From positions 1,959,001 through 2,023,000 of the forward strand of contig NC_088299.1 in assembly GCF_032854445.1 (NCBI RefSeq): a stretch of 64,000 nucleotides of DNA, written 5' to 3'. Below the pieces are notes generated by a model. That model ran no database searches. It was not told where the DNA came from and saw only the letters and a program-made list of their open reading frames with translations. Source of the DNA: Liolophura sinensis (taxonomy: Eukaryota > Mollusca > Polyplacophora > Chitonida > Chitonidae). Position 1 is the stretch's first letter; each line of letters starts with the position of its first letter. A program made the translations under genes and the position numbers. Positions 1 to 64,000 of the stretch are shown piece by piece.

Positions 1-3000
1 ATGGTACCTCTCTGGTTGTGAAGACTGTTCCTAAAAGTTTACTTTGAGTTGTTCCCCTTTAATATAGCTCTTCAGAAAATGACATCTTTCTGTGAGAGAC
101 AATGCAAGAAACTTTGCAATGTGAATTTGGATAGCGAATGCTTTTGTTTTTTTTGTCGTCTCAATATTCAATAAAATAGTTGATAAAAACTGGCACAGGT
201 AAAATTTTAGAGAAACCAGTAACAAAAATCAATATCTGTCACATTTGATGGGAAACCAAAAAAACATTTTGCTGCCTGAAATTGAGTGTATGTGTCCTCA
301 ATTGTAGTTTTAAAACTAGCCCGATTCTTACAAGTTTCGCATATGTAATAAATTCTCATTGGTCGTTGGTTTCCAGGCAACAACTGCTCTTTAAAATATT
401 GATCTGAATTTTGTTTACAGGTTTATTTTTTGTATGGTCTAATTAAGTTTGAAACCCAGCAGGATCCGTACATAAGATTTAAATATTAATTTCCTGGATT
501 CTGGTTTAGTGAACTTTGGGTAGATTATGTCTCATTTGCTGGTATCTCAAAAACCATTTAGAGAAGAATCTAAACAAGAATCATATCTCCGATAAATTTG
601 TAAAATCTTGCTAAACCTTTTCATATTTAGGATAAGACAGCACCTGTTTAACATGTATCCCCTACGGAAGACTACTACCATCTGCACTATCTGAACTGGC
701 ATTAAATATTTTGGGGATTTTTTTTTTATCCCAGTGAAAGTTCAGTGAAACTTGATCTTGACACTGCTTCAGCACTGAATGTCATAATACTTCTATATCA
801 TGCTCTATGACAGAGGTATTTTCTGGATACGCCATACACAAAAATACATTAATAAGGAATGAATCATGATATCCTAAAAGTGACGGACTGTATATATTTG
901 CTACCCTGGAAATTATTTCTCTTGCCATATGATGTGTTGATACTTAATTCTACCCTGCTGTTAGTTGCAGGCCGTGTGCAAATATATATGTTAAATGGAG
1001 GTGACCTTTCAAACAACAGTGAGTGTGTCACGCAACACATAATAATATTATTTCATGCCATTATTTCTACAAATAAAAGAATTTGAGTTTGTTTACATGT
1101 TAGTTATACATTTATAATTGATATTATGGTGAACTTTTGAAATTCCTTCAATGATAAATCTGTTATTTCGCACAGTTTATAGATGTCGCTTTTGTGTCTT
1201 ACATTTTTGACATTTTATACTCAGACTCCATGACGTTGAAAAAGAAACATTTGTTTCATGATGTTCCAATCTGAGCTCGGCAGTATGATGTCATAATACA
1301 TGTACAGTATACTTGTACATTCCTACGTCATGGCACAGTGAGACATGACCTTATATATACGTAGCCTTCAAAATTTCTAGGTCAACTGCATAGATCTCTG
1401 CGGAGGGACTGAAAGAGAATAGCAGCATGAAATATGCCATTTTTGCTTCATTTTCTTCCTTTTAGAGGTCGAATGGACTTTAAAGAACAAGACAGTACCT
1501 GGCTAAGACATATTTCAGTCGAAAGCAGAATAGTTAAGCTTTCTAAAAAGTATCATACTTTTATTATTTTAATGAGATTTCACTGAATAACATGTAGAAC
1601 AGAATGACAGTACTGCTGAAACGGCTGGTGTGAATTGAGGCAGCCATGTTGGGAATTTTATCCAATCAAACATGTTGCTATCAGACTACACTGCTTACTC
1701 TGTGACCTAGCCTTTACCCATTCAATCCATGAAGTGACATATGATAACACAGAACTGCTGAATAAAACATCATTTTGAGATCGTTTACTAAGATTTATTT
1801 ACGTATAGCCGAAGGGCCATTTGACATGATGTTGTGGGACAGGTCTGTATCATTTTCGGACGTAAAATCAGTTGATTTACAAGCCGTGCAATATTCAATT
1901 ACAGCATAACAAATTATGTCAGACACCAGCATATACCGTCTTGGCCCAAACAGCATTCATCTATCCAGTAGACCTTAGGCCTATTTAGACACGCTATTCA
2001 AGTTATGCAAATGCAGTTTTTGTCGTTCATGTTAGCGTTAAATCAGCATGCAGTTGCTAAATAACAAATATAGTCATATGGTCACTGACAAATTGTCAGT
2101 GGAAAATTCTCTTTTGCCAAAGTTTTATGGAAATGAGAAGATCGCATCTCATTGGACAGTTCTTAAAATTAATGAAATCTTAAGATCCAATTTTTTTTCT
2201 GAATTTTTTAGAACTGAGGAATTTAAATCTTTTTTTCTGTTTGCTTTTATAAAATATAGTAAAATGATTGAAACGCTATGTTTAAGCAGAGGAGCTTTTT
2301 CTGACGTCTAGGTCAGCAATGCTTTCATCTTAGAAGCCACCACAACAAAATTGAAACATAAAATCCGGCGAAAGTCAAATGCCTGGATCAGCCTTAGTGA
2401 TGCTTAGATTTATTTCCATTTGTGTCAAAACTGAGCATGAATCCAGTTCTACAACAATCCTATTGTAATTTTGTAATCATTTAATAGGGGTCAGAATTAC
2501 TGGTACCAGTGCAACCCCTCCTGAGGCTACTAACTGAACCAGGAATACCTATCCCGTGCATCTGCAGGCTACTCGTATACCGTATATACAATGTAGTAGG
2601 CCTACTGTTACAACAGTTCAAGCAGTGGAAGAAATTTCCTTCCAGTATGTCCAGTTTACAAGAAAGCTATTAGTCACTAGCCAAACATCTTGGCTGTGAT
2701 CATTTAATCTGGGGTTAGGCGTAGATCCCAGCCGAGGACTCTTCCAGGTTAAAATATTGGTATTTAAGAAACTCCATGCAAAATGAACCAATACATGATT
2801 TACCGGGCAAAACTCCAAGAGAGTATGTTCACCAAGACTTCCTCTGTTCCTCTACCAATTTTTTCCATATTTTGTAGCCTTTACGACCAGTAAATCCAAG
2901 ATAATTCACAGTTGTGGCTTACGCTCACACGCCATGTCGCCATTGTGACCTAATAAATGGTATTAGTCCTCCCCGTGCATGCGTTGACCTTTCATGACGT

Positions 3001-3094
3001 CACCATGTTTTGATCAGCTGGCAGTTTTGACAGACAGAAGGCCATGTGTTTGCAGAGACACGATTTTGCAATTGACTGAAGGATATGGAGCAGA
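1..3094. other. Non-coding stretch, no gene recognised
   Basis: AT-rich sequence with only short chance open frames on either strand. I see no conserved protein motif, RNA gene or full-length repeat. The last 150 bases, around 2940-3094, are less AT-rich and contain a CRE consensus, which would suit a promoter for the candidate exon that follows. Confidence 0.5.
2995..3002. promoter_or_regulatory. Full CRE consensus TGACGTCA
   Basis: The palindrome TGACGTCA is the binding site of CREB/ATF bZIP factors. It lies 93 bases upstream of the candidate start codon at 3095, a position typical of functional CREs. Binding itself is inferred. Confidence 0.4.
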
Positions 3095-3191
3095 ATGATG
3101 GACCCCACGGTTTGTGTGAACTGTTCTATTAAGTTTGCAGTGAAAAATGGGGCTTATCTTCGGCATCTGTTCCATTCAGTTTCACTGAAAG
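3095..3191 (+). CDS. Candidate first coding exon with a CxxC...HxxH motif
   Basis: Two adjacent ATGs open a short frame containing the pattern C-x2-C-x13-H-x2-H, which resembles a small zinc-binding finger. The frame ends at a good donor, AAAG|GTAAAG, in phase 1. It may be the first exon of the gene whose last exon is at 4652. A direct join to 4652 gives an immediate stop, so at least one further exon of length 1 modulo 3 would be needed between them, and I could not identify it. The link to the downstream exon is inference; the exon could also be spurious. Confidence 0.3.
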
Positions 3192-3750
3192 GTAAAGCGC
3201 TGCTGTGCATGTGCGCCTCGCTGACCCAGATTTTAAAAACATGGCAATGTGTGGAGACCCGCTAAATATGAGCCTATTTTAAACTTCCGCTAAAATTTAC
3301 AGGAGAACGGCAAATAGTGATTGTGGCAAAATGTGCGTAAGCGTTTCAACTTTCAGAATTGCCGAGGTACTCAGGACGAATGTAATGTGCATGCATCAGA
3401 ATTGAAGGAGGAGGTAGATCTTTGTAAGCATTATACTGGAATCAGACAGAGGTCTCGGGATAATTTATCACTTGGTCCTTCATCGCCGAAGTTCACAGCT
3501 TTAATCTGCCCAAGGCTATTGCTTGAACTATTATACAGGAAATGCCTTTGATGTTAAAGAGCTAGAGTAAACGTGACATCATCTTGCTGTCAGTAATGGA
3601 GATGCTCTGAAGCTGTGACAAGACGAAGTTTCACTAAACCTTTACTGCATTGAAAAAATCTTAAAAAATATTTAATGCCAGTTTAAGATACTTTGAATGG
3701 TAGTCTTTCAGTGTACATAAACGTTAGTCAAGTGCTGTCTTTCACTTTAA

Positions 3751-3922
3751 CACCTTCGTCTGGGTGTTGGTTGTGTTACCCGATATCGGTGACCCTTGTT
3801 TCGTACAAATCCTGAGAATGGGCAGCATGTTGTTTGAAATGCTCAGCATTTTTGGGATTTGACTTGGTAGGAAACAGGGTTCAGCGATATCGTGTTAAAC
3901 AACAAACACCAAGACGAAGGTG
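3751..3922. mobile_element. Short MITE with ~38-bp TIRs between TTAA sites
   Basis: The ends are inverted repeats, CACCTTCGTCTGGGTGTTGG on the left and the reverse complement CACCTTCGTCTTGGTGTTTG on the right. About 33 of 38 positions match, and both arms finish in CGATATCG. The element is flanked by TTAA on both sides (3747-3750 and 3923-3926), the hallmark target duplication of piggyBac-type transposons. It has no coding capacity, so it is a non-autonomous element of about 172 bp. The superfamily call is inferred from TTAA and the TIRs only. Confidence 0.65.
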
Positions 3923-4651
3923 TTAAACCCTGAAACAGACATTGTGTGATTTCCATGTGCAGCCCAGTACAAACCAAGTGCAAATGAAGGGGGATTTTGG
4001 ATTCAGGCTGTGGTCTCTGAAGGGTTTTGTTCTGGTGACTTTGTTACCCAAGTAAAAGCTACTAACAACATTTGACAACCAGTTCTTAACACATATATTC
4101 ATTTCTGGGATTGCCATGGCAACCAGATATATTGTTAATGACTATAGATAGGTATAAACTTTGTGTCCAGTTGTATTACATATTCAGTTTTATTTCCTTG
4201 GTGGATACATACATGTACATGTAAATGTAGAAGTGAGGATCTGTTGCTCATCACATTTATCAAGGTTTGAAGTTGCCATGGTTACCAGTTGCCAAGGAAA
4301 TTTTTCTGTCCATAGATAGTTGTAGGTATGACTTTGAGTCCCAAACCTTACAACTCCAACCATTATACATATGTTGTTTATGTTGTTTTAGTGGGGAAAT
4401 GGGAATTAGTTTCACCTTGACTGTTTACTTATAATATGGTGGCCAATTTTATGGGTGAAGGGAGCTAGAGTATGTTAAACCATTGACCTCTGGTGGGTTA
4501 TTGACGAACTCTATCACATGTGACATGTCATATAGGTGGAATGCAAGTGATTTTAAACTTAATGCTATAACACAGGAGAGCAACGATGACCACTTATTGT
4601 CATCAAGTAAGGTGACAACAGATAAATCAACAGTTGTTTTGTGTGTTCCAG

Positions 4652-5189
4652 AGATGGTGATTTCCTGAGTGGGGAGCAGGATTGTATAGAAGACTTTCCT
4701 CAGAACGTGGAAGAGCAGGAGTCAAAATTTGCTGATAGTTTTAACCCGTTGTATTCTCTCTCTGATGAGGAGATAGCGACGATGGATCGGGAGGTGGAGG
4801 AGCTGATGGAAGATGAAGACAGCTCTGATGATGAAGGTGAAGATGAAAATACAAAGAAGAATGAGGAAAGCCTGAGGAGAAAAGTTTTGGGCAGTTGCCT
4901 TCCACAGGAGTCCTCCAGCGAAGACAGTCTGAGTGCAGACTTCCCCAGAGGCTGGCAGGCCAAGAAAAAGCTGCAGAAAATTGGAAAATTGAGGTCTTGT
5001 GGGGTTGGAATGGGAGAGTTAGATACGGACAAGGAAGATGAGGGTGATGAACAGGATGACATAATGGATGTCAGTAGAAATGCAGGGGATGAGTCTGACG
5101 ATTCAGAGAATTCTGAGAAATCTTATGAGTCAGTAGGCTCTGTGGACGATGAAATTGCGTTAGCTGTAGAGAAGGAGTTTTTGTCATAA
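4652..5189 (+). CDS. Terminal exon of an unidentified acidic nuclear-type protein
   Basis: A pyrimidine-rich acceptor (TTTTGTGTGTTCCAG) precedes an open frame of about 178 residues ending in TAA at 5187-5189. The exon starts on the third base of a codon. The protein is dominated by Asp/Glu/Ser runs (SLSDEEIATMDREVEELMED, EDSSDDEGEDE, DEGDEQDD) around a more basic centre containing DFPRGWQAKKKLQKIGKL. Such runs are common in chromatin, nucleolar and transcription proteins, where they are CK2 phosphorylation targets. I do not recognise the family. A possible poly(A) signal (ATTAAA) lies near 5344. Coding status is supported by length, acceptor and composition; function is unknown. Confidence 0.6.
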
Positions 5190-8100
5190 GACATGTTTTT
5201 TGCTGGTCTTTTCTTCAGTGTGACATCATCGTGGTTCAGAACTCGGATCCATGATCATGTTGTTGGCAGTGTAATGATGTATGCCTTGTCATATCTGTTA
5301 ATATATCCTGTGAGTCCCAATAGCAGAATTTTTCTCAAATCAGATTAAAAAATATCTTCATTCCTAATTACAGGTTAATATTAAGTCTAAGAATAATGTG
5401 ACTAATGTTGCTAACTTAAGGCTGACCATGCCATGAACACTATTACAAATGGCTCCAAGGCAACTGAAGCCCGCAGTACGTCATTGTATTCTGCGATCAC
5501 TCGATGTACATCATCCAGCAACTTACAGGTGCACATAAAAGTGCGACTTGTCAATACAGTCGGAATGTTACAACAAGGTGCATTACTTATCACCAGCAAT
5601 GAACATGCTTTAAAGCTTCAATTTGACTCTAAGTATGCTCCTCTACTTCATACCAAGTAGTTTTATATGTCTGTTGTTACTGGCTTTAAATATTTCTTTC
5701 TCTGCCTCATTCCATCAGACAATAACTCAAACACCATGACCGATAGCCGTCAACGTTAGTAAGTGGTTTGGATTGGTTTGCAGTGATGGGCATAAAATAG
5801 TTTGGCCCTCTTTGTTTTCCCCCTAAACTTAATCTGGATAATAACTCTTGAATGCTACAATCGATGGCCTTCAGTCTTGGTAAGGGATTTGATGCCATTG
5901 ACAGGAAGGCAGAGATTTATTTTTGGTGATGTGTGCACATGGTCATTGTTGATATAATAATATGGCAATTAAGTGACATTTCAGGAATATGGTTTCCAGT
6001 GCTCTTGCTGTCCATCATTCACACATGTTTTGATAACGATGATGCCTTGTGGTGGGATAATTGTACATAGGTTAAAAAGTATATGACTGACAACTTATTT
6101 CTCCATCATGTTACATGTAAATGACGACATCTTGTTGATGCAACAATGGGCCGAGGTGGTTAGCAAGCGGCGAGATGACCCAGTGCGGTCGCTGTGAGTT
6201 CAGGTTGAGTTCATCCTGGCTTCGTCTCCAGCCATATGTGAGAAGGTCTGGCAGCAACCTGTGGATGATCATGAGTTTCTCCTGGTTTCTGCCCGGTTTC
6301 CTCCCACCATAATGCTGACCGTCATCGTATAAGGGAAATATTCTTGAGTAAGGCTTAAACACCAGTATTGCAACAAAAGCTTTGTTGAAATATTGAAATG
6401 TCTTTTCAGTTTATTAGGTGGCTTGTACAAAGTACAGGTGTAGCTAAAGTCATACCTTGGCAGACTAATAACAGAGAAGGCAATACTTAAGTAAAGTATA
6501 GGGTGGTGTCTTAAAAAGCATTGCATGTATTGAGCTCAGGTTTTGCACACATGTAGAGCTCAACAACATTAAGGCGATTCTCACTGTGTCCATATTAATT
6601 ACCATAAGTTACAAAATTTGTGACTTACAGTATCATGTATTGGAATCAGTGTTAATTAAGGTAAGTGTTGTGCATCATTTGTGTGCACAGTAGTTACTGT
6701 AAATTAACAAATTCAAGACTTCTGTACTTTGTTTTCAGCTGAAGGTTTTCATTCGTGTATCTTCTACACGCAAGCCCTTTTGTAGCCTTGCTATCAGATA
6801 TGAGGTTGTATGATTTTGCTCATTTTTACGAATGTCCAAATTTTACAATAATACAGACGGACTGTATGGTGATTTGCTTTTGCTAACCTGGGAATACACA
6901 CAGTTTTTATGTACATGTTGATTGTGCTGATAGGGGAATAAATCTGATTTGTTGAATTTCATGTGTAAAAATCTTAACCCAAAAGATTATTATAAGCTTG
7001 ATTAAATTTCCTTGAAGACAATGTTTGTAATTGTGGTACGTCATGATTCTGCCAAGTATAGAAATTTCTCTCCACACAAGGCTGATTTCTAACATATTTC
7101 TTAGAAAAAAAAATCAGTATTTTATATAAAATGGTAAATGGCCATACCCCGATAGTATCATTAGGTACAACATGCAGGACACGCATGTAGTCGTTGTTGG
7201 CCTAGTCTGAGTGTTCAGTTCGTTGCGTTGACGTAATCCTGAACACACCTTGAAGTGACGGACTGAAAACAACAGACTGATCCTCAAACATTTCTCATGT
7301 AGTGGGAAACCTGGAAAGCAAATATTGCCACCATTTATACCATTACCAAAACCTGACTGGAGTGCGTTAGTAATTTACTGTAGGAAGATTGACGCAAACC
7401 AGAAAAATGTCTTCACTGAAGTGCACGCAAATATATCTGCGTGTTGTCAACGTTTCGTTTGGAAACTTTAAAATTCATATTTTTGTCGTTGTTAGGGGCG
7501 CGTTTTGATATATATGTAGTACCGGCACAGCAAGTTAATGGAGTCTGTGGAGAATAGAGAACTCTTGTAAAGATAAAAGATGTGTGATGAATATATAGCT
7601 CTGCTTGTATTTAATGAATGTTACATGTGTGTCATGTCAACAAGGACGTCATTGCTGTCAGATGGAATTCACTTAGATTTACCAGATCTTGGAGACGAGC
7701 AGGCTGCTGAGGAATAACGGTAAGGCGCGTATTTGTGCAGATCTGTACATTCGCAGGAGACACAAGGTAAGTACCAGAGATACCAGGCAACAGAACTCCA
7801 AGAAAATTTATTAGAAGGATGTATAGCTCTAACGGAGTGTTAGAAAAGGTAGATCTATGTGGAGCTATGATAGAGACCGTAAGCTTGGCCAAAGTTGACT
7901 ATTTAGTCAAAAGCAGTTATCAATTATTAGGACGGAGTCACGTAGGTACCTGGGACAGTAGGTACTTAATCTGCTTAAGCACAGAGATTTTTATCTAGTC
8001 TCTGTAGTTCGTTTTGCTACAGTGAATCTTGAACTACGGCAGAGTTGAAATTTTTAAGACGAGATGCCATATTGAATGGCCCGCCCTGTAAAAAGGGAGA

Positions 8101-8286
8101 TAACTCTGAACAAGCCCTCTCGTATAACTGGGTATTATTCAGGCCTTGTTGTGTTTCGGTGTATTCAAATATATTACCACGTTTGCATTTTCTCTTCACA
8201 AATTCATCCCATGCAAGATAAATGGATCAAGTCCTGTTTAATAAAATCCATTATTTTGTGGCTTTATTAAGTCCTCCCCGCCAACT
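5190..8286. other. Intergenic region with one SINE
   Basis: Apart from the SINE at 6143-6365 I see no gene. Open frames here are short and lack splice context or conserved motifs. The sequence AAAGGGAGATAACTCTG near 8093 recurs in part near 12108 and, inverted, near 57711; it looks like a dispersed short motif. Confidence 0.45.
6143..6365 (+). mobile_element. tRNA-headed SINE, diverged copy
   Basis: This is a forward copy of the window's main SINE family. The family consensus as seen here has a tRNA-like head with A box (TGGCTCAGTTGG) and B box (GAGTTCAAGTCC), a conserved body (CTGGCAGCAACCTG, then CCCACCATAATGCTGGCCGC), and a tail ending TTCTTGAGTACGGCGTAAAA, CACCAATCAAATAAATAAA. This copy keeps all three parts but has many substitutions and a damaged A box. 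Confidence 0.8.
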
Positions 8287-8359
8287 GCCTCCATAGCTCA
8301 GTGGTTAGAGCACTGGTCTTGTAAACCAGGGGTCGGGAGTTCGATCCTCCCTGGGGGCT
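8287..8359 (+). tRNA. tRNA-Thr, anticodon UGU
   Basis: This is a complete cloverleaf of 73 nucleotides. The acceptor stem GCCTCCA/TGGGGGC has one U-G pair, the D arm is GCTC-AGTGGTTA-GAGC, the anticodon stem is CTGGT/ACCAG with loop CTTGTAA (anticodon TGT at 8320-8322), and the T arm is GGGAG-TTCGATC-CTCCC. The discriminator is T and CCA is not encoded, as expected in eukaryotes. A run of T residues beginning about 20 bases downstream fits RNA polymerase III termination. There is no intron. It is unrelated in sequence to the SINE heads, so it is a genuine tRNA gene rather than a repeat. Confidence 0.95.
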
Positions 8360-9568
8360 GGTAGGCTTTCCCTGCTAGATTTTTTTTTTTGTTTTCTCTA
8401 ACACAGCACTACATAAGCATATCAAACAAGAAATTATGACAATTTAAACCAATGGAAACTATTCCAAAATGATTAATATTTTCTGTCATGCTGTAACAAT
8501 CTAATCTGATCACCATACTGATCCTTCTGCACCTATTCCTTGGTTATATAGGCCTACCAATAGTTTCTAGACATCATTACTAACAGAGGTATACCAAATA
8601 AATACTGAATAACTGTTTTATTATTACTAAAGTAAATTTTAAAATATTCATTAATAACATTTGCTGGGCTGCCATAAATTTATTTTAAACTATAATGGTC
8701 TTTTTCCACAGAGTCCACTTACAGTATACTATATCTGAATGGCACTGCTACACTTGATATTCAATAAAATACATTAAATAACTTAAAAGTTGTGCCCTTG
8801 GCTAAAAGATGCATACTTATTGAACTGTGATATTTCTAATGATCTTGGAATGGCATTAAGAAATTAGTTTCGAAGGTATAAGGAAATCCTACTGGAAATA
8901 TGTAAGCTTAAGCACTAGAAGTAATATTTTATAGCATTTATTTGCCCTTAAAAATGAACTTGTTGGGGGCAAAACTTTAGGTCATTTACCATAATTAACT
9001 TTGTAAAGAATTCATGCTTTCTGATTATGCAACACTTCACAGCATAATAGTGCTGACATTTAACCATCTTGACCTTAGCTGCCAAGTAACTCTTCAGTTT
9101 GTGAGACAGAAACAGTGTTAACCAATCCTAAAGGCATGCAGGCTGAATCTCCAGCTCTTATGAAACTCAAATTTATTTTGGTTCATTTGAATCGATGTGA
9201 AGTGAAGATTAATCCCAAATATACTGCATTACAAAATAATAGACCAATGTTACAAATCCTGAGAAAGCAGAGCACGTCGTGTTCTGTATCTCATTTTCAC
9301 TGAACCATTTTCAAAAAGATGTATAGTATGTGACTGTTTCTTCATTCCCGACTTGCTTCTCAACAAATCAAAATATTGAAACTATGTACATATGCGTGTT
9401 TTAGGACATGTTTTGTTTTACGACATTCTCAGCCTAATTCCTCAAGCTTTTAGCTTATGAAAGAGCAATTTTCAGTGTAATTCATGCACATTTGTGAACT
9501 GTTTTTAGTTACAGTACAATTTTATCAGTCCACACATAATACTATTTTCATAAGTTGCCTGATTTATG
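8360..9568. other. Intergenic, nothing recognised
   Basis: AT-rich sequence after the tRNA terminator. No conserved open frame, RNA gene or clear repeat was seen. Confidence 0.4.
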
Positions 9569-9784
9569 TAATTTATTTGATTGGTGTTTTATGCCATACT
9601 CAAGAATATTTCACCAATACCACAGCAGCCAGCATTATGGTGGGAGGAAACTGGGCAAAGCCCAGGGGAAACCTATGACCATCCACAGGTTGCTGCCAGA
9701 CCTTCCCACTCACGGCCGGAGAGGAAGCCAGCACGAGCTGGACTTGAACTCACAGTGACTGCATTGGTGAGAGGCTTCTGGGTA
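9569..9784 (-). mobile_element. SINE copy, 5' truncated
   Basis: The inverted tail (TTATTTGATTGGTGTTTTAT) is followed by the family body and the B-box half of the head. The match stops after GAGAGGCTTCTGGGTATTGC, so the A-box end is missing. Confidence 0.85.
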
Positions 9785-10440
9785 TTGCTTGAAACAACAC
9801 CTTATAACTATGCAAAAAGGTTAAAGAATTACAGTAACAAGTTGTCAGTGGTGTGATGAAGACGAGTCCTTGAAAGTGTGTACATACAGTCCTACTGTGT
9901 ATTCCTGTGGCAATGTACTGCTGCAACCAATGGCTCAAGGGCTGAAATATCGAAACAAATATACTTTGCTTGTCATTACTTCGATCTGTGAGTTTGGCCT
10001 AATATCTTTTGATACAATATTTGCCCTATAAGTCGGCTAAAAAGCAAAGCAAAAAAAAAAAAAAAAAAACACAGGAAAACAGGTCATAAAGTATTTCTTT
10101 TGAAGCTGAACTGTCAAACATCTATTAACATAAGGTGTCTTCGGATTCATGGATAATCTCTAAGTACATTTACTTGAAAACCAATGTGTCAGACTGTCAA
10201 ACAGGAAAAAGCTCAATAAAAATCATTCGTAAGCATACAAAGATACAGTTATCAATGGTGTCGTTTCTGTACAAACCACATGTTGTACATTTTAATTAAC
10301 ATCTCGTGAATATGTGAAATCCATCGACGTTTCTACTAACACAACATGGCTATTTCACAACATGTGCCACACTGCCACACAAATCTACACCACAATACAA
10401 GAGTCAGTCAACTGTTACAAAGGACATTAACCCTAAGACA

Positions 10441-10683
10441 TCACACTGCTGAGCTTTCTTCCGAGATCTGTGTTTTTCTATTTTCATCAATAAATTCTGT
10501 GCCGCGACATCTTCTGCCAGTGACTGGATCAACCACAGCACCAAGTTTAAACACTATCTCTTTCAGTTCAAATCTTGTTCTGGGAGACACTCGCTCATCA
10601 AGTTCTTCAATCAGCACAAAGTCACCGATGTTACATTTAACATCTTTCTCAAGAGCCCAATAATCTTTTCTTTTGTTGAAATA
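10441..10683 (-). CDS. mrps17: Mitochondrial ribosomal protein S17, C-terminal exon
   Basis: This exon encodes the last 80 residues of a small-subunit mitoribosomal protein of the bacterial uS17 family, which binds rRNA. It opens with YFNKRKDYWAL, continues with CNIGDFVLIEEL, then ELKEIVFKLGAVVDPVTGRR and CRGTEF. These match the order and wording of animal MRPS17 (human has YFNKRK, VGDIVL, ELAEIVFKVG, DPVTGKPC). The acceptor is TTTCACATTGCAG|TAT in phase 0; the stop is TGA at 10441-10443. The N-terminal half must lie on one or more exons at higher coordinates, which I could not place with confidence. A minus-strand frame at about 11764-11840 ending CAG|GTTAGT in phase 0 is a possible neighbour but lies inside a foldback repeat. 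The acceptor region is tandemly duplicated (see 10661-10764). Confidence 0.9.
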   Translation of the reverse strand, partial: YFNKRKDYWALEKDVKCNIGDFVLIEELDERVSPRTRFELKEIVFKLGAVVDPVTGRRCRGTEFIDENRKTQISEESSAV

Positions 10684-10764
10684 CTGCAATGTGAAAAAAA
10701 AAAACAATATCATAATCTTTTCTTTTGTTGAAAGACTGCAATGTAAACAAAAACAACATCAAGC
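10661..10764. repeat. 52-bp tandem duplication of the mrps17 3' splice site
   Basis: Two adjacent copies begin TAATCTTTTCTTTTGTTGAA at 10661 and 10713. On the minus strand each contains about 23 bases of exon start, the AG and its polypyrimidine tract. The copies differ at a few positions (TATTTC versus TCTTTC at the exon start). Use of the upstream AG would lengthen the exon by 52 bases and shift the frame, so the downstream copy must be the productive acceptor. Confidence 0.85.
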
Positions 10765-10796
10765 TAACTGTTAACCAGGACATTCTGAGAATTTAT

Positions 10797-11044
10797 TTAT
10801 TTGATTGGTGTTTTATGCCGTACTCAAGAATATTTCACTTATATGATGGCGGCCAGCATTATGGTGGGAGGAAACTGGGTACAGCCCGGGGGAAACCCAC
10901 GACCATCCACAGGTTGCTGCCAGACCTTCCCACTTACGAGCCGAGAGGAAGCCAGCATGAGCTGGACTTGAACCCACAGCGACCACATTGGTGACAGGCT
11001 CCTGAGCTAGCGAGCTAACCAACTGAGCCACAGAGGCCCCTTTT
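10797..11044 (-). mobile_element. Full-length SINE with 11-bp TSD
   Basis: The copy is complete from tail to the terminal tRNA-like end (CTGAGCCACAGAGGCCCC, inverted). It is flanked by the target-site duplication TGAGAATTTAT at 10786-10796 and 11045-11055, so the ends are exact. The direct repeat shows insertion by target-primed reverse transcription. Confidence 0.93.
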
Positions 11045-11363
11045 TGAGAATTTATACCCAAGCTGAATATACAAAGCTTGAAGTGCATACATGGATCATG
11101 TAGGTTTTGAAACTTAATATGAAAGGCCACAAATTAAATCTGCACACAAAATTTTACCAAATTAATCAATACCAGATTAATCCAAGCGTTTACAGAATTT
11201 GCATGGAAAGCAATGACCAATCACAATCAAGGAAATCATTACATATGTATGCCCAAATTAAACACTGATCAATCTGGTTTTCAAACTTCATAGATCTGAT
11301 GTCACACAGAATGTTATGCACCTGTACATAGTGACACACATAAATGCATAACTTCAGCCTAAT

Positions 11364-11617
11364 GTTTATTTGGTGTTTTACTCCGTACTCAAAAATATTT
11401 CACTTATACGACGGTCGCCAATATTGTGTTGAGAGGAAGCCGGGCACAGCCCGGGGGAACCCATAATCATCAACAGTTTGTTGACAGACCTTCCCACGTA
11501 TGGCCAGAGAGGAAGCCAGCATGAGCTGGACTTGAGCTCACAGTGACCCCACTGGCGAGAGGCTCCTGGGTCATTACGCTGCGCTAACATGCTAACCAAC
11601 TGAGCCACGAAGATCCC
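11364..11617 (-). mobile_element. SINE with TSD, diverged
   Basis: Near full-length inverted copy between TTCAGCCTAAT (11353-11363) and TTCAGCCAAAT (11618-11628). The tail is shortened and the head has substitutions, so it is older than the neighbouring copy at 10797. Confidence 0.88.
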
Positions 11618-11784
11618 TTCAGCCAAATATAAAATACACAACTGCACATGCTTCATGTAAATATGACATGTAAATGCATATCAGCTCAATATACAAAGAA
11701 AGTGCTTTTTGAGATACTGCTTAGCTTTCAAATCAACTGCTCTTAATCGTTACATTTACTAACCTGGAATTCAGTCCTTTTGCT

Positions 11785-12515
11785 TGTTTGCGGAATGTAA
11801 CTATGAAATCGATCAACACGAAGTATTGGGAGAGTCACAGGGAATAACTGCTTCTAATGCGTCGGATCGGCATCTTCACGCGCATTAAATCTTCCCTAGC
11901 ATAAATTGATGTCAACCGAGTTGTCCCCACAATCAACTAACCTGTTCGGAGTCGTGCCGAACCAGAAATGATCCATGACAACTGCACAAATTCCCAAAGT
12001 AAATACATTTTCAGACACTACACTCACTATGGCCGCCATCTCGTTCTGATAGTGGTACATGCAAGTCATGTGACTGATATGAGCACAGACAAAAATAAGG
12101 TCGTTAAAGGGAGATAATACGTATGGCAATCATTACAGTTACACTATTCAAGTCTAGTCATCTTTCTGGTATGTTCACTCCCCCTGGTGTCAGATGGCAT
12201 TTATCGCTTTGGCTTCGTTCGTTCTGGCAACTGATCAAAATGGTGAGAGACAGCTTACGGTCATAGTGGGTGTTTCGTCTGAAAATGTATTTATTTTTGT
12301 TGTCATGGATCGTTTTTGGTTTGACGAGACTCCGAACAGGTTTGTTAATTATGGGGGCCACTCAGTTGACATCGATTTACACTAGGGAAGACTTAATGCG
12401 CGTGTGAAGATGTGATCAAATCTGGCTTACCATCGATCCAACACACTACAAGCAGTTAATCTCCCCGTAACTTTCCTATCACTTAGTGTTGATCGATTTC
12501 AGAGTTACATTCCGC
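11785..12515. mobile_element. Foldback (long inverted-repeat) element
   Basis: The left and right halves are imperfect inverted copies over roughly 250-300 bases each. Shared blocks, read on the minus strand from the left and the plus strand from the right, include GTTGATCGATTTCA, AGTTACATTCCGCAA, TAATGCGCGTG, CTAGGGAAGA, ACTCCGAACAGGTT and TCTGAAAATGTATTTA. About 150 bases separate the arms. Each arm holds a short open frame containing VMDxFWFxxTPNR, but substitutions and stops argue against a functional protein. A shorter relative is at 27233-27655. This is best read as a palindromic non-autonomous DNA element; the superfamily is unknown. Confidence 0.65.
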
Positions 12516-15500
12516 AACTATCCTTTTCCCTGCGCTGTCCTGATAGTGGCAACAATGTATGCCTCAAAAACAAGTGTCCCATGATCTGAAAGTAATTCTG
12601 AACTCATATCCCCTCGCTATAAGGGAACCACTAAAGACCGGAATATCGCAATTAACATAAATGTAACCAATGCATCCACTGGGACAACATCAAAACTTCG
12701 CAAACTGGCATTTTCGAATCATGTGACTCAGTTACTATGGTAGACTCCGCTGCCCTTCCCTAAATTAAGATCTGCACCTTTTTTCACAGACTCCTAAACA
12801 ATTGGTCAATTGCCCTTTTAACTGTGTACCGTATCACATTTGTTTTAGTCCAATCATCAGACGAGTTTATCTTTTCCCGATGATGCAGAGTGCGGCCGAC
12901 TCGAACTGAAAATGGCGGTTGGCAAAGTCTTTATTATACACAACTAGGTGATATGTTGTCAGAATCGCTGCAGGATTAGAGAAGACAAGTTTTTTGTAGC
13001 GTACAGCTTTGGCATATTAAGGACAGCACAATTGAAAGGGCCGAGTTCCAGGCTAATGAATGGAAGAACACAGATCTGTATTTCTGAAAGATCTAAGTGT
13101 AACCACAGGAATTGAAATCAGATGCTGAAAGTGAAACCACATCAGTTCATAAACTTTTCCCTTCCATAGTGGCAGTCAGCTTTATGGGTGGAGGAAGCCA
13201 GAGTGCGCCGATAAAAGCTGGATGGAAACATGGCGGCCAGTTACCTGTTCAGGTGAGTGGGTGGGGATATGGCAGCAACAGAGATATATTGCAGTGAGCA
13301 GCGACGTGGGGGAAAATATGGTTAGGGAGCAGGGTGCCAGTGTTTCTGCTTCAGGCTGAGCGCAGGGAATAGCCCGCATTAAACTGAAAGATGCCGGAAT
13401 GAACTTCCAGCTTTGAACTAGGTCATACAGGCCAAACCATACTACTATATACAGTATGTATTGAATACATATTTACTGACTTTAGAAATAAAGCATCTTC
13501 TCTTTAGTTTTACTGCAAGTCAACTCTTATGCAGCCAATGGCTCATTGAAAATATCAACAATGTGGACAGAATCCATCAAAACACCAGCATGAACAGTAC
13601 AGTTGCATTCAAGATAAATACCCCACACCCATCATTGCGTATGGTGGGCTAACCATGGTCAGGTAATGTTCCATTGTACATGTCTGATGGGCGTACATTC
13701 TAATCAGGATTCGTGTATCATGGTGCCACCATGGTCCCATCGTGGCCAGCGATTCGAGCATGATTTAACGACATTCCTCGCCAACGTCACAGCATCACTC
13801 GCCTGTGTTCCCAATCTCTACAAGTGTGCACGCTTAAAATCTACATTGCATTATATATGCTCGGTGTATGCATGCACATTAATACCAGTTGTTCGGATAC
13901 ATCAAATTTTGTAGAAAATTGTCGAGCAGGCAAAAACACTTCTCGTGTACATGAAGACAAGACGGATATGCCTAAATAAGTTCATAACAAAACACAGCAT
14001 GAAAACTGGCAAATTCTGATCAGAATGGCAGGATGATACACCCATGATGGACCCACCTTGGGTGTGCAATCGGTTAGCAGTAGGAAATGGGTCCGCGTAT
14101 GACCATACTCTGACAGTCCAGCCACGATGGGCGTAGGACATTCTGCTAGGATCCGGCTGTAACGTAGATTTGTGATTTATTGGACACAGCGTCATTCTCT
14201 TCTGTCTCTCTATCCAATAATATCATGCACGTAATATGATGGGACTGAACAGACAGACGCCAAAGGCACTTTGTCCAGATAAGTCATTAATCTAGGTTAT
14301 GGTATTTTCATTGGTTCTGTCCTCATTGTAGACAATTCAGACAGACTCTTGCCGGCGTAAGACTTGCAGGTCACCACCGAATGCAGATGGGTGTAAAACT
14401 GACGGAGAAATGCTTTATTTCTGAAATAAGTAAAAACTTAGTTTCTGATCTTGTGCTGTTTCATATGTACAGAACACATACACATATAGTATGACCGCGT
14501 CTTTTGGACATAACTGAACTATAGTTCAGTAACTGTCGGGGCAGTTGTGGCTAACTTACCATAAGAAGATATTGATCAAGCATCATTTTTATCACTCTAA
14601 CTTTCACGTGGTCGTGTGCTAAGACATTTCGTTGCATCACATGTCCCAGAAATAGAGCCTTCCTCGCCGACATTTCTTCCACAGATTTCCACCCTGAAGA
14701 TCAGACGAGTTACTTTCTGTATCTCATCACTCAAGCACATGGCAGGTCGCAACACAAGAGAGCTCGTTCATGGGAGACAACTTGTAACCGTAAAAATTCC
14801 TACTTGTACCTTAAATATGATGTCGGGTACCAGTGTAAGGCCTGCGACACTTGATTCCTTGTTTCCCGCCAGAACACTTTCGTAAATCATTACAGGTGGC
14901 ATTTTTCATTATCAGCATTTCGACTATCTTTTTTGATCTCACTTTTTGTGACAATTTCTGTGAAAAAAGAAATAATGAGTTTCTTACGACCGTGGGTAGT
15001 GAAAACGGAAACCAGGAATTTTTATTGTGATTGACCAAATTACCGGGAACCTGAACTACATAACGGTACCTACATGTATGTGGGCCTGCTACAGATTAGT
15101 AGTACAGTATTACTCTAGTGAAAAATACATACGTACTTTGCACAAGTTCAATGAAGAATGAAGGGTTCATAATGCTTTGCTCAATGTGAACTGTACGTGC
15201 ATGTTAAGCTTTGCTCAATGTGATCTGTATCTGCGTGTTAAGCTTTGCTCAGTGTGAACTATATCTACGTAAGCCAGATCAAAATGTCAGTCATCCACGC
15301 TAAAGATCGACAATTCTTCTATCAAAAATATTAATAACATGTCTGGTTTGGAAACCAACAGGAAACATTTATTTCCTAATTTATTTCATTTTAATTGGTG
15401 TTTAATTAAAATACCCTGTACTTGAAAGTTTTTCACTTGTAGGCCTAGTACAGTTGAAGTAGGAGCAATTTTATGACTGAAATAAGCTGAGATGTCCAGA

Positions 15501-16130
15501 GTATTAAACCACCAACATTGGGTAAATTATTGATGAACTTTAATTCCCAAATGTGATGTAGAACTATGAACACCATATTTGTTGAAGACAAGTGGTCAAA
15601 AACATGTTATGGGGCAAGTGACCACTTGTCATCAAGGTATCTTATTGATTAAACGACAAGTACATGTGTTTTAACCATTCGGTCATTACCCATTCCCAAC
15701 CAACTTTAACACATTCATGTAGCCTGTGTAAATATCTTAAACATAGTTATCTGAAAGAGATTTTCCGTCAACCCACAGCAGGGGAAAATTTATTGCCAAA
15801 ACAAATCAGTTTTCATGATTTTCCCAGTTGACACTCTTTAACTACCGGTACTAGTAAAGAGTAGAGGTGAGCCACAGATATGTGCAGAGTCTAATCTCAA
15901 CTAACAACTCAACTTCTAATGTTTTACAGATAGAGCTAGTCCTTACAAGATGGACAATGCCACCAACAGTAAGATTAATGACTTTAATGACTAAATTACT
16001 TTGTTTTAGCTGCATAAACTTATTTCTACCTCTGTTTTTTCATTATACAGCCACATTTCATTCCACAACAAATTGATGAATGTTATATAATCTACTTACA
16101 CGTGAAAACTGCAATAAACACACACTGTTT
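12516..16130. other. Intergenic region, no gene recognised
   Basis: Only short open frames without conserved motifs. A short direct repeat (GATGGGCGTA...CATTCT) occurs near 13686 and 14125, and a 34-bp triple repeat lies at 15172-15275. The 3' end of chmp1a may reach into the end of this region: an AATAAA on the minus strand lies near 16145. Confidence 0.4.
15172..15275. repeat. 34-bp tandem repeat, three copies
   Basis: Three diverged units start GCTTTGCTCAATGTGAACTG and run to the next GCTTTGCTCA. Units differ by several substitutions. No further significance is visible. Confidence 0.75.
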
Positions 16131-16534
16131 CAAAAAGATACTTTTTTATTTTGATGATCATTTATACAAGTATGTACAGTGGGTAAATCTGGCCAAAAGT
16201 TTCCATCAACACGACATTTTTTATAGATATTTATAGCCCAAACGGTGAAGTATTTGAAGTTTAAATAAGGCCATTCAATTTATTTCAAGCAATGACAGTT
16301 GAAAGTGTCAGAAGTTTCCTCCAGATCTCATTTAGACATAATATGTTTGCATATTATATCATTGTATACAATGATAAAGCAAAAATGAAAATTTTACTTA
16401 ATTTCCAGTTACCAGTATACTGTATCTATTTTGCTTCACCCATGTGCCTCATACATAACAACCTTAAATGGAACCTAAAAAACCAAAATCTTTTCAGAAC
16501 CAGATAAACACTGTCACTGTTCGTATAAGCGCAC

Positions 16535-16720
16535 TTTCAGATGCACATACAGGACTAAAAATGATACTTTCACTTCAAACACTTAAGTTTTCCTGATAAG
16601 AAATTAAACAAATTTCACAAAGAACTTGTAAGTGGGAATACATGGCGGATGAATCTGTCAGAATCAAGCAAAATGTGTCACTTGACAAATGTTAAACTAT
16701 GAGGTGAATACAGTATGTTA
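16535..16720 (+). repeat. Dispersed repeat, partner of 20975-21195
   Basis: The blocks CACTTAAGTTTTCCTGATAA and CAGAATCAAGCAAAATGTGT recur in the same order and orientation about 4.4 kb away inside a chmp1a intron. There is no coding capacity and no clear termini. It may be a local duplication or an old dispersed element. Confidence 0.6.
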
Positions 16721-17972
16721 CCAAATCCTAGGTAATTCCTATTCTCAACTATGTTGTACGTAGCTTGCAGGAAAGGTGGCGTGACCTACATATATATTTG
16801 CATTGGCTAAGTAACAATACACTATCTTCCTGCAGACAACAAAATTTTCATATTTCCAAAACTCAAGAGTTTTTTACTTTCAAGTATGCATGAAACATTT
16901 GATTTTCATTTCTTAATACTAGTATACAGTTTACGATGAGTCTTAACACATAGGTACAATAAAAAGCTTCTTAACTTTCTTCTTGACCATAAGAATGGCT
17001 TTAAGCAGCAGATTTCCTCATACCTGAGGAGTCAGTCCAGAAACAATCGTGACATCAACAGTGATGAATGTCAAAACAACCCTGTTCTGGGGAAAACAGA
17101 CCCAGCATGAGGGGCACAATAATGGTCTCACTAAGCAGGTAAGTTCATCGTTGACAGCATTTCTGTTAATTCCCATCCACTGCTTGACGGAAAATATGCA
17201 TAAAATAGATGGGTAATAACGAGGTGCAAATTATGCCTCAAAAATGAAAAATTAAAGACAATTTTTTTTTTATCATAACTTTCCATCAAAACCATGATCT
17301 TTCTATCTACACGACTTCCAACAATTCAGCGCAGCAAATAAGCTCTTGGACCTTGATCATCACTTAAGTAAAAATCGGCGATTCTTCACAGTATCAGCTG
17401 CCGAGCAATTTATAGAGGATATAATAATAATAACATTGAACAATTACAACAGAGCTTCCAGCCTTGTGGCTTGTAGATCTAATAGCACAAAGTTCTTCAA
17501 ACATGGGCTAATAAATGGGAATTCTTGGCCGAGAAGTGAGGCCTGAAACTTATGATCCATTACGAACAAAACAACAAGGCAAATTTCACAGTGCACAGGC
17601 GTATTGTTCAGCAAACAATCTCTCATCATTTTATTCTTCAGTGCCATATTGTTTTGCTGTGTTTTCAAGCTATCCATGGAGAAAACTGAAAAGACTGAAA
17701 ATGGAGACATCTTTTTTCTTAAAAGATTTTTGTTTCTGTTGTTGGACCAGACGCATAGAAGCAACAGAGTGATTCTCAGACTATGGTACCAAATCAACCT
17801 TGTTGGTTGGCCAAGGGCTCTATAGCTAATGTATCAGTCAGCTGTCAAAATATTTACTCAACAACTGGGATCTGTGGAGGACTCAGAAGTTAGAATCCAA
17901 GCTGATGACTGCCCAGTTTCATGAAGCTCACCTAAGCCCTTAACTACCATGGCAACGTATGTTTTAGAAATA

Positions 17973-18186
17973 CCCTAATTTTTCTAATCTTTGAGACAGA
18001 TATCAGTAGTCAAAGTGTTGCATTACATTTCTTTAACAGCCTTTTGGAAAAGTAAAGATATGATTATGTTGTTCATTTGATGGTCTGACCACATGAGCAA
18101 AATGAAACTCAATATTCCTGCTACAATTACATATATATTGGCTAAAATCAGCAGAACAGGTGTCCCAAAAATTAGAAGAAATAGAG
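17973..18186. mobile_element. TA-flanked MITE (mariner-like), copy 1
   Basis: The termini are inverted repeats: CCCTAATTTTTCTAATCTTT at the left, and the right end reads inward as CTCTATTTCTTCTAATTTTT, followed by GGGACA. It is flanked by TA at 17971-17972 and 18187-18188, as in Tc1/mariner insertions. The 214-bp element has no transposase. Sister copies are at 33040-33445 and 46538-46745. Confidence 0.7.
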
Positions 18187-18493
18187 TATGAAGCGTACTT
18201 AGCCAAGTGTTACTTAGCACTAAGTACACTTCATGAACTGACCCATGATAGGTGATATGGCAAAGATAGAAATGACAGGAATGATAATAAATATACATAA
18301 CATACCAAAAAAAAAAACGAATACCCCTGTAAATATAAATTTTTTACAGTGTGCTTCTTAACGTTGTGAAAATGAATACATGTACATCTCAATGTACAAA
18401 ATGTATATACATGGACGCTGTACATCATCTAAAAAAGCACTGTCCACTGGCTAAACTGGAGAGGAAGCAGATGGTAGAGGCTGGGACACAGCT

Positions 18494-21400
18494 TCAGTTC
18501 CGTAATGCTTGTAACCTGCAGATAAAGAAGGCATATGTTTTTTGAACAACCAGCAGACAAAATCACCCGGGCAATTAAAAACGCACTAAACAGAAAACAG
18601 TAAAGAATAACTACTGAAAGCTGCACACCCCTTCCCATTTGGGTTAAAAGCTTTCTACGTGGTTGAGTGAAACTCGGGCATTACAACTTGCTGATTTAAC
18701 CTAACCTAAATTGCTCTTCACCCAAAAGTCAAGTAATGCTGTGCTTATTTATTTGATTGGTGTTTTGAGAGATTCCTGGGTCATTACGCTGCGCTATAGT
18801 GTGCTAACCAACTGAGCCACGGGGGCCCCAGTAATGCTGTGTATACCAAATTTGAAATTCATGCGCGAAAATGGATGATTACTGCAATGTACTACATCTT
18901 TCAACCTTTCAAATTCTTGTTTGCTGCCATGGGAAAAGGACATTTGATTGAAACAGTCTCAGCTTAAACGGGGAATACGTTCTCCCCAAAGTAAAACTGG
19001 CATTCCAAATATGAAACCCTTATCTGAGAGTCAATCATCTATTGTCATCACATCCTTATGCCAATAAAAATAAATCTTTGCAAGACAGGACAAGTCTGGT
19101 CAGCTATGACAACATATGATTTTCTGCCATTAGAGGAAAAACTGATGGTTTATTTGTATTATAACACGTGACCTCCTTGGTATATAAGGGACAGTTAAAG
19201 AAGTTAAAGGACTTTGAGAAACAGAGAATAAAAGATGGAACTGCCCAGATAACCGTGTACTTGTAGAACCCACCTTCGAGATAAATCATCCTCTTGTTTG
19301 GATTCTTTAGATGCCTGCAAGGATGATGCGCCAGGCTGAAGCTCCTTCAACTGGTCCATTATTTCTAATCCATTCTCCTCTGCTACTTCTTGTATCAAAG
19401 CATCCACTTGGTTCTGAGGTGTAGTAAGTGTAGTTGCAGTACCCATGGCATCTTCAAGAGTCTGGCAATGAAAAACACCACATGCATGGAAGATAAAGAC
19501 ATGAAAACAAGGAACTAAAAGAACACCAAAAGCTTGAATAACCAAGGGATGTATCGAGTCACATATTAATGTCTACGTCTAAAATAAAGTAGGACACTAT
19601 ATTTATTTATTTATTTGATTGGTGTTTTACACCGTACTCAAGAATATTTCACTTATACCATGGCGGCCAGCATTATGGTGGGAGGAAACCCATGACCATC
19701 CGCAGGTTGCTGGAAATCTTTCTCACATACGGCCGGAGAGGAAGCCAGCATGAGCTGGACTTGAACTCACACCAACAGCATTGGTGAGAGACTCCTAGGT
19801 CATTATGCTGCTCTAGCCGACTGAGCCATGGAGGACCCTAGAAGGACACTGTAATATACAGATATAATTCTTCAAGTCGTTATGGCTATAATGATTACAC
19901 CATTAAATTTCAAAATATGACAGTCAAGCAAACAGATGTCCACCCATTGCTATGCAATTTCTGGACCACAGAGACTCCTAAAGTATGATCACTTGACAAA
20001 CACATTGTTTTCTCAAGAGTTAGCTCAAATTTAATCAGTTTGTAATGGGGCCAATAAGCACACATAGGTAACTTGACAATGTATGTCGTAGACATGTGAA
20101 GTACTTTTAGCTAAGGGCTGCTAAAATACTAAACTGGTCAGCAGGACTTAAACTTAGGTATGTGTTGCAAAAGTAAAGCAAAAGTAGATGTTCACGAAAA
20201 TCAAAGTATACATCACAATCTGTATGGCTTTGTTGAGAAATATTTTTTGCTGTGGTAATAATTAATCTTTTCAAGTTTAATGTAGTTGATTAGATAATGA
20301 TACTCTTCGGCCGTATGTAGGAAGGTCTGGCAGCAACCAGCGGATTGTCATAGGTATACCCCAGGCTGTGCCTGGTTTCTTCCTACCATAATGCTGGCTG
20401 CCATCGTATAAGTGAAATATTTTAGAGTAGGGCATAAAACACCAACCAAACAAAAAGATAATGACTTGGTAAAGTATGCTTCATAAAACTTCATGTTTCT
20501 TGTGGCACCAAGAACATTACTATGTACTCAGAGTGAATGCTAACAGTTCATTAATTGATCAGTAAAGATAATTCAGTAATGAAGAAAAAGTTTTAAACTA
20601 CATTCTGCATTGCACAAGACAATGACTGTGCACGAACCATACGCCTACATGGATGGCTATGTGATCTTCTGACCATAATATGTGGATGACAAATTACAGA
20701 GCTGCATCAGTGCAAAAACCTATATGTTGTACAGGCTAGATTAACTCATCAGGATTGAGACAGTAAAATATTAGCAGGCACTTTGCAAATTTACGGAAAC
20801 TGACAAAGATTTTGTTTTCGAGGAGTTCACTTACAGAGCTTAAATAGTATTATTCATTGTAAATTCTTCTGGAACATGGTGTTAACTCTGTTCCACTGGG
20901 TTTCCACTTCCTTTCTTAGGGCAGGAGTGGTGAAGGCTTTACTATTAGCCCCTTCATTATAAACAAAAGTTTGTATTCTGTATTTTGCCTAAAGTTTGGC
21001 ATGTAGACACACATTGTCAAAAGCACAAAAAGGCCTAAAAATGACATTTTTAATACCAACACTTATGTTTTCCTGACAAGAAATTTACCAAACAACAACC
21101 TTCTCTTATTTGGGACTATAAGCTCAATAAATCAATCAGAATCAAGCAAAATGTGTCACATGAAAAATGCTAAAATTTAAGAGACATACAGTATCCATGT
21201 TTGTACAGGAGACCTTAAAACTGGACGAACATTAATTTCACAATTTTTTGGTAAAAGCTAGTTATAGTATGAGTTAGAGGTCACACTCACCTGTGACCTA
21301 ACATCTAAGTCTTCAAATTGTGTCTCAAATTTGGCCATTATCTTTTCAACCTGAAAAAACAAACACATAAATGGCTTAAAATTAGGAGTTCATTCCTCAG

Positions 21401-24400
21401 TTATAATGCTACAAAACAAAGCAAGGGTTGGAATTAAAGGCTAAAAGGACCTAGTGTGGCAGAGAATTGTTACTAGTGACACAGCATGAGAAAGGACCTG
21501 GTATAGCAGAGAATTGCTACAAGTGACATAGTATGGGAAAGGACCTGGTATGGCTGAAAAAGGACCTGGTATGGCAGAGAATTGCTACCAATGACACAGC
21601 ATGAGAAAGGACCTGGTATGGCAGAGAATTGCTACCAGTGACACAGCATGAGAAAGGACCTGGTATGGCAGAGAATTGCTACCAGTGACACAGCATGAGA
21701 AAGGACTTGGTAGCAGCAGCTATTAGTCAGAGCTATAGTCAGTTTCTCTTTGAGAACTGCACACTTCATTGCACTGGGGCCAATTCAATGCTTTAATATA
21801 TCAGGTCCCTGGATCATGAAGCAATCTTAGACTTAATAAGTCAAAATGTCAAATCACTTTAAGATAGTTATTTCTTGTGTAACAAGGTCAAAATATTGCT
21901 TGACAGCATAAATTCTTGGTAAGGTATTATAAAGCAAATGTCGGGTAAAACAACAGAAAGTACCTTACCAAAGTTAATGATTAAAATTTTGACCTGGTCC
22001 TTTAATTTGGAAAAAAAACATGGCTGGCATACACATATGTATATCTGTGTCTACAGTGTACTGACAAATGTTTTGAAAAGCAAGGTAAAAGCCTCAGAAG
22101 TTAATGCATTTGTTCAACCTGAGAAAAAAATCATGAGAGACTGACAGGACTCACCTCAGTTTATCACAGCAAAAGAACAAATAACATTCCTACCTTTTCT
22201 AAATCCATAGACGACATGGCCTTGTCAAGTGCCTTTGTCACACCAGCAATATCTTTTGTGACCTAAAATAGAATAAACAGATTTACTTTTATACCAATTG
22301 TCTTTTATTCTGAAAGGCATTAATGCGCAGAAGTTACAGCATAAAACATGAAATCGCATTATCAAGTGGCCAGTATACTCGGATAATAAAGCAATCTTCC
22401 TTTTTAATCCCCAAATCTGTAACACGTAGAATGGGAGATTACCCAATCTGACTTTTCCCTTACTTGCCATAAAGGTAGTGTTTCTCTTTTTAAGTCTGCA
22501 TAAGTGTGCATTCATTCAATGCTAGCTTCCAGTAATCTAGTACCTATAAACTAGCTCGAGTTCATGTCCTTCATCACATACATTTAATCTTTATTTATTA
22601 ATCTACTACACTATATATTATGAGATTTGATTAAACTGATTTAAATTTATAATTTGGGAACTACATGTTCAGCTTCTCACCGCTTTCATGGTTAAGGCTG
22701 TTTGCACTTTAGATGAAACAGCATCAACCCTGGCTGCCATCCTCAAGAAGTTGAGTCCCTCATTTTTCTTCCTAATGGCATTCTCTGCGTATATCCTGGC
22801 ACCTTCCACATTCTTCTGTTGCAAAGCCTTTGAACACAAAAGAAGAAAACATTCCTTCATTATCTACAAAATAAGCTTAAAATGTTTTTTTTTTTTTTTT
22901 GCACAATGACCAAAAACTGGTAAAGTACAAAACTACACATGGCACAATTCTAGGCCAACACACATGGATTTGACCACAGTATATAGACTATTAGAGAGAA
23001 GAGCGAGGATTCCCTCTTAGCCGACAACACTAGCTTTTACCAGTCTCTTTCTTCACTACAAATTAACCAATTTCACACAAACATTTAACATTATTGTTCA
23101 ATAATAATGAAACTTTCTGCTGGTACCAAATATTGTACATGGCACATATAACTACATTTCGCGGCTGAATCACATGTTTTATACATAATGACTCCACAAC
23201 AGATGGTTCCACTGCTGAGACACGAACAGCATGTGGAGTCCAGTCACAGGCGGTTGGCTTTTGAAGGTTTAAGCCAGGGACACAGTAGGCAGAATTTTAC
23301 GCTTGGACAAAGAACTTCTCCGCTGGCGAAATACGCTGGTGATATTCTCGGAATAGTTGCAGACACACAAAACGGATTTTTCTCTCTGTCATAGTTAGTA
23401 AGTTATGTCATGTGACCTAGAAAATCTTATGACACAAAAAAAAATGTCACAGGTGAACATAATTCCTTGTTTTTTGATTGGTGAGCTCGTCTGTTTTGAT
23501 TGGAGAAATTTGCTGGAGTGGACAAACTACATTCAGTGGAATCGCCAGCATATTTTTTTTGATAGTGACTGACATGTTTGATACAATTCCTTTAGCCTAG
23601 TGGTAGAAGCACAGTCATGTAACGCTGAGATTGCTTGTTCAAATCCCCAGCTGGTAAGCCCCCTGGAAACGAGCCTAGGGTACCTAACTTCATCTGAATT
23701 TCATACTTTTTAGTATGATAAGATATTTAAACCATAAGACATAGCCTATTCAATCAAAACAAAAAAAAAGAAGCTCAGTAACTGACCACCCCCTACCAAC
23801 ATGACCAATAAAAAAGTGATGGATCAGAAATCCAAGATGGCCGATGGCAGCCATACTGGATCCGAATGCGGTAATCAATCCGGTGAGAACAACTGGACTT
23901 TTTCTCTGTATGCAGTTCAATCCTAAAGTCATAAGGTCACTGGTATTGACTCCATATGATCAGCTAAGCTGCATCCAAAGTTCCTGTGTATATGTATGCT
24001 CCGCTCAACACCATAATAATATATTACAATGCAGTCGAACCATACATCAGGAATTATCAGGTTTAAATACAGTCCTACTAAAGCCTCTCACTGTGCTGCT
24101 CAAAATTTCAAATGCTGAACTTAATACATACATGATTACATAAACTCACCTTTTTGACTTTTGTCTGTTGAACTTTTTGATCTTTTTCTGCTTTTTTGGC
24201 CAGACGTTCCAACTGCTTAGTTGTGAACTAAGAGAGAAAACAGAGAGAACTTTGCATGTTTCATTTTTACAAACATTACAGAAATGTTTGACATATGTGA
24301 AAAGAAAATGTGACAGAAGCTGTGCAAACACTATTTCTAGCAACCCCACATCCAAGCAAACAAACTGATGGAAAATAAACCACTAAATTGTCATTTATAT

Positions 24401-26255
24401 CTGAGTTCTGCTTACATGGAAGGCTGAAGGTTTACAATGCATTTTCACACCCCAATTAATACATGTTGTCTTATCACACCCACTGGAGTTGTATCACAGC
24501 CTGTGAATGGTCATAACACACCCCCTGCAGGGCGTCACCTGCATGTCTGCCAGTGGAATGCTGGATGTCAGGCAAAGGTGATGGCAGACAAAGAGAAGAG
24601 TGTCACTGACCCCTTTGTCCAAACAGAATTCAACTGGCCATAAAAAGATGCACTTGGATACTGAATGAAAAGTTCTAAAAGACCTGCTGACTTTTTAGCC
24701 TAGAAAGCGTAGGAAAGGCAAGTACCACATAGAATGTCTACAAATATATGCTGGCATCTTGCCACGACTTTCACCTGTGAAGGCCAAGCCAAGCTGGGCT
24801 CTTCCAAATAAACTCTGGGTGGATAGCGTGCTCTCATACATGAAAAGTTGTCTTCTACTTTATCCGAAGTGTAAACAACTTTCAGGCAGTTTTGAAAGCA
24901 GATCTTACAATAACTGTACATGTTTTTGAAGATTCACTGCAACTCTTACAGAAATGGATACAAAATTTTTGTTTGAACTACCTATCCATATATACATATT
25001 TAACCTAAATGACAGTCTTCAAAGTTTTAATATATACATTAGTAAATTACATACCCGAAGCTGAAACAGCATATCTGAAAGACAGAAACATGGAAAAGGA
25101 ATTAAAGCATAAGAAAAATGAAAGAAATTCAGATCATTTCCTCTAAAATTTTCAAAAGTATAGATGGCATTCTGAAATAGAGAGAGAGACAGATAATACA
25201 TTACAGGGACAATGACCAAAGATTGTCATTTTGTTAAAATTCAATGAAATGTTCTGACCATTAGGCCACTGAAGCTGTCTCTACCCTCTAAACTTTGCCT
25301 TATATTGGTTAATCTGACACATCAATGGAAGGCTCTCTTTGAAGTCACCAACTCTGAAGTCAATGTTTTAAAGCTTAAAGGTAGAATATTTAATATTTCA
25401 CATAAGAAATGTTTGCTATATAATTAGGGCAGAATCTTTACCTCCTGGTAAATCCTGGGTTTACGTAACTAAAATCTATCTTAAAGTTAGGTCTTCAACT
25501 AGCTTATGCTGCTTTAACTCTAAAACTTGCCATCAACGATTTCTTGATGCCCAATCTAACCACAGCTTACTCCTAAAAACACACTTTAAACGAGAGTGAC
25601 CTCAATGGAGGTCATCCCTATTGTAACAGCATTGCTGGAATGAGAGGCAAACCATCTGCAACTATGCAGCTTCCTTAAACCGTTTCCATATGTAACACTT
25701 GCCAGAAAGTGTACAAACCTGTACTTGACTCCACCTTTGTCCCTATTTTGGAGACCGTAACAGCAGATACACAAAAATAACCCTGCCCTAATATCCACAG
25801 GACTTATAGCCTATCAAAACTACATACCAACTAAATCCTTTCTAATTCTGTCTTACTTTGGGAGGCAATGACATGACCCAGAACATGTAGAAATTTTTGA
25901 ATTTTCCACTTAATGAGTCAGACCTGAAAACAAAACAGGCCTTTCACTCTCAGATCCCTTTCGGTGACCCTACCCACATACTGTTTTATACATTTTGTAT
26001 ACCGTAACTATCACCGTATACAGCTAGTTAAACTAAAACTTTAGTTTACAAATGATCCGGTCGATCATCCGTAGTACTTCGGAGAAGTTAATAAGATATT
26101 TCACAATATTCAGAATAACATGGTGATGTTGTTGTTGTAGTGGTTGTTCGGTTGAGAAATGCTTAGAATTACATGATGGCTAGCTGTAGCACTTCGGACA
26201 CAGCCACTGTATTATGCGCCCAAACGAATTTTCACCGATTGTACTTACCATCCAT
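18494..26255 (-). CDS. chmp1a: Charged multivesicular body protein 1A (ESCRT-III), complete gene
   Basis: CHMP1A is an ESCRT-III subunit that assembles on endosomal and midbody membranes and recruits Vps4 and MIT-domain partners for vesicle budding and abscission. Coding exons in transcript order: 26255-26249, 25074-25055, 24227-24150, 22827-22681, 22262-22194, 21350-21291, 19461-19274, 18515-18494. All have GT..AG sites and compatible phases, giving 591 nt and 196 residues, the length I recall for human CHMP1A. The start reads MDDMLFQLR (human MDDTLFQLK); [20 protein letters not shown] and SATTLTTPQ-like [12 protein letters not shown] follow. The C-terminus DDLSRRLQALRN is a MIT-interacting motif 1 (leucine/arginine pattern DxxLxxRLxxL). 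The first coding exon is only 7 nt and the second 20 nt. The 3' UTR may extend to about 16130. Introns contain SINEs and a 47-bp satellite. Paralogue CHMP1B is excluded by the MDD start and EENGLE segment. Confidence 0.97.
18744..18829 (-). mobile_element. Internally deleted SINE, 86 bp, with perfect TSD
   Basis: The tail (TTATTTGATTGGTGTTTTGA) joins directly to the tRNA-like head (TCATTACGCTGCGCT...GAGCCACGGGGGCCCC); the whole central body is missing. Perfect 12-bp target duplications AGTAATGCTGTG flank it at 18732-18743 and 18830-18841. It lies in the last intron of chmp1a. Confidence 0.9.
19602..19838 (-). mobile_element. SINE in the chmp1a intron, with imperfect TSD
   Basis: Nearly full-length inverted copy with a small deletion in the GGGCAGAGCCC segment. 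It is flanked by AGTAGGACACT on the left and AGAAGGACACT on the right. Confidence 0.88.
20309..20447 (+). mobile_element. SINE, 5' truncated
   Basis: Forward copy starting in the body (CGGCCGTATGTAGGAAGGTC) and ending in AAAACACCAACCAAACAAA. The tRNA-like head is absent. It lies in a chmp1a intron. Confidence 0.85.
20975..21195 (+). repeat. Dispersed repeat, partner of 16535-16720
   Basis: Shares CACTTATGTTTTCCTGACAA and CAGAATCAAGCAAAATGTGT with the copy in the 3' flank of chmp1a. The insertions and deletions between the copies show that the duplication is old. Confidence 0.6.
21444..21716 (+). repeat. 47-bp tandem repeat in chmp1a intron
   Basis: Five to six units of about 47 bp built on AAAGGACCTGGTATGGCAGA, GAATTGCTACCAGTGACACA, GCATGAG. 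The last two full units are almost identical, the first two are diverged, and one 20-bp partial unit interrupts the array. It lies between the exons at 21291 and 22194. Confidence 0.9.
23585..23670 (+). repeat. tRNA-like sequence, probable SINE head remnant
   Basis: An A-box-like TAGCCTAGTGGTAGAAGCAC and a B-box-like TTGTTCAAATCCCC are spaced as in a tRNA. The acceptor ends do not pair into a full cloverleaf, so it is not a functional tRNA gene. It is probably the head of an old tRNA-derived SINE from a different family. Confidence 0.45.
25470..25550 (+). repeat. Dispersed repeat shared by chmp1a and ilkap introns
   Basis: The block TAAAATCTATCTTAAAG...CTTCAACTAGCTTATGCTGC, TTTAACTCTAAAACTTGCCA recurs in the same orientation at 57867-57947 in ilkap intron 3. 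Identity looks about 75-80 per cent by eye. No termini were recognised. Confidence 0.6.
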
Positions 26256-27232
26256 GGTAATATTCTTATAGCAACTCGATCAAACCTCTGACTGTTGACA
26301 GTTCCTGTTTGTACATATACAGAACTAACCAGATAGAACCCGCAGGATGGGACTAGCTACATGTTAGGACTGACTCCCACTTACATCAACCAAAATACTC
26401 ACCCCATTACGCCCCCTCCCACCCTGCCCTTTCAGAGGCGTATAACTATATGACGGAGTGTCAGCAAATAAACATACGTTCAAACAGATTTACGGTACGC
26501 ACATTTTCTTTTATCTTATTTTACTCTATCACAACATCGTTTTCGTTGATGTTAGCGATGGGCAGTTCTGGCGTGGCATACGCGCCGGTAGACAGCAGTG
26601 GGCAGACAATCACGTACCTTCTCCTCCGCTGGCTTGATAGAGGCAATCATTTGCACGTGACAGTGCGACAGGTTGAAATTTACTCATCCATCTGCAAGAA
26701 GGCCCATGTACAATGCACCCGTCCCTTGTAGAATGACTAGTTTCGGACTTTGAAAACCAATGATTAAATTTTGGCAAGCTGAAGAAAATCGTGAGCAACA
26801 TCTTAAAAAATAAATGGTGTAGCGTATTTAACGTACGGGTTCTCTGTATTATTTGTAGGTCTATAGGCTAACTTTTAGCTGAAACGATGTATAGGTAGCT
26901 AAATTGGCAACTTTAGGTTAAAATCATTTTTTAAGCTCAAATAACATTTTACGTTGTACAATACTTATTCCACAGACGATCATGACTAAGCCTAACTACA
27001 ACTGCACACGACCTACATGTATATACACAATGGTAGCATTAGTTTCGCTTTTCTCCGCTTCGAGCTGGCCCACAGTGTATCTCTGATTCGAGTAAGTCGC
27101 CGAGCCACGAAAATTACCGTGGGGAAGTGACAGAGAATATTTTGCGCACGATTTCTTCAAATAAAAGCGACGGTTTCATCCCAGTTAACTGCTAATGGTA
27201 ATTGTGCACCGTGTTTGAGTACTTTCAGGTTA
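26256..27232. other. Upstream flank of chmp1a, no other gene seen
   Basis: Contains the chmp1a promoter and 5' UTR by position. There is no TATA box at a convincing distance and no recognised protein or RNA gene on either strand. Confidence 0.4.
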
Positions 27233-27655
27233 GTTGGGGAGTGGGGTAACTCTCATCGAGCAACGCATGTGCAAGCGTTACGGAAGGTAACAGCCCCAAA
27301 TGTGTTGGAATGCCGGTATGGAACATTAATTTACACCTATTCACTCGCGCATTAGATCTTCCCTAACATAAATATTCAGGGTCTACCCCACTGTGGCCAC
27401 CGAATCGATGATTTACTGACTGCAATGATAGAAGAAGTGATTATTATTTTTTTTATTAACGTATACTTGATTGACATGGACCCTTTTGGTTCGGCAAGTC
27501 TCAGCTAGTTAATTACGGAGACCACACGGTTGACGTCCAGTTACGCAAGGGAAGTTTCAATAATACGCGAGAAAAAAGCTGTAAATGTTCCTTACCGACG
27601 ATTTGACACATGCTTCTCTCGCAACTGCGTTGCTCTGTGAGTTACCCCACTCCAC
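27233..27655. mobile_element. Foldback element, shorter relative of 11785-12515
   Basis: The outer arms pair as GGAGTGGGGTAACTC (27238) with GAGTTACCCCACTCC (near 27640). Further in, GAGCAACGCATG faces TGCGTTGCTC, and CTCGCGCATTA faces TAATACGCGAG, with CTTCCCT and AGGGAAG beside them. The inner part shares TTTTGGTTCGGC and TTAATTACGGAGACCACACG with the first foldback element. No functional frame. Confidence 0.6.
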
Positions 27656-28448
27656 AACTAGGTCTACATATGTACTTATAGTGCTAAGAAAAGCACCTAT
27701 AACCTCATATTTCCCATTTTTGCCGCCGTTTACACACTTTTTTTTTCTCATCCAACTAATACTTATCGCATAATTCTAGGTGCCCGTTTTAGTCTGGTAA
27801 ATCTACCCTAATACACCTATATCTCTTACGTGGAGCAAGAGTAACTCTCGAGACCGTACCACTCAAATCAGAGTTACATGTTTACAATTATGAGGGGAAC
27901 CGACTACCTTTTTCAGTTGTTTTCTCAACCACTTTCCCGGCCTAACTAGGTTTTAGAATGGTGACGTTAGTTTCGCTTTTCTCTGGTGGAGATACGAACT
28001 ATATACGAACTGGCGCCTGAATTGGGAACTGCATGGGGTCGTAGAGCACGTCACAGATTTAGTCATAATTCAGTTTTGTGGTAGATTTGTCACAATACTG
28101 ATTCAAGTTGTTTGCGGATTCACAAATGCATGTTGGAAAAATAAGGCATACAGCTGATCTCAAGGCATTTTTGCTTTCTGATAGAGGCTCTGTCGCATTT
28201 TTAGACTGCTTGAAAGCCTTTGCCGAATTTATATCCGAAAAATCATGGTTTTGTGAAGAGGGTTAAGCGATAGGCCTACACGTGTTCAGTGTTTCTCCGC
28301 TAGATAGAAACAGATCGGATTATCACTCTACAAGCCAGTTGCCAATTCAGTCCGTGTGATTGTAATGTCACAGTTATGTTGGTCATGGCGAATAGTGTAT
28401 ATATACCGTGAAGAGGAAAAAGGGAAAAAAAAACTGCGAGCTGAGCTG
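27656..28448. other. Intergenic, nothing recognised
   Basis: Short open frames only. This is the left flank of the 28-bp minisatellite. Confidence 0.4.
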
Positions 28449-29660
28449 CATAATGGGGAGGGCCATTACGCAGCAGCAGTTTGAATTGGGCCATTATGCA
28501 GCAGCGGTTTGGGTGGGCCATTATGCAGCAGCAGGTTGGGGTGGGCCATTATGCAGCAGCAGTTTTGGTTGGGCCATTATGCAGTAGCAGGGTGGGTAGT
28601 GTGCCATTATGCAGCAGCAGGGTGGGTAGTGTGCCATTATGCAGCAGCAGGTTGAGTTGGGCCATTATTCAGCAGCAGGTTGGTGTGGGCCATTATGCAG
28701 CAGCAGGTTGGTGTGGGCCATTATGCAGCAGCAGGTTGGGGTGGGCCATTATGCAGCAGCAGGTTGAGTTGGGCCATTATGCAGCAGCAGGTTGAGTTGG
28801 GCCATTATTCAGCAGCAGGTTGGGGTGGGCCATTATGCAGCAGCGGGTTGGGTTGGGCAATTATGCAGCAGCAGGTTGGGACGGGCCATTATGCAGCAGC
28901 AGGTTGTGGTGGGCCATTATGCAGCAGCAGGTTGGGTTGGGCCATTATGCAGCAGCAGGTTGGGTTGGGCCATTATGCAGCACCAGGTTGAGTTGGGCCA
29001 TTATGCAGCAGCAGGTTGGGACGGGCCATTATGCAGCAGCAGGTTGAGTTGGGCCATTATGCAGCAGCAGGTTGAGTTGGGCCATTATTCAGCAACAGGT
29101 TGGGGTGGGCCATTATGCAGCAGCAGGTTGGGTTGGGCCATTGTGCAGCAGCAGGTTGGGACGGGCCATTATGCAGGAGCAGGTTGGGTTGGGCCATTAT
29201 GCAGCAGCAGGTTGGTGTGGGCCATTATGCAGCAGCAGGTTGGGGTGGGCCATTATGCAGCAGCAGGTTGGGGTGGGCCATTATGCAGCAGCAGGTTGGG
29301 GTGGGCCATTATTCAGCAGCAGGTTGGGGTGGACCATTATGCAGCAGCAGGTTGGGGTGGGCCATTATGCAGCAGCAGGTTGGGTTGGGCCATTATTCAG
29401 AAACAGGTTGGGGTGGGCCATTATGCAGCAGCAGGTTGGGGTGGGCCATTATGCAGCAGCAGGTTGGGGTGGGCCCTTATGCAGGAGCAGGTTGGGTTGG
29501 GCCATTATGCAGAAGCAGGTTGGGTTGGGCCATTATGTAGCAGCAGGTTGGGGTGGGCCATTATGCAGCAGCAGGTTGGGGTGGGCCATTATGCAGCAGC
29601 AGGTTGGGGTGGGCCATTATGTAGCAGCAGGTTGGGGTGGGCCATTATGCAGCAGAACTT
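28449..29660 (+). repeat. 28-bp G-rich minisatellite, about 43 units
   Basis: The unit is GGGCCATTATGCAGCAGCAG followed by GTTGGGGT, 28 bp. Variants are TTGAGTTG, TTGGGTTG, TTGGTGTG and TTGGGACG, plus single changes such as ATTCAG or GCAGGAGC. Because 28 is 1 modulo 3 and the unit has no stop in any forward frame, all three frames stay open and encode the same 28-residue cycle (including WAIMQQQVG, HYAAAGW and GPLCSSRLG) out of register. The minus strand has TAA in one frame. Each unit has four short G runs (GGTTGGGGTGGG), a two-tetrad quadruplex pattern. There is no splice or promoter evidence for a gene. Confidence 0.95.
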
Positions 29661-31429
29661 TGGGTTGTGGTCCATGTGAGATGAAATGCTTCACATCACT
29701 GGAGGATCACGTGTATCAAGCGACGTCAGCAAGTCACAGTTACTGGCCGCCAACTTCCCATAATGTAGACCTCGGCACTAGCCATATTTAAAGTACATGT
29801 AGATACTCACTGCAAGGCCTGACAAACTGCACACCGACAGCTCAGTGTCGAGCGAATTGATTCTGACCATTTTCTCCATAGAATAAAAAAGTTACATTTG
29901 TTATATATTTATTTAATTAATTGGTTCTCAACTATCTGCTCAAGAATTTTTTAGAAAGTTACATTTGTGGTGCAGTGATTTTCACAATTATGCAGTGCCT
30001 AATGTAAAAAAAAAAAAAAGATCTTTCAGTGTCACTGGATTTCATGAACTATACATCGCCTCAGTGCCTGTTTGGAGCTTTATAAGTCGCATGGTAGCCA
30101 AACAGCAAGAAAAGAAGGGTAAAACAGAACTGAAAATAAGAAGCTGCCTTAATGTGTCAGTAGCTGTCACCCACAGTTATAGTCAGTTTGGCTGCTTGAG
30201 GTGAACAGTTTCTTTGACCGGGGCCTATTCCGCGCCTTAGCGTACCAGGTCCTTTCGACGTGGGCTGGACCAGTGGTGCTCCGTCAAACAGTGGTGCTGC
30301 GAGTTTTCTCAGCAGAAATGTAAAAACCATGGCTCTTTTTTTAATCTAAATCAACTCGTCAAACCTACTTTAAGTAACTTGCAATTTTCCCGCGTTAAAG
30401 CACATCGTACACGGCGGATTTTCTCTGGTAAAAGTAGTCTCCCTTTGACCTGATGGTGGCGAGGGCCGAGTATACCAAAGCATCGCACAACATTTCTCTG
30501 TAACCCGCATTATACTAGTACTCCTTACAGCGCATGAGCCACTGTCTACGCTCGCCTTACATCACTGCCGCCACTCAGCAAACTTGACCTTTGGAGAGTG
30601 GTCGACGAATGTGGGCTCATTTAACTTTAACCTCACCACTGATGTCCTTGCGTGCACCTATAATCAGAATTTATCAACAAAACTGTACGTTAGGTAATCG
30701 ATAGAATCATACTTCCGATAGAGAGAATCCATGTGGGTTAAGTATTAATAGAAACAAAACTTTCTCTAGAGATTTTGAAATTTCAGAAATCACTTCCTGC
30801 CTCATCACCGTGATCCCAGTGACCTTGGCGTTGTTCAAGATTTCTGTGCAAAACTTGCTAGTAGTGACAGTGATGTAAAGCGAATGAAGGGAGGGACTTC
30901 TGCGCTGTAAGGAGTATGACTCCGCACATGCGCACACCAAGAATATGATTATCCCAAGGTAATACAGTATAAGCTCAGCCAAGGAAAGAGGTTTATCATA
31001 CTACATAGTCCAGAGACTTCATTGGGTCTGCGAGCAGTGTTTGATTAAAGGTCAACATTTCTTCAGCAGTTCTCATCAACAGTTGTAGACCTATATCACC
31101 GGTATCCAATACGCCAAGAAATAGGAATGATCAAAAGAAATCAGTCATTAACTTATCTTTGTAACATTTCATTATCTTTCTCTTTTGGAAAGAATTTCAA
31201 ATTTGAAAGGATAATGTAAAATAAAATTTTGTTTACTAATGTAACAACATATTATACATGTATATATATATATTTTCGGGCATGTCCAGATGAGCTCCCA
31301 CAGGTCCGTGCAATATGTAGTTCTGACTTGATGTGTTTGATTTCCAATACAGGTGTCAAAATAATCAAATATAGGTATGTATGAATCCTTTCCTTTTTAT
31401 TCAGTACAATTTAATTTGTAGAAGCGGCG
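29661..31429. other. Intergenic, nothing recognised
   Basis: No conserved frame or RNA gene. A stretch near 30175-30255 resembles one near 21720-21810 (TATAGTCAGTTT, GGGGCC, CAGGTCC in order), probably an old dispersed repeat. Confidence 0.4.
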
Positions 31430-31760
31430 ATGGTGAATGAAGTTACTTTTAGCTCCCTTGCATGGTAGAATGCTGGACTTGGTGTAGAGATTTGACTGTA
31501 ACAGGAGCAGATTTCCTGAGCTTCTCATAGCAGTAGATAGTGGGAGTCTACTTTTAGCTCACTTGACATAGACTTGAGATGTGGTGTCCCGAGTTCAAAT
31601 CCCAGATGGCACAGAGGAAATCCTTACACCATTACACTTGTGTATAATAAGAGCAGTTTTCTTGAGCGTCTACTAGCGGTATGGTTAGTGAGGATTTACC
31701 CTTGGCTCAACTTGAAAAATGTGCTGGACTTTGCACGTGGAGATTTGATTTGAGATCTCC
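31430..31760 (+). repeat. About 115-bp diverged direct repeat with tRNA-like boxes
   Basis: Three successive blocks share TTTTAGCTCxCTTG or TTGGCTCAACTTG, then GGACTT or GATGTGG and GAGATTTG. The middle block contains CCGAGTTCAAATCCCAGATG, a B-box-like sequence. This suggests a degraded tRNA-derived repeat that duplicated locally. Confidence 0.45.
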
Positions 31761-32309
31761 AGAAGAAATCCTTTAAAAGAAAGAACAACAAATATTACAA
31801 CCTGAGTTATTCAGGAAGAGAGCCGGAAACAGACTTTAACGCCCACATCCATTTTTTTCTGATGTGCTTGATAGCTCAATTAATCAATGTTCAATTTGAA
31901 ATTTTGAAATGCGCAATGTTAAAACAACCTGGAACACGATGTCGCGTCACTTGTACCCCACGCACATACGATTAATACGAAAACCAGGGTTTGTGTGTCG
32001 TAACCGGAAACAGCTGCGTTCTCGGGTTGGAGAGCTAACTCGCGCCTGATTGGTCAAAATTGATAACATGGCCGCGCTTACGAATTTCTAATTGTGTGCC
32101 GTTGTGTTTACTTTTAACTACGACATCTCCTTTATACAACATCACGCAGACAAAAAGTTACACTTTTTGAACATTATGTGGAATACTTCACCGATGAATA
32201 TATATACACTTAGTCTGGTGTTGTATTTGCTACAGTCATTAAAAATTTCAGTGGATGGGGAAGACTGACTGAACGGGCTAGTACAGAAGCCCACTTTGTC
32301 ACGGTAAAA

Positions 32310-32525
32310 AAAATTGGGAGTGAAATTTCGACTTTTTCTCTCGAAATTTCGATATCCTGTTCACGACACATTTTTATGACACACGGAGACATCGTATGCA
32401 GTAATACGCAAGGTGTATGCGCATATTTTGCTCCTAATTGCGATACCAGCTCCATGACATAAGAAAGTCGAAATTTCGACTTTTTTTCTCAAAATTTCGA
32501 CTTTTTTCTTGAAATTTCTACGTCC
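32310..32525. repeat. Interspersed GAAATTTCGACTTTTT motifs
   Basis: The short motif GAAATTTCGACTTTTTCTC or close variants occurs in clusters at about 32322-32352 and 32468-32520, separated by a unique segment; each cluster is followed by TCCTGTT. It is a simple degenerate repeat of unknown origin. Confidence 0.6.
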
Positions 32526-32746
32526 TGTTGTGTTAAACATAGCGTCGGGTAGCCAGTAATTAATTTTTTGTTGACAAGTACGGGCACCTACGTTAAACTG
32601 TATAAACGTATACTGCAGGTCTATATTATATATATTGCACGTACACATGGCATGAATTCGCCAACAATTATTTTGTTTTATTGACAAGGCTCACAGAAAC
32701 ACAAAACAATAGTGTCTAAGACCGTATATACTGGTGAAAGGCCGTA

Positions 32747-32816
32747 TATGCTGGTCGTATAAGTGAAATATTCTTGAGTATGGCGTAAAACACCAATCAA
32801 ATAAATAAATAAATTA
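32747..32816 (+). mobile_element. SINE 3' tail fragment
   Basis: Only the last about 70 bases of the SINE are present (GTCGTATAAGTGAAATATTC to CACCAATCAAATAAATAAAT). It is preceded by a short repeat of GGCCGTATAT...CTGGT. Confidence 0.85.
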
Positions 32817-33039
32817 AATTGTGTGTATTTCCATGATTTAAATTGCCTTTACAGTACCTGGTTAAAATTAATGCTGAGATGTTTATTCACTTCCACTTCT
32901 TCAGTTCAAAGGCTGTTCTTTGGCCACATTAGCAGTGGTATTTAAAAAACAAGAAAGGCGACAAGAAAAGTGGATACATCAAATGTATATTTGTTCACTT
33001 CCGTTGTGTTGATCGCTACACATCGCAGTACGATGCTTA

Positions 33040-33445
33040 CCCTAATTCTTCTTAAAAATGGAACAAATATTAGTAGTATTGAAAGCAAAATACTATTTAT
33101 TTATTTATTTATTTGATTGGTGTTTTACGCCGTACTCAAGAATATTTCACTTATACGACGGCGGCCAGCATTATGGTGGGAGGAAACCGGGCAGAGCACG
33201 GTGGAAACCCACGCCCAGGCCTTCCCACATACGGCCGGAGAGGAAGCCAGCATGAGCTGAGCAAAATACTACGTTTTTTAGCAACCTTTTGGAAAAGTAA
33301 ATATATAAGTGTGTTGTTCATTAGATGGTCTAACCATGTAGTATCAAAAACCAAAAAAAACCCCACTCATTATTCCTACTAGAATTGCACATATATTGGC
33401 TAAAATGAGCAGAACAGGTGTCCCAAATTTTTAAAAGAAATAGGG
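33040..33445. mobile_element. TA-flanked MITE, copy 2, interrupted by a SINE
   Basis: The left end CCCTAATTCTTCTTAAAAAT follows TA at 33038-33039, and the right end reads inward CCCTATTTCTTTTAAAAATT. Internal blocks (TTGGAAAAGTAAATATATAA, TGTTCATTAGATGGTCTAAC, ATATTGGCTAAAATGAGCAG) match copies 1 and 3. A 164-bp SINE sits inside at 33096-33259. The right-hand target TA has become CA. Confidence 0.75.
33096..33259 (-). mobile_element. 5'-truncated SINE nested in the MITE, 12-bp TSD
   Basis: The inverted SINE tail and body end at GCCAGCATGAGCTG, so the tRNA-like head is missing. It is flanked by AGCAAAATACTA at 33084-33095 and again at 33260-33271. The duplication shows it integrated in truncated form. 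Confidence 0.93.
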
Positions 33446-33489
33446 CATCAGTTATGGCATATATCCGTGCGGTAGGTATATATACCGTT

Positions 33490-33491
<2 letters not shown>

Positions 33492-33556
<65 letters not shown>
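33492..33556. repeat. (TA)n microsatellite, about 65 bp
   Basis: Uninterrupted TA dinucleotide run, likely to be length-polymorphic. Confidence 0.98.
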
Positions 33557-33557
<1 letters not shown>

Positions 33558-34313
33558 CCCAATGGAACAAGGAACTTTCCGAAAGTGGGAGACGCTTATA
33601 GTCACATGAGGGGTGAGTTCCGGGTAAGCAAGCACTTCACGCCAGCACGCTATATAGTCTCAGAGGAAAGTTGATATGTGAAGGTTATAAATAAGTAAAG
33701 TTACAGAACATTTCTAGACAGCTTGCACCACGCAGATGGCTCAGCGAAGCCTTACTCATTTCCGCTACTGGTATCTTGCCGCGATTTCTCACTGCGCACT
33801 ACATAGGCAATGTGGGGCCATTAATCGCCCAGTTGGCAGCAAGCGCTTACAGGATGCTATATGCTCTCATCCCTATAACCCAGACATTGATATCAGCCGC
33901 TTTAGATAGGAACTCGGCCATCACAAAAAGGTACATGCAACCACTTTAAGCTTCCAAGTGTAGATAAATACGTATACCGAGAGATGAAGGAAGCAGTATA
34001 CTAGGGCGCGAGAGGCTATATGCTATCACAGACAGTTCCTACGCTTACACGCATTTACACCCGGGAAGACCATTGCCTTCAAGGCGTTATACAGGTTAGT
34101 TTTAAGATATATGAGCTTGGTGAATGCCTGTCTGTGTTTGATAAGTCTGAATTGTAGGGTTCCATGTAGTACTACTCTTTCCCAACAATATTCCTCGATT
34201 TTCATAAATATGTATTGTACTGTGGGTATATACATGGGGAAAACGAAACCACTGTTAGTCGTATAAAGCCTACATGTTATATATGGCACGGAGTATGTAC
34301 AGGAATAAAAATG

Positions 34314-34315
<2 letters not shown>

Positions 34316-34397
<82 letters not shown>
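34316..34397. repeat. (TA)n microsatellite, about 82 bp
   Basis: Second pure TA run 760 bases after the first. It is self-complementary, so collapse or expansion in assembly is likely. Confidence 0.98.
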
Positions 34398-34400
<3 letters not shown>

Positions 34401-34904
34401 AATTTATAACCACAATGTCACCTTCGATCAAGAGTGAATAAGGCGAAGTGCTGCATCAAAAATCTGCGCCCGGTGACATCAGCTAGCCTGTGCCCAAAGG
34501 GGGAATGTACCCAGCTGGCAATATCGATCTATTAGTTTTCGCTGAGAGTAAGCCTTGGTCAAAGTACGCGCATGTATTACCAGGCTCCATGCTGCGCAGT
34601 GGGCCTACAGTTTGTAACGGATCTAGCACAAAGCCCTTTGTCGGAGGCTGAGCGCTCGGACTGGTCCGGATATCTGATGCTGCCCTGGCTGGTAGAACAT
34701 CAAAGCATGTGCGTCTAATAGCTGAGATCAAGATTCACATTTGGCAAGTATGAATATTGTAATCATTTAAACATGCATTCAGTGTGGGGTTTTGGGTTTT
34801 GGCATGGGTCGTAGGGATGAATATGGATGTATGCAGGATAAATATCAATGTATGCGTCAAATTGCATGTGAATGTATAGATTGACCTGGTGTAAATCCAT
34901 CCCT
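34398..34904. other. Spacer, nothing recognised
   Basis: Short frames only, between the TA tract and the 42-bp minisatellite. Confidence 0.4.
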
Positions 34905-35475
34905 ACACCCAACACCGCGTAGGGATGAAGTGCCGAACCCATAACTACCCCTAACCGTACAAACGGGTATAGTGCCGAACCCATGACTACCCCTAACCGT
35001 ACAAACGGGTATATTGTCGAGTCCATCCTTACATCTAACAGTACGTACGGGTATAATGTTGAGTCCACTCCTATCCCTAACAGTGCGTACGGATATAGTG
35101 TTGAGTCCACTCCTATCCCTAACAGTGCGTACGGATATAGTGTTGAGTCCACTCCTATATCCTTAACAGTACGTACGAGTATAGTGTTGAGTCCACTCTT
35201 GTCCCTAACAGTACGCACGGGTATAGTGTTGAGTCCACTCCTATCCCTAACAGCATGTACGGGTATAGTGTTGAGTTCATTCCTGTCCCTAACAGTACAT
35301 ACGGGTATGGTGTTGAGTCCACTCATATCACTAACAGTACGTACGGGTGTGGTGTTGAGTCCAGTACGTACGGGTATAGTGTCGAATCCATCAATACCCC
35401 TAAAAGTACGTACAGGTATAGTGTTGTGTACATCACTGTCCCTAACAGTACGTGCGGGTATAGTTTCGAGCCTAT
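34905..35475. repeat. 42-bp minisatellite, about 13 units
   Basis: The typical unit is CCCTAACAGTGCGTACGGAT, ATAGTGTTGAGTCCACTCCT, AT. Central units are exact 42-mers, outer ones vary and some are shortened. As 42 is a multiple of three, a 14-residue peptide repeat is open on both strands (plus YGYSVESTPIPNSA; minus NTIPVRTVRD-like). Loss of frame by indels in outer units and the absence of any flanking exon argue against a gene. Confidence 0.9.
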
Positions 35476-35487
35476 CCTTTTACCTCT

Positions 35488-35702
35488 AACATTTATTTAT
35501 TTGATTGGTGTTTGGCGCTCAAGAATATTTCACTTATACAACGGCGGCCAGCATTTTGGTGGGAGAAAACCATCCGTAGGTCGCTGATAGACCATTCCAA
35601 GTGTATCCCACCGGATAGAAAGCCAGTATGAGCTGGTCTTGAACTCACACTGACCGCGTTGGTGGGAGGCTGTTACGCTAACCATCTCGGCCACGGAGGC
35701 CC
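35488..35702 (-). mobile_element. SINE at the edge of the 42-bp array
   Basis: The inverted copy runs from ATTTATTTATTTGATTGGTG to GGCCACGGAGGCCCC, with small internal deletions. It immediately follows the last minisatellite unit. Confidence 0.88.
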
Positions 35703-36054
35703 CATCTTTACATCCGGATTAAGTCACTCACAAATCTGATGGATATCATGAAACACGTCTTTGGTGAGGTCAATAAATCGACGCAAGTTGGCGCTAATTA
35801 ATCCATGTTTAGACTGGATATATCCTACGCTTTGTTCATATACATGCACACATTTTAGTTTTAACAAGTCAGAGATAGCACATATAGCTACATTTACTAC
35901 ATTGATACAAGAGGGAGAGACAACCGATCCAACTGGATAGCTAATGAATATTAATCACAACCCAAGTATCCAATCAACTGGTTTCCTTAATGCATGATGG
36001 GCAGCAAAGGCGAAACAACGACAAGTATATAGGTTGTCCGCATTCATGGTAAAC
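35703..36054. other. Putative promoter region of the ankyrin/SOCS gene
   Basis: No coding sequence. A TATA-like GTATATAGG lies at about 36025, some 80 bases upstream of the candidate donor. The assignment is positional only. Confidence 0.3.
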
Positions 36055-36104
36055 GCCTGGTAGCACAAGCCTTTTCAACTCCACGAGTGGCAACATAAAT
36101 GCAG
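36055..36104 (+). other. Candidate 5' non-coding exon of the ankyrin/SOCS gene
   Basis: The sequence ends at a strong donor, ATGCAG|GTAGGTAT. The coding exon downstream begins at a clear acceptor before its ATG, so an upstream non-coding exon is required, and this is the best candidate I see. The start of the exon is not determined. Confidence 0.35.
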
Positions 36105-36423
36105 GTAGGTATAGTTACTGATTTGTTAACATATAAGGATAACGTTCGGTCAGCTCCTCAAGTTAAGCCGCCAAGTACTTAAATGCCTACACAGTGGATT
36201 TGATTGCCACGGGAACATATGTAGTTCTCACTTCATGTTATTCGCTTGTTTGTGATTTTCTCCTCCTTTATTTATATGCGCATTGAATGTGTGTGTTTCG
36301 GCTCATATAAATTATTCACTTTCCGATAATTCTATGTGTGGATTGTTTCAGATTTAAGATATACCCTGCACAGCGGTTCACCACATTTCCATAGTCGACG
36401 TGACCTGTACAGCAAGTGGTCCA

Positions 36424-36515
36424 CGAACAGCGTGACACATGGTCTCCGAACAGCGTGATACATAATCACGGAACAGCGTGACACGTGGTTTCCGACATGC
36501 GGTCTCCGAACATCT
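36424..36515. repeat. Short tandem repeat, unit about 28 bp
   Basis: Three to four degenerate units built on GAACAGCGTGACACATGGTC, TCC. It lies in the presumed 5' intron of the ankyrin/SOCS gene. Confidence 0.75.
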
Positions 36516-37280
36516 GACATTTAAGGTAAATTATAACACTCAAATTATTTTTTAAAAAATGATGAAGTGATAGCATTTGATGCGAGAACAAATAAAATGG
36601 AATAAATTTTTTTTTTTGTATAAGAAGCATTTAAAATGCATTCACATTTGACCTTTACTCCTGTATGCTATACACATATATATTACATATCACTGAGATA
36701 TATGTATAGCTCTTTCTTTCACTCCTAACTCTCATAATTTTGTTACAATTTGGAAATTTATAAAAGTAATGGTGGGAATGGATAAAATCAAATAGCAAAT
36801 GGGGATCGCCGAATATTTGTCTAACGTGAGCGCAAAATACCTGTATATGGGCATAATTTACACCTGCAGAAGTGCAAAGTGGGACAGGTTACGTCATTTT
36901 AGTGACGCTGAACGATCCTCAAAGGTCTGTGGTGTAGACTGCATACACCCTGTTCTCTTGAAATCCGGTCAATGACTTGCAGCTGATCACACACTCTCCC
37001 GATGAATACTTGCCCTCCGTGATGTATACTGACTGAAGATTACACCCAGACTGTGTATACACTGACCTTTACCTCGTACAAAAACAACTGGTTTTCATCA
37101 TTCGGGAATAGCTTTTTGACTTACCCCCTCCCACAAATGTTTTTTTTTTTAACCAAGTGTCATTTTTACCGGAGCTCGCTTAATTTACAGGACACATGAA
37201 ACGTTTAGTTCTTATTTATTAATATAGAGTTTAGGATGTGGTAACAATAAAGGTTCTTTGCTCTCTTCTTATGTAAAAAC

Positions 37281-37425
37281 GGCTTTATTAATTATTTATT
37301 TGATTGGTGTTGTACGCTGTACTCAAGAATATTTGACGTACACGATAGCATTATGGTATGAGGAAACCGGGCAGAGCCAGGAGAAAACCCACGACCGTCC
37401 GCAGGTTGCCGACAGACCTTCTTAC
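37281..37425 (-). mobile_element. SINE fragment just upstream of the coding exon
   Basis: Inverted tail and body (TTATTTGATTGGTGTTGTAC to GGTTGCCGACAGACCTTC). The copy lacks the head and has a deletion in the GGCGGCC segment. It ends about 37 bases before the splice acceptor at 37462. The open frame runs through it, but the acceptor shows that it is intronic, not the N-terminus. Confidence 0.85.
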
Positions 37426-37473
37426 CGTTATTTAATAACATGTCTTCCTGACTTTCTTCCAGACACCGAGAAG

Positions 37474-38625
37474 ATGCCGTCGGTTGAGGGAGGTTCTCCG
37501 CTGATAGAAGCAGCTAAACTAGGCAGAGATGAAAAGGTGAAGGAAATTATTACATCCGGTTACCATGGCAACGAAACGGACGATGGCGGCAAGACAGCTC
37601 TTCACTGGGCCGCGGAGTACGGTTATTTGGAGGTGGTGTGCACTCTGATAGCCTTCCAACAGGATATGAATTGTATGGATCACAAACAACAAACCCCATT
37701 ACTATTGGCATGCCTTCATAAACGTCAAGAAGTTTGTACAGTTCTGATCGAATCTGGATGTGACGTGAATATAGCAGGATTCAATGGCATGACTCCGTTG
37801 CACAGAGCAGTTCATTCAAACATGGAGTCGGTGGTGGACCTGCTTTGTGAATCTGGAGCAGACGTCAACGCCAGAAACGCCTACCTTTGCACACCTTTGC
37901 ACGAGGCAATGCGAACTGCGAATGAAAACGTCGTTAGGAGACTTATACAATACGGAGCTGATGTCAATGCAATGTCTAAAAATAAAATGTCGCCCTTTTT
38001 GACTGCTGTGTTCTATTTTAAGATTGCGCAACGCAATACGTATATCTGCTTGGAACCTATACTGGAACTACTTATCAAAAATCATGCGCAGCTTGGACAA
38101 AGTGACGGTCAGTGGACGCCATTGTCTTCCACTGTAAATCTGGAAAACAGCTATATTGCCATGTTGCTGATTCTTCACGGCTGTAAAATCGTGGCGCCTG
38201 GGAAATACAGCCGGAGCCTGTTGGTGGAGATGTTCACGAGGTGTGACCCACATCTGGTGAAACTTTTTGTGGCCGCAGGTTACCAAGTGACGCAGGATGA
38301 AGTCGAACAGTGTTCAAAACGAGTACCGACTTTCTCCCGGAGCTTCCTCCGGCTGACCTTCCCGGGTATCGATCACGGAAAAGGACAACTCGAGACCCTT
38401 CAGTGGCTCCGGGAGAGGGTGGTTCGGCCGTTCAGTCTCTGCGAGTTGTCACGAACAGCCATCCGACACGCTCTGAACGATGCTGGCGGTGACACGACCA
38501 TCCTCAAGAGAATACCACAGCTTCCACTTCCGGTCTCCATTCAGCAGTTCATCGCTTTACGTGGCAGTGTTCCGCAAACAGAATGTTTATTTATTAATTC
38601 GTCAGATAATGAACAGCTTAATTGA
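37474..38625 (+). CDS. Ankyrin repeat and SOCS box (ASB-type) protein
   Basis: The protein has 383 residues in one coding exon. ASB proteins are substrate receptors of Elongin B/C-Cullin5-Rbx2 ubiquitin ligases: the ankyrin repeats bind the target and the SOCS box binds Elongin C and Cul5. Ankyrin repeats are visible at about 7-36, 39-70, 73-103, 106-135 and 139-168 (GKTALHWAAEYGYLEVV, TPLHRAVHSNMESVVDLL, TPLHEAM, GADVNA), with weaker ones to about 275. The C-terminal SOCS box (about 318-361) has the BC box SLCELSRTAIRHAL and the Cul5-box signature LPLP in IPQLPLPVSIQQFIAL. The start is chosen as the first ATG after the acceptor TTTCTTCCAG|ACACC at 37462. Upstream in-frame sequence is SINE. 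I cannot assign a specific ASB number. AATAAA near 39191 could end the transcript. Confidence 0.88.
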   Translation: MPSVEGGSPLIEAAKLGRDEKVKEIITSGYHGNETDDGGKTALHWAAEYGYLEVVCTLIAFQQDMNCMDHKQQTPLLLACLHKRQEVCTVLIESGCDVNIAGFNGMTPLHRAVHSNMESVVDLLCESGADVNARNAYLCTPLHEAMRTANENVVRRLIQYGADVNAMSKNKMSPFLTAVFYFKIAQRNTYICLEPILELLIKNHAQLGQSDGQWTPLSSTVNLENSYIAMLLILHGCKIVAPGKYSRSLLVEMFTRCDPHLVKLFVAAGYQVTQDEVEQCSKRVPTFSRSFLRLTFPGIDHGKGQLETLQWLRERVVRPFSLCELSRTAIRHALNDAGGDTTILKRIPQLPLPVSIQQFIALRGSVPQTECLFINSSDNEQLN

Positions 38626-40393
38626 CTTTTTTGTGACATTTTATTTTATTTTCAGCCTTTTGTCTCCTCGGGATGTCCCTTCACATAATATGTATTTTTA
38701 ACAGTCTGGTTTATTAATGATTCAGTGCAGCTACAATTTGACTATAGCAGTTTTTACATTTATACGTCACATTGCCTGTCTGATTGCGAATAGACTGCGA
38801 AATCTGGCCCTGGGGGAAGCAGTCTTTCGAATGTTATGCTTGTTTTCGCCTGGATTTTCATCTGCCTGGTTTACTGAGCTTCAGTAACTTGTCTATAGGC
38901 ATACGATTATCCCTTAGATTTACGTTTAGACGGCACACTTCCCCAGAAGCCATGAATGTGTTTAAATAAGAGGTGAATGCATTTTTCGTTTGAAACTGGC
39001 GTCCATGCCAGATTAATCTACTAGATCTACCACCACAGCTTAAAAGCGGATGCCAAGCTCAATACCACGTTTTATGACGCAGTAGTAAAAAAGCTTGGCG
39101 AACAAAAAAAATCAAGGGTACTATCAAAAGAATTTATACAAATTTCGATTTTTGCTTTTTTCTATTATATTATTTTACCTATTGTTTATTTCAATAAATT
39201 TGATAAGCCACTTTATGACATATGAAATATGCAAATTTTTACGCATGGCTCGGTTAAGAGCCATGCGTAAAAATTTACATTGAGAATGGGCTCATCAATT
39301 TCTTCTGGTGCTACATCATTTGTTGACCATTATACATTGCTCTCTACACTAGCATTACTGCTAAGGGCGTTGTCTGTGATAGAGTTATCTTACACTTGAA
39401 GCGCTGGTATGTCACACAGGTCTCCTCGTTTTGGCACAGTGGTCGTGTTTAGTATCCATAGTCCATCTAGAAGAACTCTTCTATTCTGCTATTTTAACTT
39501 TCTGATGTTCATCATAACATTACGTCCATCGCTCTCTCTCAAAAAAATCTGGCGCGGTCTCGCAATTCCTTCCCAAACGTGGCATGGAATTGCTCATTTC
39601 TAGGCATTGGATTTTCCAGTGGAATCTCGAATACTATCCCTTTAATTAAATAATCGATGGCACGAATTAACGCGCTGTCTTGTGGTCACATTATCTGCTA
39701 GAACTTTGACGGTACCGAGTGTCTCGCCGTCGATGGCCATTTTGAAATATCACGTGAGTTCTGACATTTATCCTCTAGAAAACTATTATATGGGCCCGAT
39801 GTTTCTAAAAACGTATTACAGAGAAATAATTCCTAAACATAGCTCGGTTTTCTTTGAATTGAGATTCTCTTCTCTAAGTTAGTGAAATATACTTCTCTTC
39901 ATTGTAATATTCAGATGCATTTGTTTTTATAAAGCACGTAAATTATATGTGTTCGTATTTTGTCTTGTTATTCATTCACCGTTACAGTCCGGTTGCTTAA
40001 CCTCAAGTATGGACGTTTCCGAGTAGAATAAGGCACCAAATTTACTACACAGGTAGTAAGGAGCACGGACTACACTAGAATTAAAAGGGGTGCACTTGAT
40101 TTCGATCCCGGGGGGTAAATCTGTGACTCATTATGCACCCTGGGATTATTTCATGACTTACATCTTAAACTGAATCTAACTTATGAAGGGAAATACTCTT
40201 TTTTTATTTTTAATTAGAATAGCAAGGAGTCTTAAATTTACCGCTCTGATAATACTGTCATGGGTCTACCAGAAAATGTGCAATAGCCCACGATAGCTGG
40301 CGCGATGACGTCACACTTGTTAAAATCAATGTCATGTATATCGATGAATTCCGGGACAAAATTTTCAGTTATTTTATTTTTTCTTCTGAGATA
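38626..40393. other. 3' flank and intergenic, one perfect hairpin
   Basis: Probably contains the 3' UTR of the ankyrin/SOCS gene. There is a perfect inverted repeat at 39233-39276. A TGACGTCA (CRE) sits at 40306-40313 with no gene visible after it. Nothing else was recognised. Confidence 0.4.
39233..39276. other. Perfect 19-bp hairpin
   Basis: AAATTTTTACGCATGGCTC at 39233-39251 is exactly complementary to 39258-39276, with a 6-base loop GGTTAA. It falls about 40 bases after an AATAAA. The stem is too short for a typical animal pre-miRNA; it could be a MITE remnant or a transcript-end hairpin. Confidence 0.8.
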
Positions 40394-40668
40394 GGGGCCT
40401 CTGTGGCTCAGTTGGTTAGCGCGCTAACACAGCGGTATGACCCAGGAGTCTCTCACCCATGCAGTCTCTGTGAGTTCAAGTCCAACTCATGCTGGCTTCG
40501 TCTCCGACCGAACGTGGGAAGGTCGGACAGCAACCTGCAGATGGCCGTGGGTTTCCTATGGGCTCTGCCCGGTTTCCACCCACCATAATGCTGGCCGCCG
40601 TCGTATATGTGAAATATTCTTGAGTACGGCGTAAAACACCAACCAATCACATAAATCAATCAAATAAA
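40394..40668 (+). mobile_element. Full-length forward SINE with 12-bp TSD
   Basis: Complete element: head GGGGCCTCTGTGGCTCAGTT (intact A box), B box GAGTTCAAGTCC, body, and tail to CAATCAAATAAA. It is flanked by perfect duplications TCTTCTGAGATA at 40382-40393 and 40669-40680. It is the best single reference copy in the window and appears young. Confidence 0.95.
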
Positions 40669-40691
40669 TCTTCTGAGATATATAAAATAAA

Positions 40692-40862
40692 GATATTTAT
40701 TTATTTGACTGGTGTTTACCCATGACCTTACACATGTTGCTGACAGACCTTCCACATGCAACGGGGATGGCGCCAACATGACATGGACTTAAACTCTCCA
40801 GGGATCCCATTGGTGAGAGGCGCTTGATTCATTGTGCTGCGCTCTAACCCCTGGGTAACGGA
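40692..40862 (-). mobile_element. SINE with internal deletion
   Basis: The tail TATTTATTTGACTGGTGTTT jumps straight to CCCATGACC, losing the TTCTTGAGTACGGCG and CATAATGCTGGCC blocks. The remainder reaches the head (CATTGTGCTGCGCTCTAACC). Diverged. Confidence 0.8.
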
Positions 40863-40869
40863 AAAGCAG

Positions 40870-43324
40870 ATGAACACAATGAATATAAGTAAACCATCGG
40901 ATACAATGTATTAAGATAATTAATATTAAGATTTTAGTCATATTTAATGAACAGCTTTTACAAGCTAGTCAATATTCAACAAGAAAATCTGGATATTTTA
41001 CGTTTTGACTTCATTTCTTTGGTCAGTGGATGTTGTAAGTATAAAATTCGTGTAAAACTATCCTGAATATATACACCACGTCCCAATTGATCATACTTAA
41101 AACGTGTATAAATCTACGCGTCCAAACAGACATTCGTATTCCAGCCGTCAACCAGGATGGGCGTTCCAGGTCAAAAAAAAAGGCCATCCCTACCGACCAG
41201 ATGCTACTGTGTTAAAACAATCCGCATTACACAACTCCATCTCCTAAGCCCATCAGGCCCTAAATGAGATGAGGGGGATATTTTGGCTCGGGACAAAAAT
41301 CCGTAAAGAAGAAACAATCCTTCCTATTTTGATCTATGCAGCTTATACCATCATACGGGTAATATAGGGTAATCATCATGGAATCTTGAGATCAAAGCCA
41401 AGCTGAGAACATTTGCCACATCTTAAAACTAGTAGCGCATGCACAGGGGCTAATGGCTTTCTATAGCTTCTGCAGGGAAGGTGCCGGGACATGCTATGAA
41501 GACTAAAGAGATTTCTGCTCCCGCGAGATTTTAAAAGACGGACAAGATCTCTGGGCACTGCGTCAGTCTGAGAAAGTCTGGTGCTAACATCATAATCACG
41601 GGGTTACACAATTACTGTGCTCAACCCAAGACAAGCTTAAGCGTGCATTATGAATGAACAATGCAGGACCAGTGTCAACCGTATAGTGTTTGGGACAAAA
41701 TAACATCATGAAAGCCTGGACAAGGCAGGTATCTTGAAAAAAAAAAAACGTATATAAGGACGCAGTATAATCGAAGTAAGGAAAATTCAACTAATGAAAC
41801 ATTCTACTTAGATACGAGAAAACAACCTTAGATTGCCATTCAAAGTTAATTGACAAAAAATTTAAAAGATTTAAAAAAGATTTTAAAAATTTAAAAAGTC
41901 AGTGCGAGTTTAGGAGTCGTGGTTCCCATTGTAATACTGGGGTCCCGATTTTATATGACAGGCACTGATAAGCGCTTTTGTCGGAATTTTTTCTCTATGC
42001 AAAATGTTTTGTGAAAGAGCCTTTTTTGATCGACAGAAAATAAAGAATAACAAATACCTTAATTTAACATTTAATACTTTCCTGTTTCGCGTTATTTGTG
42101 AAAAGCAGAGAATGTAGCTCTAAATTGTATAGTAGCCGAACTTGTGTATTTAGTCTGACGCCATTACAGATAAATGAGACTCATTCTTGTTGCTTTCAAT
42201 CCAATGATTAAGATTTTAAGAACAATAATTTTTATTTTGTCTTTGTTTTACATTTGAGTACAGTATGTGTGGAAGATCGGAAATTTTAGTTTATTTCAGT
42301 ATATAATTTGCATTTCCTGCCGGGTAGTCAGTCCGTGACCACGAAGTCCAAATAACGCTATATAGCCTCACTAATCTGAATTCGCCTTAGGTTACCTGAT
42401 ACCATCGCTGTCGTGAGCGTGCGTGCAACCTGTGCTATTCTTACCTCAGCACAACACCCCCACCACACCCAACCGCCCAAGCACCCCCCCCCCCCCACCC
42501 CCCAAGAATGAAAAGAGCAATGCCTGTGAACAAGTATTGAGTAAAGTATTTGGCAAATGTCAACAGAACCCTCTCCGATCGAAAAAACATCAATTAACTT
42601 TCAAATGAGTCATGTGAAAAGTTCATTGCAGCTAGCATGTAGGCTAGAGCATGAGCCGATCGCTGGTTTGCGCGTGCACGGTTGCTAGGATACCCGAAGG
42701 CTGAACTTCGTCTTTGGGCTATAATTACGCCAACTACGGCTAAGAGTCACCGAGAATTTACGAATTCTCACGAACATGACGGGTAAATGAATTAAACTTA
42801 CACAATACCTATAGGTCCCTCTTCGCTCGGCTCGGCCTTCGACTCACTGCGTTCGATATAAACAGGACTTTCCAACTCTGAACATAATGACTTATTTTGC
42901 ATTTTACAATCAATGACTTTCAGTTTGGACTACTACGGATGAAATCCCTGAATTTAAATCAAATTAATAGCATACAATTATATCGTTCATCGCAGAATAC
43001 AAGTATGTCGCTCGTTATGGTAGGCCTATTAAAATATTTAGCAATGCAGATATGATTTTCCCAGCAATGTCAATTTGTGTCATAATTTGTTTTCACACCT
43101 TTACCCTTTCACACATTTTGACCTTAGCTCTGCCCATGTAAAACACCTATACTATTTAAGCCTTTGTCAGTTTAAATTAAATGTTTAATTTAACCCGCCC
43201 TCTCCATATCATTTTCTTTGACATGTATTACGTATACGACATATGATATATCAGTGAAATTTAAAAAAATACTGAAATACTAACGTACAAGTCAGTCTGT
43301 GTAAGAAATTACAACGGCACATTT
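40870..43324. other. Intergenic, no gene recognised
   Basis: Contains a poly-C tract at about 42483-42503, (C)13 and (C)6 around single A residues. Open frames are short and unconvincing. Confidence 0.4.
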
Positions 43325-43333
43325 TTATCAATT

Positions 43334-43603
43334 AATTTTATTTATTTATTTGATTGGTGTTTTACGTCGCACTCAAGAATATTTCACTTTTACGACGGCG
43401 GCCAGCATTATAGTGGGCGGAAATCGGGCACAGCCTGGGGGAAACCCACGACCATCCACAGGTTGCCGGCAGACCTTCCCACGTACGGCCGGAGAGGAAG
43501 CCAACATGAGCTGGACTCGAACTCACGGCGACCTCATTGGTGAGCTACTCCTGGGTCATCACGCTGCGCTAGCGCGCTAACCACCTCAGCCACGGAGGCG
43601 CCG
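43334..43603 (-). mobile_element. Full-length SINE with 9-bp TSD
   Basis: Complete inverted copy from TTTTATTTATTTATTTGATT to the head end GCCACGGAGGCGCC. TTATCAATT is duplicated at 43325-43333 and 43604-43612. Confidence 0.93.
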
Positions 43604-43612
43604 TTATCAATT

Positions 43613-46079
43613 TAAGACTAGTAATAAACATATCTATTTGTCACAAATTGTGTTTAACAAATACATATACTTGTGATAATTTAGTCTTAATCTGTGACTT
43701 CAGTGAGTTACCCGTGGTTATTTTGAATACACTCTATTCTTTGATACTTTAGACTAACAATGGAAAGTTTAAAACACAGTATTTTTTCGGCTTTAGTTTG
43801 AAGCCTTAAAGTCTCTGAAATAAAACTGGAAGAATTCATTTGCATCCAGTTTGGGGCCCAGTAAGAAAACAGATGACCAGTCGAGCCAGTCGCCAATTAC
43901 GCCTGTGTTCATCACTTGACCTAACCTCACGTGCTGCTATAATACGACTAGCTGCTTACATACATTCTATGCAAGTAACAACCTGGAAAACGGAAAGAAC
44001 AGAGCTAAAACGCATTGTTGAAGAAATCTGATCTGAGAAAAATCTAAGAAAAAATCTTTGGGCTTCACAAATAACTGCACAACAACAACACAATCTGTTG
44101 GATCCACTGATTAGTTTCAGGTAATAGAGAATACTGATAACTTCGTAGAAAGTCAAGGCTTTCATTGTAGTAGATCTATATTCGACATACCTTTATGCCG
44201 TCGTCATACATGGCATAATTCAGACAACAATCATTGTATAGGCTAAGAAGAAAAAGCTGAGTTCACAACAGCTAAGCGTGCAATGAAATAAAGACCAGAA
44301 AAGAAAAGAAAACGAAGTAAATAGAAAGGTGAAAACAACGGCGAGGGCTATTGGAACAAAGCCAGTCCCTTGCTTGCTTTTTGCCGTGATCAGACTGGGG
44401 GATTATCGTCTAATGACCAAGGCGTCTTTGAATAATTTAGGAGTATCGCATTCCAGTGTTTGCTAGAGTCTACAGGGTTGCAGTTTTGTAGCATCAGGGA
44501 GAATAATGAGGTGGGCTGGGAGATTTCCCGTTCAACGTATTGGGCAAGTGTAAAATATCTTTACAGTATTGAAAGGATTGGATATGTGAGAAAATTTCAC
44601 CGGCAGCCGGTGGCGTGTTCTCTCAGTCTCTCATTAACCCATTTCTGTTTTTCCTACATAGGCCTACTTAGCATTACAGTCTGGACTGGTAAAATGATAC
44701 ACAATAAAACTTTTGTATTCAGTGGGCGTGTTGTCTTCGTGGTTTACAAAGGTGTAGGTTTTCAAACAGTTCCAGGTTAGGTCATTTTGTACAGGTTGAG
44801 TCAATACTCCTTTGATAAAAGGAGTTTGCTGGATATAAGATCCCCTTATTTACCAATATATGGTACATTAAAGTAAACTTCCTCATTTCAGGGTATCTTG
44901 TTGTTCGTTTTGGGCAAGTTACCTGTTATGCATATGAACGTGTTAACAAAATTACTGACGAAATAACTACATGTAGGGTGTAGCTGGCGACTCCATATCA
45001 TAAATTGTATAATCTGTTTCAATTCTACATTGAATAGGGCATTATTGCTGCATATTTTTTATGCTCCAGTGACTATGGCCCATGTTTGTGTTTCCAGGGC
45101 TTGAAACTGTCAGCACTTTTTCCCCACATTTGTATTTAAGTCACGGAAATGAACAGAAATTTTTGTAAATCAGTGAAATTTGATACAACACAAGCAGTTT
45201 CTATTGAGATCTTGAGCAATTACCCCACTTAGTTGTTCGGCATGGTCACGAAACGAGAAAATCCACGAGCAGACGCACATGTTCCCACAAGTTTACAGCA
45301 CACATGCGCAACCCGAAACACCATCTCTCAAATTTCCCTGTTCCTGCTTCACCTCTCTTCAATAACAGCCTGACCTTCACTGAACTTGTGGAATGAACTG
45401 TACTAAATGTTACGACATAGTATTAACCTCAGACCTGTGAATTAACCACAATCCCGTGAAGCTCAAACGTGGAGAGTGGGTTTCATGCTTACGTGTATAT
45501 AATACAGTGATAATCATGAATGGATTCATACTCAGAGATTTGTTGTCCTGACTAAAACACCGGCCAGTGCTTATCTTGCTTGAAAACGTCACCGATGTCC
45601 ATAATTACGTCTATGTTCAGTCACACCTGATGAATACGATTGGATCTAGTTTGAATACTCCTTGAACTGATCAGTTAAGACAGTAACAGCTGTTTTGATC
45701 AATGTAAAACACTTCACTCAAAATTTCAGTACTAATCTTGATTGGTTAGAACTTAAAGCGGGTCAGAGACCACACGTATTAAAAACCAATAACAACCAAT
45801 CATAGTATTTGAATGATTTGGATAACATTGATTAGGAGATCACTGTATTTTCATATTAAAAATGGTTTTGGGGAAAAATGACTCCGTTACATGTAACCTG
45901 TTAGGATACAGACTTGATGGGAGATGGTGTGGTTGCAGACTTTATTATGTCGTGTGTTATAAGAAAGTGTTATAAGATCTCATTTAAGGCGAATTCGAGG
46001 GGTGTGATATTTCTCTTTTTTTAGTAATTGTAAATATAAAATTCACAAAGTGGAAAGCTAATCAGACAGAAATATTTTC
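43613..46079. other. Intergenic, no gene recognised
   Basis: Only short frames. No conserved motif, RNA gene or defined repeat was found. Confidence 0.4.
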
Positions 46080-47230
46080 ATACTTAGCCGAAATATTTTT
46101 GACGTCCCAATAGCGCTGGCCAAAATTGATGGTGCAAACAATGACAAACACTGGTTTTGCCAAAACGTGAGTGATATAATAGATGGAATTGAAAACCAGA
46201 CTCGTATATTATGTGGTGATTGGAACTTGGCAATTGACCCCAACAAAGATACAGAAAATCATTAACAACCCTCGAACTAGACAATCCGTCTTGCACATCA
46301 TAAATGAAAATGATTAAATAGATTTTTGGAGGAGACGGAATTGAAATAAAAGACGGTATATTTGCCGTCATATGAAACACATATATCCGGAGACATGTTC
46401 AATATAATCACTGAACGAAGAGATAAAGCCTGGCTACAAGGCACATCGTTCAGTAGCAACCTAAAAATGTAGGCTATAAATTCAGATGGCGGAAATACTA
46501 TTGGAAGTTTAATTGTTCCCTTATTAAATACCAGATACCCTAATTCTTCTAATTTTTGGGACAGAAATTAGTAGTACTGAAGACAGAATATGACATTTCT
46601 TTTACAGATTTCTGGAAAAGATATGAGTATGTTTTTCATTAGATGGCCTAACCATGTGAGAAAAAAGAAAGTCAATATTCCTGCTACAGTAACATGTATA
46701 CTGGCTAAAAAGAGCAGACCAGGTGTCCCAAAAATTAGAATAGGGTACATTTAAATAAGGTACATTGACATGATTTTAATATACTTGGTGCAGAAATGTC
46801 TTCAATCTGTTTACAAGACTTTTTGAAAATTAACTATTTAGCTAAATCAGATATGTTGAAAGGAAAATTAACGAGGCATTAATGGTAAAGACGAAACCTT
46901 ACGCTTCTTGGAAGAATTACAATACTGAAATCCATGGCTCTGTTAAAAACAACTTACCCTTTTCCAGCTCAAGCAAACCCTCTAGATAACTTCATCAAAC
47001 AATTAAACAATCTCTAGTTTAATTTATATGTGATGATGGCAATGATAAAAATACAGCGGATCTTCTTAGTACAGCATTACTACAACTATAGTCTAAAGAG
47101 GACTGACTTCATCAGCTACGTGTACTTCCCAAAATTTCCTAATGAAACGCTCGTTAACACTTGAACAGAAAATGTCCAAAAGCCATCAGTACCGATCTGC
47201 CATTGTCACCTGGTATAAGCACCGAAGACA
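46080..47230 (+). mobile_element. Decayed L1-like LINE, interrupted by a MITE
   Basis: Translations in shifting frames show the end of an APE-type endonuclease domain (RILCGDWNLAIDPNKDTENH, then FRWRKYYWKFNCSLI) and, after the MITE, a piece typical of the region downstream of L1-like reverse transcriptase (FPAQANPLDNFIKQLNNLL and a following IKIQR). Many stops and frameshifts are present and the catalytic RT core is missing. Removing the MITE (46538-46745) and one TA restores local continuity of the LINE sequence. Inactive. The L1-like assignment is from remembered motif wording. Confidence 0.7.
46538..46745. mobile_element. TA-flanked MITE, copy 3, nested in the LINE
   Basis: The left end is CCCTAATTCTTCTAATTTTT and the right end reads inward CCCTATTCTAATTTTTGGGA. 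TA flanks both sides (46536-46537, 46746-46747). At 208 bp it is the cleanest copy of the family. Confidence 0.78.
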
Positions 47231-47427
47231 ACAATATTTCTCAACGAGTCTTTTAGCACAATTAACCCTGTTACAACTACTACAGGTATACATTTAGATT
47301 CGTGTCTGGCGGCAAGCTATTTAAAAAAAAAAACACAACCACTTTAGACAATTCTCGATATATAGGATGAGTTGCCATAGTTTAATTGTTCAGCACATAT
47401 AAGCCTATACTTTTACAAGATTTGCAT

Positions 47428-47574
47428 AATAAGAACGTATCGTATGTTAGGGATATTGTTAACAAGAACGTATCGTATGTTAGGGATATTGTTAACAAGA
47501 ACGTATCGTATGTTAGGGATATTGTTAACAAGAACGTATCGTATGCTAGGGATATTGTTAACAAGAACGGTAAA
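47428..47574. repeat. 33-bp tandem repeat, four and a half units
   Basis: The unit is AACAAGAACGTATCGTATGT, TAGGGATATTGTT (33 bp). Units are nearly identical, with one T-to-C change in the last, so expansion is recent. The array is open in frame on both strands (plus NKNVSYVRDIV), but there is no sign of a gene around it. Confidence 0.93.
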
Positions 47575-48432
47575 TTCCTTAAGTTAACGGAAGTAAAAGA
47601 AAAATACTAAATCAACGAAACATACTTAACCGGATTGTTGACGGTTATTAAAGTCGAATCCAAAGGAACAGAAAAGTGCATTAACGAAGTCAATCAAATC
47701 ATATTATTAACACCCATCATCCATGATTGGCGTATTCACAAGCGGACAGTAAACAACAGGTTTTCTGGTTTTACCCATAAATCGTTTTCAGGCTGTGTTG
47801 ATGACTTTCTATATCGTGCTGCAGCCTTTACTACACGGTTTAGTAATGATCTCCATGGAAGAGACAGTTACATACGAACAATACATTTTGTTTACCTTCC
47901 CATTGGATATCGTCAGTTTATTTTGCAGAAGTCGCTATATATCAGGAAGATTTTGTCTATTTTAATATGCTAACTACAATTGAAAATTGTACGGTTATAT
48001 GAGTATGACTCTAATCAGTAGGCCCCTAGTGATACTAACCTTAATGACTTTTAATGACTGGTCCATTTTGGAATCGATAATTGATTGGTTAAAATCGTAA
48101 CTGGAATCAGTAGTTGTCGATTTCCCTTGAATCTACTTGATTCAAATATATTTGTCGATTTTTGAGTGAGTAGATATCAGCCTCTAGGGTTCTGTTCACT
48201 TCATATTTTAATGTACTATCTGATGCTGTAATTGACAGGTGAGGTAAACTCGTACTGTAATCTTTAACTGGTATAAGTAAAACTGAAACCAAGGCTCAAG
48301 CTAATCATGTTGTTTTTTTTTAAATTTTTTTTATCGAATACATAAAAGGATACAGAGTGAGTCATGATGTCCTTGATGACAAGCATATTTACAATGTATG
48401 TTTATAAATCACTTGACACATTTGGGTAATTA

Positions 48433-48545
48433 ACCGGTGGATGGTCGTGGATCCGACTGGTTTTCTCCAACCATAATGGTGGTCGCCGTCGTATAACTGA
48501 AATATTCTTGAGTACTGCGTAAAATCGCAATCAAATAAATAAAAT
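48433..48545 (+). mobile_element. SINE 3' fragment
   Basis: Starts at GGTGGATGGTCGTGGATCCG and runs through the TTCTTGAGTACTGCG tail to AATCAAATAAATAAAA. No head. Confidence 0.85.
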
Positions 48546-48637
48546 ACAATAAATAAACGTTTAGATAATGACGGAATATCACGTAATTCAGTCCATCTGT
48601 TTGAATACGGGGTTAGGCAATTAAAAAATGAAAAGCG

Positions 48638-48797
48638 GCTGTACGTGGGAAGGTCTGGTAGCAACCTGTGGATGGTCGTGGGTTTCCCCAGGGCTCTGAC
48701 CGGTTTCCTCCCACTATAATGCTGGCCGCCGGCGTATAAGTGAAATATTCTTGAGTACGGCGTAAAACACCAATCTTATAAATAAATAAATAAATTA
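48638..48797 (+). mobile_element. SINE, 5' truncated
   Basis: Forward copy from GTACGTGGGAAGGTCTGGTA to CACCAATCTTATAAATAAAT. It lies 90 bases after another fragment of the same family in the same orientation. Confidence 0.88.
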
Positions 48798-48952
48798 AGA
48801 ATGAAAAGGGCCAGACAATTAATCCAAGCAGAAGGAAGTTCTTACATGGCCACCTTGAATCAATGAAAGAAAATGAAAAGTATTTATTTTAGTTTTCCTG
48901 TCAGTGCCCCCGAATCTGGCAGCGGGCCAAAATCATGTATATGTACGTAGTG

Positions 48953-49030
48953 AGTGAATGACTGAGAGAGTGAGTGCTTGAGGTTTAACGTCGTGTTCAA
49001 CTGTATGTAGTGCACCATCGGTACATACAC
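48953..49030 (+). repeat. GAGTGAGTG...GGTTTAACGTC dispersed repeat fragment
   Basis: GAGAGAGTGAGTGCTTGAGG, TTTAACGTCGTGTTCAACTG is the start of a repeat type that I recall as common in mollusc genomes. A second, inverted fragment is at 58905-58955 (GACATTAAACCCCAAGCACT, CACTCACTC). Confidence 0.55.
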
Positions 49031-49828
49031 ATGATTGCAAATTATAAAAACACATAAAAGTCTGCATATCGGCCTTGCCACCAGAGTGAACAATAACAGA
49101 GCGTACGTTTCAGAGCAAAACATGTACAGAATAAGATTCACGTTGGACAGATTTGTGTATAGGACAAAAAATACCAGAAACTTGAAGCCACAAAGCATGA
49201 GAGCAATGGTGCTGAGAAGATCATGTTTTTCAGGGAAGGCTTGTGGTTGATTTTACACATGGACTCTTTTACTCTCAGTTTCAAATCGGTAGAACTGCGA
49301 TCAAGACTTTCGTGAGTATCAGTTCATGTGGACTGTGACTAATTTTGAAGCAAATGTGGAAAAACCTACAGCAGAAAATTGGTATTTGAAGCTGTTGACA
49401 TCGTGTTCAAGTAGCCTCTGAGTTATAATTAGGTGTTTTACCGATACAACATTCGTAAGATTCCCCGCAGATGATTTTGTAACCACTTTACTTCTGAGTC
49501 AAGGGTCCTCTCTGTCCTTGAAAGGAATTTATTTATTTAGTCACATTTATTTTCGGAAATTAAAACTATGTTGGTACATGGAATAAACTTGCTGAGAGCT
49601 TTCAGGTCACCACGAAGCTGGTTTGTGATTTTCAGGTTCAAGATGAGTTCAAGCCACGGAGTTTTGGGAGTTCACCGTTTTTTTTTTTTTCGCTACTGTT
49701 AAACTATAAGTATTTCACTCGGGAAAGCAAAAGGGGGGCTATTCCCAAGGCAGTTCAATAAGCCTGACAGTAAGGTATCATCCATTTATTACCCTCCTTA
49801 TCTCACAATCCGGTAGGAAGCGAGTCGT

Positions 49829-50133
49829 GGTCTAGTGGTTACAGGACACACGAGGTGTGGGTTCAAACCTGGCAATGGACAGATAATTTGTAGATTTACC
49901 TGCTCCCACTGCTTGTTGGGCCTTGGTGACGACAACTGAAGATCACTTGTCTTCCACCAATATGGTATATATATATTTGCACGTCAAATGTGGGAAATTT
50001 AGCTAGTAACTTGCGAAAGCTTGGTTTTCTCCAACCATAAAACTTACAGCCATCGTATATGTAAAAAATTCTTGAGTACTGCGCTAAGCAACAATCAACA
50101 AAACAAATAAATAAATAAATAAATAAATAAATT
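49829..50133 (+). mobile_element. SINE with a different tRNA head but the same 3' tail
   Basis: The head GTGGTCTAGTGGTTACAGGA...GGGTTCAAACC resembles tRNA-Glu/Asp A and B boxes and differs from the main family. The middle contains CCTTGGTGACGACAACTGAA. The 3' end (TTTTCTCCAACCATAA, then TTCTTGAGTACTGCG and an (AAAT)n tail) is recognisably that of the main SINE. A related copy is at 57340-57634. Confidence 0.65.
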
Positions 50134-50341
50134 TCTATTCCAGTAGAATGTACTGACCCCCCACAACCATACTAATTAAAAGCAGTTGATCTAAGAAGAA
50201 TTGCGGGCTAAATACTGCCCTACTGCCATATCGATGGTTCAAATCCGAATACAATCGCCTTTGACCGTTGGTTGTATATGAGCAGGGTGACGAGAAGTAC
50301 AGCTTAAATACTGATGAATAAGTGATGCTTTGAAAACAGTT

Positions 50342-50415
50342 GTATTTATTAGATTGTCATTTAACATCATGTCAGAGTTTTTCACTTACACGACGGCGGC
50401 CAGTTTTATGGGTCA
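50342..50415 (-). mobile_element. Diverged SINE 3' fragment
   Basis: TATTTATTAGATTGTCATTT...TTTTTCACTTACACGACGGC, GGCCAGTTTTATGGG follows the inverted tail and body order of the family with substitutions and gaps. Confidence 0.55.
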
Positions 50416-50889
50416 CGTGTCCAGCGGTATTGTAAATCAGGTAACCTTTGGTGAGTTACTGGAGAACAGTCGCACGTGTGACATAAATCGTATTGTTGGA
50501 AGACAGATGACCTTCATGCGTGTTACCATTACGCACGACTTGTCGACATCCGGTCTTATATTCACCTTATTTTATCGCACGTATATCTGTAGCACGTATT
50601 CCGAATTCGATCTTATATAAAGGAAATAAATACAACACAAGTCGGGATTTTATGCAATGAGACCGCAATTTATCTGTTACGTATAGAGACCTATTTATAA
50701 TCTGTCAAGTCACTAAGTTCTTTGCCCTGCCACGTCCTATATGTGAATATTTTCCTGGTTATTGTCCCTAGGGAATAAATTATGTTAAAAACATAAATAA
50801 ATCAAAGTATTATTAAGCATTAAGGTGTCATAGTTTTCTCTGGCCTGTCTCATCAACTTTACTTCAAATATTACCTTTTGGTTAGATGT

Positions 50890-51545
50890 ATGGACTGGCC
50901 GGGTGTGAACAGCAGTATGACAGCAGAATGTCAGAGGTAATACTTGGTCAGCAGTATGATTGACTGAACAGTAACTATGACTGCAGAATGTCACAGGTAA
51001 TACTTCAACAGCAGTATGGTTGACTGAACAGTACTATGATTGCAGAATGTCACAGGTAATACTTCAACAGCAGTATGGTTGACTGAACAGTACTATGACT
51101 GCAGAATGTCACAGGTAATACTTCAACAGCAGTATGGTTGACTGAACAGTACTATGACTGCAGAATGTCAGAGGTAATACTTCAACAGCAGTATGGTTGA
51201 CTGAACAGTACTATGACTGCAGAATGTCACAGGTAATACTTCAACAGCAGTATGGTTGACTGAACAGTACTATGACTGCAGGATGTCACAGGTAAGACTT
51301 CAACAGCAGTATGGTTGACTGAACAGTACTATGACTGCAGGATGTCACAGGTAAGACTTCAACAGCAGTATGGTTGACTGAACAGTAGCCTACTATGACT
51401 GCAGCAATGTCACAGGTAAGGCTTCAACAGCAGTATGGTTGACTGAACAGTACTATGACTGCAGAATGTCACAGGTAATAATCACCACAATCTGATTGAC
51501 TTAACAGCACTATGATTGCACAATGTCACAGGTAATGCGTCACCA
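50890..51545. repeat. 59-bp tandem repeat, about 11 units
   Basis: The unit is GAACAGTACTATGACTGCAG, AATGTCACAGGTAATACTTC, AACAGCAGTATGGTTGACT. Central units are over 95 per cent identical; the first and last are diverged, and one unit has a GCC insertion. Each unit contains CACAG|GTAATA, a donor-like string. No gene is visible around it. Confidence 0.93.
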
Positions 51546-52120
51546 GCAATCTGATTTATTGATCCCCCTAATTCATAATAAAGCCTTAACCTTCCTCAAT
51601 GGTTGTTTCTCAATGTGCTTATAGGCCTATTTATGGTGACCGACACTTCTATATGTTCTATTCTTTTTTGAACAGTAATTTATATCGTATAGTATAATAT
51701 AACATAATATTACTTTTATAAAAAAAAATATTTCTTGTATTACTCACCAATGAGTCATTCAGTCAAACATGTCAAACATGCCCGTCAAAAGTTTGTGAAA
51801 TCCCTTCTGTGTGGTGTTGTATTTCTTTTATTTCTTTCTTTCCATGCACGAACTAGTTGATTCCGGATATAGGTTGGTATCTGGGTACATTCCTTGTCAC
51901 ACACATGTACGTCCACAAAAATTAAGCACTGAGGCATTGCTTCCATGTTACCTGACAACCTTTAATCAATGAAGTCAGCGGAAGCTTGAAATGGACACGT
52001 TTCATTCATACAAAGTCTTCATTCATACAAGAATATTTTCCATGGAAGATTACGATGGTTACGCTTCACTATTTGAAACATAGGACTAAACTTCGTATCA
52101 GGAATGATAACCTCCTACTC

Positions 52121-52371
52121 TCAAAAAAGTAATCTGTTAAATTTAACAGAAAGTCTGTTATCTGAGTGATGCTAGAATGTAGTCTGTTATTGCGGTAGAT
52201 TACTCTGTTAAATATAACAAACGTATTCTATTTATTCAACATAACAATTCTATTAGACTAACAGGATATTATGTTAAACATGACACAATACTGTGTTACA
52301 ATAACAGAATATATTCTAACATCACCCAGACAATAATCTTTCTGTTATAATGAACAAATTATTTTTTTTGA
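52121..52371. mobile_element. MITE with ~70-bp terminal inverted repeats
   Basis: The left arm begins TCAAAAAAGTAATCTGTTAA and the right arm, reverse-complemented, TCAAAAAAAATAATTTGTTC. They align over about 72 bases through AACAGAAAG, CTGxGTGATGxTAGAAT and TCTGTTATTG. The interior is also rich in TGTTA/TAACA motifs that pair with each other. No coding capacity; target duplication unclear. Confidence 0.7.
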
Positions 52372-52810
52372 TTCCTAATGACCACAAATAGCTAATGAAT
52401 GATTTGCACATCAGCTCTGATATTTCTTTTATTTGTTGCCAGTACAAAAACCAGTCTACAGTTTAATATTATAGTGTCTACTGTATCTATTAAAAGGATG
52501 GATATTACGTTCAATAGTTCACGTAAATAGCCATATAATCTCTTAGTAATGATGTATGATAATACCTGGGGTAGTCAAGGTGTCAAATGAGAAGTTTTGA
52601 ATTATTTTAAATTTAAATATAAATGTCTTTTGGCCTTTTCAGATCCATTCTTGTATGAATCTGAACCTTTCAAATTTAATCAGCCTAATTGGCATAAATG
52701 TTATAGGGGCCTTTAGCTGTGAAACTAAAACTGTTAAGAACATTTGATCTAAACCAAAGATTCAAAGTGATATATGTGCAGGTTTATAGTTAGAGCTTAT
52801 TGGAATGAAG

Positions 52811-52893
52811 GGAGCCTACGTGACCGAGGTGGTTAGCGTGCCCGCGCGGCGCATTGACCTAGAAACCTGTGAGTTCAAGTCCAGCTCATGACC
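52811..52893 (+). mobile_element. SINE head only, 3' truncated
   Basis: GGGAGCCTACGTGACCGAGG...GAGTTCAAGTCCAGCTCATG gives the tRNA-like head with both boxes, then unrelated sequence. Loss of the 3' end is unusual for a retroposon and implies a later deletion. Confidence 0.75.
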
Positions 52894-53186
52894 CTTTATG
52901 AAATGTGCCATGACACTACCCGTAACCCCCGCGTCATAGCCACAGCGCGTGCACACTTTTCAACCAACGGCATCTTATCATTATGTTCACCACACTGCAC
53001 GGACTATGTGCTTTCGACTTTATGCTGACAACTCATGTTAATTACATCCACTTACCTTGTCGTGTGACTTGTAGAAAATCGTACACAACTGTGTGGTTAA
53101 TTTTAGTTTTTGTGTAGGCCTATATATTGTGGCTCTTTTACAAATCGACTTTTCACTTTCTTTGTACTCATTAAGTATTTTTTTAA

Positions 53187-54390
53187 ATGAAATTACTTCT
53201 CTATGTGTACCTTACACCTATAGTTAACACTCATCCTGGCTTTTTATGTGGAATAATTGTACAGAATAATTCGCATATTACTCAACTAAATATGGATAAT
53301 GACACAGACTCTTTTATGCCTGTTCCACTTCAGAATTCTTTCTCCCACCTGCCATTCCATGATGTTCCCTACATAACACCTGCTTCATTATGAATTGCCT
53401 CGTTCACCGTCCCACCATATAATCTTGATATTATTGACAAGATGTGCTTCAGTCCAATTGAACTGAATGACTATGATGCATCTAAAACACATATGGATGA
53501 CAACGAACATGAAATTGCCTATTGGGGTAATTTAGGCTCTCACCTGTCCAACTACTATGACCCTAAAACTTTTACTCAACACCTAGAAACCCTCGATTAT
53601 GACAATCAAAATCAGTTTTCAACCTTTCATTTAAATACCCGTAGTTTAGCAAAAAGTTTTGGCGAAATTACATGCTTTATCCTTACTCTCAATCTTAACT
53701 TTTCAGTCCTTGGATTTTCGGAAAGTTGGCTCCGCCCTTTAACCGAATGCTTATATTCTATGCCAGGCCACACTTAATATTCTGCCTCCCGAGATAAACG
53801 GACGGGAGGAGGTGTTACACTCTATGTTAATAGCTCTTTTGAGTCTTGCAAGATACGCGATGATCTTTCTTTTCTCGATGACGATTCTGGATATGATGCC
53901 TTCATTTGTGGAGATCGCTGCTCTGTCAAATGTCTATGTTGTTGGAATTATTTATCGCCCTCCGGGCAAAAACTTGTTTCTTTTTAATGAAAAACTAAGC
54001 ACAGCCCTTCGTAATATACCCGCAAACAAAACATGTATTATCTTGGGTGACTTCAATATAGGCTTATTCAACTGTGATAGCCATTTACCATCAAAAGCTT
54101 TTTTTGAACTAATGAAGTGTCATTACCTTTTTCCTTCCATTACAAAACCTACTCGAGTATGTTCTCGCTCTGCTACCCTTATAGATAACATCTTCACAAA
54201 CTTGCAATCTCAACGCAATTTCGCCGGGTTTTTTTTTTTAAGAGATATATCTAACCATTTCCCTATATTCTATATCTTCTCGAAAATGCTTTTTCGAAAG
54301 AAACATCAACTTACTCTTTTCGAAAAAAGACTCCAGAACAAGTCAGTCTGTTTAAAGAACCATTATTTTGCTCAGAATAGGTCAGGCTAA
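53187..54390 (+). mobile_element. LINE 5' part with APE endonuclease, no reverse transcriptase
   Basis: The frames together encode the N-terminal part of a Jockey/CR1-type LINE ORF2: FSTFHLNTRSLAKSFGEITC, LGFSESWLRP, then GIIYRPPGKNLFLFNEKL, CIILGDFNIGLF, and SATLIDNIFTN with ISNHFPIF. These are the endonuclease motifs (Ser-Glu-x-Trp, YRPP, GDFN, DHxP-like). A TGA at 53391, a TAA near 53775 and a frame change there break it. After 54390 no RT motifs follow, so the 3' half is missing. Inactive. The clade is inferred. Confidence 0.8.
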
Positions 54391-54654
54391 AAAAAATTCT
54401 GAAAAAATTTGTTCGCACCAAGGAGATCAAACTAATCCAATATTAACTCCCCAAATCCCATGACTCCCAGTCCAGTCACAACACCAATCATTACAATTTC
54501 TCATAATAACAATACAATCTGAATTTTCTGATAACATTGCCAACAAGAGTATCTTCACATTGGTCTAGGAAATGTTGTCTTAATTCGATTATTTCATTGA
54601 GAGGCCTACATTAAGTAGCAAACATAACTTATTTAGAGCATAGGTTCGTTTGAT

Positions 54655-54902
54655 TTATTTATGATTTTGATTGGTATTGTATGCCGTACTCAAGAATATT
54701 TCACTTACACGACGGCGGCCAGTATAATGGTGGCAGGAAATCGGGCAGAGTTCTGGGCAAACCCACGACCATCCACGGGTTCCTGGAAGACCTTCGCACG
54801 CAGGGCTGGAGAGGAAGTCAGCATGAGCTGGACGTACTATATATTGATGAGAAGCTCCTGGGCCTTCGCGCTGGGTATAACCACCTCGTCTACGGAGGCC
54901 CC
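54655..54902 (-). mobile_element. SINE, diverged near-complete copy
   Basis: Inverted copy from TTATGATTTTGATTGGTATT to CCACCTCGTCTACGGAGGCC. Deletions occur in the B-box region. Confidence 0.85.
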
Positions 54903-55416
54903 TTGGTTAATCTGTGTACATATCATTTCGGCATGATTTTCAAAATCACATCATACGAATATCATCTAGGGAAGACTTTATGTAAACACTACTTGAGTAA
55001 AGCTCTGTGGTTTACGGATATTACAGATACTTTTATCTGAAATAAGAGCTGAGTCCTGCTCAAATATGCACACACATGTCGAAATCATCAATACAGCTTA
55101 TATCATTATTTTCTGATTGATTCGAACAGATTCACATGATTGTCCTATTGTTTGTTTCATGTAATTATCTTTTGTAGTTAACATTTCACATACCATTGGA
55201 CAATTCCATTAATTTTACTTTTTCGCATGTCTCTTTTACGGATCCGTAATAAGTAATTTTACGTACGCCCACCAGAAAACATGGTTCAAGTACAAAGAGA
55301 GTTATCCGCCCTTGCTCAGGTTCTCCAGAGCGGAGAGCGTACGTAACCTGTCCAATGCAAAATTGTAAACACGAAGTGACACAAATTGATGTGCTTTTTG
55401 AATTGTGTCCATTGTG

Positions 55417-58400
55417 ATGGATCTTTTTGACGATCTCCCAGAGCCATGTAAGTTGAGATCAGGAGGTTTTATTTTTATAAATATATGGCTGGCCATCACC
55501 TGATAACGAAAAATGCACACTGCGTGGTTCTCAGTTTGTAACGTGACTCCTCTTTCATTTTCAGCATATGGGAAGGATGTTGGAGGTAAGGCTGAGCCAA
55601 ATAAGCTCGGTGCAGCCAAGAATATGACACTTACTAACGCAGAAGATGTGGATAATACGTGCAAAAGTGATGGAAAGCGAAAATTGTCCGAAGACGACAC
55701 TCAAAACAAGAAGAAAAGAGTGGAACACGGTATGCAGTTGTGTTCAAATTTCCGCCAGTGTAGACACAAATGTGATACCGGTGCATGTGTATTTTGTGTT
55801 TGATCATTATACTCGACGGACGGAAACTAAATTAGAAAACCTGAGTCAGACAACATTTTGATGCGATGTTTACATGTAACTGGTTAAAGTAAACTGTGAC
55901 TGAGCGTCGGCGATTGAATAAGTTGCATAGAATAGGTACGGTATATGTATTACAGCAAAATATTTATACCGTATTCTTTTCTCAGTGCCTGTAAATTTAA
56001 TTCCTGTGTATGACCTATCAACTCAACAGCTCATGCAATAAACACTATAAAGAAACAGGATACACATTGACTTCATTCTCCAAGGATAAAGTAAATGGGT
56101 TGTTAAGAAAAAAAAAGAATAACTTGTGGTAGACGAAATCAAAATCAGATTCCCCCCACGTTTTTATGTGTACACCCCAATACAGTTAGAGGAATAGAAT
56201 GGCTTGACTTTGATCAGTTTGGGATAGGCTGGAAGTGTCTTATATGCATTCATCCTGACTTGTTACGATGCTTCATTGGTAAGGATGTATAATACCGGTA
56301 CCTACATAGAATTATAATTAGCGCTGAACCCAATTTCATGATTTCAATCTATATAAACTAACTTTTATGAAATGTTTTGCTTGTAAACCAATCAAAAGAA
56401 AGTATATCATCATGAAGTATAAATAATTTTAATTAGTTATGCATCATATCAGAAGAAGAAATCATTTGTCGCTGGGATTAAGCCTGTCTTTATTCTAATT
56501 ATGAGAAATATTATTTATGCATAAATTGAATCAGATCGCAGTGTTATTGAAGGGCATATTTTTCTTCCAGCGACATATAAACTGCGAGGATTTGTTGCAG
56601 AGCATCAGGGAGAGAGAGATGAAATGCAAGATGCTCATGTTCTTATAGATGACTGGACTTCAAGATTTATCTCCCTTGACCCATCTATGTGAGTCTACCT
56701 TGCAGATAAATGTTTAAGCATGGTATTTATTTGATTGTTGTTTTTCACAATATTCAGAATATTTCGCTTGTACGACAGTGGCCAGCATTATGGTGAAAGG
56801 AAACTCAGGACCACTCTTAGGTAGCTAACAGACCTCCTATGTATGACTTTGTTAACCTTGTTCATATTTTTGCAATTATGGGGGCTTCCGTGACGGAGGC
56901 GGTTAGCACACCAGCACAGTGCTATGAACCTGGAGCCCCCAACCAATGCGGTTGCTATGAGTTCAAGTTCAGCTCATGTTGGCTTCCTCACGGGCTGTAT
57001 GTGGGAAGATCTATTAGCAACCTGCAGATCGTCGTGGGTTTCCTCAGGCTCTGCTCAGTTTCCTCCCGCCAGCATTAACACCAATCAAATACATAAAAAA
57101 TAAATTTTGCGGTTATGTCATAGCTGCTCTGAGCTAATTCTAAGGTGAAATAGGCTTTAAATAAGATGTTTATGTAATACGGCACTGAAGTTGATAACAC
57201 TTAGCCAATTTCATATGTGATTTAAATGTTTATTTTTGAGTTAAATTAGGAATATATAAACGAGTCTTATATTAAAGCAACCATACTAAAACTGGAACTG
57301 CTGTGGCCATAAAGTGGTTATTATATCAACGTTTTACATGCATCCTTTCACAAAATGGCTTTGCGGGATTGGCCCCTGCTACTTTTCGCTGTTTATGGGT
57401 CCTTGGTGACAATAACTGCCATTGTACAGTCTAACAATCCTTATGGACCATTTACTTTCCAGTTCTACAAATATCATGTGAAAAAGCTAAACAGTAACCA
57501 TGGTAACTTGTAAAAGGTGGGTGGGTTACCCCAGGAATTCCATTTTTGTGCACCCATAAAACTGACTGCCATCATAAAAGTGAAAAGTTTCTGACAATGG
57601 CATTAAACAACAAGCAAACAAATAAATAAATATTTCATGGTAGCCATATTTTAAGGTGCAGAAAATGGAAAAAGATCGATTTCATTTTCTGAAATAGGCC
57701 TGTTGTGAATTACCTCCCTTGTTAAACAGTGACGACGTAACACAAGATTAGTTTTTAAGGTGTCAAACTACGAGAAGCAAGACTGTGTCTATTAAAGCAT
57801 GCATTATGTAGTGACACATGTTTTCTAGGCAACTGAACAGATAAAAAAAATGTGTTGTACTTACAAAATTAAAATCGGTCTTAAAGCTGTATGACTTCAA
57901 CCAGCTTGTGCCACTTTAACTCCGAAACTTTGCCATTAGCCATTTTCTGCTAAAAAATGCATGTTTTTAACAGTAGGGGACAGTGGGGCCCTGTTCACCA
58001 GTCACACAGTCACTTTTGAATGTAGTTATGGTGGTGTTGTTGTAGATTACAGTTATCGCTGTACGCTGTCATGGATGGGCACGGTGGGAAGCGGGCATCA
58101 AGGTTTGCATCAGAGAGTTTACCCCTCAATTTGCGGGAAAAATTCCCCAAGGGTAATGATAAGATGAAAACCAGCTAGTCTAGTAATTTGAGATGTAGTA
58201 TAAACAATATGTGTTGAATACTTGACTGATCAAATGAATACATGTCACTCACTATTAGTTTACATGACTGTTTATGGAGAAATAAATAGAAAAATTTACA
58301 TGTAGGAGCTGCAAATCCTGAGGCTTGTGTGTGCATATGGAATATTCTGTATGGGTACATAAACTATGTACAAATTTCCTGACAACTAATGTTTGTTTAG

Positions 58401-61400
58401 CAGAACAATAAGAGTTTATTGGTATTAAAAAATAATTTATGCAATGAATACGTGTAATTGCCCATTTTGATAGTTAATTATGAAATATGAAAAGATCATG
58501 GGTAAAATGATATTTTATTTCAAGATTTGACCAATTGAAAACATTTCAGAAATGTATTTTGTCTAGTTAAAATTAGAAAAGTCGCTTAGTCTCCAAGTTG
58601 ACCTGTTTACCATGTTTCTCTTACAGGAGACACATCTCGAGTTATGTCTGACATCAAAAGATGTTTCATTGAGGCATACAAAAAGACAGATGAAGATTTC
58701 CTGAAGGAGGCTGCAAAAAAGTGAGTGATCTTGATAAAACTCCAATTCTACCCAAAATAAATAAATAAAAAAAAAAAAAGAAGTACATGTTTGAGAAGTG
58801 GATTGATGTAAAGGTTTTCAGTTCCTGTTCTTTTTCCATGAGAATGTTTAATATTTGGGAAAAAATAGTTAAAATATATGTTATATTTATATGTAAATGT
58901 ACTTTCCTTTGGAGAAAGTATGACATTAAACCCCAAGCACTCACTCACTCGCTCCTTTGGATATGAAGACAAACTGTATTAGAGTGTTAAACTGTATTAT
59001 TATATTGTGGCCTAGCTTTTAAACTTGAACCAGCCCATGCAGTAGAAACTGTGGTGGGCATATTCTGTCAGTACCTTTGTAATTTAATTATCTGTGTCCC
59101 ATATTTGACAGTAAACCAGCCTGGAAGGATGGGACCACAGCTATTTCTGCTGTATGTGTTAACGATGCTGTATATGTGGCTAATCTAGGGGACAGCAAGG
59201 TGAGTCTGTGTGTAATCTCTCTGTTTGTCATTGGTTCCATCATGGGAGGCAGATGTTCATCATGAGCATTATACGAACTTGGTTTTGTATTTTTCTGAAT
59301 ATATTTTTGATGCCTTTTGCAAATGAGGAGATCAGCACCATCATGTACAAACTGCTTTGCTGGCTTAATGGTGAGAGAGTCTACCTTTAAGTTGGGCTGA
59401 TACCAAAGAAAAAAAATTTTGCTTGTTACTGCCTCCCTTGATGCTCAGCACTGAGAGGTTAGAAAACTATGCCATCTTTTGCTGATATTGTGACATTTGA
59501 TTTCAGGCGGTGTTGTGTCGTTATAATGAGGAGGAGAAGAGGTGTGTGGGGATTCCCCTGAGCCAGGACCACTCTCCCTCTGCATATGAGGAGAGACTTA
59601 GGATACAGAAGGCAGGGGGACATGTCAAGTAGGTTGTCAGTCAGATCCACACTGGTACTCACTAGTGTTACTCACTGTCCACACAACTACCACGTCCTAG
59701 ACAGGGGGACATGTCAAGTAGGTTGTCAGTCAGATCCACACTGGTACCCATTAGTGTTACTCACTATCCACACACCCACCACATTCTGTGGAGGGGGACA
59801 CATCAAGTAGGTTGTCAGTCAGATCCACACTGGTACTCACTAGTGTTACTCACTGTCCACACAACTACCACGTCCTAGACAGGGGGACATGTCAAGTAGG
59901 TTGTCAGTCAGATCCACACTGGTACCCATTAGTGTTACTCACTATCCACACACCCACCACATTCTGTGGAGGGGGACACATCAAGTAGGTTGTCAGTCAG
60001 ATCCACACTGGTACTCACTAGTGTTACTCACTGTCCACACAACTACCACGTCCTAGACAGGGGGACATGTCAAGTAGGTTGTCAGCCAGATCCACACTGG
60101 TACCCATTAGTGTTACTCACTATCCACACACCCACCACATTCTGTGGAGGGGGACACATCAAGTAGGTTGTCAGTCAGATCCACACTGGTACTCACTAGT
60201 GTTACTCACTGTCCACACACCCACCACATCCAGTGGAGGAGGACATATCTAGTAGGTTTTCAGTCAGATCCACACTGCTGCTCACTTGTGTTGTTTTCTG
60301 TCCCCACACCCACCGCATCCTAGACAGAGTAGGTTGTCAGTCCCAGCCACACTGCTACTCATTGTCTTTATTTACTGTTGAATGTTTTAGGCTAGCTCAC
60401 TTCGCAGCCTCTGGAACTGGAAGAAAATCTTCCAAAAGCTCTGGCTAAGTTTGTCAATAAGTTACCAAAGGTTATTTGATTTACTATTAGTTCCTTTACC
60501 CGTAAGACTGATGCCTTTGGAGAAGTCAATAATGCATGACTCTGGAAGATAACAACATCAGTCAGTCAGTCTAGCCTGCAAATGTAGTCATGTGATCTGT
60601 TTGTCAATAAATGTGTTTGTCTAGAAATGGTCGTGTGATGGGTGTGCTCGAGGTGTCACGGTCAATAGGAGACGGCCAGTACAAAACCTTTGGGGTCACA
60701 TGTTTACCTGACGTCAAGAAATGTCAGCTGAAAGACAAGGATAGGTGAGGTTACAGCCAACAGTATTGTCAGTACACGAGGCTTGCTCCTGTTCTGGGAA
60801 GTAGTCCGTCAGCTCTGGTGTAAAGATTGGCTCACACAACAATTTTGAACTGATTGTTCATCAGACTAGATGTATACGACTGCATCATTGTGTGTGGGGG
60901 AAGAAAAATCAAATGTGTGAAGAAACATATGACAAATCATCTAACAAGCTCTACCACTGAGTTGGATGAAGGAGGCAAAATGCTGTTAGCTAATCCAAAA
61001 GCGTTAAACTATGAGTCATACGATGATTGCACTGGTGCCTGGTAAAGTCTGATACTTGACAAGCAGACACACGGTTCGACTGATAAGATGTTGTCTGTTT
61101 ATTTATTTTTTTATTTGATTGGTGTTTTATGCTGTACTCAAGAATATTTCACTTATACGACGGCGGTCAGCATTATGGTGGGTGGAAACCGGGCAGAGCC
61201 CGGGGGAAACCCACAACCATCCGCAGGTTGATGACAGACCTTCCCACGTAAGGCCGGAGAGGAGATGTTGTCTGCAGGGGAAAGCAATCTAAATGTAATG
61301 GAAGTGTTGCCGTCCATAGAAATCGGATAGAAGTATTAGAACAAAATTGTTGTGTGTGAACCTACTTTAAGCTGTTGCGAAATACTGCGAATTCCTGATT

Positions 61401-63789
61401 TTAATGGGTATTAATACATTACAGCTTAAATTTCGTTGCCCGCCATGCAGCCCATTGTGCTTTCTGTATGTGACTTGTGTGAAATGATTTGCCGTGCCAA
61501 CAAAACTGGGCCTGCATTGAAGTTTTCATACACTGCATCATCGTATTGAAATGTGGTCAGCAAATATGAGATATTCATTGTGAAAAAGACGATTCATTGT
61601 GTTGTCTTAATGTAGTAGTGATATACGAATGCCGTGGAAATTTCTTTAAAAAAAAAATAATAAAACATGACCTTTTTTTTCAGTATGCATGCACAGACTT
61701 GAACTTTTGAAATCTGTGGTTGCTGAAATCACGGAGGCATATACGGTCTGTATATACCTCCATACTGAAATGAAATGTTCATTGTGAAAAACATCATTCA
61801 TTTCAGAAGTTTGTTGTTAAGATTGACTTTTCTTTTGTATTTTTTTCTGAGGTTTTTACTCATTGGCTGTGATGGATTGTGGAAAAGTTTCTCCATACAG
61901 GAAAGCATTGAGTTTATTGAGCAGCAGTTAAATGTAAGCTCTAAATGGTTCATAAGTCCTGGGCCCAGGTGTTCAAAAGTGCATCAGCAATTAAATGTGA
62001 TATTAACTTTAGTCTAGACTAAAGTGCCATTATTTTTTTTTAGTGTACCAAGGCTGGGTTTAAAGGATTAATGTCCAGATTGGTTATTTATTCAAGCCTG
62101 TGTCTCTGTGTGAACCAGTGAGTGAGCTCCTAACAAATTGTTAACTGTGTACAACAACGCAATTACAACTGCGGCAATGCTAGCAGTATCTGACCGGCCA
62201 TCCAGGACGATTAAATCCGAAAACAATCCAAAACCAATGGTGTTGTTTGAGTTAATCAAGAATTAATGACTGGGGTTGAAATACTGGTTGTTGATTAAAA
62301 GTACTCATCAAAGGTGCGAAAACAAGTGAAACCTCTTTCAATACTGCTCAGGGTAGGTGAGAAAGCAATCTCACATAGTCATGATCCATCCCCAATTGCT
62401 TTTTTCTCTCATCCAGATTACCAGGATTAGCAACACCGCTGAAAACAAAAGAGGATTAAATCCACCTTTCATAAGACCTGTTTGACGTGTTTGCGTAATT
62501 CCGGCTATAGTATAACTAGGAAAAATAAATAGTTGTAAGAATTGTTTTTTTCAGTATTGCCTTGATTATATGCACAAAACTTAATTCTCGCGAACTGTTG
62601 GCTCAAATTGATACGGCTGTACATTTGCTTCTGTGTAGCTAGAATCTATCTCGAAAGTGACATCGTTTTAATACAAATTCCCAGTTTATACAGGCCCGCT
62701 AGACTTGGGTTGGTCATCTATGACGTCACCCGCGGAACTTTTCCGGGCGGCTGACTGGAGATCGGCTGGAGAAGTAAATCTATTGTTTTTTGGTGTATTT
62801 AAAGGCAGAATTACGTTTCTCAGAGCCCTTCTGGTAACATACTGTTAAACAGGTTATAATCTTTATACTTAGGGCAAGTAGCTAAATCTGGACAATAATC
62901 CGTTAAGGCTTCAGCCTGGCTTAACTTTTAGTACACTTTTGAACAACTGACCGCTGGACCTTAACGTCTTCTACAAGAATGAGATGTCTGTTAGTGATAA
63001 AACAGCTGTTTAATATAACTATTTCTTCTGTGTAACTCAGTTTTTTAATCTATGATTTTGCTTGGTATTGTCACAATATTATTTACATTCATTTATTTTA
63101 TTTTTTTATTAAACTTCTGAAAGCCTTCTCTTGTAATAGGTATGTCTGTATCTCACATTGGTATGGTCTATTGATATTTGACCCAACCACCTTTGTCTCA
63201 ACCAGCTTTTATTTTATTTTGTTGTGTGCTTTGTTCTTTTTAAGCAAAGTGTCCTGTCCCTACCGATTAACTATTATATAAATTGTTCAGGGCAAAGACT
63301 TAACTGTATGATACCAGAACGCTAACTGTTTAGACAATAGTCAGTGTAATATTGGTCAATTTCTCAATGTCATTGGGGTCATTTGAGTTATATTTTTGGA
63401 CAGGCCTCTCCTCAAACCCTTAAGCAGTTTTCATCAAACTGGTACCACAGTGGCATCGAGTAAAGGTGGTTGGACGTATCCCTACATTATCTTGTACTGC
63501 CATTGTGTAAGCGAAAAATTAGTGTGGCGTTACTATACCATCTCTACTATCATTACTATCTTATGGACAAGTGGCATTAAGTACATTCCGTTGTATGATC
63601 CAAAGCTTTGTATCCAGTATCCAAAATATATTTGTTTTTTCTTTTGTGCAGAAATGTGGTGATACAGCAGGAAGGGAAACTGATGCAAAGTTTCAGGCAG
63701 CCTGCAATAAACTTGTCTCTGAAGCTGTTTTAAGACTCAGTGCTGACAATGTCACTGTTATTTTAGTGCGAATCCAGAAGACAAGGTGA
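55417..63789 (+). CDS. ilkap: ILKAP-type PP2C serine/threonine phosphatase, complete gene
   Basis: ILKAP is a metal-dependent PP2C phosphatase that binds integrin-linked kinase and dampens its GSK3-beta signalling. Exons: 55417-55447, 55565-55729, 56571-56688, 58046-58152, 58627-58720, 59112-59199, 59507-59628, 60625-60744, 61852-61933, 63652-63789. Total 1065 nt, 354 residues; all sites are GT..AG and phases match. The start MDLFDDLPEP parallels human MDLFGDLPEP. Residues 47-63 hold basic clusters (KRK, KKKR) that could be a nuclear signal. PP2C motifs: EHQGERDEMQDAH (about 76-88), YAVMDGHGG with metal-ligand Asp115, ANLGDSK (195-201), SRSIGDGQYK (253-262), CDGLW with Asp289, and SADNVT with Asp341. 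It is shorter than human ILKAP (392), mainly through a shorter N-terminal linker. Exon 4 has the weakest acceptor (GTTGTTGTAG|A); an AG six bases downstream (GATTACAG) would break the phase. Intron 7 begins inside an 89-bp satellite. Confidence 0.96.
56724..56836 (-). mobile_element. SINE fragment in ilkap intron 3
   Basis: TATTTATTTGATTGTTGTTT...GTACGACAGTGGCCAGCATT, ATGGTG, then AGACCTCC. Tail and body are present, but the head is missing. Confidence 0.8.
56879..57110 (+). mobile_element. SINE in ilkap intron 3, tail deleted in part
   Basis: The head GGGGGCTTCCGTGACGGAGG and the body are present. After TTTCCTCCCGCCAGCATTAA it jumps to CACCAATCAAATACATAAAA, losing the TTCTTGAGTACGGCG segment. 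Confidence 0.85.
57340..57634 (+). mobile_element. Diverged SINE related to 49829-50133
   Basis: Shares GGGTCCTTGGTGACAATAACTG-like middle sequence (GGGCCTTGGTGACGACAACT in the other copy), a CATAAAACTGACTGCCATCA body and an (AAAT)n tail. The head is not recognisable. Confidence 0.5.
57867..57947 (+). repeat. Dispersed repeat, partner of 25470-25550
   Basis: TAAAATCGGTCTTAAAGCTG...CTTCAACCAGCTTGTGCCAC, TTTAACTCCGAAACTTTGCC. It lies about 100 bases upstream of ilkap exon 4. Confidence 0.6.
58905..58955 (-). repeat. Inverted copy of the GAGTGAGTG...GGTTTAACGTC repeat
   Basis: GGAGAAAGTATGACATTAAA, CCCCAAGCACTCACTCACTC reads, inverted, as the start of the same repeat as 48953-49030. It lies in ilkap intron 5. 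Confidence 0.55.
59612..60345 (+). repeat. 89-bp tandem array containing the ilkap exon 7 donor
   Basis: Donor-like GT positions recur at 59629 (authentic), 59718, 59807, 59896, 59985, 60074, 60163 and 60252, exactly 89 bases apart, then at 60329 after a shortened unit. Two subtypes alternate: A has CAACTACCACGTCCTAGACA, B has CACCCACCACATTCTGTGGA, making a 178-bp higher-order unit. Each unit repeats GGGGGACAxxTCAAGTAGGT, that is, the last about 14 bases of exon 7 plus its 5' splice site. Confidence 0.95.
61093..61263 (-). mobile_element. 5'-truncated SINE in ilkap intron 8
   Basis: Inverted tail and body, TTATTTGATTGGTGTTTTAT to AAGGCCGGAGAGGAG; the head is absent. The sequence GATGTTGTCTG occurs on both sides (about 61087 and 61264), which fits a target duplication. 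Confidence 0.9.
61733..61761. other. 12-bp hairpin in ilkap intron 8
   Basis: GGAGGCATATAC and GTATATACCTCC pair with one mismatch around a 5-base loop. It lies about 90 bases upstream of exon 9. Function unknown. Confidence 0.5.
62721..62728. promoter_or_regulatory. Intronic CRE consensus in a GC-rich patch
   Basis: TGACGTCA followed by CCCGCGGAAC and CCGGGCGGCTG stands out from AT-rich ilkap intron 9. It could mark an internal promoter or enhancer, but no exon start is visible nearby. Confidence 0.3.
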
Positions 63790-64000
63790 TGATTGTTTCA
63801 CTTGGAATCAAAGACGGTATCATCATTTGTGTCTCATATTTTGCCCATACCATTTTGTGTATAATGTATCAATAACGAACAGTAATAATAAAAAAAAATC
63901 ACCTGTTTGAATTCATATTTACCGAAATAACTGCTTTGCTTGTGTATTTAATGGGAATCTGTTTGCAGGCATAATCTTTAATTCTCGCAGTTAGTGGGTG

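What the first reader, a model, noticed from the sequence alone, without database searches (positions are those of the whole stretch)
59612..60345. ilkap 5' splice site multiplied in an exact 89-bp tandem array
The array unit includes the final bases of exon 7 and its donor, so nine donor-like sites lie in series after the coding exon, eight of them exactly 89 bp apart. The authentic first one is the only site that keeps the PP2C frame: later units contain in-frame stops. Either the first donor always wins by position, or alternative splicing adds poison sequence. The array may also tune intron 7 splicing and expand or contract between individuals.
Basis: seen in the sequence. Interest (0 to 1): 0.75.

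Follow-up and report, generated by a model that had tools for sequence, protein, structure and literature searches.

The report
Repeated splice junction in chiton ILKAP
In a chiton's ILKAP gene, the end of one exon and its splice signal have been copied about nine times in a row into the next intron, and the same kind of array occurs in many other genes of this animal; it resembles the amphioxus 'mirage' repeats and probably persists as a tolerated by-product rather than a switch.

Summary
The array starts 16 bp inside the coding exon (59613) and runs to about 60345. It carries nine donor-like sites: eight at exact 89-bp spacing, seven of them the identical 9-mer CAA|GTAGGT, and a ninth 77 bp further on. 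The units form a 178-bp A/B higher-order repeat, fading at the 3' end. The gene is ILKAP, a PP2C phosphatase, in a chiton assembly (Liolophura; HiFi). Only the first donor yields a full-length protein; every later donor gives the same stop directly after exon 7.

This is not peculiar to ILKAP. Tandem donor arrays are enriched about fourfold over a same-composition motif in this genome. Of 30 other arrays fetched, at least 10 begin inside a database-verified exon (RPTOR twice, BTAF1 twice, SUFU, prominin, Fe-hydrogenase-like, GH31, antistasin, ankyrin). The mirror case, an acceptor array, occurs in a PP2C paralogue. The closest known kind is the amphioxus 'mirage'; human IFI6 is a related case.

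Best explanation: minisatellites that by chance straddle a splice junction, kept because the exon-side copy stays functional. I found no clear selection on the extra donors. Splicing outcome and polymorphism remain untested.

The parts
59613..60345 (+). Splice-junction-straddling minisatellite: 8 units of 89 bp plus a degenerate ninth; 178-bp A/B higher-order repeat
59613..59628 (+). Last 16 coding bases of exon 7 (G CA GGG GGA CAT GTC AA, residues AGGHVK); first part of repeat unit 1
59629..59634 (+). Authentic 5' splice site CAA|GTAGGT
   Evidence: only donor giving an open 354-aa PP2C frame; U1 pairing -5.3 kcal/mol, within the range of the gene's other donors
59718..60168 (+). Six further identical donors CAA|GTAGGT at 59718, 59807, 59896, 59985, 60074, 60163
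60252..60257 (+). Eighth donor-like site CTA|GTAGGT in the diverged unit 8
60329..60334 (+). Ninth donor-like site AGA|GTAGGT in the remnant, 77 bp after the eighth
59507..59628 (+). ILKAP exon 7 (counted here from the ATG exon)
59629..60624 (+). Intron 7, 996 bp, about 72% array
60625..60744 (+). ILKAP exon 8 (acceptor tttgtctag|AAATGG)
55417..63789 (+). ILKAP coding gene model, 10 exons, 354 aa, PP2C domain residues 74-343

Best explanation
It is a 'mirage'-type minisatellite. An 89-bp segment covering the last 16 bp of exon 7, its donor and 73 bp of intron was tandemly duplicated (inferred), diverged into A and B units, and re-amplified as 178-bp dimers (shown by 100% identical dimers). The array could spread into the intron because the exon-side copy always remains a complete exon end plus donor, so the protein is preserved as long as splicing uses the upstream-most donor (inferred). 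Exon definition (exon 7 is 122 nt; later donors would make it 211 to about 820 nt) and purine-rich exon sequence, rather than donor strength, most likely decide the choice (inferred). Any use of later donors yields a truncated message that nonsense-mediated decay should remove (inferred). The extra donors are a tolerated by-product. Many genes of this chiton carry such arrays (shown for a sample).
For: Array begins inside the coding exon, and the exon tail is repeated 16/16. Only donor 1 gives full-length PP2C; all eight others stop at VK*. Tandem AGGTRAGT triplets number 3146 against 826 for a same-composition motif, 828 for that motif reversed and 1185 for the donor motif reversed; CCAGGTAAGT triplets 35 against 5. 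Exon ends at array starts verified by databases: SUFU, prominin, Fe_hyd_lg_C, ankyrin, DUF3535/BTAF1, RPTOR twice, Mot1/BTAF1, GH31 and antistasin, with 12-59 exon bases repeated. That is 10 of 30 fetched arrays, against a rough 2% expected (P about 2e-10). Acceptor-side counterpart with the true exon as the last unit. Later copies show no clear selection on donors. In an unbiased set of PP2C exons, junction arrays are no commoner than general array cover. Amphioxus mirages do not disturb splicing by RT-PCR (PMC3087553; PMC3902484).
Against: No RNA evidence from this animal. Local context does not single out donor 1: copies 1 and 2 are identical from -16 to about +30, U1 pairing is equal, and predicted accessibility is similar. 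Human IFI6 shows that downstream repeat donors can be used. The slight excess of donor conservation across arrays (p 0.034, biased) would fit weak selection to keep donors.
Confidence: 0.72

Rival explanations
1. Poison-donor rheostat: a fraction of transcripts uses later donors, retains the built-in TAG and is degraded, so array length or U1/SR-protein levels set the ILKAP dose.
For: Six further donors are identical to the real one over 9 nt and flanks; every later choice truncates at residue 242; IFI6 uses downstream repeat donors.
Against: No RNA data. Donors are not conserved beyond the rest of the unit in ILKAP (P 0.17). The same architecture lies in many unrelated genes. Amphioxus mirages reportedly do not yield aberrant mRNA.
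Confidence: 0.13
2. Extra donors help: a cluster of U1 sites strengthens recognition of a moderate donor or suppresses premature intronic polyadenylation, so they are selectively kept.
For: The authentic donor is moderate (score 2.7, against 1.0 to 8.3 for the gene's others); GT is kept in all nine copies; donor 9-mers slightly better conserved across arrays.
Against: Conservation difference small, confounded by selecting arrays for the donor motif, absent for GT alone. Acceptor-side arrays exist too, which this idea does not predict.
Confidence: 0.08
3. Active nucleation: the splice junction itself (R-loop or another transcription-coupled break) provokes tandem duplication, so junctions are preferred birthplaces of minisatellites in this genome.
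For: Donor-bearing matches are about four times commoner than control-motif matches; in C1:0-5.5 Mb I count about 18 distinct donor arrays against about 3 control arrays in those listings.
Against: Real donors make the motif commoner in genes anyway. In 23 PP2C exon loci only one array crosses an exon edge, no more than the few-percent array cover of those loci. The ILKAP window has 5.9% array cover and 1 of 9 donors hit.
Confidence: 0.06
4. Assembly artefact: copies invented by the assembler.
For: Perfectly identical dimers.
Against: HiFi reads averaging 8.3 kb at 14x span the 0.73-kb array; units carry private variants (U6 C, U7 hybrid, U8).
Confidence: 0.01

Closest known systems
Amphioxus 'mirages' (Adh3, globins BflGb6/BflGb9; similar arrays in PGBD5, TnC): minisatellite-like tandem duplications of exon/intron boundaries
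   Same: Unit spans exon edge, splice site and intron; both 5' and 3' boundaries affected; concerted turnover with diverged boundary units; many units keep AG/GT (PMC3087553 section 16; PMC3902484)
   Different: Here in a mollusc (chiton) and recurrent over many genes and contigs; splicing outcome and length polymorphism tested in amphioxus, not here
Human IFI6 (G1P3) exon 2 minisatellite of splice donors (Turri et al. 1995, cited in PMC4526556)
   Same: A tandem repeat at an exon end supplies multiple donors
   Different: IFI6 uses two downstream units as donors and makes three mRNAs; in ILKAP all later donors are truncating. IFI6's much shorter unit is from my own knowledge
Internal tandem repeats at exon-intron boundaries of human segmental-duplication genes (PMC2812944)
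   Same: Minisatellite expansion at exon-intron boundaries changes gene structure
   Different: There the repeats can create new introns and alternative transcripts; here an existing intron is extended
Intron gain by tandem genomic duplication (PMC4974935, listed, abstract only)
   Same: Tandem duplication across a splice-like signal
   Different: No new intron here; the intron pre-existed (inferred) and only its 5' end is multiplied

Membership tests
Mirage-type minisatellite | Tandem repeat unit spans an exon/intron boundary | tested here: met
   16 exon bases plus donor plus 73 intron bases per unit
Mirage-type minisatellite | Repeat copies retain AG/GT-like splice signals | tested here: met
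   GT in all nine copies; seven identical donor 9-mers
Mirage-type minisatellite | Concerted turnover, with array-edge units diverged | tested here: met
   U2=U4, U3=U5; U8 and U9 diverged
Mirage-type minisatellite | Length polymorphism between alleles | not testable with these tools
   one assembly haplotype only; single locus
Mirage-type minisatellite | Normal mRNA splicing despite the array | not testable with these tools
   no transcript data available
IFI6-type donor minisatellite | Downstream repeat donors used in stable mRNAs | not testable with these tools
   no transcript data; all would be truncating in ILKAP
ILKAP (PP2C) | PP2C domain with ILKAP-like exons | tested here: met
   Pfam PP2C 2.9e-59; exons about 44-71% identical to human ILKAP recalled from memory, including N-terminal MDLF.DLPEP

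The most novel reading that the evidence does not exclude
Chiton genomes systematically host hundreds of minisatellites born from functional splice junctions, and splicing in these animals reliably picks the exon-most copy among many identical donors (or acceptors), making them natural tandem tests of exon-definition rules; some arrays may have become length-dependent dose regulators.
Probability: 0.3. Interest if true: 0.75.

Novelty: new member of a known kind. Interest (0 to 1): 0.55.

Why it matters
Identical donors in series, only the first of which makes protein, offer a natural experiment on how the spliceosome chooses among equal 5' splice sites, a question usually addressed with artificial minigenes. 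If the class is as widespread in chitons as this sample suggests, it shows that mirages are not a lancelet peculiarity, gives a source of raw material for intron lengthening and new splice forms, and warns that gene predictors may misplace exon ends in such genomes.

Tried and rejected
Nova-type YCAY clustering in the array (43 sites): not above dinucleotide shuffles per unit (p 0.27 and 0.55). RNA accessibility as the reason for choosing donor 1: predicted values similar for all copies. Stronger U1 pairing of donor 1: equal to copies 2-8. Copies of the unit elsewhere in the genome: none found. Other ILKAP introns with arrays: none in TRF. Phase of the first donor within the array as a test of nucleation: dropped, because any array with one donor per unit has it in the first unit. 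L083 (PTHB1 exon) looked like a hit but repeats only 5 exon bases and was not counted. A first gene model had three wrong exon ends and was corrected. The original mirage paper is not held and the original IFI6 paper was not read; details come from citing papers. No other eukaryote genome could be searched, so orthologues in other chitons were not compared.

Full report
Observation. TRF finds 59613-60327 with period 89 (8.0 copies) and a better-matching 178-bp period with 96% matches. Reading the units in register gives A B A B A B A' C plus a remnant: U2 equals U4 and U3 equals U5 in all 89 positions, U6 differs from U2 in one, U7 is an A/B hybrid, U8 is diverged, and the remnant holds a ninth donor-like site 77 bp after the eighth. 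Donors 1-7 are the identical 9-mer CAAGTAGGT.

Gene context. A tblastn with human ILKAP (recalled from memory) lays out exons in order on the + strand from 55417 to 63774. Joined at GT/AG sites they give a 354-aa open frame with a PP2C domain (E 2.9e-59, residues 74-343) and matches to PP2C chains in the PDB, including PPM1A. Exon 7 is 59507-59628, intron 7 is 59629-60624, exon 8 starts at 60625. The array begins 16 bp inside exon 7. These bases encode the AGG.V segment that aligned PP2C chains share (RI.KAGG.V), so the coding sequence is the likely source and the array the derivative.

Consequence of donor choice. Only donor 59629 yields the full protein. Donors 2-9 all give the same stop after residue 242, because exon 7 ends in codon phase 2 and the retained intron reads AAG TAG: the stop is part of the donor itself. 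Two later donors (59896, 60163) are multiples of 3 away but still stop.

What could mark donor 1? Not sequence strength: U1 duplex energy is -5.3 kcal/mol for copies 1-8. Not local context: copies 1 and 2 agree from -16 to about +30. Not predicted accessibility. What differs is the upstream exon: short and purine-rich (59%, six purine-motif hits in 106 bases) against a 41-44% purine array (three in 717). Exon definition is therefore my inferred reason; no RNA evidence was available.

Organism. The genome's statistics (632 scaffolds, longest 96,433,062, N50 37,343,639, and a 19,479,325-bp scaffold that carries this window) equal those of the published Liolophura japonica assembly (PMC11068029), since corrected to L. 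sinensis (PMC12441733). It is HiFi-based with reads averaging 8.3 kb at 14x and heterozygosity 1.24%, so a 0.73-kb array lies within single reads.

A genome-wide class. Patterns of three AGGTRAGT at 59-89-bp spacing occur 3146 times, against 1185 for the reversed motif and 826 and 828 for a permuted motif and its reverse. At 90-120 bp the figures are 2438 against 1074. CCAGGTAAGT triplets number 35 against 5 and lie on eight contigs. Matches overlap, so these are not array counts. I fetched 18 arrays from the first 5.5 Mb of C1 and 12 from several contigs. Peptides ending at the first donor matched SUFU (1.8e-9), Fe_hyd_lg_C (1.8e-12), prominin (6e-9), ankyrin repeats (2e-9) and DUF3535 of BTAF1 (6.6e-6), GH31 (3.5e-13) and antistasin (3.9e-8), raptor residues 291-330 (1.8e-15) and 1089-1123 (7e-6), and the Mot1/BTAF1-type helicase (4e-11). 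In these, 12-59 exon bases recur in later units, while eight other ILKAP donors share 1-3. So at least 10 of the 30 arrays are anchored in true exon ends. I put chance at about 2% from roughly 200,000 introns and 60-bp tails in 609 Mb (my estimate; P about 2e-10). Several more (L082, L084, L086, L089) look like exons but lack a firm database match.

The mirror image. Among 23 PP2C exon loci taken without regard to repeats, L027 carries a 78-bp array of 7.7 copies, most with TTGTTTCTCCAG|GGTTTCCCCAGTCAGT; here the true exon is the last unit. Arrays thus grow into the intron from either end, with the exon-side copy left in charge.

Selection. Within ILKAP, no variable site among U1-U7 falls in the donor 9-mer, but this happens by chance in 17% of placements. 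Over 12 arrays the donor 9-mer is 95.1% and the rest 92.5% identical to consensus in later copies (p 0.034), GT alone p 0.20. Eleven of the twelve were found by searching for donors, which inflates this. I read it as near neutral.

Known kinds. Amphioxus 'mirages' match in anatomy, in affecting both boundaries, and in turnover; there the arrays vary between haplotypes and do not disturb splicing (PMC3087553; PMC3902484). Human IFI6 is the contrasting case, where downstream repeat donors are used (PMC4526556). Boundary repeats in human duplicated genes can create introns (PMC2812944). In the library searched I found no report of mirages in molluscs, which is not proof of absence.

Verdict. Observation confirmed; the array is a new member of a known kind, in a new phylum as far as I could find, and one of many in this genome. 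The mechanism I favour is a tolerated junction-straddling minisatellite with exon-most donor choice. Shown: anatomy, frame consequence, recurrence. Inferred: origin from the exon, donor choice, neutrality of the extra donors.

Noticed in passing
L027 (G000:C10:28764878-28768114), bases 991-1589: Acceptor-straddling array in a PP2C paralogue: about eight copies of polypyrimidine tract, CAG and exon start; the true exon is the last copy.
   Followed up: partly
L067 and L068 (G000:C1:2.08 and 2.13 Mb); L071 and L072 (C1:4.19 and 4.20 Mb): Two separate donor-straddling arrays in what appears to be the same gene, in RPTOR and again in BTAF1.
   Followed up: partly
window 28454-29655: 28-bp repeat, about 43 copies, consensus TGGGGTGGGCCATTATGCAGCAGCAGGT; the consensus has no stop when read over an 84-nt (three-unit) frame and contains CAG|GT.
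   Followed up: no
window 50906-51548: 59-bp array with CACAG|GTAATA donor-like sites in its units, but no evident exon at its 5' edge.
   Followed up: partly
L063 (G000:C1:1308000-1312400), from 1467: 81-bp (27-codon) array in which the antistasin-like exon tail of about 59 bp is repeated about 19 times with its donor.
   Followed up: partly
window 61100-61265, 54650-54830, 56730-57090: Mollusc-type SINE-like copies in and near ILKAP introns; identified by eye only.
   Followed up: no
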